Shown: piece by piece, positions 1 to 41,969 of the stretch
Position numbering within the stretch: the stretch's first letter is position 1
Layout: each line of letters opens with the position of its first letter
Assembly: GCA_028691445.1 (NCBI GenBank)
Contig: JAQUZH010000003.1
Span: 1 to 41,969 of the forward strand
DNA: 41,969 nt
Reading direction: 5' to 3'
Source of the DNA: Bacteroidales bacterium
GTDB taxonomy: Bacteria > Bacteroidota > Bacteroidia > Bacteroidales > JAQUTK01
Translations under genes and position numbers: made by a program
Notes under the pieces: model-generated
The model's database searches: none
Told to the model about the DNA's origin: nothing
Seen by the model: the letters and a program-made list of their open reading frames with translations, nothing else

Positions 1-1
1 A

Positions 2-3000
2 GACAACAACACCCTCTCTTATTCATTTACCGAAACTACTAAACTGACAGTTGCAAATAGTAGTATACATTGTAATGGTCATAATGGAACAGCGGGAACA
101 GGTAGTAACATCGTAGGTTGGGATGGAACAACAACAATCCAATCAAGATGGATCTTGAAAGAAGTTGTTGTCACAAATGACATGGTTCTCAATGCAATTG
201 CAAATGCTGAAGCAGCTTTGATTGCTGCCGGTCCAGAAGGAACGGATACATACAATCAGATTGCTGGAACAAAAGACACTTTGATGGCTGCCATCTACAA
301 AGCAAAAGTAATCGCTGAAGGTCCTAAATTGACAATGGCCGGTTATTCTGCAGCTTCTGCTGCTTTGAATGATAAAGTAGTTTGGTTCAAGGATCAGATC
401 ATCAAACCAATTCCTTTCACTCCAACAGATGGAAGTGTATTCGTAATTTCAAGAGCTTCTGATGGTAAGTCTCTGAATAAGTTTGGTGATATCACATGGA
501 ATGAACACCGTATGTCTTTTGATGCAGTTGGTAAAACATGGGCATTCAGCACAACAGGTGGTGATAAATTAGGAACATATGCTGCAAAAGAAGGTAAAGT
601 TATTGCTGTGAAGTCTGGTGCAAGCTATCGCCTTAAATATGTTGGTAATGAACTTCAGAGTGCTTATACCGGATGGGTTCGTCTTTCAACCTATATCAAA
701 CCTTCCAACTATACAGGTTCTGATTCTTATTTCACATTCTTGAAAGATTCTCAAGGTAGAGTAAGTATGCAACAAACCGGTGGCAGTTATTTTGAAGCTG
801 ATGGTCTCACTTTCCAGAAAGGTGACACTATTGGTCTTTATCCTAAGACTGGTAATGACGTAAAAGCAAGTTATGACTTGATCTTTACACTCCAGGATGA
901 TGCAACTCCTGCAACAACGGCAATCACTGCTGCAAATACATTTGTGAGCTCGGTTTCTATTGGAGAAAAAACATTCCAGTATCCTACTGCTGCTTATAAC
1001 ACACTGAAAGCTGTGGTTGATGCTGCTCAGGCTATTGTAACAGCAAATGCTTCTACAGGTGCTGTTTATGCTGCAGAAGGTGACAAGGTTAATGCTGCTT
1101 TGGCTGCGTTTAAGTTAACCCGTATCGCTCCTGAAGTAGTCACTTTGACTCCTGGTGATATTTTTGTGATCAACAGAGCTTCTGATGGTAAATCATTGAA
1201 TAAATCAGGAAGTCAGCAATGGAAAGAACACATTGTTTCTTTTGAAGCTGAAGGTAATTTGATTACTTTGAGTGGTACAAGCTCTGATTTCCCAACCGGA
1301 CGTTTTGTGACAGCTAAGACTGCTTTCGAAGTTGCTCAACCTGAAGGTGCTTCTTACTATCGTTTGATTGAAAAATCATCTGGCTTTATGTTGAGATGTG
1401 GTGGTTATCTTAAACCTAATGATGGTTCATGGACAGGAGCAGATGCTCAATTGGTATTCTCAAAGAATAACGATGGCAACTATCGTATCGGTCAGAATGG
1501 CAATAATTGGTACGCAAATGTAAATGGTGAATTCCTTGCTGACGCTGATGGTGCTGAGGCTGGTTATAATTTTAAACTGATCACTATTAATGCTGCTTTG
1601 ACACAAGCAATTGCTGATGCTCAGTCACTGATAGCTACTGCATCTACAGTTGCAACTAAAGCTGCGGCTCCTCAAGTTCAGGCTGCTATTACAGCTGCAC
1701 AAGCTGCGATCGCTGCTTCTGCTACACAAGCAGAACTGTACAATGCATGGACTGCACTGAACTCTGCTGAAAGAGAGTACAACTCTGCATCGATGAAATC
1801 TGATGCTGGCAAAATCGCAATCAGTTCAGAAGCAGGTGACTTCTTCTATACAATTGGAGATGCTGATGGTTGTCTCTTCACAGTAACTCCTGATACTCTT
1901 TTGGCTGAGGCTCCAATTTCCTTAGGTACTCTGTATCATCAGGTATTTAAGTTTGTCGGATCTGCTGCAGCAGCTAAGATTGTTGATTTGAGCAACAATT
2001 ATTATATTGGTAAAGTAGGTGGCGTATTCACAATGGTTTCTACTGCTGACAGTGCCTCTGTATTTGCTTTATTGCTTAACCCGAATGGTTCATATGCAAT
2101 GAAGGATAAAGCTGGTGTTGTTTTGTCATTGGACGGTTCAAACGAATTGTTTGTTACTCAGTACACGACTGCCGATGCTCTTTCTGTTGTTATTGACAGC
2201 GCTACTGTTGCTTACAATACAACAAAAGACGGTGTAACTAAGGGATTCTATCGTACAGCTGACCGTGCTACATTGAAATCTGCTACTGAGCTTGCAACTG
2301 AAATCAGAAACAACAATCTGATTACTGTAGGTGATTATTATACTTCAGCTTTCAACACATTGAAAACTGCAATTGATACTTACTTCACGAAACAGATTAC
2401 CGGATTGCTTTATAGTACTGAAGCTCAACCTGTATGGTTCTTCATTGCTAATCAAGCTGGTGATGCTCGTCAAGACATGTTGCTTACTGTTGATAGTGTT
2501 AATCCATTGTATGCTGCTCCTGCAGTTTACACTGCTAATCAGATGTGGAGAATAGAAACTTCTGTTGCTGATTCTGCATACTTGATCAACCGTGCTACAG
2601 GTGCTAAGATTGCAATCGTATCAGACTATGCTGATAGAAACTGGACTCCAATTATTAACCAGGCTACTTATGCTGGTGATGTTGCAAACACAACTGTTGC
2701 TGCTTGGAAGGTTATAAACAATGGTAATGAAACATATTCATTCACCTATACTGTAGAAACAGAAAACTATAACTTCTCTTTGAATAGTGCTGTAGAACAA
2801 GGTACTAACAGATATGCTATCATTGGTTCAAATGATCAGACAGAGCCTTCATTCAACTGGGCATTTGTAAATGCAATCCAGGAAGAAGCTGCTATCATTG
2901 ATTCTGTAAACTTGAAGTTCTATGCTGCTCTTGATACAGCTGTTGCTCTGTATGCAAATACAGTAGAAGGTATGGATCTTGGCATGTATCTTGCTGCTGA

Positions 3001-4363
3001 TCGCGTTGCTTTTGCAACTGCTATCTCTGCTGCTCAGGCTGTTGCTGCTGTTGATACAATCAGCGATACATTCTTTGGTGCAGGTTATCAGGCAATTGTT
3101 GCTGCAACTGAAGCTTATAGAAACAGTCAAATCAACGGTTTGGTATATAGCACAGAAGATGTTCCGACTTGGTATTACATTGTGAACAAGTCTGCAGATG
3201 CATCTAACGGAATGTACTTGACTGCTACTGACAGCGTATTTGTATCACCGGTTGTTTATACAGCAAATCAAATGTGGAGACTTGATGGTTCTGCAGCTGC
3301 TGCTTATTTGATAAACCGTGCTACAGGTGATTCTATTTCTGCTGATTCTGTTGCTACTGCATTCCAGATCACAAGAACAGAACTTGTTCAGAATATGAAT
3401 CCTGCAACTGCTGAAGACACTTATACATTCACAACAGAAGCTTACAAGCTTGCTATTGGTGCTGCATCAGGTGAATTCTTCAATATCGCTAATGGTGAAA
3501 CAGCTGCTACATTCAACTTTATGGTAGCTACTCAGGATGCTGCTGAGATCGTTGACTCTGTTAATGTGAAGCTTGCTGCTCTGATCGCATTTGGTGATAG
3601 TATTGTAAATGCTGATGCAGTAAATGCTGCTAAGGAAGTGGTTAACAATCCAGCTTCTATTGACGCTGACTTCAGAGTTGCTTATGTAGCATTCAAGGCT
3701 GCAAGCTTTGCTCAGTTAGACGCTGATATTACAGAAGCTACAATGCTGTTGTCTACTATTTCTCAGGGTACAGAACCTAACCAGGCTTCTAAATCTGCTC
3801 GTACAGCTCTTCAATCTGCTATTGCAAATGCAAACTCTGTGAAGAGTAACATTAACAATGGTAAGGATTTCTATAGCAATGGTATTCTTTTCGAATCAAT
3901 TGCTAAGACTGAAGCTGCTATTGCTAAGTTTAGAGCTAAAGTTGTTAAGTCTGCTGAATTGGAAGCTTTGATTCTTGAATGTACTGATTTGATTAATGCT
4001 GCAATTGCTGCAGGAGGTGTTGATCAAACTGCAATCAATGTATTCCAGGCTGCAATTGATAAAGCAGGCTTGGCTGCAACAGCTGAAGAATGTGCTGAAC
4101 AACTGATTGCATTGACTGCTGCTCGTGATGAATTCAAGAACTACTATGACAGCGTTGATGGAATATCTGCTGCTGGCTTGAATATCTACACTTCAGAGAA
4201 AGCAATCGTTGTAGAAGGTGCTGAAGGCGCAATTATAATCACAACTCCTGCCGGTGTTTCTTACCAGGTAGAAGCTCAGAATGTAACTACAATTACTATT
4301 GAAGCTGCTGGTGTATACTATGTAACTGCTAATGGTAAGACTGTTGCTGTAGCTGTTAAGTAA
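2..4363 (+). CDS. Giant modular secreted protein, 5'-truncated, T9SS-like C-terminus
   Basis: The frame is open from base 2 with no stop, so the gene begins before the window; a TTG at 155 is only the first possible internal start and is not a credible real one. About 1,454 codons are visible. Counting from that TTG, the protein alternates Ala-rich helical segments (about 5-75, 253-322, 480-545, 690-750, 925-995 and a longer block 1150-1330) with beta-rich modules of about 150-240 residues. Two of these share FVI(S/N)RASDGKSLNK (residues ~95 and ~336) and two others share YTANQMWR followed by YLINRATG (~792 and ~1034). The beta modules look lectin-like (possibly beta-trefoil) and the helical ones resemble FIVAR-type linkers; both are inference. 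The last ~65 residues end in GVYYVTANGKTVAVAVK, the pattern of a T9SS type A sorting domain. I infer surface or extracellular glycan binding; no catalytic motif was seen. A hairpin terminator follows. Confidence 0.85.
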   Translation, partial: DNNTLSYSFTETTKLTVANSSIHCNGHNGTAGTGSNIVGWDGTTTIQSRWILKEVVVTNDMVLNAIANAEAALIAAGPEGTDTYNQIAGTKDTLMAAIYKAKVIAEGPKLTMAGYSAASAALNDKVVWFKDQIIKPIPFTPTDGSVFVISRASDGKSLNKFGDITWNEHRMSFDAVGKTWAFSTTGGDKLGTYAAKEGKVIAVKSGASYRLKYVGNELQSAYTGWVRLSTYIKPSNYTGSDSYFTFLKDSQGRVSMQQTGGSYFEADGLTFQKGDTIGLYPKTGNDVKASYDLIFTLQDDATPATTAITAANTFVSSVSIGEKTFQYPTAAYNTLKAVVDAAQAIVTANASTGAVYAAEGDKVNAALAAFKLTRIAPEVVTLTPGDIFVINRASDGKSLNKSGSQQWKEHIVSFEAEGNLITLSGTSSDFPTGRFVTAKTAFEVAQPEGASYYRLIEKSSGFMLRCGGYLKPNDGSWTGADAQLVFSKNNDGNYRIGQNGNNWYANVNGEFLADADGAEAGYNFKLITINAALTQAIADAQSLIATASTVATKAAAPQVQAAITAAQAAIAASATQAELYNAWTALNSAEREYNSASMKSDAGKIAISSEAGDFFYTIGDADGCLFTVTPDTLLAEAPISLGTLYHQVFKFVGSAAAAKIVDLSNNYYIGKVGGVFTMVSTADSASVFALLLNPNGSYAMKDKAGVVLSLDGSNELFVTQYTTADALSVVIDSATVAYNTTKDGVTKGFYRTADRATLKSATELATEIRNNNLITVGDYYTSAFNTLKTAIDTYFTKQITGLLYSTEAQPVWFFIANQAGDARQDMLLTVDSVNPLYAAPAVYTANQMWRIETSVADSAYLINRATGAKIAIVSDYADRNWTPIINQATYAGDVANTTVAAWKVINNGNETYSFTYTVETENYNFSLNSAVEQGTNRYAIIGSNDQTEPSFNWAFVNAIQEEAAIIDSVNLKFYAALDTAVALYANTVEGMDLGMYLAADRVAFATAISAAQAVAAVDTISDTFFGAGYQAIVAATEAYRNSQINGLVYSTEDVPTWYYIVNKSADASNGMYLTATDSVFVSPVVYTANQMWRLDGSAAAAYLINRATGDSISADSVATAFQITRTELVQNMNPATAEDTYTFTTEAYKLAIGAASGEFFNIANGETAATFNFMVATQDAAEIVDSVNVKLAALIAFGDSIVNADAVNAAKEVVNNPASIDADFRVAYVAFKAASFAQLDADITEATMLLSTISQGTEPNQASKSARTALQSAIANANSVKSNINNGKDFYSNGILFESIAKTEAAIAKFRAKVVKSAELEALILECTDLINAAIAAGGVDQTAINVFQAAIDKAGLAATAEECAEQLIALTAARDEFKNYYDSVDGISAAGLNIYTSEKAIVVEGAEGAIIITTPAGVSYQVEAQNVTTITIEAAGVYYVTANGKTVAVAVK
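437..1600 (+). repeat. Two-copy beta module A inside the giant secreted protein
   Basis: Two related modules begin near 437 and 1157. Each opens with the protein sequence FVI(S/N)RASDGKSLNK, followed by a W-x-E-H motif about 8 residues later (ITWNEHRMSF versus QQWKEHIVSF). They are separated by an Ala-rich helical segment with repeated AALAAF/AAY-type heptads. The copies have diverged outside the opening motif, so this is an old duplication. Confidence 0.65.
2401..3345 (+). repeat. Two-copy beta module B inside the giant secreted protein
   Basis: Copy one begins near 2401 (GLLYSTEAQPVWFFIANQ) and copy two near 3139 (GLVYSTEDVPTWYYIVNK). In each, YTANQMWR then YLINRATG follow in the same order and at similar spacing. 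The interval between the copies is a helical segment rich in Ala. The high similarity of the copies suggests a more recent duplication than module A. Confidence 0.7.
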
Positions 4364-4414
4364 TTAACAAGAAAAGATAAGTGGGAAGATTCTTCCCTCT
4401 TATTAAACAATATG

Positions 4415-4453
4415 AGAGAGTGCTGATGGTTTTACCGTCAGCACTCTCTTTTT
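4415..4453 (+). terminator. Rho-independent terminator after the giant secreted protein
   Basis: A 15-bp stem (4415-4429 with 4435-4449, one G-T pair) has a 5-nt loop and runs into five T. A smaller hairpin, GGGAAG-ATT-CTTCCC, lies just upstream at 4383-4397. Confidence 0.9.
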
Positions 4454-4550
4454 CGTTTCATCTTACGGGAGTTTGTATCTATCTTTCAAAATAGTGAGGC
4501 TTATCAATAGTTCTTTCTTATCTTTACAGTATAATCAATCTATACCAGGG

Positions 4551-6596
4551 ATGACTGACACATTCGCCTGCTTTTTGCAGCAATCTGTGCGGAAGCTATT
4601 GCTACTGCTGATAGCAGGCTTTTGCCATTTGGAAACGCATGCACAGCAATCTTTACTTACCGTTGATGAAGTGATCGAGCGAGTAGCCGACGGTGAAGAA
4701 GTACCTCAGCAACTTCGTGAAGAGTTGCTTTTTCTCTCTCAACATCCCATCCAGTTAAATCGTCTCACTCGCGAGACATTGAAGCAGATACCCTTTTTAA
4801 GAGACGATCAGATCGAACAGATGCTTCTCTATTTAGCCACCCACCAGCGATTTGAAACCCTCTACGAATTGCAATTGATCAAAGGCATGGATGCGATCAC
4901 CATCCAAAACCTGCTACCGTTTGTTGTGTTAGGTACAGAAGAATCATCCACACTAAATGTCCGTCAACTGATCGCACGAGCCGACCATGAACTTTTCTTT
5001 AAAGGCAGTAGTTGCTTGCAAGAGAAAAAAGGATATGCACAAGACACCACCTCATCCGGTTCAAACAGTCGCTATCTGGGTGACAAGTATGCCCATTCAT
5101 TTCGTTATCGCCTTACATCCTGCGATCAGCTTCAAGTCTCACTCATTGGCGATAAAGATGCCGGTGAGCCCTTCTTTCAGCCCAAATACAACAGAGCAGG
5201 GTATGATTACTATTCCTTTCATGCCGGACTGAGCAACGTCGGGATTGTCAATCGCTTGGTGGTTGGTGATTACACCCTCTCTTTCGGACAAGGACTCCTC
5301 ATCCAAAGTGGCTTCTCGATTGGTAAATGCCTGTCCGGTGCCAATACAGGTTATGCCAATCAAGGAATAAAGTATCACTATTCCAGTGGCGAGAGCGATT
5401 ATCTACGCGGAGTCGCATCTACACTCCAACTAGCCGGAGGAGCCTATACCTTCTTCTACTCCAGTCGCGCTCTTGATGCGCTCGGCGACAGTGTGGTTAC
5501 CTCTTTCAAAGAAGATGGCATGCACCGCACAGTCTCCGACTTTGGAAAGAAGAACGCACTTCAGATGAAACTCTATGGTGCTCATTTGCAATACAATTTT
5601 GAGTTCTTTGAATTCGGAATTACCACACTCTCTTATCATTTCAATAAAGAGATTTCGCCCAGAAAGCAGCCCTATAACCTCTATTCCTTTCGCGGTACGC
5701 AGAATACCAATATCGGCCTCAATTACAGGCTTCATCTTGGCCGATTGCATTTCTTCGGTGAAGTAGCACAGTCGCGCAACGGAGCAAAAGCATCCATACT
5801 ATCCGTACAATCGTCCCTCACATCCGATCTTCAGTTGGTGGCTTCCTATCGCAACTATGCCAAAGACTATCAAGCCTATTATGCCAATGCTTTCAGCGAA
5901 TCAGCCTCTTCCAACGAACGCGGATTGCTTCTGTCTGCCACCTACAGACCCGTTTATACCTTTACAATCTCACTCTACGCAGACTGCTTTTCCCATCCCT
6001 GGCTCAGATATGGTGTTGACTTGCCCTCCAAAGGTTCCGATTATCGTGCCGCCTTTGATTATGTATTCTCCGATCGTTGGTCGCATCATCTCGAAATCCG
6101 ATACAGGAAGAAGGAAAAGAATAGCCCAAACCCAGCTACCCTTGAGCCCTATACTACAACCAACCTGAAATACCAAACGATTTACTCTTTTGGCTCCTCC
6201 TTGAAACTGAAAACCTTATTCGCATACAACAGATATGAAGAAGAGAATGCTACCCCTTCGCAAGGCTATCTTTGTTCAGAGTTGTTGCAATGGAATAACC
6301 GAGCTACCCATCTTAAAGTCGATATCAGTGCTACCTACTTTCACACGGACAGCTACGACTCACGCGTCTGGTTGTATGAAAACGGAGGCCTCTATGCTTC
6401 ATCCATGACCTCTCTCTATGGGCGCGGATCCCGATTAGGAGCCTCTACCGGATATAAGATAGCAGAGAACCTGACCCTTTGGGCTCGTTATGCGCAGACG
6501 AGCTATTCCGACAGAAAAGTGATAGGTTCGGCGTTGGAACAGATCAATGGCAATAGAAAAAGTGATGTTTCCTTCTATATCCAATGGTTGTTTTGA
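4551..6596 (+). CDS. ComEA-like helix-hairpin-helix / outer-membrane beta-barrel protein
   Basis: I choose the ATG at 4551 (681 aa) because it places a signal peptide at the N-terminus: basic QQSVRK, then LLLLLIAGF, with likely cleavage after THA. The frame is open further upstream to a TTG at 4473, but that would bury the signal. Residues ~30-130 carry paired helix-hairpin-helix units: QLNRLTRETLKQIPFL, then a run ending ELQLIKGMD and PFVVLG. This is the hallmark of a common Bacteroidetes family with ComEA-like HhH repeats. The remaining ~530 residues alternate aromatic, polar and glycine-rich strands (GDYTLSFGQGLLIQSGF) and end in a terminal Phe (FYIQWLF), as in outer-membrane barrels. The role is unknown; the HhH may bind protein or DNA in the periplasm. 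It stands alone between a terminator and the next gene's promoter. Confidence 0.85.
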   Translation: MTDTFACFLQQSVRKLLLLLIAGFCHLETHAQQSLLTVDEVIERVADGEEVPQQLREELLFLSQHPIQLNRLTRETLKQIPFLRDDQIEQMLLYLATHQRFETLYELQLIKGMDAITIQNLLPFVVLGTEESSTLNVRQLIARADHELFFKGSSCLQEKKGYAQDTTSSGSNSRYLGDKYAHSFRYRLTSCDQLQVSLIGDKDAGEPFFQPKYNRAGYDYYSFHAGLSNVGIVNRLVVGDYTLSFGQGLLIQSGFSIGKCLSGANTGYANQGIKYHYSSGESDYLRGVASTLQLAGGAYTFFYSSRALDALGDSVVTSFKEDGMHRTVSDFGKKNALQMKLYGAHLQYNFEFFEFGITTLSYHFNKEISPRKQPYNLYSFRGTQNTNIGLNYRLHLGRLHFFGEVAQSRNGAKASILSVQSSLTSDLQLVASYRNYAKDYQAYYANAFSESASSNERGLLLSATYRPVYTFTISLYADCFSHPWLRYGVDLPSKGSDYRAAFDYVFSDRWSHHLEIRYRKKEKNSPNPATLEPYTTTNLKYQTIYSFGSSLKLKTLFAYNRYEEENATPSQGYLCSELLQWNNRATHLKVDISATYFHTDSYDSRVWLYENGGLYASSMTSLYGRGSRLGASTGYKIAENLTLWARYAQTSYSDRKVIGSALEQINGNRKSDVSFYIQWLF

Positions 6597-6605
6597 AATA
6601 AAGCG

Positions 6606-6613
6606 TATTTTTG
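6606..6613 (+). promoter_or_regulatory. -7 box (TATTTTTG) for the radical SAM gene
   Basis: A perfect TAnnTTTG lies 9 bp past the stop of the HhH gene and 26 bp before the ATG at 6640. No good TTTG is seen at the usual -33 spacing. It implies a very short leader. Confidence 0.5.
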
Positions 6614-6639
6614 CGACACTAACGATAATACACCATACT

Positions 6640-7416
6640 ATGTCGATCCTATTCAATGAAATCATATTTGGACCCATACAAAGCCGGCGGCTGGGTGTTT
6701 CTCTTGGCATAAACCTATTGCCCAGAGATGGAAAGTTATGCTCTTTTGATTGCATTTACTGCGAGTGCGGCTACAATATACAGGGAAATGGGAAGAGTGG
6801 TATGCCAACCCAAGAAGAGGTGTCTCATGCACTCGAAACAAAGCTTCAGGAGATGAAAGAGTCGGGCACAGCTCCCGATGTAATTACCTTTGCAGGCAAC
6901 GGCGAACCGACACTGCATCCCGCTTTCGAAGCGATTATCGACGATACCCTTGTGTTGCGTGATCGCTATTTCCCGAAAGCACGCATCTGTGTCCTTTCCA
7001 ACGGCACACTGGTTCGTAAAGAGTCTGTATTCAACGCCTTGAACAAAGTGGATGAAAACATCCTAAAACTCGATTCTGCGATACAGGAAACAGTCAGAAG
7101 GATCGATGCGCCTAATTTGCGCTCCTTTTCAATTCACGATACGATCGCCTCGTATAAGAAGTTTGAAGGAAAACTAAGCATTCAAACACTCTTTGTCCGA
7201 GGCACTCATAATGGAAAGACAATCGATAACACCACACCACTGGAGATAGCCGACTGGCTCAGAGCCCTAGAAGAGATCAATCCCGCTTCTGTCATGATCT
7301 ATACCATCGATCGCGACACACCGGAAAAGAATCTCGAGAAAGTGCCGCTTGCCGAACTCAAACAGATCGCCGCAAAAGTCAAAGCACTCGGCTTTAAAAC
7401 ATCCGTTGCCGGATAA
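6640..7416 (+). CDS. Radical SAM protein (COG0731-like Fe-S oxidoreductase)
   Basis: The ATG at 6640 gives 258 aa; an upstream in-frame ATG at 6547 would overlap the previous gene and precede the promoter-like box, so I reject it. A radical SAM cluster motif C-x3-C-x2-C lies at Cys34, Cys38 and Cys41 (CSFDCIYC), which should bind a [4Fe-4S] cluster and SAM. The glycine-rich SAM-contact strand ITFAGNGEPTLHP follows near residue 85, and ICVLSNGTL near 115. The N-terminal IFGPIQSRRLG resembles the TYW1/MoaA-like COG0731 group. There is no C-terminal auxiliary cluster. The substrate is unknown; tRNA or protein modification are possibilities I cannot separate. It is expressed alone and followed by a strong terminator. 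Confidence 0.85.
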   Translation: MSILFNEIIFGPIQSRRLGVSLGINLLPRDGKLCSFDCIYCECGYNIQGNGKSGMPTQEEVSHALETKLQEMKESGTAPDVITFAGNGEPTLHPAFEAIIDDTLVLRDRYFPKARICVLSNGTLVRKESVFNALNKVDENILKLDSAIQETVRRIDAPNLRSFSIHDTIASYKKFEGKLSIQTLFVRGTHNGKTIDNTTPLEIADWLRALEEINPASVMIYTIDRDTPEKNLEKVPLAELKQIAAKVKALGFKTSVAG

Positions 7417-7418
7417 AA

Positions 7419-7461
7419 GAAAAGAGGTCTCAGCCAAGACGGCAGACCTCTTTCTTTTTTT
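7419..7461. terminator. Bidirectional terminator between convergent genes
   Basis: A 10-bp stem (AAAGAGGTCT at 7421-7430 with AGACCTCTTT at 7444-7453) and 13-nt loop is followed by T-rich DNA on the + strand and by TTTTCTTTT on the - strand. It can therefore end both the radical SAM gene and the SulP gene. Confidence 0.85.
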
Positions 7462-7478
7462 CACTCTTTCCGCATCAC

Positions 7479-9191
7479 CTATTTGATTTCCGGTTTGTGA
7501 CTCGTACTCTTCTGTAGCTGTTCGACAATCGTTTGAGCCTTTGCTAAAGCTTCATCAATGTTGCTACAGATATTCTCTTCGCCGAGCAACTCATAAAAGC
7601 CCGCTTTCTCAAGCACCTGATGAACGTTTGGTTTGACGCCAGAGAGTACAATCAGCGTCTTCTCTTTCTTCGCCATACGGCAAAGGCTGGCAAGGTTATG
7701 AATACCGGTAGAGTCGATAAAAGGCACTTTTCTCATCCGGATGATCCGCACCTTTGGTTTGTCGCCCATCTGAGCCATTTGGTCCTCAAACTTATTAGCG
7801 ATGCCAAAGAAATAAGGACCATCAATTTCATACACTTCGACACCATTCGGAATAGTCAGTTTCTCCTGATTGAGCGCAAGATCACTATCACCACTCAGAT
7901 CAAGTTCGTCGGTAGACACAGAGATCTTCGTTGTCTCCGTTACGCGTCGCATGAATAACAAGCAAGCCAGAATCAGACCAAACTCAATAGCTATCGTAAG
8001 ATCAAAGATTACAGTCAGAAAGAACGTAGTCAGCAAGACCGAGATATCTGATTTAGGATTCTTCATCAGGGAGCGGAAGGTACGCCATTCACTCATGTTG
8101 TACGCCACAATTACCAACACACCTGCCAGACAAGCCATCGGAATCAAACTCGTCAGCGAACCAAGGCAAAGTAAGATCAACAAGAGCACAATCGCGTGAA
8201 TGATACCAGCCACAGGCGTACGTCCGCCGTTATTGATATTGGTCATTGTACGTGCTATTGCACCTGTCGCAGGAATACCACCAAAAAGAGGTGTAAACAA
8301 GTTCGCAAGACCCTGTCCGATTAGTTCCTGATTAGAATCATGTTTCTCTCCGATCACACCATCAGCCACAGTGGCTGAAAGAAGCGACTCGATAGCTCCC
8401 AAAATAGCAATCGTAAAAGCCGCAGGAAGCAATCCTTTAATTACCACCCAACTCAGTTCGGGAACCTGAGCCTCAGGCAAAGTAGCCTGAATCGTATAAC
8501 GGTCGCCAATAGTTTCGATCGATGTAATCCCGGCATAGTTTCTCAGAATATAGACCAGCACCGTCATGAAAATGATAGCCACCAGTGAACCGGGAACTTT
8601 TTTAGAGAACTTAGGTGTAAGGGCAATGATCAGAATACTCCCGATTCCCACAAACAAAGAGGGAAGATCCAGAGAAGAAATATGTTCGGCGTAAGCACCC
8701 CATTTGCTGATAAAGTCCGCTGGCGCGCTATCCATCCGGAGTCCAAACAGATCTTTGATCTGTGTCGCAAAGATAGTCAGCGCAATACCACTCGTAAAGC
8801 CGACAATAATCGGATAAGGGATAAATTTGATGATGGTGCCCAGTTTGAAGACACCCAATAAAATCAACAAGACACCCGCCATCAGCGTAGCGATGATCAG
8901 ACCTTTCTCTCCATATTGTTGGATGATGCCATACACAATCACAATAAAGGCACCCGTAGGACCACCAATCTGTACTTTACTACCGCCGAAGAAAGAGACG
9001 ATAAAACCACCGATCACCGCCGTGATCAGACCTTGTTGAGGAGAAACACCAGAAGCAATACCAAAAGCAATTGCAAGAGGAAGGGCCACGATACCCACGA
9101 TAATACCCGCCATCAGGTCTGCAAAGAATTTCTCTTTCGAATAATCCTTTAAGGAGGAGAAGAGGGACGGTTTGAATTGAAAAACGTTCAT
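7479..9191 (-). CDS. SulP-family anion transporter with STAS domain
   Basis: 570 aa. The N-terminal ~430 residues are strongly hydrophobic, with about 10-12 membrane segments, and open with the SulP pattern ADLMAGIIVGIVALPLAIAF. Other family marks are GGPTGAF near residue 80 and the paired glycine-rich half helices. Residues ~448-553 form a cytoplasmic STAS domain with the signature VPFIDSTG around its conserved Ser. SulP proteins of this group carry sulfate, bicarbonate or dicarboxylates; the substrate cannot be read from sequence. The gene stands alone, with its own -7 box 52 bp upstream and a shared terminator downstream. No carbonic anhydrase gene lies beside it, so a bicarbonate role has no support from context. 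Confidence 0.93.
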   Translation of the reverse strand: MNVFQFKPSLFSSLKDYSKEKFFADLMAGIIVGIVALPLAIAFGIASGVSPQQGLITAVIGGFIVSFFGGSKVQIGGPTGAFIVIVYGIIQQYGEKGLIIATLMAGVLLILLGVFKLGTIIKFIPYPIIVGFTSGIALTIFATQIKDLFGLRMDSAPADFISKWGAYAEHISSLDLPSLFVGIGSILIIALTPKFSKKVPGSLVAIIFMTVLVYILRNYAGITSIETIGDRYTIQATLPEAQVPELSWVVIKGLLPAAFTIAILGAIESLLSATVADGVIGEKHDSNQELIGQGLANLFTPLFGGIPATGAIARTMTNINNGGRTPVAGIIHAIVLLLILLCLGSLTSLIPMACLAGVLVIVAYNMSEWRTFRSLMKNPKSDISVLLTTFFLTVIFDLTIAIEFGLILACLLFMRRVTETTKISVSTDELDLSGDSDLALNQEKLTIPNGVEVYEIDGPYFFGIANKFEDQMAQMGDKPKVRIIRMRKVPFIDSTGIHNLASLCRMAKKEKTLIVLSGVKPNVHQVLEKAGFYELLGEENICSNIDEALAKAQTIVEQLQKSTSHKPEIK

Positions 9192-9242
9192 TTCTTAAGA
9201 ATGTTAGTTGTCTACTCGTTTGTTAAAGTTGTAATTTCGCCG

Positions 9243-9250
9243 CAAAGGTA
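9243..9250 (-). promoter_or_regulatory. -7 box (TACCTTTG) for the SulP gene
   Basis: A perfect TAnnTTTG on the minus strand lies about 52 bp before the SulP start. No convincing -33 TTTG is present at 19 bp. Confidence 0.6.
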
Positions 9251-9487
9251 CTTAATATTTCAAATAAATATGTTCTAAAACATCTGTTTAATAAGCCTCA
9301 TGACAAAAGATAACGTTGTATGTATTTCTGTCTCCTGTTTCGGTTTTAGAAAACGTACGAAAACAGCGCTATACCGCACTCTTTGAAGGAGAAGTTCGGC
9401 GCCTCTTCAAAACACTCCGGATTCAAATAGTAGATTATTTTAGGATAAAAAGGGCAATTATTGGCACCATCAAGTCGTTGAAAAGCG
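9251..9487. other. Intergenic DNA between the SulP and rubrerythrin promoters
   Basis: About 240 bp between the two divergent -7 boxes. A 74-codon frame crosses it, but it has no family resemblance and runs over the rubrerythrin promoter and start. I see no hairpin or RNA gene. Confidence 0.5.
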
Positions 9488-9495
9488 TATATTTG
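9488..9495 (+). promoter_or_regulatory. -7 box (TATATTTG) for rubrerythrin
   Basis: A perfect TAnnTTTG lies 37 bp before the rubrerythrin ATG. A TTGG at 9461-9464 is the only -33 candidate, with spacing slightly longer than consensus. Confidence 0.6.
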
Positions 9496-9532
9496 CAAAA
9501 GCAGAACATTCACTCATTAAATAATAAAAGAC

Positions 9533-10111
9533 ATGACTAAAAGTATCAAAGGAACAGAGACGGAGAAGAATCTGATGTGCTCATTTGCCGGCGAATGTCA
9601 GGCACGTATGCGTTATACCTACTTTGCCAGTGCGGCTAAGAAAGAAGGATTCGAACAGATTGCTGCTATCTTTACAGAAACAGCCGATCAGGAAAAAGAA
9701 CACGCCAAACGGATGTTTAAGTTTTTAGAAGGAGGAACCACCGAGATTACAGCCTCTTTCCCATCGGGAGTCATTGGTCGTACGCTCGACAATCTTCAGG
9801 CAGCTGCTGCCGGTGAATTGGAAGAGTGGTCAGACTTGTACCCTGCTTTTGCAGAAACAGCCGAGAAAGAAGGATTTCCGGAGATTGCCATGATGTATCG
9901 CAAGATAGCTGTAGCAGAAAAAGGGCACGAACAACGTTACAACGCATTTGTAAGTAACATCGAAACTGCTTCTGTATTTGCCAAAGAAGATGAGGTCGTA
10001 TGGCAGTGCCGCAACTGTGGCTATTTCCATGTCGGAAAGAAAGCACCCGAGAAATGTCCCGCTTGCCTCCATCCGCAGGCTTATTTCGAAGTCAAAGCAG
10101 ACAATTATTAA
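9533..10111 (+). CDS. rbr: Rubrerythrin
   Basis: 192 aa, the usual length. The N-terminal ferritin-like four-helix domain (residues ~1-145) carries the diiron ligands in two E-x2-H-type helices: Glu21, EKEH at 54-57, then GELEEW near 94-99 and AEKGHEQ near 128-134. The C-terminal rubredoxin-like domain binds one iron through Cys159, Cys162, Cys175 and Cys178 (CRNC and CPAC). Rubrerythrin reduces hydrogen peroxide with electrons from NADH-dependent partners and protects anaerobes from oxidative stress in the cytoplasm. It is monocistronic, with its own promoter and a strong terminator. No peroxide-regulator site was recognised. Confidence 0.97.
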   Translation: MTKSIKGTETEKNLMCSFAGECQARMRYTYFASAAKKEGFEQIAAIFTETADQEKEHAKRMFKFLEGGTTEITASFPSGVIGRTLDNLQAAAAGELEEWSDLYPAFAETAEKEGFPEIAMMYRKIAVAEKGHEQRYNAFVSNIETASVFAKEDEVVWQCRNCGYFHVGKKAPEKCPACLHPQAYFEVKADNY

Positions 10112-10119
10112 TCCTAACT

Positions 10120-10157
10120 AGAAAGGCTCTCCCGCAAGGGGAGCCTTTCTGATTTTT
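10120..10157 (+). terminator. Terminator after rubrerythrin
   Basis: The stem AGAAAGGCTC (10120-10129) pairs with GAGCCTTTCT (10141-10150), with inner CCC/GGG pairs closing a GCAA tetraloop and one bulged T. A T-run (GATTTTTC) follows. Confidence 0.92.
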
Positions 10158-10244
10158 CACCCCCTTATCAGCATAACCTTTACTGATTTAGGTAGACACT
10201 TTTATGAACTTACACAGAAACAGGGGTTATATAAGGACAACTGA

Positions 10245-10403
10245 TTAAGGATCAGCTGATTTGTGCTCATTCCGGGCCATTTTTTTTTTTTTTGCTTTCA
10301 GAATCGCCGATACCATGATTTTAATGCACCAACTGCACCAAGCCACACCTCTCAGTATCCTGTAGGGCAGTTTGGTCTGTTTTGATTTTACTTGCTCGCT
10401 CAT
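10245..10403 (-). CDS. Putative small ORF, 52 aa, Lys-rich with 14-A tract
   Basis: It starts with ATG at 10401-10403, three codons after an in-frame TAG, and stops at 10245. It opens MSEQVKSKQTKLPYRILRG, has a Trp/Cys-rich stretch (GVAWCSWCIKIM), then ILKAKKKK encoded within the 14-A run, and ends MARNEHKSADP. The composition looks more like a peptide than noise, and the Trp/Cys stretch could be a short membrane-binding helix. I recognise no family. A one-base change in the A run would switch to a longer frame ending at 10202. It may be a real small gene, a decayed gene or chance. Confidence 0.3.
   Translation of the reverse strand: MSEQVKSKQTKLPYRILRGVAWCSWCIKIMVSAILKAKKKKMARNEHKSADP
10280..10293. 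repeat. 14-base T homopolymer
   Basis: Fourteen consecutive T on the + strand, read as A on the minus strand, lie inside the small minus-strand frame. Such tracts are prone to slippage in replication and transcription. Confidence 0.9.
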
Positions 10404-10409
10404 AAATTG

Positions 10410-10481
10410 CTACCAAAAATGCTTGCGATTGTTCCTTTTTGATCTAGTTTTTGCACCAAACGGCTTTAAAAGGAGGTGCAT
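10410..10481 (-). pseudogene. In-frame upstream segment ended by TAG
   Basis: ATG at 10479-10481 opens a 23-residue frame (MHLLLKPFGAKTRSKRNNRK, then HFW) that ends in TAG at 10410-10412. It is in the same frame as the 52-aa ORF, and only two codons separate the TAG from that ORF's ATG. The pair together could be one ~77-codon gene with a nonsense codon. This is a weak call. Confidence 0.2.
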
Positions 10482-10522
10482 AATTAACCTCAACGCTCGA
10501 TTTTGATTGTCCAAAATTCCTG

Positions 10523-10566
10523 AAAAGTTTTCCCATAGTTTTGCTCGAAACTATGGGAAAACTTTT
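10523..10566. repeat. Perfect 19-bp inverted repeat, 6-nt loop
   Basis: The left arm 10523-10541 (AAAAGTTTTCCCATAGTTT) is exactly complementary to 10548-10566, with loop TGCTCG. On the + strand it runs into TTTTTCC, so it could end a + transcript, but no gene lies upstream within 400 bp. It may be a stand-alone RNA hairpin or a mobile-repeat end. Confidence 0.85.
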
Positions 10567-10573
10567 TCCTTTC

Positions 10574-10617
10574 TTCCGTATATTTTTCCAAAGTTTTCCG
10601 TATATTTTTTCGGAAAA
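10574..10617. repeat. Tandem TTCCGTATATTTTT repeat with inverted repeat
   Basis: Two identical 14-mers start at 10574 and 10596, 22 bp apart. The second overlaps an inverted repeat, TTTTCCG (10594-10600) with CGGAAAA (10611-10617). It looks like a protein-binding or transcription-control region rather than coding DNA. Confidence 0.7.
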
Positions 10618-10690
10618 TACTTAAATCTTTTTATGATTATAAATCAAGCAGTTACAGCCATTGAAGAAAAGAAATAAGGAAGCCGCCTGA

Positions 10691-10762
10691 ATGACCAACT
10701 ACGACCACATACTCAGTCCCCGCCAAGTACCGCTCATCACGCAACACTTAGAGGAGATGTAA
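10691..10762 (+). other. Short open frame of 23 codons
   Basis: ATG at 10691, directly after a TGA, encodes MTNYDHILSPRQVPLITQHL plus EEM and stops at 10762. It lies 14 bp after another tiny frame (10633-10677, 14 codons). No family was recognised. It could be a gene remnant or chance. Confidence 0.2.
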
Positions 10763-10770
10763 AGCAGGAG

Positions 10771-10791
10771 ATTGTGGGTCAAGCCCGCAAT
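10771..10791. repeat. REP-like palindrome
   Basis: ATTGTGGG (10771-10778) pairs with CCCGCAAT (10784-10791) around TCAAG, with one G-T pair. The core GGGTCAAGCCCGCAATGACGG resembles palindromic elements scattered through intergenic DNA of many bacteria (from memory, not searched). Confidence 0.55.
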
Positions 10792-10803
10792 GACGGTGTA
10801 AAA

Positions 10804-10833
10804 GTCCTCGGATGTCCTCAATAGTCCTCACTG
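10804..10833. repeat. Three tandem 10-bp units beginning GTCCTC
   Basis: GTCCTCGGAT, GTCCTCAATA and GTCCTCACTG follow each other without gaps. The first six bases of each unit are identical, giving one copy per helical turn. Confidence 0.6.
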
Positions 10834-11026
10834 CGATTTTTCCATGTCGTAGTGCAGAGAATGTAATGAGAAGCTCTGATTGTAAAAGGGATAGCGTAAT
10901 GAATGTGTTCCTTTTTCGGGAGACTTCTTTTTCTTTCTACACGACGATCTCTTGAATGAAATAGCGAGTTTGTTTCAAATTATCGTAAAATGACCTCAAA
11001 AAGTCACATACTTGCAGGCGGAGTCG
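10834..11026. other. Rest of the gene-poor region, no gene seen
   Basis: I see no plausible coding frame with a start, no tRNA-like fold and no terminator here. Part of it belongs to the start-less minus-strand frame described separately. Confidence 0.5.
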
Positions 11027-11055
11027 TTGTTTTCTAAAAGATTTTCGTATTTTTG
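11027..11055 (+). promoter_or_regulatory. Promoter of the XRE-cupin/ligase/heparinase operon
   Basis: A perfect -7 box TATTTTTG (11048-11055) has TTG at 11027-11029, 18 bp upstream, matching the Bacteroidetes -33/-7 layout. The start codon is 71 bp downstream, leaving room for the dyad in the leader. Confidence 0.7.
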
Positions 11056-11064
11056 TGCCCGATT

Positions 11065-11087
11065 CGTTCTTGTTCTTTGCAAGAACG
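11065..11087. promoter_or_regulatory. Dyad in the operon leader, candidate operator
   Basis: GTTCTT occurs twice in tandem (11066-11071, 11072-11077) and its inverse AAGAAC at 11081-11086. This gives both an 8-bp arm dyad (CGTTCTTG/CAAGAACG, 7-nt spacer) and a 6-bp arm dyad with a 3-nt spacer. It begins 10 bp after the -7 box, where a bound repressor would block initiation. Binding by the XRE protein encoded next is inference; an RNA hairpin is the alternative. Confidence 0.55.
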
Positions 11088-11126
11088 TCTATGTCATCAA
11101 TATTTAAACTCTAAAGAATCGTTTGT

Positions 11127-11693
11127 ATGAATAACGTAGGAGAAAAAATTAAGTCTGTACGTGAGTTGCAAAAAATTACACGGGAAGAGGTAGCACAACG
11201 TAGTGGCTTGTCTGTAAAGCAAGTGGAAACTATCGAAGAGAATAATCTGCTTCCTTCACTCACCCCGCTTATCAAGATAGCCCGTGCGTTGGGTGTTCGT
11301 TTGGGAACTTTCCTGGATGATCAGGAAAACTTTGGTCCGGTGGTATGTCGTCAGGGCAATAGTCAGGAGACCATTCGTTTTACCAACAACACCGAGAATG
11401 AAAGCAAAAGTATGGGTTATCATTCGTTGGCTGCAACCAAGACAGATCGCCACATGGAGCCTTTTGTTATTCAGGTAGATCCAACGGGAGCTTCAGAGTT
11501 TAACGCTTCCTCTCACGAAGGCGAAGAATTTATTTATGTACTGGAAGGTAAGATTGAAGTGAACTATGGCAAAGACAGCTATACACTTGAGGCCGGAGAC
11601 AGTATCTATTATGATTCCATCGTAGCTCATCATGTACATGCAGCCGATAGTACTACCGCCCGTATCCTTGCTGTTGTTTACACGCCAATTTAA
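11127..11693 (+). CDS. XRE-family regulator with C-terminal cupin domain
   Basis: 188 aa. Residues ~5-62 form an XRE helix-turn-helix ([20 protein letters not shown], then [20 protein letters not shown]). Residues ~110-186 form a cupin_2 barrel with the metal-type His/Glu pattern ([18 protein letters not shown] and the second motif AHHVHA). This HTH-cupin family senses a small ligand in the barrel and represses or activates adjoining metabolic genes. It is first in an operon: the acyl-CoA ligase starts 11 bp after its stop. It lies behind its own promoter and a dyad that it may bind (inference). The ligand is unknown; an acid or acyl-CoA used by the ligase is the natural guess. Confidence 0.92.
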
Positions 11694-11704
11694 TCGGAGG
11701 GGAT
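11694..11704 (+). promoter_or_regulatory. Shine-Dalgarno-like GGAGGGG before the ligase
   Basis: The 11-bp gap between the regulator and the ligase contains GGAGGGG, 3-9 bp before two adjacent ATG codons (11705 and 11708). Strong purine-rich sites are uncommon in Bacteroidetes, so it may help couple translation within the operon. Confidence 0.6.
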
Positions 11705-13357
11705 ATGATGCAGTTATTTGACAGAACACTGGGAGATTGGCTTGAACATTGGGCAAAGACCACTCCTGATAAAGAATATTTGGTCTATTCAGACAGAAAT
11801 CTACGGTACACCTGGAAAGAGTTTGACGAACGTGTCAACGATGCCGCCAAAGGTTTGATAGCTATCGGTGTGACCCGCGGTTCGCACGTGGGCATCTGGG
11901 CGCAGAATGTGCCCGATTGGTTGACCTATTTATATGCGTGTGCAAAGATTGGCGCGATCTATGTGACGGTCAATACCAACTACAAACAGAATGAGTTGGA
12001 GTATCTGACGGAGAACTCCGATATGCATACCTTGCTGATTACCAACGGTACGTTTGACAGCGATTATGTGGAGATGACTTATCAGATGCTTCCTGAGTTG
12101 AAAAACTGTCAGCGCGGACATCTACGCAGCGAACGTTTCCCGAAGATGCGCAATGTCATCTTTATTGGTCAGGAGAAGTACAGAGGAATGTATAACACCT
12201 CTGAGATTTTGCTGCTCGGATCGCATACGCCCGATGAACAACTGAATGAATTGAAGAAACAGGTCAATTGCCACGATGTGGTTAATATGCAGTACACCTC
12301 GGGAACAACCGGTTTTCCGAAGGGGGTGATGCTGTCGCACCACAACATTGCCAATAACGGATATCTTACCGGAGAGCACATGAAGTTTACCGGCGACGAC
12401 AAACTGTGTGTCTGTGTGCCGTTGTTTCACTGTTTTGGAGTTGTATTGGCCACGATGAACTGTTTGACGCATGGTTGTACAGAGGTGGTGGTAGAGCGTT
12501 TTGATCCGCTGATCACACTGGCTTCTATTCACAAGGAGAGATGTACTGCCGTATATGGAGTACCTACGATGTTTATCGCCGAACTAAACCATCCGATGTT
12601 TGACATGTTTGATCTGACTAGTTTGCGAACGGGTATCATGGCCGGTGCTCTTTGTCCGGTAGAGGTGATGCGTCAGGTGCAGGAAAAGATGCACATGCAT
12701 GTAACGAGTGTGTACGGACTGACAGAGACATCGCCAGGTATGACGCAGACACGCATCGAACAGTCCTTTGAGGAACGATGCAATACGGTGGGCTATGACT
12801 ATGAGTTTACCGAGGTGGCGGTCATCAATCCGGAGACATTGGAAGAGTGTCCTACCGGTGTCATCGGCGAAATGTGCTGTCGTGGTTATAACTTGATGAA
12901 GGGATATTACAAAAATGAAGCTGCTACCAATGAGATTATGGACGCCAACGGCTATTTACATTCCGGCGATTTGGGCGTGAAAGATGAGAAAGGTAATTAC
13001 ACAATTACAGGACGCATCAAAGACATGATCATCCGTGGCGGTGAAAATGTCTATCCCCGTGAGATAGAAGAGTTCTTGTATCACATGCCGGGAGTGAAAG
13101 ATGTGCAGGTTGCTGCCGTTCCTTCCAGGAAATATGGAGAAGAGGTCGGTGCCTTTATCATTCTGCAAAAAGGGGTGGATATGTGTAGCGGCGATGTACG
13201 TGAGTTTTGTAAAGGGAAGATCTCCCGTCATAAGATTCCGAAGTATGTCTTCTTCCTCGAACAGTTTCCGATGACCGGAAGCGGCAAGATCCAAAAATAT
13301 AAATTGAGAGAAATGAGTCTTGAACTTTGTAAACAACAAGGTATTGAGGTGATATAA
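11705..13357 (+). CDS. AMP-forming acyl-CoA synthetase (FadD/medium-chain ligase-like)
   Basis: 550 aa, normal for the ANL superfamily. The AMP-binding P-loop [11 protein letters not shown] is at 197-207; VYGLTETSP near 337 is the A5 motif; [15 protein letters not shown] and YLHSGDLG (A7) follow, with [20 protein letters not shown] (A8 hinge) next. The catalytic lysine of A10 is Lys528 in TGSGKIQK. It activates a carboxylic acid to acyl-AMP and then acyl-CoA in the cytoplasm; chain length cannot be read from sequence, and aromatic acids are also possible. A second ATG three bases on (11708) could be the true start. It is co-transcribed with the cupin regulator, a pairing I recall as common in gut anaerobes. 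Confidence 0.94.
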
Positions 13358-13374
13358 AAAGGAGACACAATAAG

Positions 13375-15276
13375 ATGAGAAACATCATCCGTTTGCTATC
13401 GATGGTCTTGTTATTCTTAGGAATAGCAGGGCCATCTTTGGCTTATAGCCCACGCGATCTGCTGCAGAAGGAAGCAGACATCAACCGCTTGAAAGAGGTG
13501 CTTGTATTGAACCAGAAGTGGGTAACTTATCCTGCTTATAGTGATCGGAAAGGATGGGATACTCTTTTCGGACCTTCCAAGGAGATCTATATCCGGCGGG
13601 GAGAGTCGCGCCTTTCCTATGCTTGGAAAGTGATCAAGGCGACCGACTATCTGGAGTTTGCGAAAAGTGGTTCGCGCAAAGTGATGGAAAACCCGTTTGA
13701 AGAGAACAATAATGCTGTTACGGACCTTTTTCTCGCCGAACTGGCAGAGGGGAAGGGGCGTTTCATCCCGCAACTGATCAACGGTACTTTCTTCTATTGT
13801 GAAATGACTTCCTGGGCTCTCTCTGCCCATTTGGGGATACAGAAAGTAAAAGGTTCGCTGCCCGACTATAAAGAGCAGATCATCGAACTGACTTCCGGCG
13901 ATATGGCCTCGGCTTTTTCCTGGATCTATTACTATATGAAACCGGAGTTTGATAAGGTTACTCCGCTCGTCGCCGAACGATTGCGCTCCGAACTGCAGAA
14001 GCGGATACTTGATCCGTATGTAAACAACGATACGTTTTGGTGGCTCAAGGCTACGAACAACTGGAATGTGTGGTGCAACTTCAACGCGTTGGAGAGTTAT
14101 ATGTTGCTGGAGAATGATCCCGATCGACTGGCGCGTGCTGTTCATCGCTCGATGCTCTCTGTCGATCATTTTATCAATTATAATCATGACGATGGGGCGT
14201 GTGAGGAGGGTACAAGCTACTGGGGGCATGCTGCCGGCAAGATGTTTGACTATCTTCAGTTACTAAGTGAGGTGACCGGCGGGAAGATTTCCATCTTTGA
14301 CCATCCGATGATTCGTCATATGGGAGAGTTTATTTCACGTTCCTATGTAGGCAATGGCTGGGTGGTTAACTTTGCTGATGCTTCAGCCCAAGGCGGTGGC
14401 GATCCGCCGTTGATCTTTCGCTATGGAAAGGCAACAGGGAGTCAGGAGATGATGGCTTTTGCAGCCTATCTGGCTCAGGGAAAGGTGCCGGCGATGAATG
14501 GACGCGATATCTACCGGATCTTTCAGACGATGCAATGCAGAGACGAACTCCTGCAGACGAAAGGGGAACTCTCGCGGGCTCCTTACTCGTGGTATCCTGA
14601 AACAGAGGTGTGCTACATGCGCAACGATGTTTTCATGTTGGCGACGAAAGGTGGCTTTAACGCGGAAAGTCATAACCACAATGATCTGGGCACTTTCTCT
14701 TTGTATGTGGATACTATTCCGCTCTTTATTGATGCCGGAGTGGGCACTTATACTCGTCAGACCTTCTCTTCTGAGCGTTATACCCTCTGGACGATGCAGA
14801 GCGATTACCACAATCTGCCGCGAGTGAATGGCTTTTCTCAAAAGGATGGAGCGCAATACAAAGCCAAAGACACACGGTTTGATGCAGCAAAGATGCTTTT
14901 CTCTACCGATATTGCCGGAGCCTATCCCAAAGAGTCTGGTGTGAAGCGTTGGGTGCGCTCCTATACGTTGGATAAGAAGAGGCTTCTGATAAAGGATGCT
15001 TTCACGCTCGATTCGCTTCTGCAACCCAACCAGATTCATTTCCTGACCTGGCAAAAACCGGATTTCTCCACCGATGGAAAGATTCTGCTTTCGGTAGGAA
15101 AGAGGGAGGTCGTGCTTTCGTATGATGCGAAAGCGTTTACAGCTTCCTGCGAACCGGTTGTTCAGGAGGATAGCCGTCTTTCAAAGGTATGGGGGAAGGA
15201 GATCTTCCGTATCTCACTTTTGGCTAAAGAGAGGAAGATACAAGGGTCGTACTCCTATTCGGTTACGCTGAAATAG
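13375..15276 (+). CDS. Heparinase II/III-like exported protein
   Basis: 633 aa. Residues 1-23 are a signal peptide with cleavage after SLA. Residues ~30-400 form an alpha/alpha-toroid-like region with long helices (NWNVWCNFNALESYMLLEND). Residues ~420-630 form the heparinase II/III beta-sandwich, opening GGFNAESHNHNDLGTFSLY with the family's His-Asn-rich motif, then YHNLPRVNG. The family cleaves uronic-acid glycans by beta-elimination in the periplasm or at the surface; the substrate is unknown. It starts 17 bp after the ligase stop behind an AAAAGGAG site, so it appears to be the third gene of the regulator/ligase operon. Its stop is only 2 bp from the stop of the convergent birA gene, with no terminator between. 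Confidence 0.88.
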   Translation: MRNIIRLLSMVLLFLGIAGPSLAYSPRDLLQKEADINRLKEVLVLNQKWVTYPAYSDRKGWDTLFGPSKEIYIRRGESRLSYAWKVIKATDYLEFAKSGSRKVMENPFEENNNAVTDLFLAELAEGKGRFIPQLINGTFFYCEMTSWALSAHLGIQKVKGSLPDYKEQIIELTSGDMASAFSWIYYYMKPEFDKVTPLVAERLRSELQKRILDPYVNNDTFWWLKATNNWNVWCNFNALESYMLLENDPDRLARAVHRSMLSVDHFINYNHDDGACEEGTSYWGHAAGKMFDYLQLLSEVTGGKISIFDHPMIRHMGEFISRSYVGNGWVVNFADASAQGGGDPPLIFRYGKATGSQEMMAFAAYLAQGKVPAMNGRDIYRIFQTMQCRDELLQTKGELSRAPYSWYPETEVCYMRNDVFMLATKGGFNAESHNHNDLGTFSLYVDTIPLFIDAGVGTYTRQTFSSERYTLWTMQSDYHNLPRVNGFSQKDGAQYKAKDTRFDAAKMLFSTDIAGAYPKESGVKRWVRSYTLDKKRLLIKDAFTLDSLLQPNQIHFLTWQKPDFSTDGKILLSVGKREVVLSYDAKAFTASCEPVVQEDSRLSKVWGKEIFRISLLAKERKIQGSYSYSVTLK

Positions 15277-15278
15277 GG

Positions 15279-16016
15279 TTAGAGGATGTACTGCACTTCC
15301 TTAAACCAGTAAGATCGTATCTCGCCATCTTCTTTTTGGAGACGCAATATTCCGTTGGGCTCTACGGAAAGAATGGATCCTCTGATCTCCTCTTTGCGGA
15401 GCATGTCGTAGAAAGCGTAAAGACCATCGTTCCGATAGAGAGAGTCGAAGTATTGGATGCGTACGGATTCTTTGTCTGCGCGGATCTGTTCGTAATAGCG
15501 GCCTATGTGAGCGACAAACAGATCCAGAACTTCCTGGATAGAGACCTCTTTGCCAATAATTTGTATCAGTGAAACCGGATTAGGCAGATAGTCGGGAAAC
15601 TCCTGCTGATTGATATTGATGCCAATGCCGAGGATAGAGGAGGAAATAACCCTTTCTGTCAGATTGTTTTCTATCAGGATTCCGGTAATCTTTTGATCGC
15701 GGTAATAGATGTCATTGGGCCATTTGATCGAGATATCGGAAACGTAACGACTCAGTGCCTCTTTAACTGCAAGGGCGGTGATCTGAGAAATGATAAACTG
15801 TTCGTTGGCTGCAACAAACGTCGGGTATAAAACCATGCTGAAGGTGAGGTTCTTCCCTTGCTCGGCACTCCATTTGTTGCCTGCCTGTCCTCTGCCTTGT
15901 GTCTGGATTCTGGCTGTGACGACAGATCCTTCCGGTACTTCCTCTTTGACGATCCACTCCTGAAGGTAGGTGTTGGTGGATGTGGTCTCTTCGAGATGTC
16001 TGATGATTGGATTCAT
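15279..16016 (-). CDS. birA: Biotin--[acetyl-CoA-carboxylase] ligase, catalytic domain only
   Basis: 245 aa. It has the biotin-protein ligase signatures GRGQAG (41-46), KWPNDIYY (98-105) and GIGIN near 150, which bind biotin and ATP and transfer biotinyl-AMP to the biotin carboxyl carrier protein. The N-terminal winged-helix DNA-binding domain of E. coli BirA is missing, so this is a class I enzyme and not a repressor of biotin genes. A short SH3-like C-terminal domain (residues ~200-245) is retained. The start lies 2 bp after the yraN stop, so it is the third gene of an operon. Confidence 0.95.
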   Translation of the reverse strand: MNPIIRHLEETTSTNTYLQEWIVKEEVPEGSVVTARIQTQGRGQAGNKWSAEQGKNLTFSMVLYPTFVAANEQFIISQITALAVKEALSRYVSDISIKWPNDIYYRDQKITGILIENNLTERVISSSILGIGININQQEFPDYLPNPVSLIQIIGKEVSIQEVLDLFVAHIGRYYEQIRADKESVRIQYFDSLYRNDGLYAFYDMLRKEEIRGSILSVEPNGILRLQKEDGEIRSYWFKEVQYIL

Positions 16017-16018
16017 AA

Positions 16019-16384
16019 CTAGTTCGTCGGGGGTAAAAAAGAGTCTTCTATGTGTTCAAGGATGAAATGACCCGGTTCGCCGATGATAGAGATCACGTCA
16101 AATCGTACCTCTTTGTTGATTTGAAAATAGCGGATATAGGCATCTGTGGCATGAATAAGACGTCTGATCTTGAGAGCGCTGATTGCTTGCTCAGGGTATT
16201 CAAAGGTGGAGGTAGAGCGGGTCTTCACTTCCACTACTACCAGAAACTCTTTATTCTCGGCCACAATGTCCAATTCTTTCTTTCCACTCCGCCAGTTTCT
16301 GTGGCGAATCGAGTATCCTTTCTCAAGAAGCAAACTGACTGCTGCCTCTTCTCCTGCTTTCCCTATGTCATTGTGAGTAGCCAT
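16019..16384 (-). CDS. yraN: YraN/UPF0102 nuclease-fold protein
   Basis: 121 aa. It shows the PD-(D/E)xK-like pattern of the UPF0102 family: Gly8-x2-Gly-Glu12, GKKELDIVA (35-42, acidic residues Glu37 and Asp39) and VVVEVKTR (49-56, Glu52-x-Lys54). The fold suggests endonuclease or Holliday-junction resolvase activity, but the role is not established. The gene starts inside the TGATG overlap with the sulfatase-fold gene upstream and is followed 2 bp later by birA, so the three are translationally linked. Confidence 0.93.
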   Translation of the reverse strand: MATHNDIGKAGEEAAVSLLLEKGYSIRHRNWRSGKKELDIVAENKEFLVVVEVKTRSTSTFEYPEQAISALKIRRLIHATDAYIRYFQINKEVRFDVISIIGEPGHFILEHIEDSFLPPTN

Positions 16385-18210
16385 CAGTGTCTGCTTTCAA
16401 GATCCAGATAGAGGCTTTGCAGGAAGGCTTTTCCGTTCGTAAGGTTTGTGTCTGGAGACGAGCCTTCCGAAAGGATCACTTTCTTCGCCTGACAGTCATA
16501 GACTACCTTACTTTCAGGCGTCATGAAACCGAACCCATCGATAAATGAATAGAAAGCGAAGGGTTTCACTCCTTTCCCAAGGATGTTTTTGGCGAATGAA
16601 TAAGAGTCGGTATTCATTCCCAACTGAGCCAGCAAAGTGGGCGCTATGTCAATCTGTGAGGCCATCGTTTCGATTCGCTTCGGACCTTTGATCGCACCAC
16701 CCAGCCATACTACCGGAATGTCATACCTTTCGGGAATATGGTTCAGCATCGTTTTTGGATACTTCATGCCGTGGTCGGGGGTCAGGATAATAAGCGTATT
16801 GTCCCAAAGAGGAGATTTCTTGAATGTGTCCAGAAAGTCTCCCAAACAACTGTCTGAATAAGCGATGGAATTGAGGTAGGGATCGTCAAATTTCTTTGAT
16901 CCGGGAACTTTAAACGGTTCATGGCTACTTTGGGTAAGCATTGTTTTCAAGAAGGGTTGATGTGTCTCTTGGTTTAAATCTGCCTTTAATTTATCAAAGA
17001 CCAGATGATCATGTGCTCCCCATTTCGAGAGTTTGTCTTTCAACGGGAAGTCTTTATCTGAAATCCTGTTTTTATATCCTCCTGCGATCAGATACGACCG
17101 CATATTGGTGAAATCTTCATCTCCTCCGTAATAAAATTTCAGATCATATCCGGCTTCCTGCAAGTCTTTGGAGAAAAATGGCAGCGTCTGAGTCTTTGCA
17201 GGGTATCGCATGATCGAAGTCGTGGGCTGTCCGGGGTAGCCACTGAGTATGGATACGAGTCCGCGATCGGTACGGAAACTGCTGGCGTATACATTCGTAA
17301 ATAAGATACCCTCTTCGCAATACCTGTTCAGATTGGGTGCTACATCGGGCAGTCCGCCTAAGGGAGCAACAACCGTGGAGGAAAAACTCTCTAGGATAAT
17401 GAATAGGATGTTGGGACGATTGGTTTTCAGTAACGTGTCGGTATTTACATTCTCTGTTTGTAAAATCAATTGTTTGCGTGTTGCTTCAGCCTCTTCATTC
17501 TCCATGTAGCTGTAGCGCGACACATCAATCTTCTGACGGAAGAATGACTGCATGAAAAAGAACGTTGGATTGATAGCACAGTGATTGAGATACATCTTAT
17601 CGCTGAAATAGGCCTTTCCGATATTCATGGTTGAAACATTAAATCCCCCACGAATAGGGTAAAACAAACTGATCGTGCATAGGAAAAGAACGATGGGAGT
17701 TGCTACCCCAACCTTCGGATAATTGGTGAAATCGCGTTTGAAGAGATGTACAAACAAGTATAAGAAGCATACAAACATCAGAAGGAACAAAGTCACCTCA
17801 AAGAAAATCAGAGAAGTGGTCATACTCGCTGCCGCGTCTTTGGGAGTCTCCAGATAGAAAAACACTGTGTTGTCCAGGTGAAAACCCCAATAGGAATAGA
17901 GTTCAAGATCGACTGTATAGATCACCATTGCAATGAAAAGCGTAATGGCATGATAGCCCACGAATACTCTTTTGATCCATGTTGGCTTGATCCAGCAAGA
18001 GAGAATAAGTAATAATCCCGGAATAACACTGATATAACCGGCCATGGAAAAATCGAGTACTTTGCCATAATAAATGACTTTCAACCATTGAATAGGTTCG
18101 AAGTCGCCGGAGATGTTCCAGTGATAAAGCATGAAGAATGGTTTCATTATCGCAAAGAGGATGACCCAATAGATAAAATACTTTACGAACGAGAGGATAC
18201 GCCTTTTCAT
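16384..18210 (-). CDS. LTA-synthase-like membrane sulfatase-fold transferase
   Basis: 608 aa. Five membrane segments lie in residues ~8-190, followed by an extracytoplasmic alkaline-phosphatase/sulfatase-like domain (~265-560). Metal and nucleophile sites follow LTA synthase: NILFIILES (Glu274), SSFRTDRG (Thr314 as nucleophile) and LTPDHGMKYP near 480. Relatives in this COG1368 group transfer phosphoglycerol or phosphoethanolamine to glycans or lipids; Bacteroidetes lack lipoteichoic acid, so the acceptor is probably another envelope glycan or lipid (inference). It is first of an operon with yraN and birA and has a perfect -7 box 23 bp upstream. Confidence 0.9.
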   Translation of the reverse strand: MKRRILSFVKYFIYWVILFAIMKPFFMLYHWNISGDFEPIQWLKVIYYGKVLDFSMAGYISVIPGLLLILSCWIKPTWIKRVFVGYHAITLFIAMVIYTVDLELYSYWGFHLDNTVFFYLETPKDAAASMTTSLIFFEVTLFLLMFVCFLYLFVHLFKRDFTNYPKVGVATPIVLFLCTISLFYPIRGGFNVSTMNIGKAYFSDKMYLNHCAINPTFFFMQSFFRQKIDVSRYSYMENEEAEATRKQLILQTENVNTDTLLKTNRPNILFIILESFSSTVVAPLGGLPDVAPNLNRYCEEGILFTNVYASSFRTDRGLVSILSGYPGQPTTSIMRYPAKTQTLPFFSKDLQEAGYDLKFYYGGDEDFTNMRSYLIAGGYKNRISDKDFPLKDKLSKWGAHDHLVFDKLKADLNQETHQPFLKTMLTQSSHEPFKVPGSKKFDDPYLNSIAYSDSCLGDFLDTFKKSPLWDNTLIILTPDHGMKYPKTMLNHIPERYDIPVVWLGGAIKGPKRIETMASQIDIAPTLLAQLGMNTDSYSFAKNILGKGVKPFAFYSFIDGFGFMTPESKVVYDCQAKKVILSEGSSPDTNLTNGKAFLQSLYLDLESRH

Positions 18211-18232
18211 TGATGTCTGTTTTTAAGTTGCG

Positions 18233-18240
18233 CAAAAGTA
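18233..18240 (-). promoter_or_regulatory. -7 box (TACTTTTG) for the sulfatase-yraN-birA operon
   Basis: A perfect TAnnTTTG on the minus strand, 22 bp before the start. No -33 TTTG at standard spacing. Confidence 0.6.
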
Positions 18241-18283
18241 CTCAAAATATATTATTTGCGCCTCTCTTATGGTTTGGAAATAA

Positions 18284-18327
18284 GAAAACAGCCACCAGAC
18301 ATTTCAGCTGAATGTCTGGTGGCTGTT
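18284..18327 (-). terminator. Terminator after the papain-like protein gene
   Basis: A perfect 17-bp stem (18287-18303 with 18311-18327) and 7-nt loop are followed on the minus strand by TTTTCTTATTTCC. It lies 30 bp past the stop and separates this gene from the next minus-strand operon. Confidence 0.92.
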
Positions 18328-18356
18328 GAATAATGAGGGATCAAAGGGCTATTCTA

Positions 18357-21300
18357 TTATTTGAAAACGATCTTGTGGCTTTCCGTTTGATCGATAGTAA
18401 GAATATAGAAGTTGTCTTTCAGATTTTCTTTTGATATAGAGAAGTGATTGTTTTCTCCTGTAACTTGATATTCAGTTTCTCCAAGCATATTGACAAAAGT
18501 CAACGTGTGTTTGTCTGTGTTGTTCAAAAGAATCTCAATAGAAGATGGAGTCTGAATAATTGTCGTTCCATTCTCTGACACTTTCATTTCGTCTGTTTCT
18601 ACTCCTGTGGTAAAGAGGGCATGAGAAGATGTTTTGAAATAGATCGGCAATTGATTGACTACAAAATATTCAACCACCATCACTTCATATTCAGTAAGAG
18701 GCTCTAATCCGGTTACTGTATAGTTGCTTGACGTGCTGTTGCCCACACAGTAATAGCCGCTTCCTTCCAGTTTGCTGCCCGGAGCTGTCCAGTCTGCGCT
18801 TGCAGTATAGGTCACTTCATCGGTTGGGAAACCACCGTTCTCATTTGCTTTCTTAATGAAGACAGCGCGTTTTGAGCCAAGTCCTTTCGAGCAACTGATC
18901 GCAACACTGGTTGGATTCTCTTCTGTTATCGTTGTTTGTATTCTTGTTGCATCAACTGAAAGATTGAATGCACCTGATTTTACCCAAGCATCACCGTCAG
19001 GACCGAAGTTTACGCGGGATCCGGCGTGTTTGTTCATCGCATCTTCCACATTTCCGCTAATCTGATCAAATCTATAATAGACCTCCAAACCAGGATATGC
19101 GTCCATATTCTCAATTGGGCCGGATATGGTTTCAATCAGTTCGGCAGGAGTTCGTGCCACACTCCAGATCCTGAATTCATCGACAATGCCGCGGATGGTT
19201 TTTGCATTGTCACATCCGATCTTAAATCCATTGATCCATTGTGGAGCTTCTTTTAATGTAAATGTTTTGGATGTAACTTTCATCCCATTTTTGTAGATGG
19301 TTCCTTTACCGTTATCAAATACAAAAGCATAATGACTCCACTCTCCAATGGTAATTATCGGCGAAGACAACATCAGGTTGCTGTTATCAAACGTTACTTT
19401 CAATTTCCCATCTGTCGTGGTTTGCATTAAGATTGTACCGGATGCATCGCCCATCTGTTGGCCATCCGCGATATTTCCTGATGGGTTCATCCACCATTCA
19501 ATGGTAAATTCCTTCAACGGTGACTCATTGAAGATATCTTCAATCTGAACATAATCATTGGAGCCGTCAAAGCTCAGGGCATTTCCTCCTCCCGGATTGA
19601 GTACGGTAATCAGATTCTTATTCGTGATTTGATTACTTCCAGCCTTATTTTCCACAATCAATGTCACAGAGTATGTTCCTGGTTTTGTAAATACAACGGA
19701 TGGATTCTGTTCTGTCAGGACTTTGGTTTGTTCGCCTTCAATGATCCATTTCCATGCGGATGGTTCATTGAGACTTTTATCCGTAAACTGAATTTTCTCG
19801 CCTGTCAGGATAGCGTGTTTATCTGCCTCAAAGTCTGCTGTCGGGATGATGTTCAATACGTCAATCGCATTTTCCCTGACAATAGAATCTTTGCCGGAAG
19901 GATTTGTTGCTACCAATCGTACGGTATGTTTTCCTGCTTGTGAATAGGTCGTGTAAGCATGGAGCCCTGTGGCTTCTGCAGGTGTACCTCCATCAAAATA
20001 CCAGTGATACTCGCAGAAATCTCCTTTTGTCAGATTGATAAAACCAATTCTTTCCCCCACGCTTACACCCGAGTAAGAGGGCACAAAGTTTGCTTTAGGA
20101 AGAGGCAGTGCTTCAATGACGATTTGTTGGACAATGGTATCCGCTATACTGCTATTTAATGCAATTAATGAGATGTCATAGATGCCTGGCCTCTCAAAAC
20201 AAACGGTCGGATTGGCAAGGTCCTTATTGATAAGACCTCCTTCCGGAGCATTCCAGACAAATGATGTTGCGCCATCACTTGACGTGTTGATTAATTGCAG
20301 CACTTTGCCCGGATACAAACCTTCAACAGGCAGTTCAAAACCAGCAATAACCTCTGTGAGGGTTGCGCTGCCTGAAACTGCTGTTTGTGGGGTCATTGAA
20401 TGATCTGAACTAACAAACACAGCGTGATTATTGCCTTTGCAATCAATCAGTTTTCCGTTAATTGTATCCATCTTGTAATAGCCAATCAGGTTCGATTCTC
20501 GTGAAGGATTAGCAATTTCGTTGTTTTTAAAACTGCTGATTTGATTTCTGGTACGAGCTGTATTCCATACCCGAAATTCATCAATCTCACCTTGTATTCC
20601 CGCTCCAAGTCCTGTGTTTCCAACATAAAAATTACTAATATCACTGATACCATTCCGGTTAGCAAATGATTTACTGCCGGCAAGCAGTCCGTTTACGTAC
20701 AAAGTAATTGTTGGTCCGTTCACAACAACGGCGATGTGTGACCACTGATTCGTAGTAATAGAACCTCCATAAAAACGTTCTGATGTTGAGTAACCAACAC
20801 AGATGGTTTTGTCTGAATTAAAATGCATCAGGAATGTACCCCAACCAGGGCCAATGTGCCAGTTCCAATTGGTAACCAGACTTGGCTTTGCCCAAAATTC
20901 TATCGTGAATTTGGACAAAGGCTGGTTAAAGAGTTCAGGTATAATGATACCGGCATTAGAAAACTTGACCGCATGACTATCCTCAATAATTATCTGCCGG
21001 AGTACCTTTTCTGATAAGTCTGACTCTCTTATTTTGCCATTGATGAAATAAATCGCACTTACCTGGTAACTCGATCCTTCCGGAGAATTGCTGTCCGAAA
21101 AGGTCGTTTCTGAGACAGGAAGATTGTCAGCAAGAAGTATTCCCTGCCGATAGACACGATATCCTTTCAATTCGAAAACGCTCTTTTCCGGAGCACTCCA
21201 TTCCAGAGATGTAACACTTCTTGAATTTTGCACCAATGAGAGGTTTGTCGGTCTGTTTAATGGAGTTCCCGGTACTACAACAGAAAGAATAGTCTGTTGC

Positions 21301-22697
21301 CCATTATTTAAGATTTGTACGTTACGGTTGCCAAAAGGAATCTCAAGTCCGGAGTCATCCAGTTCATAATTCATAATTGCACAGGAATCGATAGTGCCGA
21401 CTCCTGTTGAACCGGTCTTGGTAGATACAATAAAGAAATATTTTAGAGGCTTTGTTTGGTCAGAATAGTTAGACAGATCTGTCAGGTCATATCCAAACTT
21501 CATCGATTCATAGTGCATGCCGTTTTTCCATCGTCCAAGCATAGGAGCTTCGTTGCCTGCATATTTAAAGTGATGCATATCTACGGTCTTCTCCGGTTTT
21601 GTTGCAGACGTATCTTGTGATATTCCGACAGAGAGCATTATCTGATTACGGATCGTATAGTTCATAGAGATTTTAATAGTTCGTTTTGGCGCATAATCCT
21701 TGCGAATGTGCTCTACACCGGCTGTAATCCATGAACCCCATACTTTTGTTTCTGTGTTATAAGTAATACGGGCATTCTTATACGGACAGTAAACAAAACC
21801 ATTATTACACCAGCCATCACTCCATGAGTTAGCTATAATCCAGGCACCTTTTTCATCCTCTTGAATAGTGCCGTCTTCATTCAGGTCAATTTCAATATCA
21901 TCATCATAACCCACAAAGGTCATTGCGTGATCATAGCCCGGTCCCCAGTATTTCATGTAATATTTTCCGGCTTCATACGATCCGGCAGGTATAGTTGCTG
22001 TAGTACAACCAGATATTCCAACACCAAATCCTGCAATCCCTCCTGAATGAAAACTTGTATCCCCCCAGTGGTTCCAGAGCCATTGCTTTAAAAGTTCACG
22101 GTTCTCCTCATATTGCAAACTTCCTATTGAACTGCTTCCCTTCATGCGATTGAACATCGCACTGTACCATTTATCGTATCCTTGCATCCATCCAAACAGA
22201 TCCTCATTTGTTTGGTTTCCAAACAATCCTGAATATGTTTTTCCTCCATAAACCACCGAATTTGGGATGCCATTAGCCAATGCCATCTCTTCTTTTCCGG
22301 AATTGTGATTGGTAAGCAGCCAGGTAAAGTGAGTTGGATAAATATTTTCGGGCAGAGAGCCATTCACATTTCGATAAGAGTTGATCTCATGTGTAAATTG
22401 ATATCCAATTGCACTGGCAGATCCGCACGATCCGCCATCTTGATTGAAAATGGGAGGAAAAAAGCCATCTGTCGCATTGTTGACTTTTCGTGGACGCGAT
22501 TCTCCAATGGATCTGCGATGCTTCAGTATGGATTGATAGAACTGTAGCTGCTTGTTTGAAGGTTTTGGCAGTGGCGTATAATCCGTATACTTGTTGCGAT
22601 CAACGATGATGCTGTCTTCTTTTGTAGGTGTGTTTTGAGCTGACAGACCAGATAAGAAAAAGAAGAATGTGATTAGAAAGAAGAGATTTTTTTTCAT
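18357..22697 (-). CDS. T9SS-secreted papain-like (C1A) protease with FN3, LamG and PKD modules
   Basis: 1446 aa. Signal peptide 1-20 (cleaved after LSA). Residues ~70-330 are a papain-type peptidase: Gln86 and Cys91 in NQDGGSCGSAS, His257 in YDHAMTFVGY, Asn290 in WIIANSWSDGW. Between His and Asn lies an EF-hand-like loop, DLNEDGTIQEDE (271-282). Then an FN3-like domain (~477-570), LamG-like (~575-722), about three PKD repeats (~790-1035), a second LamG (~1036-1190), a further FN3-like stretch, and a T9SS type A domain (~1366-1446, ending NFYILTIDQTESHKIVFK). There is no obvious long pro-region beyond residues 21-75. I infer an extracellular or surface-attached protease that binds glycans or matrix. 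It has its own perfect promoter and terminator. Confidence 0.92.
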   Translation of the reverse strand: MKKNLFFLITFFFFLSGLSAQNTPTKEDSIIVDRNKYTDYTPLPKPSNKQLQFYQSILKHRRSIGESRPRKVNNATDGFFPPIFNQDGGSCGSASAIGYQFTHEINSYRNVNGSLPENIYPTHFTWLLTNHNSGKEEMALANGIPNSVVYGGKTYSGLFGNQTNEDLFGWMQGYDKWYSAMFNRMKGSSSIGSLQYEENRELLKQWLWNHWGDTSFHSGGIAGFGVGISGCTTATIPAGSYEAGKYYMKYWGPGYDHAMTFVGYDDDIEIDLNEDGTIQEDEKGAWIIANSWSDGWCNNGFVYCPYKNARITYNTETKVWGSWITAGVEHIRKDYAPKRTIKISMNYTIRNQIMLSVGISQDTSATKPEKTVDMHHFKYAGNEAPMLGRWKNGMHYESMKFGYDLTDLSNYSDQTKPLKYFFIVSTKTGSTGVGTIDSCAIMNYELDDSGLEIPFGNRNVQILNNGQQTILSVVVPGTPLNRPTNLSLVQNSRSVTSLEWSAPEKSVFELKGYRVYRQGILLADNLPVSETTFSDSNSPEGSSYQVSAIYFINGKIRESDLSEKVLRQIIIEDSHAVKFSNAGIIIPELFNQPLSKFTIEFWAKPSLVTNWNWHIGPGWGTFLMHFNSDKTICVGYSTSERFYGGSITTNQWSHIAVVVNGPTITLYVNGLLAGSKSFANRNGISDISNFYVGNTGLGAGIQGEIDEFRVWNTARTRNQISSFKNNEIANPSRESNLIGYYKMDTINGKLIDCKGNNHAVFVSSDHSMTPQTAVSGSATLTEVIAGFELPVEGLYPGKVLQLINTSSDGATSFVWNAPEGGLINKDLANPTVCFERPGIYDISLIALNSSIADTIVQQIVIEALPLPKANFVPSYSGVSVGERIGFINLTKGDFCEYHWYFDGGTPAEATGLHAYTTYSQAGKHTVRLVATNPSGKDSIVRENAIDVLNIIPTADFEADKHAILTGEKIQFTDKSLNEPSAWKWIIEGEQTKVLTEQNPSVVFTKPGTYSVTLIVENKAGSNQITNKNLITVLNPGGGNALSFDGSNDYVQIEDIFNESPLKEFTIEWWMNPSGNIADGQQMGDASGTILMQTTTDGKLKVTFDNSNLMLSSPIITIGEWSHYAFVFDNGKGTIYKNGMKVTSKTFTLKEAPQWINGFKIGCDNAKTIRGIVDEFRIWSVARTPAELIETISGPIENMDAYPGLEVYYRFDQISGNVEDAMNKHAGSRVNFGPDGDAWVKSGAFNLSVDATRIQTTITEENPTSVAISCSKGLGSKRAVFIKKANENGGFPTDEVTYTASADWTAPGSKLEGSGYYCVGNSTSSNYTVTGLEPLTEYEVMVVEYFVVNQLPIYFKTSSHALFTTGVETDEMKVSENGTTIIQTPSSIEILLNNTDKHTLTFVNMLGETEYQVTGENNHFSISKENLKDNFYILTIDQTESHKIVFK

Positions 22698-22759
22698 GAT
22701 TTAATTTGTTATAGAGAACAGTATAAAAAAAGTATTGTCATTGGGTATGAATCTTGTAG

Positions 22760-22790
22760 CAAAGGTAATTGCATTTTTATCATGCACAAA
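22760..22790 (-). promoter_or_regulatory. Consensus promoter TTTG-N19-TACCTTTG for the protease
   Basis: On the minus strand TTTG (22790-22787) and TACCTTTG (22767-22760) are exactly 19 bp apart. The -33 element overlaps the end of the terminator of the upstream GH35 gene. The leader is about 55 nt. Confidence 0.85.
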
Positions 22791-22828
22791 AAAGGTGGGA
22801 GTCAATTTTTATTGCTCCCACCTTTTTG
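22788..22828 (-). terminator. Terminator after the GH35 gene
   Basis: A 13-bp stem (22789-22801 with 22815-22827), extended inward by CAAT/ATTG past a bulge, lies 20 bp after the stop. The A/T ends provide a T-run on either strand. Confidence 0.9.
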
Positions 22829-22847
22829 TCTGAAAAAGAATTTGCAC

Positions 22848-25190
22848 CTATAATTTAAAAGGCTCAGTCTTCAGGTATATCTTGTAATCTTTGATAATTC
22901 CAGGGTAATCAGCTTGTGGTCGAGGCAGATAACGGAATCCGGAGACTTTATAGACGCCACCTAAATCAATAATGATCTGATGCGGAAATCCTGCTTTTTT
23001 ATCAGACCAGTTTGTATGCCAAAAAGTAGATTCTTGCATGTCATATACTTTCTCTGCATCGGCATTTGCGGCACTACTCTCTTCGCTGTCTGCGTAAAAA
23101 ATCGACCAGTTTTGTCTAGAGATGGATTTGTTGTTTTCGTCTTGGATGTACAGTTCGGCAATGGAAGCGAAGCCGTCATTTTTGAAACTGCTACATGCCT
23201 CCAGGCAGAAGTAACGTGCCTCGTACGTTTTGTCGAAACGAATCTCCTGCCAAGTATTTCCGGGAGCAAAAGAGGCTGCTTTTACAGGCTTCTCTTTGCT
23301 TAAATCCAGATTTTGTCCTTCTTTGCGGTGTTGAATCTTCTTGTCTAAGACAAGCTTGTCAAGGATAGGCTTGCTCAATCCGCTTACTGTTTGGGTTTGT
23401 GGTCCTTCCAGATCGAGGATGATAATTTCGTTCTTTCCTTTTTTCAACCAACAGCCCGGCATGTATAATGTTTGCTGTGGCCCAATTTTCCAGAAGCGTC
23501 CGATATTATATCCATTGACCCATACCATTCCTTTTCCCCAACTAGATACATCCAAAAAGGTATCACCGGTTTTGTCGAGTTTGAATGATCCGCGATACCA
23601 GGCTGGCTGACCATCTGCAGCTTTCTTTTCAAACTTCACTGCTTTCTGGAATTTGTAATCCACCGGGAAATTATAAACCTCCCAGTTTTTCAGTTCAGAA
23701 GAACCTGTTTCGGTAATGAGCTGTACACTTTTTGTAATCCCTTTTCTGTCAATGATGCCTTCACCATAGTTCACACGTCCGGTCGCTTCAACCAAAATAT
23801 TGAGCACTGCTTCTTTGCTTATCGCAGGCAGAGTCACTGTTTTTTCGCCCAGACGTCGATCGAGTTTACCAATCCGTTTTCCATCCACAAAAATCAGAGC
23901 CCAGTCATGTACTTCATCAATGCTAAGCATGCGCTGTCCTGAAGAAGCTGCTATCTTGGTCCGGTAAAGAATGCGTCCCCATCCCTGATCAAACATCTCC
24001 ATAGATTGTATCTCTGCTGATTGATTTGCTTTCGGAAGGTTCTCAAAAAGTGGTGCCACTTCTTCCAATGAGAATGATGGAATCTCCATAACAGGGATAG
24101 CATTCGGTGTTTCGGGTAATGTTTCTCCTTTGTTCAGATAGTTCGAAAGCAAGCTACGAACAGCAAAATACTTCTCTGTTGTTGTTCCGGATTCACTGAT
24201 TGGAGCATCATAATCATAGGAAGTACACATCGTTGAATAAGGTGGAGTATTCGCTCCTCCCCATTGTCCAAAAGTTGTTCCCCCGTGAGCCATGTATAGA
24301 CTAAAGGAGATTCCCCGATCAAGCATATCTTTCATACTGCCACAGAGACTTTCTGTTGAACGCGTTTCATGAGGGCGTCCCCAATGATCAAACCACCCAG
24401 ACCAATATTCACTACACATCAACGGGGTGTTAGGTTGTTCTTGTTGTAAGGTTCTGAATTGATCATCAATATTTGATCCTGCACCAAAATTGAGCGTGCA
24501 GAGTACGCTGTCCAAGACAGTTTCTCTGTAGTTTGAACTCCATGCACAAGTGAAAAGTTGTACATCATCAAATCCTGCGTTAACTACAGCTTGCTTCACT
24601 TGTTTCATGTATTCTTTATCTCTTCCAAAGCTGGGATATTCATTTTCAACCTGCACCATAATAATATTGCCACCTTTGTTGATCTGCATGGGAGCTAGTT
24701 CTTTGGCTACTTCTTTTAGAAATTTGCTCATGCTTTCCATGAAGTAGGTATCTTCTTTCGTTCGTACCTTAATCTCTTTTTTCTTTAGAAGCCACCAGGG
24801 GAGTCCTCCCATATCCCATTCTGCACATACGTATGGACCCGGACGCAAGATGATGTACATGCCGTGTTTTTGGGCAAGTTTACAAAAGGCTTTCAAGTCA
24901 TTTTGGCCGCTAAAGTTATAGACTCCTTCCTGCTGTTCGTGCAGATTCCAGAAGACATAAAGGCAGATGGTGTTCATCCCCATCGACTTGCACATCTCAA
25001 TACGATGCTCCCAATATTCCTTGGGAATTCGAGGGTAGTGAAGTTCGGCTGCTCTGATCACAAATGGTTCGCCGTTCATTAAAAATTCTTTTTGGCCAAG
25101 CGCAAATGTGTCTTTGCTTTGTATTTTTGAACTGCATGATTCAGAAATAAAAGCGAGTAGAAAGAGAAAGAGGATTGATAATTTTCTCAT
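22848..25190 (-). CDS. GH35 beta-galactosidase, exported, with C-terminal discoidin-like domain
   Basis: 780 aa. The N-terminus is a hydrophobic signal with Cys19 (ISESC), a relaxed lipobox, so probably a lipoprotein. The catalytic TIM barrel (~30-350) has the GH35 marks RPGPYVCAEWDMGGLPWW (116-133), acid/base Glu184 in QVENEYPSFG and nucleophile Glu261 in CSEYWSGWFDHWG. Beta-sandwich domains (~400-620) hold GKGMVWVNGYNIGRFW. Residues ~640-778 resemble an F5/8 type C (discoidin) domain with FHTNWSD-like and IIIDLGGVYKVSGFRYLPR motifs. It releases terminal beta-galactose from host or plant glycans at the cell surface or periplasm. It has its own consensus promoter and terminator; no SusC/D neighbours. 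Confidence 0.95.
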   Translation of the reverse strand: MRKLSILFLFLLAFISESCSSKIQSKDTFALGQKEFLMNGEPFVIRAAELHYPRIPKEYWEHRIEMCKSMGMNTICLYVFWNLHEQQEGVYNFSGQNDLKAFCKLAQKHGMYIILRPGPYVCAEWDMGGLPWWLLKKKEIKVRTKEDTYFMESMSKFLKEVAKELAPMQINKGGNIIMVQVENEYPSFGRDKEYMKQVKQAVVNAGFDDVQLFTCAWSSNYRETVLDSVLCTLNFGAGSNIDDQFRTLQQEQPNTPLMCSEYWSGWFDHWGRPHETRSTESLCGSMKDMLDRGISFSLYMAHGGTTFGQWGGANTPPYSTMCTSYDYDAPISESGTTTEKYFAVRSLLSNYLNKGETLPETPNAIPVMEIPSFSLEEVAPLFENLPKANQSAEIQSMEMFDQGWGRILYRTKIAASSGQRMLSIDEVHDWALIFVDGKRIGKLDRRLGEKTVTLPAISKEAVLNILVEATGRVNYGEGIIDRKGITKSVQLITETGSSELKNWEVYNFPVDYKFQKAVKFEKKAADGQPAWYRGSFKLDKTGDTFLDVSSWGKGMVWVNGYNIGRFWKIGPQQTLYMPGCWLKKGKNEIIILDLEGPQTQTVSGLSKPILDKLVLDKKIQHRKEGQNLDLSKEKPVKAASFAPGNTWQEIRFDKTYEARYFCLEACSSFKNDGFASIAELYIQDENNKSISRQNWSIFYADSEESSAANADAEKVYDMQESTFWHTNWSDKKAGFPHQIIIDLGGVYKVSGFRYLPRPQADYPGIIKDYKIYLKTEPFKL

Positions 25191-25217
25191 GACTGATTGG
25201 GATTAATTATTTGGATC

Positions 25218-25248
25218 CAAAGGTATGGAATTTCACTCTTAATTCAAA
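25218..25248 (-). promoter_or_regulatory. Consensus promoter TTTG-N19-TACCTTTG for the GH35 gene
   Basis: On the minus strand TTTG (25248-25245) and TACCTTTG (25225-25218) are exactly 19 bp apart, the ideal Bacteroidetes spacing, about 28 bp before the ATG. Confidence 0.85.
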
Positions 25249-25489
25249 GAATTTTAAAACCTGCTGACTCTTTTATGAAAAGATAATGATTTTTGAGTCA
25301 ATCACAGAGATTCGTATCGTGTGATATCAAATTTATATTTATCTTTGCTGCCTAATTCTACAAATTGAAAGGCTAGTAATATTTTTTTGAAGACTAGAAT
25401 CCTAGCAAGCACGATTTCGAATAGTATCTTCTCTTTTTTGTGAAAAAGCTATTTTTGGATCATATTGCCATGATTTCTTTGCATTTATA
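25249..25489. other. Intergenic DNA between divergent promoters
   Basis: About 240 bp of AT-rich DNA with no gene. It contains two more + strand -7-like boxes, TATCTTTG (25340-25347) and TATTTTTG (25450-25457), without good -33 partners; these could be alternative starts for the downstream gene. Confidence 0.5.
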
Positions 25490-25519
25490 TTGTGTCGTTT
25501 ATTTAATAATGTACCTTTG
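25490..25519 (+). promoter_or_regulatory. Promoter TTG-N19-TACCTTTG for the T9SS multidomain gene
   Basis: A perfect -7 box (25512-25519) has TTG (25490-25492) exactly 19 bp upstream. The ATG is 15 bp further on, giving a very short leader; the second ATG (25559) would give a more usual one. Confidence 0.75.
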
Positions 25520-25534
25520 CAGCGCTAAAAAATA

Positions 25535-28500
25535 ATGTCATACATAAAACCTCAATGGATGAAAAGCAATAATTATTCTTCAGCGAGAATTCTGCTTCTT
25601 GTAATTTTCTCGCTCATTTTAAACAACGTGTCTGCTTATGACCCGACACGAGTAGCTCGGCCTTGTCCGGCTGGAACAACAGATCCACTTCCTGATGGGT
25701 GGGCTTTTAGGGATATCGGTAATATTACACCTGCTACTGACTGGTGCTATAATGCAACGAAAGGTCAGTATTATCTCAAAGCTTATGGTAATGAGACCTA
25801 CGGTTCGACTCCTGACGAATGTGGATTCCTCTATTTTCAAACTGACGAAGATAAACAGGTCAGTGTACGTATTATGGATGCTGAAGTTGTAAATAACACC
25901 GCAGCAAAAGGGTTTATTATGATTCGTGGAGGATTGGCTGATGACGATCCTATGGTCTATGTTGAGGTTAAAACTCAAAATAACAACCAAATCTGTTTTT
26001 GCTGGCGATTACAAAAAGCCAGTGCAAATGGTTCGGCAAGTGGTCTATGTATTCAATCAGGAACAATAGGAAGTACTTTTAACCCACCAAACTGTTATCC
26101 ACGTTGGATAAAGTTTGTGCGTCAGGGTCTATATACAACAGCCTTCCATAAAGATGACGTCGAGGGAGCTTCATGGGTGAAAATTGATGCTGTCAAAAGA
26201 CTTGAATTAAAAGGAAAGGCTTACATGGGTATCGGTTCTTGCTCTGTGTTAAACAGTGGTTCTTACGGTGGTGACCGTACAAAACCGGGAATCTTTATTT
26301 TCGATAACCTAGCTGTTCAGGAAATTGATGTTCCTTATGAATTATTGTATCCAGAATCAGTGGAATCATCTTTTGCTGAAAATATTAAACCTGGAAGACA
26401 AAAAGATATTGATATTACTTCCGTTTTTGGACACGCGCTTGGAGAATATTTTACGATTGATGTCGAGTCTGTTGATCCCTCTATTGCAGAAGTGTATTTC
26501 TGGGAGAAAGCAGTAAAAGATCCAACTGATGGAGAAGAATACCGTAAATTTGTACATATCAAAGGACTCCGTGAAGGTGTAACTTCTGTGAAGATGACTT
26601 GTACAATCAATGGATATACGATGACTACCGATTATGCAGTGAATGTGTCGGATGGTAAATCAAAACCGAAAACAGCAAGTACTTCTGCTCCTTTTGGATG
26701 GGACCTTGTTAATATGGAGGTTCCTGTTGAACCCAACCTTGTATGGGGCCAGGAGTTTGTGACCAAGAGATTGAGTATCAGCAAGAAATTCCCTGTGTTT
26801 ATTGGAAGTTGGGAGTATGATTGGGGTGGAATCGGTGTTGGAAACTATTCTAAGATTCAGGGTAATAACGATCCTACAACTATTACTTCTTCAGAGATGT
26901 ATGTGTCGGGAGCAGAGGCCTATCGCTTCCGCGAAGAAAGGGTTCAGTATCGGATAGCCGATGGATTTGCAAAAGATACCATTCGCTCTGAGAATGGAGG
27001 ATCTGCTATAGATCTTGCGTTCCTTACTAAAAACTCGTCTGCCGATTCAAGCTCGTTTACAAGCGGCAAACAAGACTTGTTGTTTGTTGTATCAAAAGAT
27101 GCGAGTGGTACTGTCGTTTGGGATGAATGTAAAGGTTTCTGGACGCAACGTATTGGCTATACAGATAGAGCAACTGGCCTTCCTGTTCGCGGCTTGCCCT
27201 ATATTACGAATATATTGGCAGGAGACTGGGTCTCTTATACCGTATACGCTCCCCGTGCAGGTTATTATATTGTATCTCCGATTGCTGCATGTAAAAATGC
27301 AAACAAGTCTCTGCGTGTTGATGTGAATGGTATTATGCAGGTTCCTGATCTTGCTATCACGAAGGGTAACAATGGTTATGACTGGAAAAAAGGTGGCTCT
27401 GGACTTATATTATTAGCTCAGGGAAAGAATCAGATTAAGTTTATAGCCAATTCACCTGACTTTAACTTGTTAGGTTTCAAGATGCTCTTTAAAATCCCAA
27501 GTAAGGAGCCATACTCTGGACTTCATTATGATGGGAATAAATACATGCATCCCGAAGAGATAGTTGACACCACTTTGTTGGCAGAAGATGAATATGTGAC
27601 TTATGATTCAATCAAACGTATTTATCCGACCGCAACAGAGGCAGACAAACTAATTATGGATTCAGTGATGCTTTCTTATCCCAAAATTAAAATCTTTAAT
27701 ACGGATAAGATCATATCCAAATTCCGTAGCCAGCTGGATAGTATGCAGATTCCTGTTTCTACGAATGCAGAAAAGCTCATGGCATTGGATTCTATCAAGA
27801 GCAAACTTACTAACTCGATTGATTCGCTCTCCTTTGTTACGACTCAACAGACAAACATGAAACATATTGATGTGACAAGTTATCTGTACAAGAAAGGATA
27901 TGATCCGAAAAAACCGATCGAGATTTCCATGAAGATTGATTCGATTGCTAATGCAGGACGTGGTACGTTTATGGGAATTATGCTTCGTACATTGTTTAAT
28001 GACAAAGTAGCTCCAAACTCTCCTTGTGTTTCCTATGGTATTGGGTCGTATGAGGGTGGTCGTTTGAGCTATCGCTGGGGATATAATTACGACTTTAAGA
28101 AAATGGATAATGAGAATATCGCTCAGGATGTTTATCTTAAGATTCGCTTAAATTACTATGCACCTGATTATCTGACAGCCTATTATTCGTATGATAACCT
28201 CTTCTGGTGGGAATTTCTTGCTGATCCTTTGAAGGTCACTTTCCTTTCTGAGAATGGAGTGGATGACAATATCGCAATCGGTTTGTACCTTACAGGTGGA
28301 ACGTTTGCAAGTGATGCTTGTCTGGCTCTTGGAAATACAAGAAATTTTGTGATCAAACAATATGATCGTGTGGATGAGTTTGAAAACTATTATTCACAGG
28401 CTGATATGAATAATCTGCCCTTGTCTATGAGTTCAACTACGGTTTCCAAAGGTACTCCTGTTCAGATTTCATTTAATGTGATCAAACCCGGACGTGTAAC

Positions 28501-28687
28501 TATGAAGGTGTATGACATCTATGGTGTATTAAAAGAAACAGTTATGGATGAATATCAACCGTTCAATAAGGATGCAGTTACTGAGACGCATACCTTCACA
28601 AATTTGACTGAGACAGGTGTTTATTTGTTGAGATTGGAAGGACCTAACAACGAACAATATGTTCGATTCAGATATACTGCTGAATAA
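25535..28687 (+). CDS. T9SS-secreted multidomain protein with CBM6-like module
   Basis: 1050 aa from the ATG at 25535; the ATG at 25559 (residue 9) gives a cleaner signal peptide (cleavage after NVSA) and may be the true start. Residues ~35-265 form a LamG/pectate-lyase-like beta-sandwich, ~275-372 an Ig-like (BIG2-type) domain, ~380-560 a region with WEYDWGGIGVG and two possible catalytic-looking acidic stretches but no known motif, ~560-650 a CBM6-like domain (GDWVSYTVYAPRAGYYIVSP to NLLGFKM), ~780-950 a second beta-sandwich similar in kind to the first, and ~962-1050 a T9SS type A sorting domain (VSKGTPVQISFNV, then TGVYLLRLEGP). I recognise no enzyme signature; a surface glycan-binding role is inferred. 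A 20-bp-stem terminator follows. Confidence 0.85.
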   Translation: MSYIKPQWMKSNNYSSARILLLVIFSLILNNVSAYDPTRVARPCPAGTTDPLPDGWAFRDIGNITPATDWCYNATKGQYYLKAYGNETYGSTPDECGFLYFQTDEDKQVSVRIMDAEVVNNTAAKGFIMIRGGLADDDPMVYVEVKTQNNNQICFCWRLQKASANGSASGLCIQSGTIGSTFNPPNCYPRWIKFVRQGLYTTAFHKDDVEGASWVKIDAVKRLELKGKAYMGIGSCSVLNSGSYGGDRTKPGIFIFDNLAVQEIDVPYELLYPESVESSFAENIKPGRQKDIDITSVFGHALGEYFTIDVESVDPSIAEVYFWEKAVKDPTDGEEYRKFVHIKGLREGVTSVKMTCTINGYTMTTDYAVNVSDGKSKPKTASTSAPFGWDLVNMEVPVEPNLVWGQEFVTKRLSISKKFPVFIGSWEYDWGGIGVGNYSKIQGNNDPTTITSSEMYVSGAEAYRFREERVQYRIADGFAKDTIRSENGGSAIDLAFLTKNSSADSSSFTSGKQDLLFVVSKDASGTVVWDECKGFWTQRIGYTDRATGLPVRGLPYITNILAGDWVSYTVYAPRAGYYIVSPIAACKNANKSLRVDVNGIMQVPDLAITKGNNGYDWKKGGSGLILLAQGKNQIKFIANSPDFNLLGFKMLFKIPSKEPYSGLHYDGNKYMHPEEIVDTTLLAEDEYVTYDSIKRIYPTATEADKLIMDSVMLSYPKIKIFNTDKIISKFRSQLDSMQIPVSTNAEKLMALDSIKSKLTNSIDSLSFVTTQQTNMKHIDVTSYLYKKGYDPKKPIEISMKIDSIANAGRGTFMGIMLRTLFNDKVAPNSPCVSYGIGSYEGGRLSYRWGYNYDFKKMDNENIAQDVYLKIRLNYYAPDYLTAYYSYDNLFWWEFLADPLKVTFLSENGVDDNIAIGLYLTGGTFASDACLALGNTRNFVIKQYDRVDEFENYYSQADMNNLPLSMSSTTVSKGTPVQISFNVIKPGRVTMKVYDIYGVLKETVMDEYQPFNKDAVTETHTFTNLTETGVYLLRLEGPNNEQYVRFRYTAE

Positions 28688-28700
28688 GATCCGTATATAT

Positions 28701-28747
28701 AAAAAGAATAGCCGCGAAGATTATCTTCGCGGCTATTCTTTTTATGA
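28701..28747. terminator. Terminator with perfect 20-bp stem
   Basis: AAAAAGAATAGCCGCGAAGA (28701-28720) is exactly complementary to 28724-28743, with loop TTA. The A/T flanks make it usable on both strands, serving the convergent radical SAM gene too. Confidence 0.95.
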
Positions 28748-28860
28748 GCATGTTTAATCTTAAGTATTTCTGTTTATTTGTAGCAATCAGACATGATGCA
28801 GAACACATAACACAAAACTTGCATCGTATCTTAATAATAAGGAGAATGGATGATGACCTC

Positions 28861-29778
28861 TTACAGGGCTTTGCCTTGCCAGCTGTCTCGCTCTTCCATT
28901 CGATGGATCAGTTTGTGAGTAAATTCGTAGTTTTTAAGTCCCCAGTCCGGCGCAATTAGCAACTCTTTGGGAGACTGAGAAGTGAAACGTTCTACCACGA
29001 TTGATTGAGGAAGCCTTTCAAGAAAGTCAATCACCAGATCAATATATTCTTCTACGGTAAAGATATGAAACAGTTGAGGGTTGCTTTGATACTCCTGAGC
29101 CATTCGTGTCATCCGTATCAGTTGTAGCTGGTGTAGTTTTAACGTGTTGAGTGGGAGTGTGGCAATCCGGTCGGCATGAAGCAGAATATCTTCGTGCGTC
29201 TCGCCTGGAAGTCCTAATATCATGTGCGCTCCGGTTAGAAGTCCGGCCTCAGAAGTGCGAATAATAGCCTCTTTAGCTTGAAGCCAGGTATGCCCTCTAT
29301 TGATTTGAATCAACGTCTCATCTTTGGTACTTTCTAGTCCGTATTCAATCAGAATAAAAGCACGTTTCGAAAGTTCGCTCAGAAACTCAAGTAAATTGTC
29401 AGGCATACAATCCGGACGAGTGCCGATGACAAGTCCGACCACACCTTCCACCCTCAAAGCTTCTTTGTACAGATCTTTTAATTTCTGTAGTTCGGCGTAA
29501 GTATTCGTGTAGGCTTGAAAGTAGGCCAGGTATCGCATCGAAGGATACTTGCGGGCAAAGAAAGCAATACCCTCGGTCAGCTGTTGGGAGATGCTTTTTC
29601 CGGTGTGACAGTAGTCCGGACTGAATGTCTGGTTGTTGCAATACGTACATCCGCCTGTCCCAATACTACCATCTCTATTGGGACAAGTGAATCCGGCATG
29701 CACAGAGATTTTCTGTGTTTTTCCGTTCAGATAGCTTGCAAGAAAGGGTGAAAAAGGGGTATAGCGGTATGAGTCCAT
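28861..29778 (-). CDS. Radical SAM protein, YhcC/TIGR01212 type
   Basis: 305 aa. The cluster ligands are spaced as in this family: Cys32 in GFTCPNRDG, then Cys44 and Cys47 in GGCTYC, which bind [4Fe-4S] and SAM. Family marks follow: YFQAYTNTYA near 107, VGLVIGTRPDC near 135, LIEYGLES near 163, INRGHTW near 180 and HMILGLPGETHED near 206. The substrate is not established; relatives are Elp3-like. It is transcribed alone from a -7 box 25 bp upstream that lies back to back with the promoter of the DPP IV gene. Confidence 0.93.
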   Translation of the reverse strand: MDSYRYTPFSPFLASYLNGKTQKISVHAGFTCPNRDGSIGTGGCTYCNNQTFSPDYCHTGKSISQQLTEGIAFFARKYPSMRYLAYFQAYTNTYAELQKLKDLYKEALRVEGVVGLVIGTRPDCMPDNLLEFLSELSKRAFILIEYGLESTKDETLIQINRGHTWLQAKEAIIRTSEAGLLTGAHMILGLPGETHEDILLHADRIATLPLNTLKLHQLQLIRMTRMAQEYQSNPQLFHIFTVEEYIDLVIDFLERLPQSIVVERFTSQSPKELLIAPDWGLKNYEFTHKLIHRMEERDSWQGKAL

Positions 29779-29803
29779 TCTGTTAAGTGCTTCAAATAGA
29801 TTG

Positions 29804-29811
29804 CAAATGTA
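29804..29811 (-). promoter_or_regulatory. -7 box (TACATTTG) for the YhcC-type gene
   Basis: A perfect TAnnTTTG on the minus strand, 25 bp before the start. It is 32 bp from the opposing -7 box of the DPP IV gene, so the two polymerases would compete for overlapping DNA. Confidence 0.6.
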
Positions 29812-29843
29812 TGAAAATCGTGGCGATTTAAAGTTGGTTTTTA

Positions 29844-29851
29844 TACCTTTG
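29844..29851 (+). promoter_or_regulatory. -7 box (TACCTTTG) for the DPP IV gene
   Basis: A perfect TAnnTTTG, 43 bp before the ATG. The leader contains AAGTTATAACTT (29877-29868 region), a short palindrome of unknown meaning. Confidence 0.6.
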
Positions 29852-29894
29852 TGACCAGAAAGCCGAAGTTATAACTTCATAATACGAACATTAT

Positions 29895-32084
29895 ATGAAA
29901 AAAGGATCCATATTGTTACTAGCTGCTCTTTTCGGATCAATGACCCTGATGGGCAATGCCAAAGAGAGTTCCTATTCGCTGGATGATTACTTAAATGGTA
30001 AGTATTCAGCCAAACAAGTCAGCGCGCCCAATCCATTACCTGATGGAGAATCGTTCACTCGTCTCTCTGCAGACAGGAAATCAATTCTGAAGTACTCTTG
30101 GAAGAGTGGCAAACTTATTGATACGCTCTTTTCTACCTCCACTGCCAAAGAATGTACGATTAAGACAATCCAGGGATATCAGTTCAGCAAGGACGGAGGC
30201 AAAATACTAGTCTATACAGAGCGTGAGAATATCTACCGCCGTTCCTTTAAAGCAGAATATTATGTGTATACGGTGATGAGAAACCGCATCGAACCATTAA
30301 GTACCGGAAAACAACAGATGGCAACACTCTCGCCTGATGGTCGTATGGTTGCTTTTGTCAGAGATAATAATCTCTATCTGAAGAAACTCGATTTTGGTAC
30401 TGAGTCTGCTATAACCAAAGACGGTGAGATGAACAAGATTATCAATGGATTGCCCGACTGGGTCTATGAGGAAGAGTTCTCTACCAATCAGTCCTTTGAC
30501 TGGTCGCCCGATAATGAAATCCTTGCTTTTATCCGTTACGACGAGAGTGCTGTGAAGGAATATTCGTTTGATTATTATGGAGGAATGAGTCCTGTTCATA
30601 CAAATTCATCCCTTTATCCGCAACCATACAGATTTAAATATCCGAAGGCCGGCGAAGAAAATTCCAAAGTATCTGTGCATACATACGATGTGAAGACAAA
30701 AGATATCAAGAAGATGAAACTTCAGTTGGATGAAGATGGCTATATCCCTCGTATTCGCTTTACACCACAAGGCGAACTGGCTATCTTTACATATAATAGG
30801 CATCAGAATGTGTTGAATATGTATTACGCCAATCCAAGATCTGCCGTATGTAAAGGGGTTTTGAAAGAAGAAAATGAATATTATATTGAGCCTGATAAGC
30901 TCGATCAGTTACAATTTACCTCTAATCATATCGTAGCCCTTAATGAGAATGACGGATATATGCATGCTTATCTCTATTCACTCACAGGGGTGCCGGTTCG
31001 CCAGCTAACCAAAGGAGAATTTGAAATAACCAAACTGATTGGTTATGACGAACTGACCCAGACCTTGTATTATGAGTCTTCCGAACAATCACCGTTACGA
31101 AGAGCTGCCTACAAGATTGATTCAAAAGGAAAAAAGACGTTGCTCACTCCTGATTTGGGAATGAATCAAACGGTTTTCAGTAGCAATTACCAATACTTTC
31201 AGAATACATTCAGTAATATCTCGACACCTCCGATAGCAGCAGTGTATGAATCGGTCAAAGGGAAGAAACTATACACTTTGGAAGACAATGCCTCATTGAA
31301 AGAGCAACTGAAGAGTGCTAACCTGCCCAAAAAAGAGTTCTTTACTTTTTCAAATACCTCTGGGGAGACTTTGAACGGATATATGATAAAACCGACAGAC
31401 TTTGACGTGAATAAAAAATATCCGGTTTGGATGTATCAGTACAGCGGTCCAAATTCGCAGTCCGTTTTGGATCAGTATGGCTTAGGATGGGAACACTATC
31501 TTGCATCTCAGGGATATATCGTAGCCTGCGTGGATGGACGTGGCACTGGAGCTCGTGGAGAGAAATTCTGCAAATCGTATACTTACTGCAATCTTGGTAT
31601 GGCGGATGTAGATGATCAGATTGCTACAGCTAAATATCTCGGTTCACTCCCGTATGTAGAGGCTTCGCGTATCGGTATCTGGGGATGGAGCTATGGTGGA
31701 TATACCACCCTGATGGCTCTATCGCGTGGCAATGGCATCTTTAAAGCCGGTATAGCTGTTGCTCCTCCTACAAAATGGGATTTTTATGATACCGTTTATA
31801 CAGAACGCTACATGCGGACGCCGAAAGAAAACAAAGAGGGCTATGTCAACGGTTCGCCGTTGAGCCTTACTAGCAAATTGAAGGGTAAACTGCTGCTCAT
31901 ACATGGTACGGCAGATGATAATGTGCACTTCCAGCATTCCGCCGAATATGCAGAAACGCTGGTTCAGGCAGGTATTCAGTTTGAGATGCAGTATTATACC
32001 AATCGTGATCATAATATCAATGGTGGAAATACGCGCAAACATCTCTATACTCGGATGAGTCAGTTTATTTTCGATAATCTCTAA
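29895..32084 (+). CDS. Dipeptidyl peptidase IV (family S9B)
   Basis: 729 aa. Residues 1-22 are a signal peptide (GSMTLMGNAK). Residues ~30-480 form the eight-bladed beta-propeller, which includes the substrate-anchoring double Glu in DWVYEEEF (192-194), the S9B mark. The C-terminal alpha/beta hydrolase has nucleophile Ser599 (GWSYGGY), Asp674 (HGTADDNVHF) and His706 (RDHNI), in the order and spacing of human DPP4. It removes X-Pro or X-Ala dipeptides from the N-termini of peptides in the periplasm. It is single, with its own promoter and terminator. With the nearby secreted C1A protease it fits an asaccharolytic peptide-use side of the cell (inference). Confidence 0.97.
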   Translation: MKKGSILLLAALFGSMTLMGNAKESSYSLDDYLNGKYSAKQVSAPNPLPDGESFTRLSADRKSILKYSWKSGKLIDTLFSTSTAKECTIKTIQGYQFSKDGGKILVYTERENIYRRSFKAEYYVYTVMRNRIEPLSTGKQQMATLSPDGRMVAFVRDNNLYLKKLDFGTESAITKDGEMNKIINGLPDWVYEEEFSTNQSFDWSPDNEILAFIRYDESAVKEYSFDYYGGMSPVHTNSSLYPQPYRFKYPKAGEENSKVSVHTYDVKTKDIKKMKLQLDEDGYIPRIRFTPQGELAIFTYNRHQNVLNMYYANPRSAVCKGVLKEENEYYIEPDKLDQLQFTSNHIVALNENDGYMHAYLYSLTGVPVRQLTKGEFEITKLIGYDELTQTLYYESSEQSPLRRAAYKIDSKGKKTLLTPDLGMNQTVFSSNYQYFQNTFSNISTPPIAAVYESVKGKKLYTLEDNASLKEQLKSANLPKKEFFTFSNTSGETLNGYMIKPTDFDVNKKYPVWMYQYSGPNSQSVLDQYGLGWEHYLASQGYIVACVDGRGTGARGEKFCKSYTYCNLGMADVDDQIATAKYLGSLPYVEASRIGIWGWSYGGYTTLMALSRGNGIFKAGIAVAPPTKWDFYDTVYTERYMRTPKENKEGYVNGSPLSLTSKLKGKLLLIHGTADDNVHFQHSAEYAETLVQAGIQFEMQYYTNRDHNINGGNTRKHLYTRMSQFIFDNL

Positions 32085-32101
32085 TCCGTTTTCAAGCTAA
32101 T

Positions 32102-32145
32102 ACAAGAAGCGAGAATAATCTGCAGATTATTCTCGCTTCTTGTTT
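32102..32145. terminator. Perfect 42-bp palindrome acting as terminator
   Basis: Positions 32102-32143 read the same on both strands, 21 bases each way, with no free loop. It sits between the convergent DPP IV and methyltransferase genes, 17 bp and 6 bp from their stops, and serves both. Confidence 0.93.
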
Positions 32146-32148
32146 AGA

Positions 32149-32856
32149 TTATCCTTTGTATATAAGGAAGATGCAGGGCCTTTTCCCAATCTCCGTTTTC
32201 TTTCCTGCCCAAGCTTTTATGCGTTTTGTGACGATCCATTCATCTTCACAAGTGATATTGGCCGCGACACATAATTGAGTATCCTGCCGGCAGTTTTTGA
32301 TCAGATCCTCCAGTATCTTTTCGTTCCGGTAAGGTGTTTCAATAAAGATCTGTGTCTGATCTTCAGCGTAAGCTCTGGCTTCCAGCTTACGAATCATTTT
32401 TGCCCTTTCTGACGTTTCAATAGGAAGGTAACCATGAAAAGCAAAGCTTTGTCCGTTAAACCCACTTGCCATGAGAGACATCAGAATGGAGGAAGGACCC
32501 ACCAATGGAATCACTTTAAAGCCATTCATCTGCGCAAGTCTTACCACATCTGCACCCGGATCAGCTATTGCCGGACACCCCGCTTCAGAGATGACACCCA
32601 CGCTTTCTCCCAGACTTAAAGGTTTAATATAGCTCTCAATTATTTTGGGAGGAGTGTGTTGATTCAACTCGTAGAAGGTTAGTTTGTCAATATCAATCTC
32701 TCTGTCTGTCTTTTTTAAAAAGCGGCGCGCCGATCGTAAATCCTCAACAATGAAATGTCGAATAGAAAGAATCACTTCGCGATTGTAGGTCGGGAGTACC
32801 CTGTTAATCTCTGTCTCTCCCAAAGTAACCGGGATAAGGTATAAGGCAGTTTTCAT
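32149..32856 (-). CDS. RsmI-like SAM-dependent methyltransferase (tetrapyrrole methylase fold)
   Basis: 235 aa. It has the fold marks of RsmI: N-terminal LYLIPVTLGE, then HFIVEDLRSARRFL, SVGVISEAGCPAIADPG (86-101) and PLVGPSSILMSLMASG. RsmI 2'-O-methylates C1402 of 16S rRNA. This protein is ~45 residues shorter than typical RsmI, lacks its C-terminal domain, and differs in the active loop (SEAGCPAIADPG rather than SDAGTPLISDPG), so it is best called an RsmI paralogue of unknown target; a second, true rsmI may exist elsewhere. It starts 11 bp after the PAP2 gene, with which it appears to be co-transcribed. Confidence 0.88.
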   Translation of the reverse strand: MKTALYLIPVTLGETEINRVLPTYNREVILSIRHFIVEDLRSARRFLKKTDREIDIDKLTFYELNQHTPPKIIESYIKPLSLGESVGVISEAGCPAIADPGADVVRLAQMNGFKVIPLVGPSSILMSLMASGFNGQSFAFHGYLPIETSERAKMIRKLEARAYAEDQTQIFIETPYRNEKILEDLIKNCRQDTQLCVAANITCEDEWIVTKRIKAWAGKKTEIGKRPCIFLIYKG

Positions 32857-32867
32857 ATTTCAGTTAG

Positions 32868-33470
32868 TTAAAACCATTTTTTCGGCTGATATTTTCGGAT
32901 CAGCCACTGGTTCAGTTTGTAATTAAGCCATGCACTTCCAGCTCCTAACGCCGCACCGCATAGTATATCTGTGGGGTAATGAACACCCTCGTACATACGT
33001 GCAAATCCGACACCTCCAGCCCATAAAAAGGAGGGCGCAATGACATACCACTTCGGATAAGTGATTGACAATGCTGTAGCAACTGAGAATGCTGCTGATG
33101 TGTGTGCTGATGGAAATGAACTGCTTTCTACATCATCGCGACAGATAATGCTGCTGTATCTGTTATAAGGCCGTTCGCGACGGATCGTGTGCTTCAACCC
33201 ATAAGAGATTACAGCTACTTCGCAGAGGGTACTCCCTACATATACAGCATCGAGTAATAGATCTTTGTCTTTGGTAATCAAAGAATAAAGACCCATTCCT
33301 GTCGGAATGCCAAACGATATCAAAGTGGTGGTATTGGACAGTATATTGCTGGATTGGTGTACAAAGCGGCTGTCAATATGGTTGACAGAGTTCAATATTC
33401 TGTAATCAAGGTTTTGAGCGGTTGCTGCGGTGCAATAAAAAACGAGTAAGCATAGCAGAAGCTGTTTCAT
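32868..33470 (-). CDS. PAP2-family membrane phosphatase
   Basis: 200 aa with a signal peptide (cleaved after TAQ, about residue 19). The three acid-phosphatase motifs are intact: Lys93 to Arg100-Pro101 (KHTIRRERP), SSFPSAH (Ser121, His123) and ARMYEGVHYPTD (Arg158, His164, Asp168). PAP2 enzymes remove phosphate from lipid phosphates such as undecaprenyl diphosphate or phosphatidylglycerophosphate. Most of the protein is periplasmic with a few short membrane segments. First gene of a two-gene operon with the RsmI paralogue; promoter back to back with gpmI. Confidence 0.92.
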   Translation of the reverse strand: MKQLLLCLLVFYCTAATAQNLDYRILNSVNHIDSRFVHQSSNILSNTTTLISFGIPTGMGLYSLITKDKDLLLDAVYVGSTLCEVAVISYGLKHTIRRERPYNRYSSIICRDDVESSSFPSAHTSAAFSVATALSITYPKWYVIAPSFLWAGGVGFARMYEGVHYPTDILCGAALGAGSAWLNYKLNQWLIRKYQPKKWF

Positions 33471-33495
33471 AACGAGATAAGTTTATTTGCACACG

Positions 33496-33503
33496 CAAAA
33501 GTA
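33496..33503 (-). promoter_or_regulatory. -7 box (TACTTTTG) for the PAP2 operon
   Basis: A perfect TAnnTTTG on the minus strand, 25 bp before the start; only 21 bp from the opposing gpmI -7 box. Confidence 0.6.
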
Positions 33504-33524
33504 AGACAATAATGGGAAAATCAT

Positions 33525-33532
33525 TACCTTTG
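33525..33532 (+). promoter_or_regulatory. -7 box (TACCTTTG) for gpmI
   Basis: A perfect TAnnTTTG, 41 bp before the gpmI start, in a divergent pair with the PAP2 promoter. Confidence 0.65.
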
Positions 33533-33573
33533 TACCCTCAAAAAGGAAACATAAATCAATAAATATCATCATT

Positions 33574-35097
33574 ATGGGTAAAAAAGCACTTCTCATGATT
33601 CTCGACGGATGGGGAATCGGTAACCATTCTAACGCAGATGTTATCTTTAATACACCCACCCCTTACTGGGATTCTCTTGTGAAAAATTATCCGAACTCAC
33701 AATTACAAGCTTCTGGCGAATATGTAGGACTTCCAGATGGACAGATGGGTAATTCAGAGGTAGGTCACTTGAATATTGGTGCCGGTCGTGTGGTTTACCA
33801 AGACCTGGTGAAGATCAATATTGCTTGTCGCGATAATAGTATCCTGAAGAATCCGGAGATTATCAATGCATTCTCCTATGCAAAAGAGAATAACGTGAAG
33901 ATACATTTTCTTGGATTGGTTTCTGACGGTGGGGTACACTCTTCTTTTGATCATCTCGTCAAACTGACCGATATTGCAAAGGAGTATGGCATTCAAAAAT
34001 CCTTCGTGCACTGCTTTATGGATGGTCGTGACACTGATCCCAGAAGCGGAAAAGGTTTTATTGAACAGCTGGAATCTCATCTTGCTACCAATGGAGGAAA
34101 AATTGCCTCTATCATAGGTCGTTTTTATGCCATGGATAGAGACAAACGTTGGGCTCGTGTGAAAGAGGCCTATGACCTTCTGGTAAGTGGAAAGGGAACT
34201 CCTTCTACAGATATGGTAGCTGCGATGCAAGCCTCTTATGATAACGAGGTGACAGACGAATTTGTGAAGGCAATTGTTCATGTAGATGCTGATGGCAAAC
34301 CGCTAGCTGTCATTGAACCGAACGATGTGGTTATCTTCTTCAATTACAGAAATGACCGTGCTAAAGAGCTGACTTTCGTTCTTACTCAGAATGATATGCC
34401 GGAAGAAGGAATGAAAACGTTGCCCCTTCAGTATTATACTATGACTCCGTATGACTCTTCTTTTAAGGGGTTGCATATCTTGTTTGATAAAGATAATGTT
34501 GAAAATACGCTGGGTGAGTTTGTTTCTTCCAAGGGTCTAAACCAATTGCATATTGCGGAAACTGAGAAATATGCGCATGTTACCTTCTTCTTCAATGGCG
34601 GTAGAGAATTACCCTTCGAGAATGAAGAACGTATATTGGTTCCATCGCCAAAAGTTGCTACTTACGACCTGAAGCCGGAAATGAGTGCTTATGAAGTGAA
34701 AGATAATCTCGTTGCTGCAATCAATGAGAACAAATTTGACTTTATCGTTGTCAACTATGCGAATGGTGACATGGTTGGTCACACCGGTATTTATGAAGCT
34801 ATAGAGAAAGCAGTAATTGCTGTTGATGATTGTGTGAAAGACACGATCGAGGCTGCAAAAGCGAATGGTTATGAGGCGATCATCATTGCGGATCACGGTA
34901 ATGCCGATAATGCAGTCAATGCTGATGGATCGGCTAATACGGCTCACTCATTGAACCCTGTTCCATTTGTATATGTAACAGAAAATAAGAACGCGCAGGT
35001 TGAGAATGGCAAGCTTGCTGATGTTGCTCCTTCTATCCTGTATATCATGGGATTGCAACAACCGGCTGATATGACTGGTCGTTCATTGATTAAATAA
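33574..35097 (+). CDS. gpmI: 2,3-bisphosphoglycerate-independent phosphoglycerate mutase
   Basis: 507 aa, the usual size. The alkaline-phosphatase superfamily core is clear: [10 protein letters not shown] at the N-terminus (metal ligand Asp11), nucleophile Ser61 in [29 protein letters not shown] near 148, [11 protein letters not shown] near 188, [13 protein letters not shown] near 394 and ADHGNADN near 443. It interconverts 3- and 2-phosphoglycerate in glycolysis with two Mn ions. It has its own promoter and a T-tract terminator immediately after. Confidence 0.98.
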
Positions 35098-35111
35098 TTT
35101 GTTATTTATGG

Positions 35112-35147
35112 AAGAGTGATTTCCTTTTGGGAAATCACTCTTTTTTA
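35112..35147 (+). terminator. Terminator after gpmI
   Basis: AAGAGTGATTTCC (35112-35124) pairs with GGAAATCACTCTT (35130-35142) around TTTTG and runs into a T tract. The DUF3109 gene begins just 14-18 bp later, so it must be read by leak-through or an unseen promoter. Confidence 0.9.
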
Positions 35148-35160
35148 ATTTCCTAGATAG

Positions 35161-35739
35161 ATGATTCAGATAGAAGATACAGTTGTTAGCCTGGACCTTA
35201 TTGAAAAGAAGTTTGTATGTGACCTTTCTGCCTGTAAAGGGATTTGTTGTGTGGAAGGTGATTGTGGCGCTCCACTTGAAGAAGAAGAGCTTGCCATTTT
35301 GGATGAAGTATTGCCTATTGTTTGGGATGATCTTTCTCCCGATGCTCGAGAAATAATTAAAAAACAAGGCACCTACTATTATGACCGCGACGGCGAACCG
35401 GTTACATCGATTGTACGTGGAGAAGATTGTGTGTTTACCTGCTATGATGAAAATGGGATGTGTAAGTGTGCTATTGAAAAGGCCTTTCGTGAGGGGCGTA
35501 CTTCTTTCTACAAACCAATATCTTGTCATCTTTATCCGGTTAGGTTAGGAAAATTCGATGCTTTTACTGCGGTCAATTATCACCGTTGGGGAGTATGTAG
35601 AGCTGCGTTAGTTCTGGGCGAGAAACTTGGCAAGCCGCTTTATGAATTCTTGAAAGAACCTTTGATACGTAAGTTTGGCGAAGAGTGGTTTGCTCAGCTT
35701 GACTATGCTGCTAAGAATTGGGGCAATCGCCCTGAATAG
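35161..35739 (+). CDS. DUF3109 family cysteine-rich protein
   Basis: 192 aa. Cysteines are clustered at 20, 25, 29, 30 and 35 (FVCDLSACKGICCVEGDCG) and at 90, 94, 101, 103 and 122 (CVFTCYDENGMCKC; ISCHLYP), as in the YkgJ-like cysteine-cluster proteins, likely binding Zn or an Fe-S cluster. The name DUF3109 fits size and motifs. Function unknown. It starts 18 bp after the gpmI terminator without a visible TAnnTTTG box, which raises the question of how it is expressed. Confidence 0.88.
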   Translation: MIQIEDTVVSLDLIEKKFVCDLSACKGICCVEGDCGAPLEEEELAILDEVLPIVWDDLSPDAREIIKKQGTYYYDRDGEPVTSIVRGEDCVFTCYDENGMCKCAIEKAFREGRTSFYKPISCHLYPVRLGKFDAFTAVNYHRWGVCRAALVLGEKLGKPLYEFLKEPLIRKFGEEWFAQLDYAAKNWGNRPE

Positions 35740-35776
35740 ACTGATTTGTATTATATTTCTAGTTTATTCGGTTGTC

Positions 35777-35810
35777 TTTGTGCTAGGTTTGTGAAAAATA
35801 TCTATTTTTG
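35777..35810 (+). promoter_or_regulatory. Promoter of the membrane AraC-type regulator
   Basis: A perfect -7 box TATTTTTG (35803-35810) has TTTG (35777-35780) 22 bp upstream, slightly longer than the ideal 19. The leader is about 60 nt. Confidence 0.55.
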
Positions 35811-35880
35811 AGGTTTGAGGGATTAATCATGACGATTCTGCATGTGTTATTCCTAAATTTCTAATCTTAAAAATAGATCT

Positions 35881-37050
35881 ATGCTCCTAAGAATCATAAC
35901 GACATTACCAATGTATGTCTGTGCTTTTTGGTTTGTGACTCTCGTGATGGATCATTCATTTCGAAGTAAATCAAAAATGGTGCTCTCGCTGTTTATGTTT
36001 GTGGCCTTTCTTCTGTATCTTGGTCATTTGATGTTTTTTACGAAGGCTGTTGAACTCTATGCATTCTATGACAGCATTTACCAGTTTGCTTCCTTGTCGG
36101 TATATCCGCTGTTCTTTCTTTATATTTTATCTCTCACTGAAAAACCGACCTTACGACATTGGTTCTTTCTTCTTTTTCCTCCATTTCTAATCGCTTTTAT
36201 TACAGTCATCCTCGATCTGCTTATGGGCTCGAAAGAATTGATTGCATTTGTCAAACAAGAATTGTATCAGGAGCAAGTAGTATTTGTCTTTTCCCCTTTA
36301 GGTGAAATGCGTCGAATTACATTGGAACTTTCAAAAGGATTTTTTTTACTGCAGATCTTATGTGTAGTCTATGGTGGCACCAGACGTATTGTGCAACATG
36401 AAAAAATGGTAAAGAACTACTATTCAAACATGGAAGGGAAAACATTGTCGTCTATTCGAATTCTTCTTATCGTTTTCGTAGTCACATCACTTTGCTCAAT
36501 TACGGTTAAATTGATCGGGCGATCTTACTTTATTCAATCTGAACTTGTGTTGGCTTTTCCTTCTTTGGTGTTCAGTACTCTACTTTATCTTTTGGGCTTT
36601 TTCGGGTCAAAACAGTCGTTCTCTGCCCAAGACTTTGCTCAAGATATAGTTGCCGTGGATGATCTCACAGAAACAGCCCAAATAGATGAATTTCACGATG
36701 AAATTCAGTTTGAGGAGATAAAAGATCGTCTTTTGGACTTGTTGGAAAATAAAGAATATTACAGACAAAAAGATCTTCGTTTGTCTGATGTCTCTGTCCT
36801 TTTAGGTACAAACCGTTCTTATATTTCCCGCGTAGTCAACCAAAAACTGCATACCAGTTTTTGTGATCTTGTGAATAAATACCGCATTGAACACGCCAAG
36901 AAATTGATACGGCAATCGCGGGAGTCTGCGCTTCCATTAGGGGAGATTGCTGAGGCATCCGGTTTTTCAGGAGAAAGTTCTTTTTATCGTGTCTTTAAGA
37001 AGGAAATAGGGGTGTCGCCCGGTAGCTGGAGAGAATCCAATTCCTTTTGA
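35881..37050 (+). CDS. AraC-family regulator with N-terminal membrane domain
   Basis: 389 aa. The first ~245 residues have about seven hydrophobic segments (for example LSLFMFVAFLLYLGHLMFF and FPSLVFSTLLYLLGFFG); residues ~290-385 form two AraC helix-turn-helix units: RLSDVSVLLGTNRSYISRVV and PLGEIAEASGFSGESSFYRV, followed by FKKEIGVSPGSWR. Membrane-bound AraC regulators of this kind occur in Bacteroidetes and presumably sense an envelope signal and act on DNA from the membrane; the targets are unknown. It is convergent with the surface lipoprotein gene and shares its terminator; regulation of that neighbour is only a guess. Confidence 0.92.
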   Translation: MLLRIITTLPMYVCAFWFVTLVMDHSFRSKSKMVLSLFMFVAFLLYLGHLMFFTKAVELYAFYDSIYQFASLSVYPLFFLYILSLTEKPTLRHWFFLLFPPFLIAFITVILDLLMGSKELIAFVKQELYQEQVVFVFSPLGEMRRITLELSKGFFLLQILCVVYGGTRRIVQHEKMVKNYYSNMEGKTLSSIRILLIVFVVTSLCSITVKLIGRSYFIQSELVLAFPSLVFSTLLYLLGFFGSKQSFSAQDFAQDIVAVDDLTETAQIDEFHDEIQFEEIKDRLLDLLENKEYYRQKDLRLSDVSVLLGTNRSYISRVVNQKLHTSFCDLVNKYRIEHAKKLIRQSRESALPLGEIAEASGFSGESSFYRVFKKEIGVSPGSWRESNSF

Positions 37051-37056
37051 TGTTTA

Positions 37057-37096
37057 AAAGAGAGAGGAGATGGTCAAGGCCATCTCCTCTCTCTTT
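37057..37096. terminator. Bidirectional terminator, perfect 17-bp stem
   Basis: 37057-37073 is exactly complementary to 37080-37096, loop TCAAGG; purine-rich on one arm, pyrimidine-rich on the other. It lies between the stops of the convergent regulator and lipoprotein genes. Confidence 0.92.
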
Positions 37097-37112
37097 AGGA
37101 TAGTAGTTCTTA

Positions 37113-39023
37113 TTAATATACACCGTGAGTTAGGTCTGCTCCTCTTTCACAGGAGAACTTAATCTCAAAATTCTTCTTTTCGAGTTCTTCATTTTGATTT
37201 GCGTAATCTTCAGCAAAGAGCACACCTGTAATCTTTCCTTCGACAAGACCACCTGCAGGTCCAAATTTGGTAATCTGAAGTACGCCACTCTCCATAAAGT
37301 ACCAAGTTGAGTCAATCTGAACATGTGATACCATGAAGAATGGTTCAGTGCCCCATTCCTGACTCTCAGGATTAAAAGTATATGAGCCTGTTTTGGTTAT
37401 ATTTCTTATATAAATTGACGTTGAATAGATCGGTTGTTCATATGAATCGGTAATCTTGGTGGCTTTTGATTCGAGTGAGAAAAACATCATCTTACTTTCC
37501 ACAGAGTCATAGTTTTGAGTCATCATATGACAGAGTGTTTCCCCATCAAATTTATAAGTGGATCCTCCAATTTTAATGTAATTTTCACCCGTTTCAATTG
37601 GAGTACAAACCTCAATATTGCCGAGATCTATATTAGTTCCTTTTTCTTCTGCAGTCAGATATTTTGTTTTTATAGCTGTTCTTCCTGCTCTTGAGGCTTC
37701 TACATTGATGTTGTTGACGTTATTGGGTATTGTGAATGAGAACTCACCATCCTTTGTAACTGTGGAGTATGTTTTTCGAATGTTGAATTCATCGGTATAA
37801 GTAAGGGTGACAATTCCTTCTTCTCCACTCGTTTTTGTACAAGATGTTACTTTTCCTACAGCTTTAGGTAATGATGGGAGTGTAAAGTTAACTGTTCTCG
37901 TTTCCCCAGCAACTAATTTGCTTTCATTCTTTTTTGCAATCGTTTCACCAAAATAGTCGATAGCTTTAATGTATATCTCCAAATTGACGTCGATTGGTAC
38001 AAATGTGCTGTATTTGCCGTTTTGATCTGTATAGCGCATCACCTGGTCAATGATAACCTTAACACCCGGAACAGGATTTCCGTCTGCATCTTTTACAGTA
38101 CCTTCCACAGTGGCACGAGAAGAAGGGTAATCTAGATTTACCCACGAGAAGTGAGTGACTTCACCTTCATAGTAATTACCGTCTTCACTCTTGGTTGCTA
38201 CACCTTCTTCAATCCATACTCCTTTTTCCTGGTCGAATGACCATAAAGGCATTGTGGCAGGAGCATCAGCTTTTTGATCCTCGGCAATTGGGAATGTGAC
38301 AGTTGCTTTTTTCCCCTCTTTAATTTGCAAGGCATTGTCGGATTCATCTGTCAGTTTCACATTCATCATACCATAAGAATAAAGAATAACCTCGTCGTCA
38401 TTCTTATCAATAGCAGCCATATCACCACCCGGCATTAATTCGGAGAAGTTCTCATTTTCAGTTGAAAGATAAAGCACCTCCATTTTTGCGCTTCCTGTAA
38501 CTTCTGCGCCAGTCTCGGCATTTTTCAGACCATTCGAAGGTATTCCAACAACAGCTTCATCTACGCTTGCTGTAGCCCCAGATGCGACCTCAAATGTTGT
38601 TGCTGTAAATGAAGGAGTCTCAGTAGGTATGCTTTTTGACTGTAAAGTAGCATTGATAACAAGAAAGTCACCCTCTTTTTTGCTCGTTTTAGTTGCATCA
38701 AAGAAACCTTCTTTTGAGATAGTAATTGTTACACGTTTGTCAACGACTGGTGCAGCAAATAATGTGAAAGCACCGTTATTGTCACTGGTTGTTGTTTCGG
38801 TGAGTCCTGATTTTATGGTAGCTCCGCTCAGCACTTTGCCCTCTGCATCTGTTATTACACCGGATAGTGTAACAGTGCCTGTTGGCTGTGTGTAACCGCC
38901 GCCAACATTACCGCTACCACCATTGTCGCCGCCACCATCATCGTCTGACGAACACATTGTTAACGTCAAGCTAAGCATACTCATCATAAGTAGCTTAAAA
39001 ACTAAGTGCAGTTTCGTTTTCAT
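37113..39023 (-). CDS. Surface lipoprotein with carboxypeptidase-regulatory-like domains
   Basis: 636 aa. A lipoprotein signal ends in TLTMC (Cys24), followed directly by SSDDD, the acidic export signal that sends Bacteroidetes lipoproteins to the outer face, and then a Gly/Asn linker. Residues ~48-132 and ~303-385 are carboxypeptidase-D regulatory-like beta-sandwiches (TLSGVITDAEGKVLSGATI and ATVEGTVKDADGNPVPGVKV). Between them (~140-300) is a ZU5-like or FIMAC-like beta region with VSFPIAEDQK-type strands; the rest is beta-rich and unrecognised. No catalytic motif was found. I infer a surface structural or binding role. No clear -7 box: the closest is AATATTTG (39069-39076, one mismatch). 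Confidence 0.87.
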   Translation of the reverse strand: MKTKLHLVFKLLMMSMLSLTLTMCSSDDDGGGDNGGSGNVGGGYTQPTGTVTLSGVITDAEGKVLSGATIKSGLTETTTSDNNGAFTLFAAPVVDKRVTITISKEGFFDATKTSKKEGDFLVINATLQSKSIPTETPSFTATTFEVASGATASVDEAVVGIPSNGLKNAETGAEVTGSAKMEVLYLSTENENFSELMPGGDMAAIDKNDDEVILYSYGMMNVKLTDESDNALQIKEGKKATVTFPIAEDQKADAPATMPLWSFDQEKGVWIEEGVATKSEDGNYYEGEVTHFSWVNLDYPSSRATVEGTVKDADGNPVPGVKVIIDQVMRYTDQNGKYSTFVPIDVNLEIYIKAIDYFGETIAKKNESKLVAGETRTVNFTLPSLPKAVGKVTSCTKTSGEEGIVTLTYTDEFNIRKTYSTVTKDGEFSFTIPNNVNNINVEASRAGRTAIKTKYLTAEEKGTNIDLGNIEVCTPIETGENYIKIGGSTYKFDGETLCHMMTQNYDSVESKMMFFSLESKATKITDSYEQPIYSTSIYIRNITKTGSYTFNPESQEWGTEPFFMVSHVQIDSTWYFMESGVLQITKFGPAGGLVEGKITGVLFAEDYANQNEELEKKNFEIKFSCERGADLTHGVY

Positions 39024-39204
39024 AATTATTCAATTTAAATGTTAGTGATGTCCGAAAAATTATTAGTACAAATATTGCAATTATTTTTAATAAAGTGGCT
39101 ACTAATTTGTAAAAATGCGCTCTCAAATCGTATAAAAATGGGATATTTACGCATTACTCTTGATCGCTGAGTGAAATAATTTGAAAGTTTCTATCTGTGA
39201 AGAC

Positions 39205-40122
39205 TTATTTGCCAGAGATTCGATCGAGTTGTTCTCTTAGTTTTTCATAACCGCCTCTCTGTATGGCAGACTTTTTAAAGAGCCGCTTGAAAGTTTCTTT
39301 ATCCAGATTTATCCAGGTTTGGTAATCCATGGAGATGAGTTCATCTGTTGGAAGTAAGTTCTCGGAGGTGTGAGGTGTTGCGAATCGATTATGAGGACAG
39401 ACTTCCTGACAACGGTCACATCCATATATTCGGTTGCCAAATAGATCGCTGATCTCTTTGGGTGTCTCTTTATGGTTTTCTATGGTCTGGTAGGAGATGC
39501 ATCGTTGGGCATTCATTACCTGAGGAGAAAGAAAGGCGCTTGTCGGACACGCATCCTGACAGGCTGTGCATGTGCCACAATGCGAACTCATCGGAGAATC
39601 GGGCGTAAGTTCAAGATCCAAGATGAGTTCGCCAAGAAAGAAATAGGATCCTTTGTGTGGAAGAATCAAAAGGTGATTTTTCCCTCTCCAACCGATACCT
39701 GCTTTCCATGCCCAATAGCTCTCCATTACAGGTGCTGAATCAACAAAGCATCTGCCTTGTGCAGGAGCGATGTTTTGGTTGATAAAGAGTAATAAGTTGT
39801 TTAGTATTTCTTTTAGAACGTAGTGATAGTCCATGCCATAGGCATACCGGGCAATCAGTGGGGCTGTAGGATGCTGGTGAGTATGTGGGTAGTAATTAAG
39901 TGCCACAACAATGACAGAGCGTGCATTCTCAACAAGAACTCGCGGATCATTCCGAAGCTCTGTATTGCGTTCCAGATAGCTCATTTCTCCATGAAATCCT
40001 TTTGCAATCCATGTTTGAAAGTGAGAAATCTCTTCCGTATCAACGGCCTCCGCCTTTGCGATGCCACAAGCATCTAATCCGAGACGGAGAGCTTCCTGCT
40101 TGATCAGCTCGGCGGCATTCAT
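39205..40122 (-). CDS. queG: Epoxyqueuosine reductase
   Basis: 305 aa. Two ferredoxin-type [4Fe-4S] motifs are intact: CGTCTACQDACP (Cys182, 185, 188, 192) with Cys208, and CDRCQEVCPHNR (Cys235, 238, 242). Cobalamin-binding and catalytic regions (CFVDSAPVMESYWAWKAGIG, Asp128) match QueG, which reduces epoxyqueuosine to queuosine in tRNA with cobalamin. The C-terminal HEAT-like extension of E. coli QueG is absent, as in many short forms. It overlaps the deacetylase gene by 4 bp (ATGA) and is last in an operon. Confidence 0.97.
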   Translation of the reverse strand: MNAAELIKQEALRLGLDACGIAKAEAVDTEEISHFQTWIAKGFHGEMSYLERNTELRNDPRVLVENARSVIVVALNYYPHTHQHPTAPLIARYAYGMDYHYVLKEILNNLLLFINQNIAPAQGRCFVDSAPVMESYWAWKAGIGWRGKNHLLILPHKGSYFFLGELILDLELTPDSPMSSHCGTCTACQDACPTSAFLSPQVMNAQRCISYQTIENHKETPKEISDLFGNRIYGCDRCQEVCPHNRFATPHTSENLLPTDELISMDYQTWINLDKETFKRLFKKSAIQRGGYEKLREQLDRISGK

Positions 40123-40742
40123 TCTTTTGCCTGATCAAAGGTCTTGAAGGTATAACCTTGTGACAATAGCCATTCAATTGAGAGAGGAAGGGCATATTTC
40201 ATATTCTTTTCAGCTTTCAGAGAGTCATGAAAAACAATGATCGACCCATTGCGGGCATACTTTTTGACCTTTTTGAAAACCTGTTCGCCGTTCAGTTTGT
40301 TGCTGTAATCACGGGTTACCAAATCCCACATGATCACTTTGTATTTTCTATGTAATACAAGAGATTGATTGCGGCGTAATTGTCCGTGAGGCGGACGAAA
40401 GTACGGGCTATGAATAAGTTCTGTGGTCTCTTCAATATTCTTCAGATAGCGAATTCCTTGTATTTCATATCCCCTAATGTGATTAAAAGTATGGTTACCC
40501 ACCAGATGGCCCCTTTCTTTGACCATTTGGAAAACCTCTGGATTTTTCTTTACATTATCGCCAACCATAAAGAAACAGGCTTTAATCTGATACTTGTCGA
40601 GCAGGTCTAATACCCAAGGAGTCACCTCGGGAATGGGGCCGTCATCGAAAGTCAAATAGACTGCTTTCTCTTTCGGAGACATTCTCCAGATGGCCTTTGG
40701 GTAGAGTGCCCGGAATAAGTACGGAGGCTGCTCAATAATCAT
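40119..40742 (-). CDS. Polysaccharide deacetylase (NodB-like)
   Basis: 207 aa. CE4 motifs: TFDDGP (Asp33-Asp34), HTFNH (His84, His88, the metal ligands), RPPHGQ (116-121), WDLVTRDY (139-146) and IIVFHDS with His172. These enzymes remove N-acetyl groups from chitin, peptidoglycan or similar glycans. There is no signal peptide, so it is either cytosolic or uses an internal anchor; the N-terminal YLFRALYPKAIWRM precedes the domain directly. It lies 8 bp after the DUF2723 gene and overlaps queG, so it is the middle gene of an operon. Confidence 0.92.
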   Translation of the reverse strand: MIIEQPPYLFRALYPKAIWRMSPKEKAVYLTFDDGPIPEVTPWVLDLLDKYQIKACFFMVGDNVKKNPEVFQMVKERGHLVGNHTFNHIRGYEIQGIRYLKNIEETTELIHSPYFRPPHGQLRRNQSLVLHRKYKVIMWDLVTRDYSNKLNGEQVFKKVKKYARNGSIIVFHDSLKAEKNMKYALPLSIEWLLSQGYTFKTFDQAKE

Positions 40743-40750
40743 GTCCTAAC

Positions 40751-41969
40751 TTATTGCAAGTTACTTAGATAGTCTTTATGCTGTTGCATGCGCTCAGGCT
40801 CAAAAGTCTGATAAACACGCAACACTTCTTTATAGATTGCCAGTTGGAATTGAATATCTTCTTTTGCACCTCTCATCTGTTTGTCTGTCAGACTGAAATA
40901 CCAATTCAATGTTTTCTTGGTATTATCCATAATATCTTCCAAGACTTCAGCTGCTTTTTGGTTTTCACCTACTTTGTAAAAACATTCGCCAAGAGCAATA
41001 GCAAAATAATTATAAGGAACATTGCTTGCAGGAATCTTTTCCTGACAGTAAAGAAGAACCTCTTTTGCTCTTTCTTTCTCTCCCTTTTGAATTAAAGCAT
41101 CAGCAAGTTTACAGTACATTGAGCGGAGGGTACGGCTCATAGACATTACCTGCTCATCGAGATAGACACCTGGCTTCTCAATACCTCCAAAACGGAACTT
41201 ATGCATCATGTTGTCATACATTTTATCCGTATCGATCGTTGGACCAGGCTGATTAACGGGAATAATCTGATAGGCAAGTCCGGTTTGAGCAAAGTTTTTG
41301 GTCAGGCCCAAGAACTGATCACCACCCACCGATATGGCATAATACATGGGGCGTTGCCAGTTATTCTGAGCCAACATCTCCAGGATCATCAACTCTTGTT
41401 TGCCCAGAGCCATCTTGCTTTTGAGGTTGAAATCTATCTGTTTGGCTATTGCGCCTGCTGCTTCCGGTCTCAGTGTACCTGATTTTACCACTTGCGTTGA
41501 GTCAACTGGTAAGAATAGCTGTTTAGAGGGAATATAGTCAATTTTAGTAGAATAACCAGGTATTGTTTTCATTCTAGGATCGTCTGACTTCACAAATTCC
41601 AATGCCGTCTTCAGATCAAGAGGCTCATTAATCCTGTCTAGTAAATAAGCATAATCGCGTGTACCTTGTACATATTGATCGCGTGTCCAGGAGATAGGAA
41701 GCGGCTGTGATTCGTAGGCCTCCCGCTTCATTTGGTCAATATACCAGTCTGTCTGCAAATAGCTGAGGTTACAAACGCGAACATCTCTGCGTACACCTTC
41801 CACCTCCTGCAGATACCATAACGGGAACGTATCGTTATCACCATTGGTAAATATGATTGCGTTTGGTTCGCACGAATTGAGATAATTGGCACCAAAGTCC
41901 GGACATACCGTACGACCTGAACGGTCGTGGTCGTCCCACGTCTGACTGATCATCTGAACAGGTACCAAC
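40751..41969 (-). CDS. DUF2723/GT117-family glycosyltransferase, C-terminal half, truncated by window end
   Basis: The frame is open to the last base, so only the C-terminal 406 codons are visible and the start is outside; the TTG at 41968 is not a start. The visible part begins with QTWDDHDRSGR and has FTNGDNDTFPLWYLQEVEGVRRDVRV, typical of the region following the membrane domain in DUF2723 proteins (relatives of TMEM260, GT117). Residues ~285-400 form TPR-like helices (LADALIQKGEKERAKEVL; ALGECFYKVGENQKAAEVLE). The membrane part is off the window. Such proteins are proposed to O-mannosylate proteins in Bacteroidetes (inference). First visible gene of an operon with the deacetylase and queG. 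Confidence 0.85.
   Translation of the reverse strand, partial: LVPVQMISQTWDDHDRSGRTVCPDFGANYLNSCEPNAIIFTNGDNDTFPLWYLQEVEGVRRDVRVCNLSYLQTDWYIDQMKREAYESQPLPISWTRDQYVQGTRDYAYLLDRINEPLDLKTALEFVKSDDPRMKTIPGYSTKIDYIPSKQLFLPVDSTQVVKSGTLRPEAAGAIAKQIDFNLKSKMALGKQELMILEMLAQNNWQRPMYYAISVGGDQFLGLTKNFAQTGLAYQIIPVNQPGPTIDTDKMYDNMMHKFRFGGIEKPGVYLDEQVMSMSRTLRSMYCKLADALIQKGEKERAKEVLLYCQEKIPASNVPYNYFAIALGECFYKVGENQKAAEVLEDIMDNTKKTLNWYFSLTDKQMRGAKEDIQFQLAIYKEVLRVYQTFEPERMQQHKDYLSNLQ

Follow-up and report, generated by a model that had tools for sequence, protein, structure and literature searches.

A dispersed, probably MITE-like repeat with a conserved hairpin core in a gene-free kilobase of a Bacteroidales genome

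Results

Organization of the interval

The window examined here is a 41,969-bp stretch of contig JAQUZH010000003.1 from a Bacteroidales bacterium (GCA_028691445.1). Its largest intergenic gap, 1015 bp long (10112-11126), separates a rubrerythrin gene (end at 10111) from an XRE-cupin gene (start at 11127). A first-pass annotation had described the other gaps as short and this one as repeat-rich and free of conventional genes. Both statements held, with the second-largest gaps in the window measuring ~340 bp and no ORF of 80 aa or longer found in the interval. We also recovered the annotated 14-T tract (10280-10293), which is the sole homopolymer of 10 nt or more within the window, a perfect 19-bp hairpin with a 6-nt loop (10523-10566), a REP-like palindrome (10766-10797) whose reverse strand reads HCGLDPQSP, and a 3 x 10-bp repeat in which the unit GTCCTC occurs three times with a period of exactly 10 bp (10804-10833). 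The 14-mers described as tandem are an identical pair but do not lie head-to-tail (10574 and 10596, 22 bp apart). The annotation had missed the remnant of a DUF4248 gene, an insertion sequence (IS) end, and the fact that the rightmost 158 bp belong to conserved sequence 5' of the neighbouring gene. The features are, from left to right:

10119-10151, plus strand: terminator-like hairpin behind the rubrerythrin gene, forming the left border of the interval (terminator scan; homology to the congener, genome G001, down to 10131)
10176-10201, plus strand: left end of an IS3-family element (AACCTTTACTGATTTAGGTAGACACT), with no matching right end in the window copy (match to the IS ends on contig C211)
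10201-10224, plus strand: leader segment TTTATGAACTTACACAGAAACAGG common to other copies (exact or near-exact in eight other copies)
10218-10508, plus strand: module A, including the 14-T tract at 10280-10293 (BLAST against the source genome and the congener)
10509-10617, plus strand: repeat core with the hairpin (10523-10566) and the 14-mers (10574-10587 and 10596-10609); 27 copies in the source genome and seven in the congener, stem nearly invariant
10618-10762, plus strand: DUF4248 remnant, in which a 134-nt deletion has brought the leader and gene start up against the gene end, with extra stops (alignment with the intact gene on contig C10 and seven other copies; tblastn)
10766-10797, minus strand: CGTC-tagged REP palindrome, the source of HCGLDPQSP (many copies in both genomes; class in PMC3733652)
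10804-10833, plus strand: three 10-bp iterons, GTCCTC-N4 (sole occurrence in the genome; motif upstream of 16 of 45 DUF4248 genes)
10834-10968, no strand assigned: unique 135-bp stretch that has no match elsewhere in the source genome, nor in the DNA preceding the XRE gene in the congener
10969-11126, plus strand: conserved sequence 5' of the XRE-cupin gene, carrying a -7 motif of Bacteroidales type, TATTTTTG (G001 alignment from 10969 into the gene, 89% identity)

Homology to G001 stops at 10131 on the rubrerythrin side and resumes at 10969. In G001 the rubrerythrin gene and the XRE gene each sit at the end of a separate contig, an arrangement that fits the presence of a repeat between them there too.

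Copies and distribution of the repeat

The source genome is a 2.57-Mb draft metagenome-assembled genome (MAG) of 242 contigs that is 86% complete. BLAST of the interval against it gave 94 matches and identified the main repeat body of the interval (10176-10762) as one mosaic copy of a dispersed sequence. At least 27 copies of the hairpin core were found, with 75-89% identity over the longer matches, plus fragments and contig-end pieces; these counts are lower bounds, since the MAG is fragmented and copies at contig ends are cut, and misassembly may have occurred at repeats. The 27 hairpin copies are ~170-730 bp long, intergenic and non-coding. They lie mostly behind genes, the flanking genes being oriented -- in 11 cases, +- in seven, ++ in five and divergently in only one. 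A covariance model based on 26 copies (25 from the source genome and one from the congener) matched at least 26 places in the source genome, seven in G001 and, weakly, one place across 147 other genomes. In sum, the congener contains seven copies, and no convincing copy was seen in the 147 others. The exact hairpin pattern did not occur in GTDB contigs outside the source genome, and the repeat had no match in plasmids or phages. The suggestion of dispersed repeats in the first-pass annotation was thus correct, and its counter-proposal of simply decayed DNA, with neither other copies nor conservation, is contradicted on both counts. The repeat is apparently restricted to one Bacteroidales genus and undescribed so far.

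The repeat body consists of two separable modules. Some copies of module B (10509-10762) lack module A (10218-10508), and the core of module A (10279-10415) stands alone at five places (L029-L033). Module B comprises the hairpin, the two spaced 14-mers (TTCCGTATATTTTT, at 10574 and 10596) and the DUF4248 stretch.

A shared deletion in the DUF4248 remnant

On contig C10 the same hairpin leader runs into an intact 85-aa DUF4248 gene (PF14053, E = 1e-23), the sole DUF4248 gene above the family cut-off in the source genome; the likely promoter on this contig sits downstream of the hairpin. With the intact gene as reference, an identical 134-nt deletion was present in all eight aligned copies, including the window copy, where the junction lies at about 10674/10675. 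A tblastn search with the intact protein recognised the remnant in the window at 10643-10756 (E = 5e-9). No open frame covers the DUF4248 domain in the window copy, which carries the deletion together with internal stops. As the same deletion occurs at many loci, it arose first, and the already broken gene was then multiplied as DNA. Hairpin copies in G001 have no DUF4248 tail, and the gene fragment was therefore probably captured in the lineage of the source genome. The repeat thus retains the leader, start and end of a DUF4248 gene (PF14053; an example of the family is PG_RS02100 of Porphyromonas gingivalis, PMC6231650), but the gene in the window has been destroyed by the common 134-nt deletion and copied as repeat DNA. 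No DUF4248 gene was confirmed in viral contigs.

These data bear on whether the interval could have arisen without any movement, as the relic of a resident DUF4248/HU-HIG regulatory module that decayed on the spot. The GTCC iterons, which are typical of DUF4248 control regions, do lie within 150 bp of the DUF4248 remnant, as such a relic would have them, but a single deletion derivative with its leader at many unrelated loci is impossible by independent decay. We regard this explanation for the interval as very unlikely. It is contradicted for 10509-10762 by the common deletion; for 10798-10968, decay in place is possible.

IS3-type ends and movement of the repeat

Contig C211 carries a 1444-bp IS3-family element with HTH_Tnp_1 and rve domains and the ends TGACTTTTACTGATTTGGGTAGACAC and GTGTCTACCTATATCAGTATAAGACA. 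Among the eight other contigs that match this element, an IS end is joined to a copy of the repeat in seven; the eighth (C150) has the left IS end alone. One copy (L020, contig C162) is 434 bp long and has both IS3-type ends, while several copies have the right end only, most of these breaking off exactly at AAGACA. Of the two ends, the window copy retains just the left one and is therefore probably immobile. In most copies one IS end or both are missing, and a different left end occurs in some, so IS3-mediated transfer may account for just part of the spread. Neither the two-ended copy L020 nor the C211 element itself showed a recognisable target-site duplication.

We also compared insertion sites with G001, which lacks the repeat at several homologous sites, the exception being the rpsO-tRNA locus, where the hairpin is present too. 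None of the homologous sites checked was a clean empty site, and G001 holds other DNA at them: three (L127, L130, L131) contain a different multi-arm palindrome family (e.g. TTTCAAAGCACGAAACGATTATTTCGTGCTTTGAAA) and a fourth contains a 1.6-kb insertion-like stretch. Movement of the repeat is well supported, and the IS3 transposase as the agent of this movement is only partly supported. The first-pass proposal of a remnant of a mobile or regulatory module agrees with the IS3-type ends of some copies and with the DUF4248 leader and broken gene.

The repeat resembles IS3-family insertion sequences in that several copies end exactly in the ends of the C211 element; it differs in having no transposase inside and, in the window copy, only one end. 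By description it can be likened to BrickBuilt, a MITE-like Bacteroidales element of P. gingivalis (Klein et al. 2015, PMC4596501; used in PMC5771137), as both are short, non-coding, dispersed, intergenic and of varying completeness, with internal direct repeats. However, it belongs to a different genus, and it has a perfect hairpin core, a captured and deleted DUF4248 gene, and ends that are IS3-type or absent.

The palindrome at 10766-10797 has the structure CGTC-ATTGCGGG-CTTGA-CCCACAAT (32 bp, tag on the minus strand) and many intergenic copies. CGTC-tagged REPs have been reported from Bacteroidetes as a class without a dedicated transposase (PMC3733652), and the palindrome bears the same tag and fits this class. 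Only this 32-bp piece qualifies, the main repeat being separate and far larger. The presence of a REP palindrome and the intergenic location of the repeats could suggest a REP system in which a tyrosine transposase (RAYT) mobilises the palindromes, but no RAYT gene (Y1_Tnp, PF01797) was found in the source genome (86% complete) or in G001 (99% complete). Together with the report of this tag class as lacking its own transposase and with the size of the main repeat, this makes the explanation exceedingly improbable, and within the two genomes searched RAYT mobilisation is refuted.

Sequence constraint on the hairpin

The window contains four other long perfect hairpins with stems of 17-22 bp (18287-18327, 28699-28745, 32102-32143 and 37057-37096), which are probably terminators, and a long stem alone is therefore unremarkable. 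The hairpin at 10523-10566 was examined for variation among 25 copies from the source genome. The mean minor-allele fraction was 0.9% for the stem and 29% for the loop; the 3' and 5' flanks gave 10% and 17%, respectively. Covariation analysis of the hairpin, which the first-pass annotation had put forward, revealed two compensated pairs between species: TTTTCTAATAG/CTATTAG replaces TTTTCCCATAG/CTATGGG in all seven G001 copies and in one copy from the source genome, a change of two base pairs that is compensated on both sides. Thirteen of the 19 stem pairs never vary, and therefore the primary sequence is kept as well as the pairing. The repeats are otherwise degenerate, and a near-invariant stem amid drifting flanks reveals that this one part is under constraint.

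A structured RNA could account for some of these observations, with the hairpin transcribed as a small RNA, a terminator or an mRNA-stabilising 3' element of neighbouring genes. The fold is very stable (RNA folding z-score -6.8), the base-pair changes are compensated, the hairpin is scored by the terminator scan, and the copies lie mostly behind genes with only one divergent placement. On the other hand, no Rfam family reached its gathering score (best match 29.9 bits, 79 needed), the invariance of 13 of the 19 pairs shows that sequence and not pairing alone is kept, and the C10 hairpin lies upstream of the likely promoter. On balance we consider a structured RNA unlikely, and a source of small RNA, as the annotation had proposed, is possible but less likely than a site in DNA. 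Judged from the sequence, the near-invariant stem points to a protein-binding site in preference to an RNA structure, and the hairpin is probably a constrained, sequence-specific site that acts as DNA. Such a putative binding site would explain why the stem resists mutation while its neighbours drift.

Iterons and the control regions of DUF4248 genes

The spacers of the three iterons at 10804-10833 are unrelated in sequence. The pattern GTCC-N6-GTCC-N6-GTCC occurs only at 10804 in the source genome and was seen in none of 20,000 mononucleotide shuffles. In other genomes this triple was found upstream of 16 of 45 DUF4248 genes, always in one orientation, with no occurrence in the other 308 kb of surrounding DNA; two control patterns gave none. 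The 260 bp upstream of the 45 DUF4248 loci are rich in repeated or inverted 9-mers compared with shuffles (p = 8e-20) and with the remaining intergenic DNA at those loci (p = 9e-4). At 11 of the 16 iteron loci, genes of similar sequence lie divergently on the far side of the iterons, and the one divergent gene checked encodes an HU-HIG protein. The 16 loci belong to Bacteroidaceae (L151-L184) and have TGTCC iterons with a 10-bp period between DUF4248 and the divergent gene. No second DUF4248 start or HU gene lies beside the window iterons, which probably derive from a DUF4248-type control region. The phased repeats before DUF4248 genes suggest that a protein binds there and that this uncharacterised family has a role in regulation or replication; the available text of the open literature on DUF4248 makes no mention of such repeats.

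At two loci (L135 in G001 and L139 in G012), DUF4248 lies near a Lin1244_N-like gene and a Toprim-DnaB primase-helicase gene, a replication-type neighbourhood. Assignment of DUF4248 as a DNA-binding protein by fold was rejected, as the AlphaFold model, of moderate confidence (pLDDT 81, pTM 0.64), had no PDB match better than E 0.9.

Origin of the interval

Taken together, these data make it likely that the interval consists of a mosaic repeat copy, belonging to a MITE-like and non-autonomous intergenic family of one genus, followed by the REP palindrome, the iterons and the promoter region of the neighbouring gene. A derivative of the leader and DUF4248 gene with the 134-nt deletion was amplified in the source species. 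An IS3-family transposase may have moved copies in trans via their IS3-type ends, and the window copy would no longer be able to move. The hairpin stem and the iterons are putative sites for a sequence-specific DNA-binding protein, which may have been inherited from a DUF4248 control region. As debris of a mobile element the repeat is of an ordinary kind, but the conservation of its core is unusually strong; it probably joins the known class of MITE-like dispersed repeats as a genus-restricted newcomer, the window copy being probably inactive. This accounts for the gene-free kilobase and puts a name to a repeat that an uncultured genus of Bacteroidales carries at dozens of positions between genes.

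A broader and speculative proposal, to which we assign a low probability, is that DUF4248 genes in Bacteroidales, which are often divergent from HU-HIG genes and sometimes adjacent to a Lin1244/primase-helicase pair, come with arrays of iterons or palindromes that are specific to each lineage and function as operators or as origin-like sites. In the present genus such an array would have become a selfish dispersed repeat, with a sequence-specific protein still bound to the hairpin at dozens of locations.

The arms of module A were also considered as clean long terminal inverted repeats, which was rejected because the similarity is weak (73% over 82 bp in one G001 copy). Degenerate module A flanks the hairpin on both sides, in opposite orientation, in three copies from the source genome (L016, L024, L027) and in three from G001 (L202, L203, L206), as if an older form of the repeat had been A - hairpin - inverted A.
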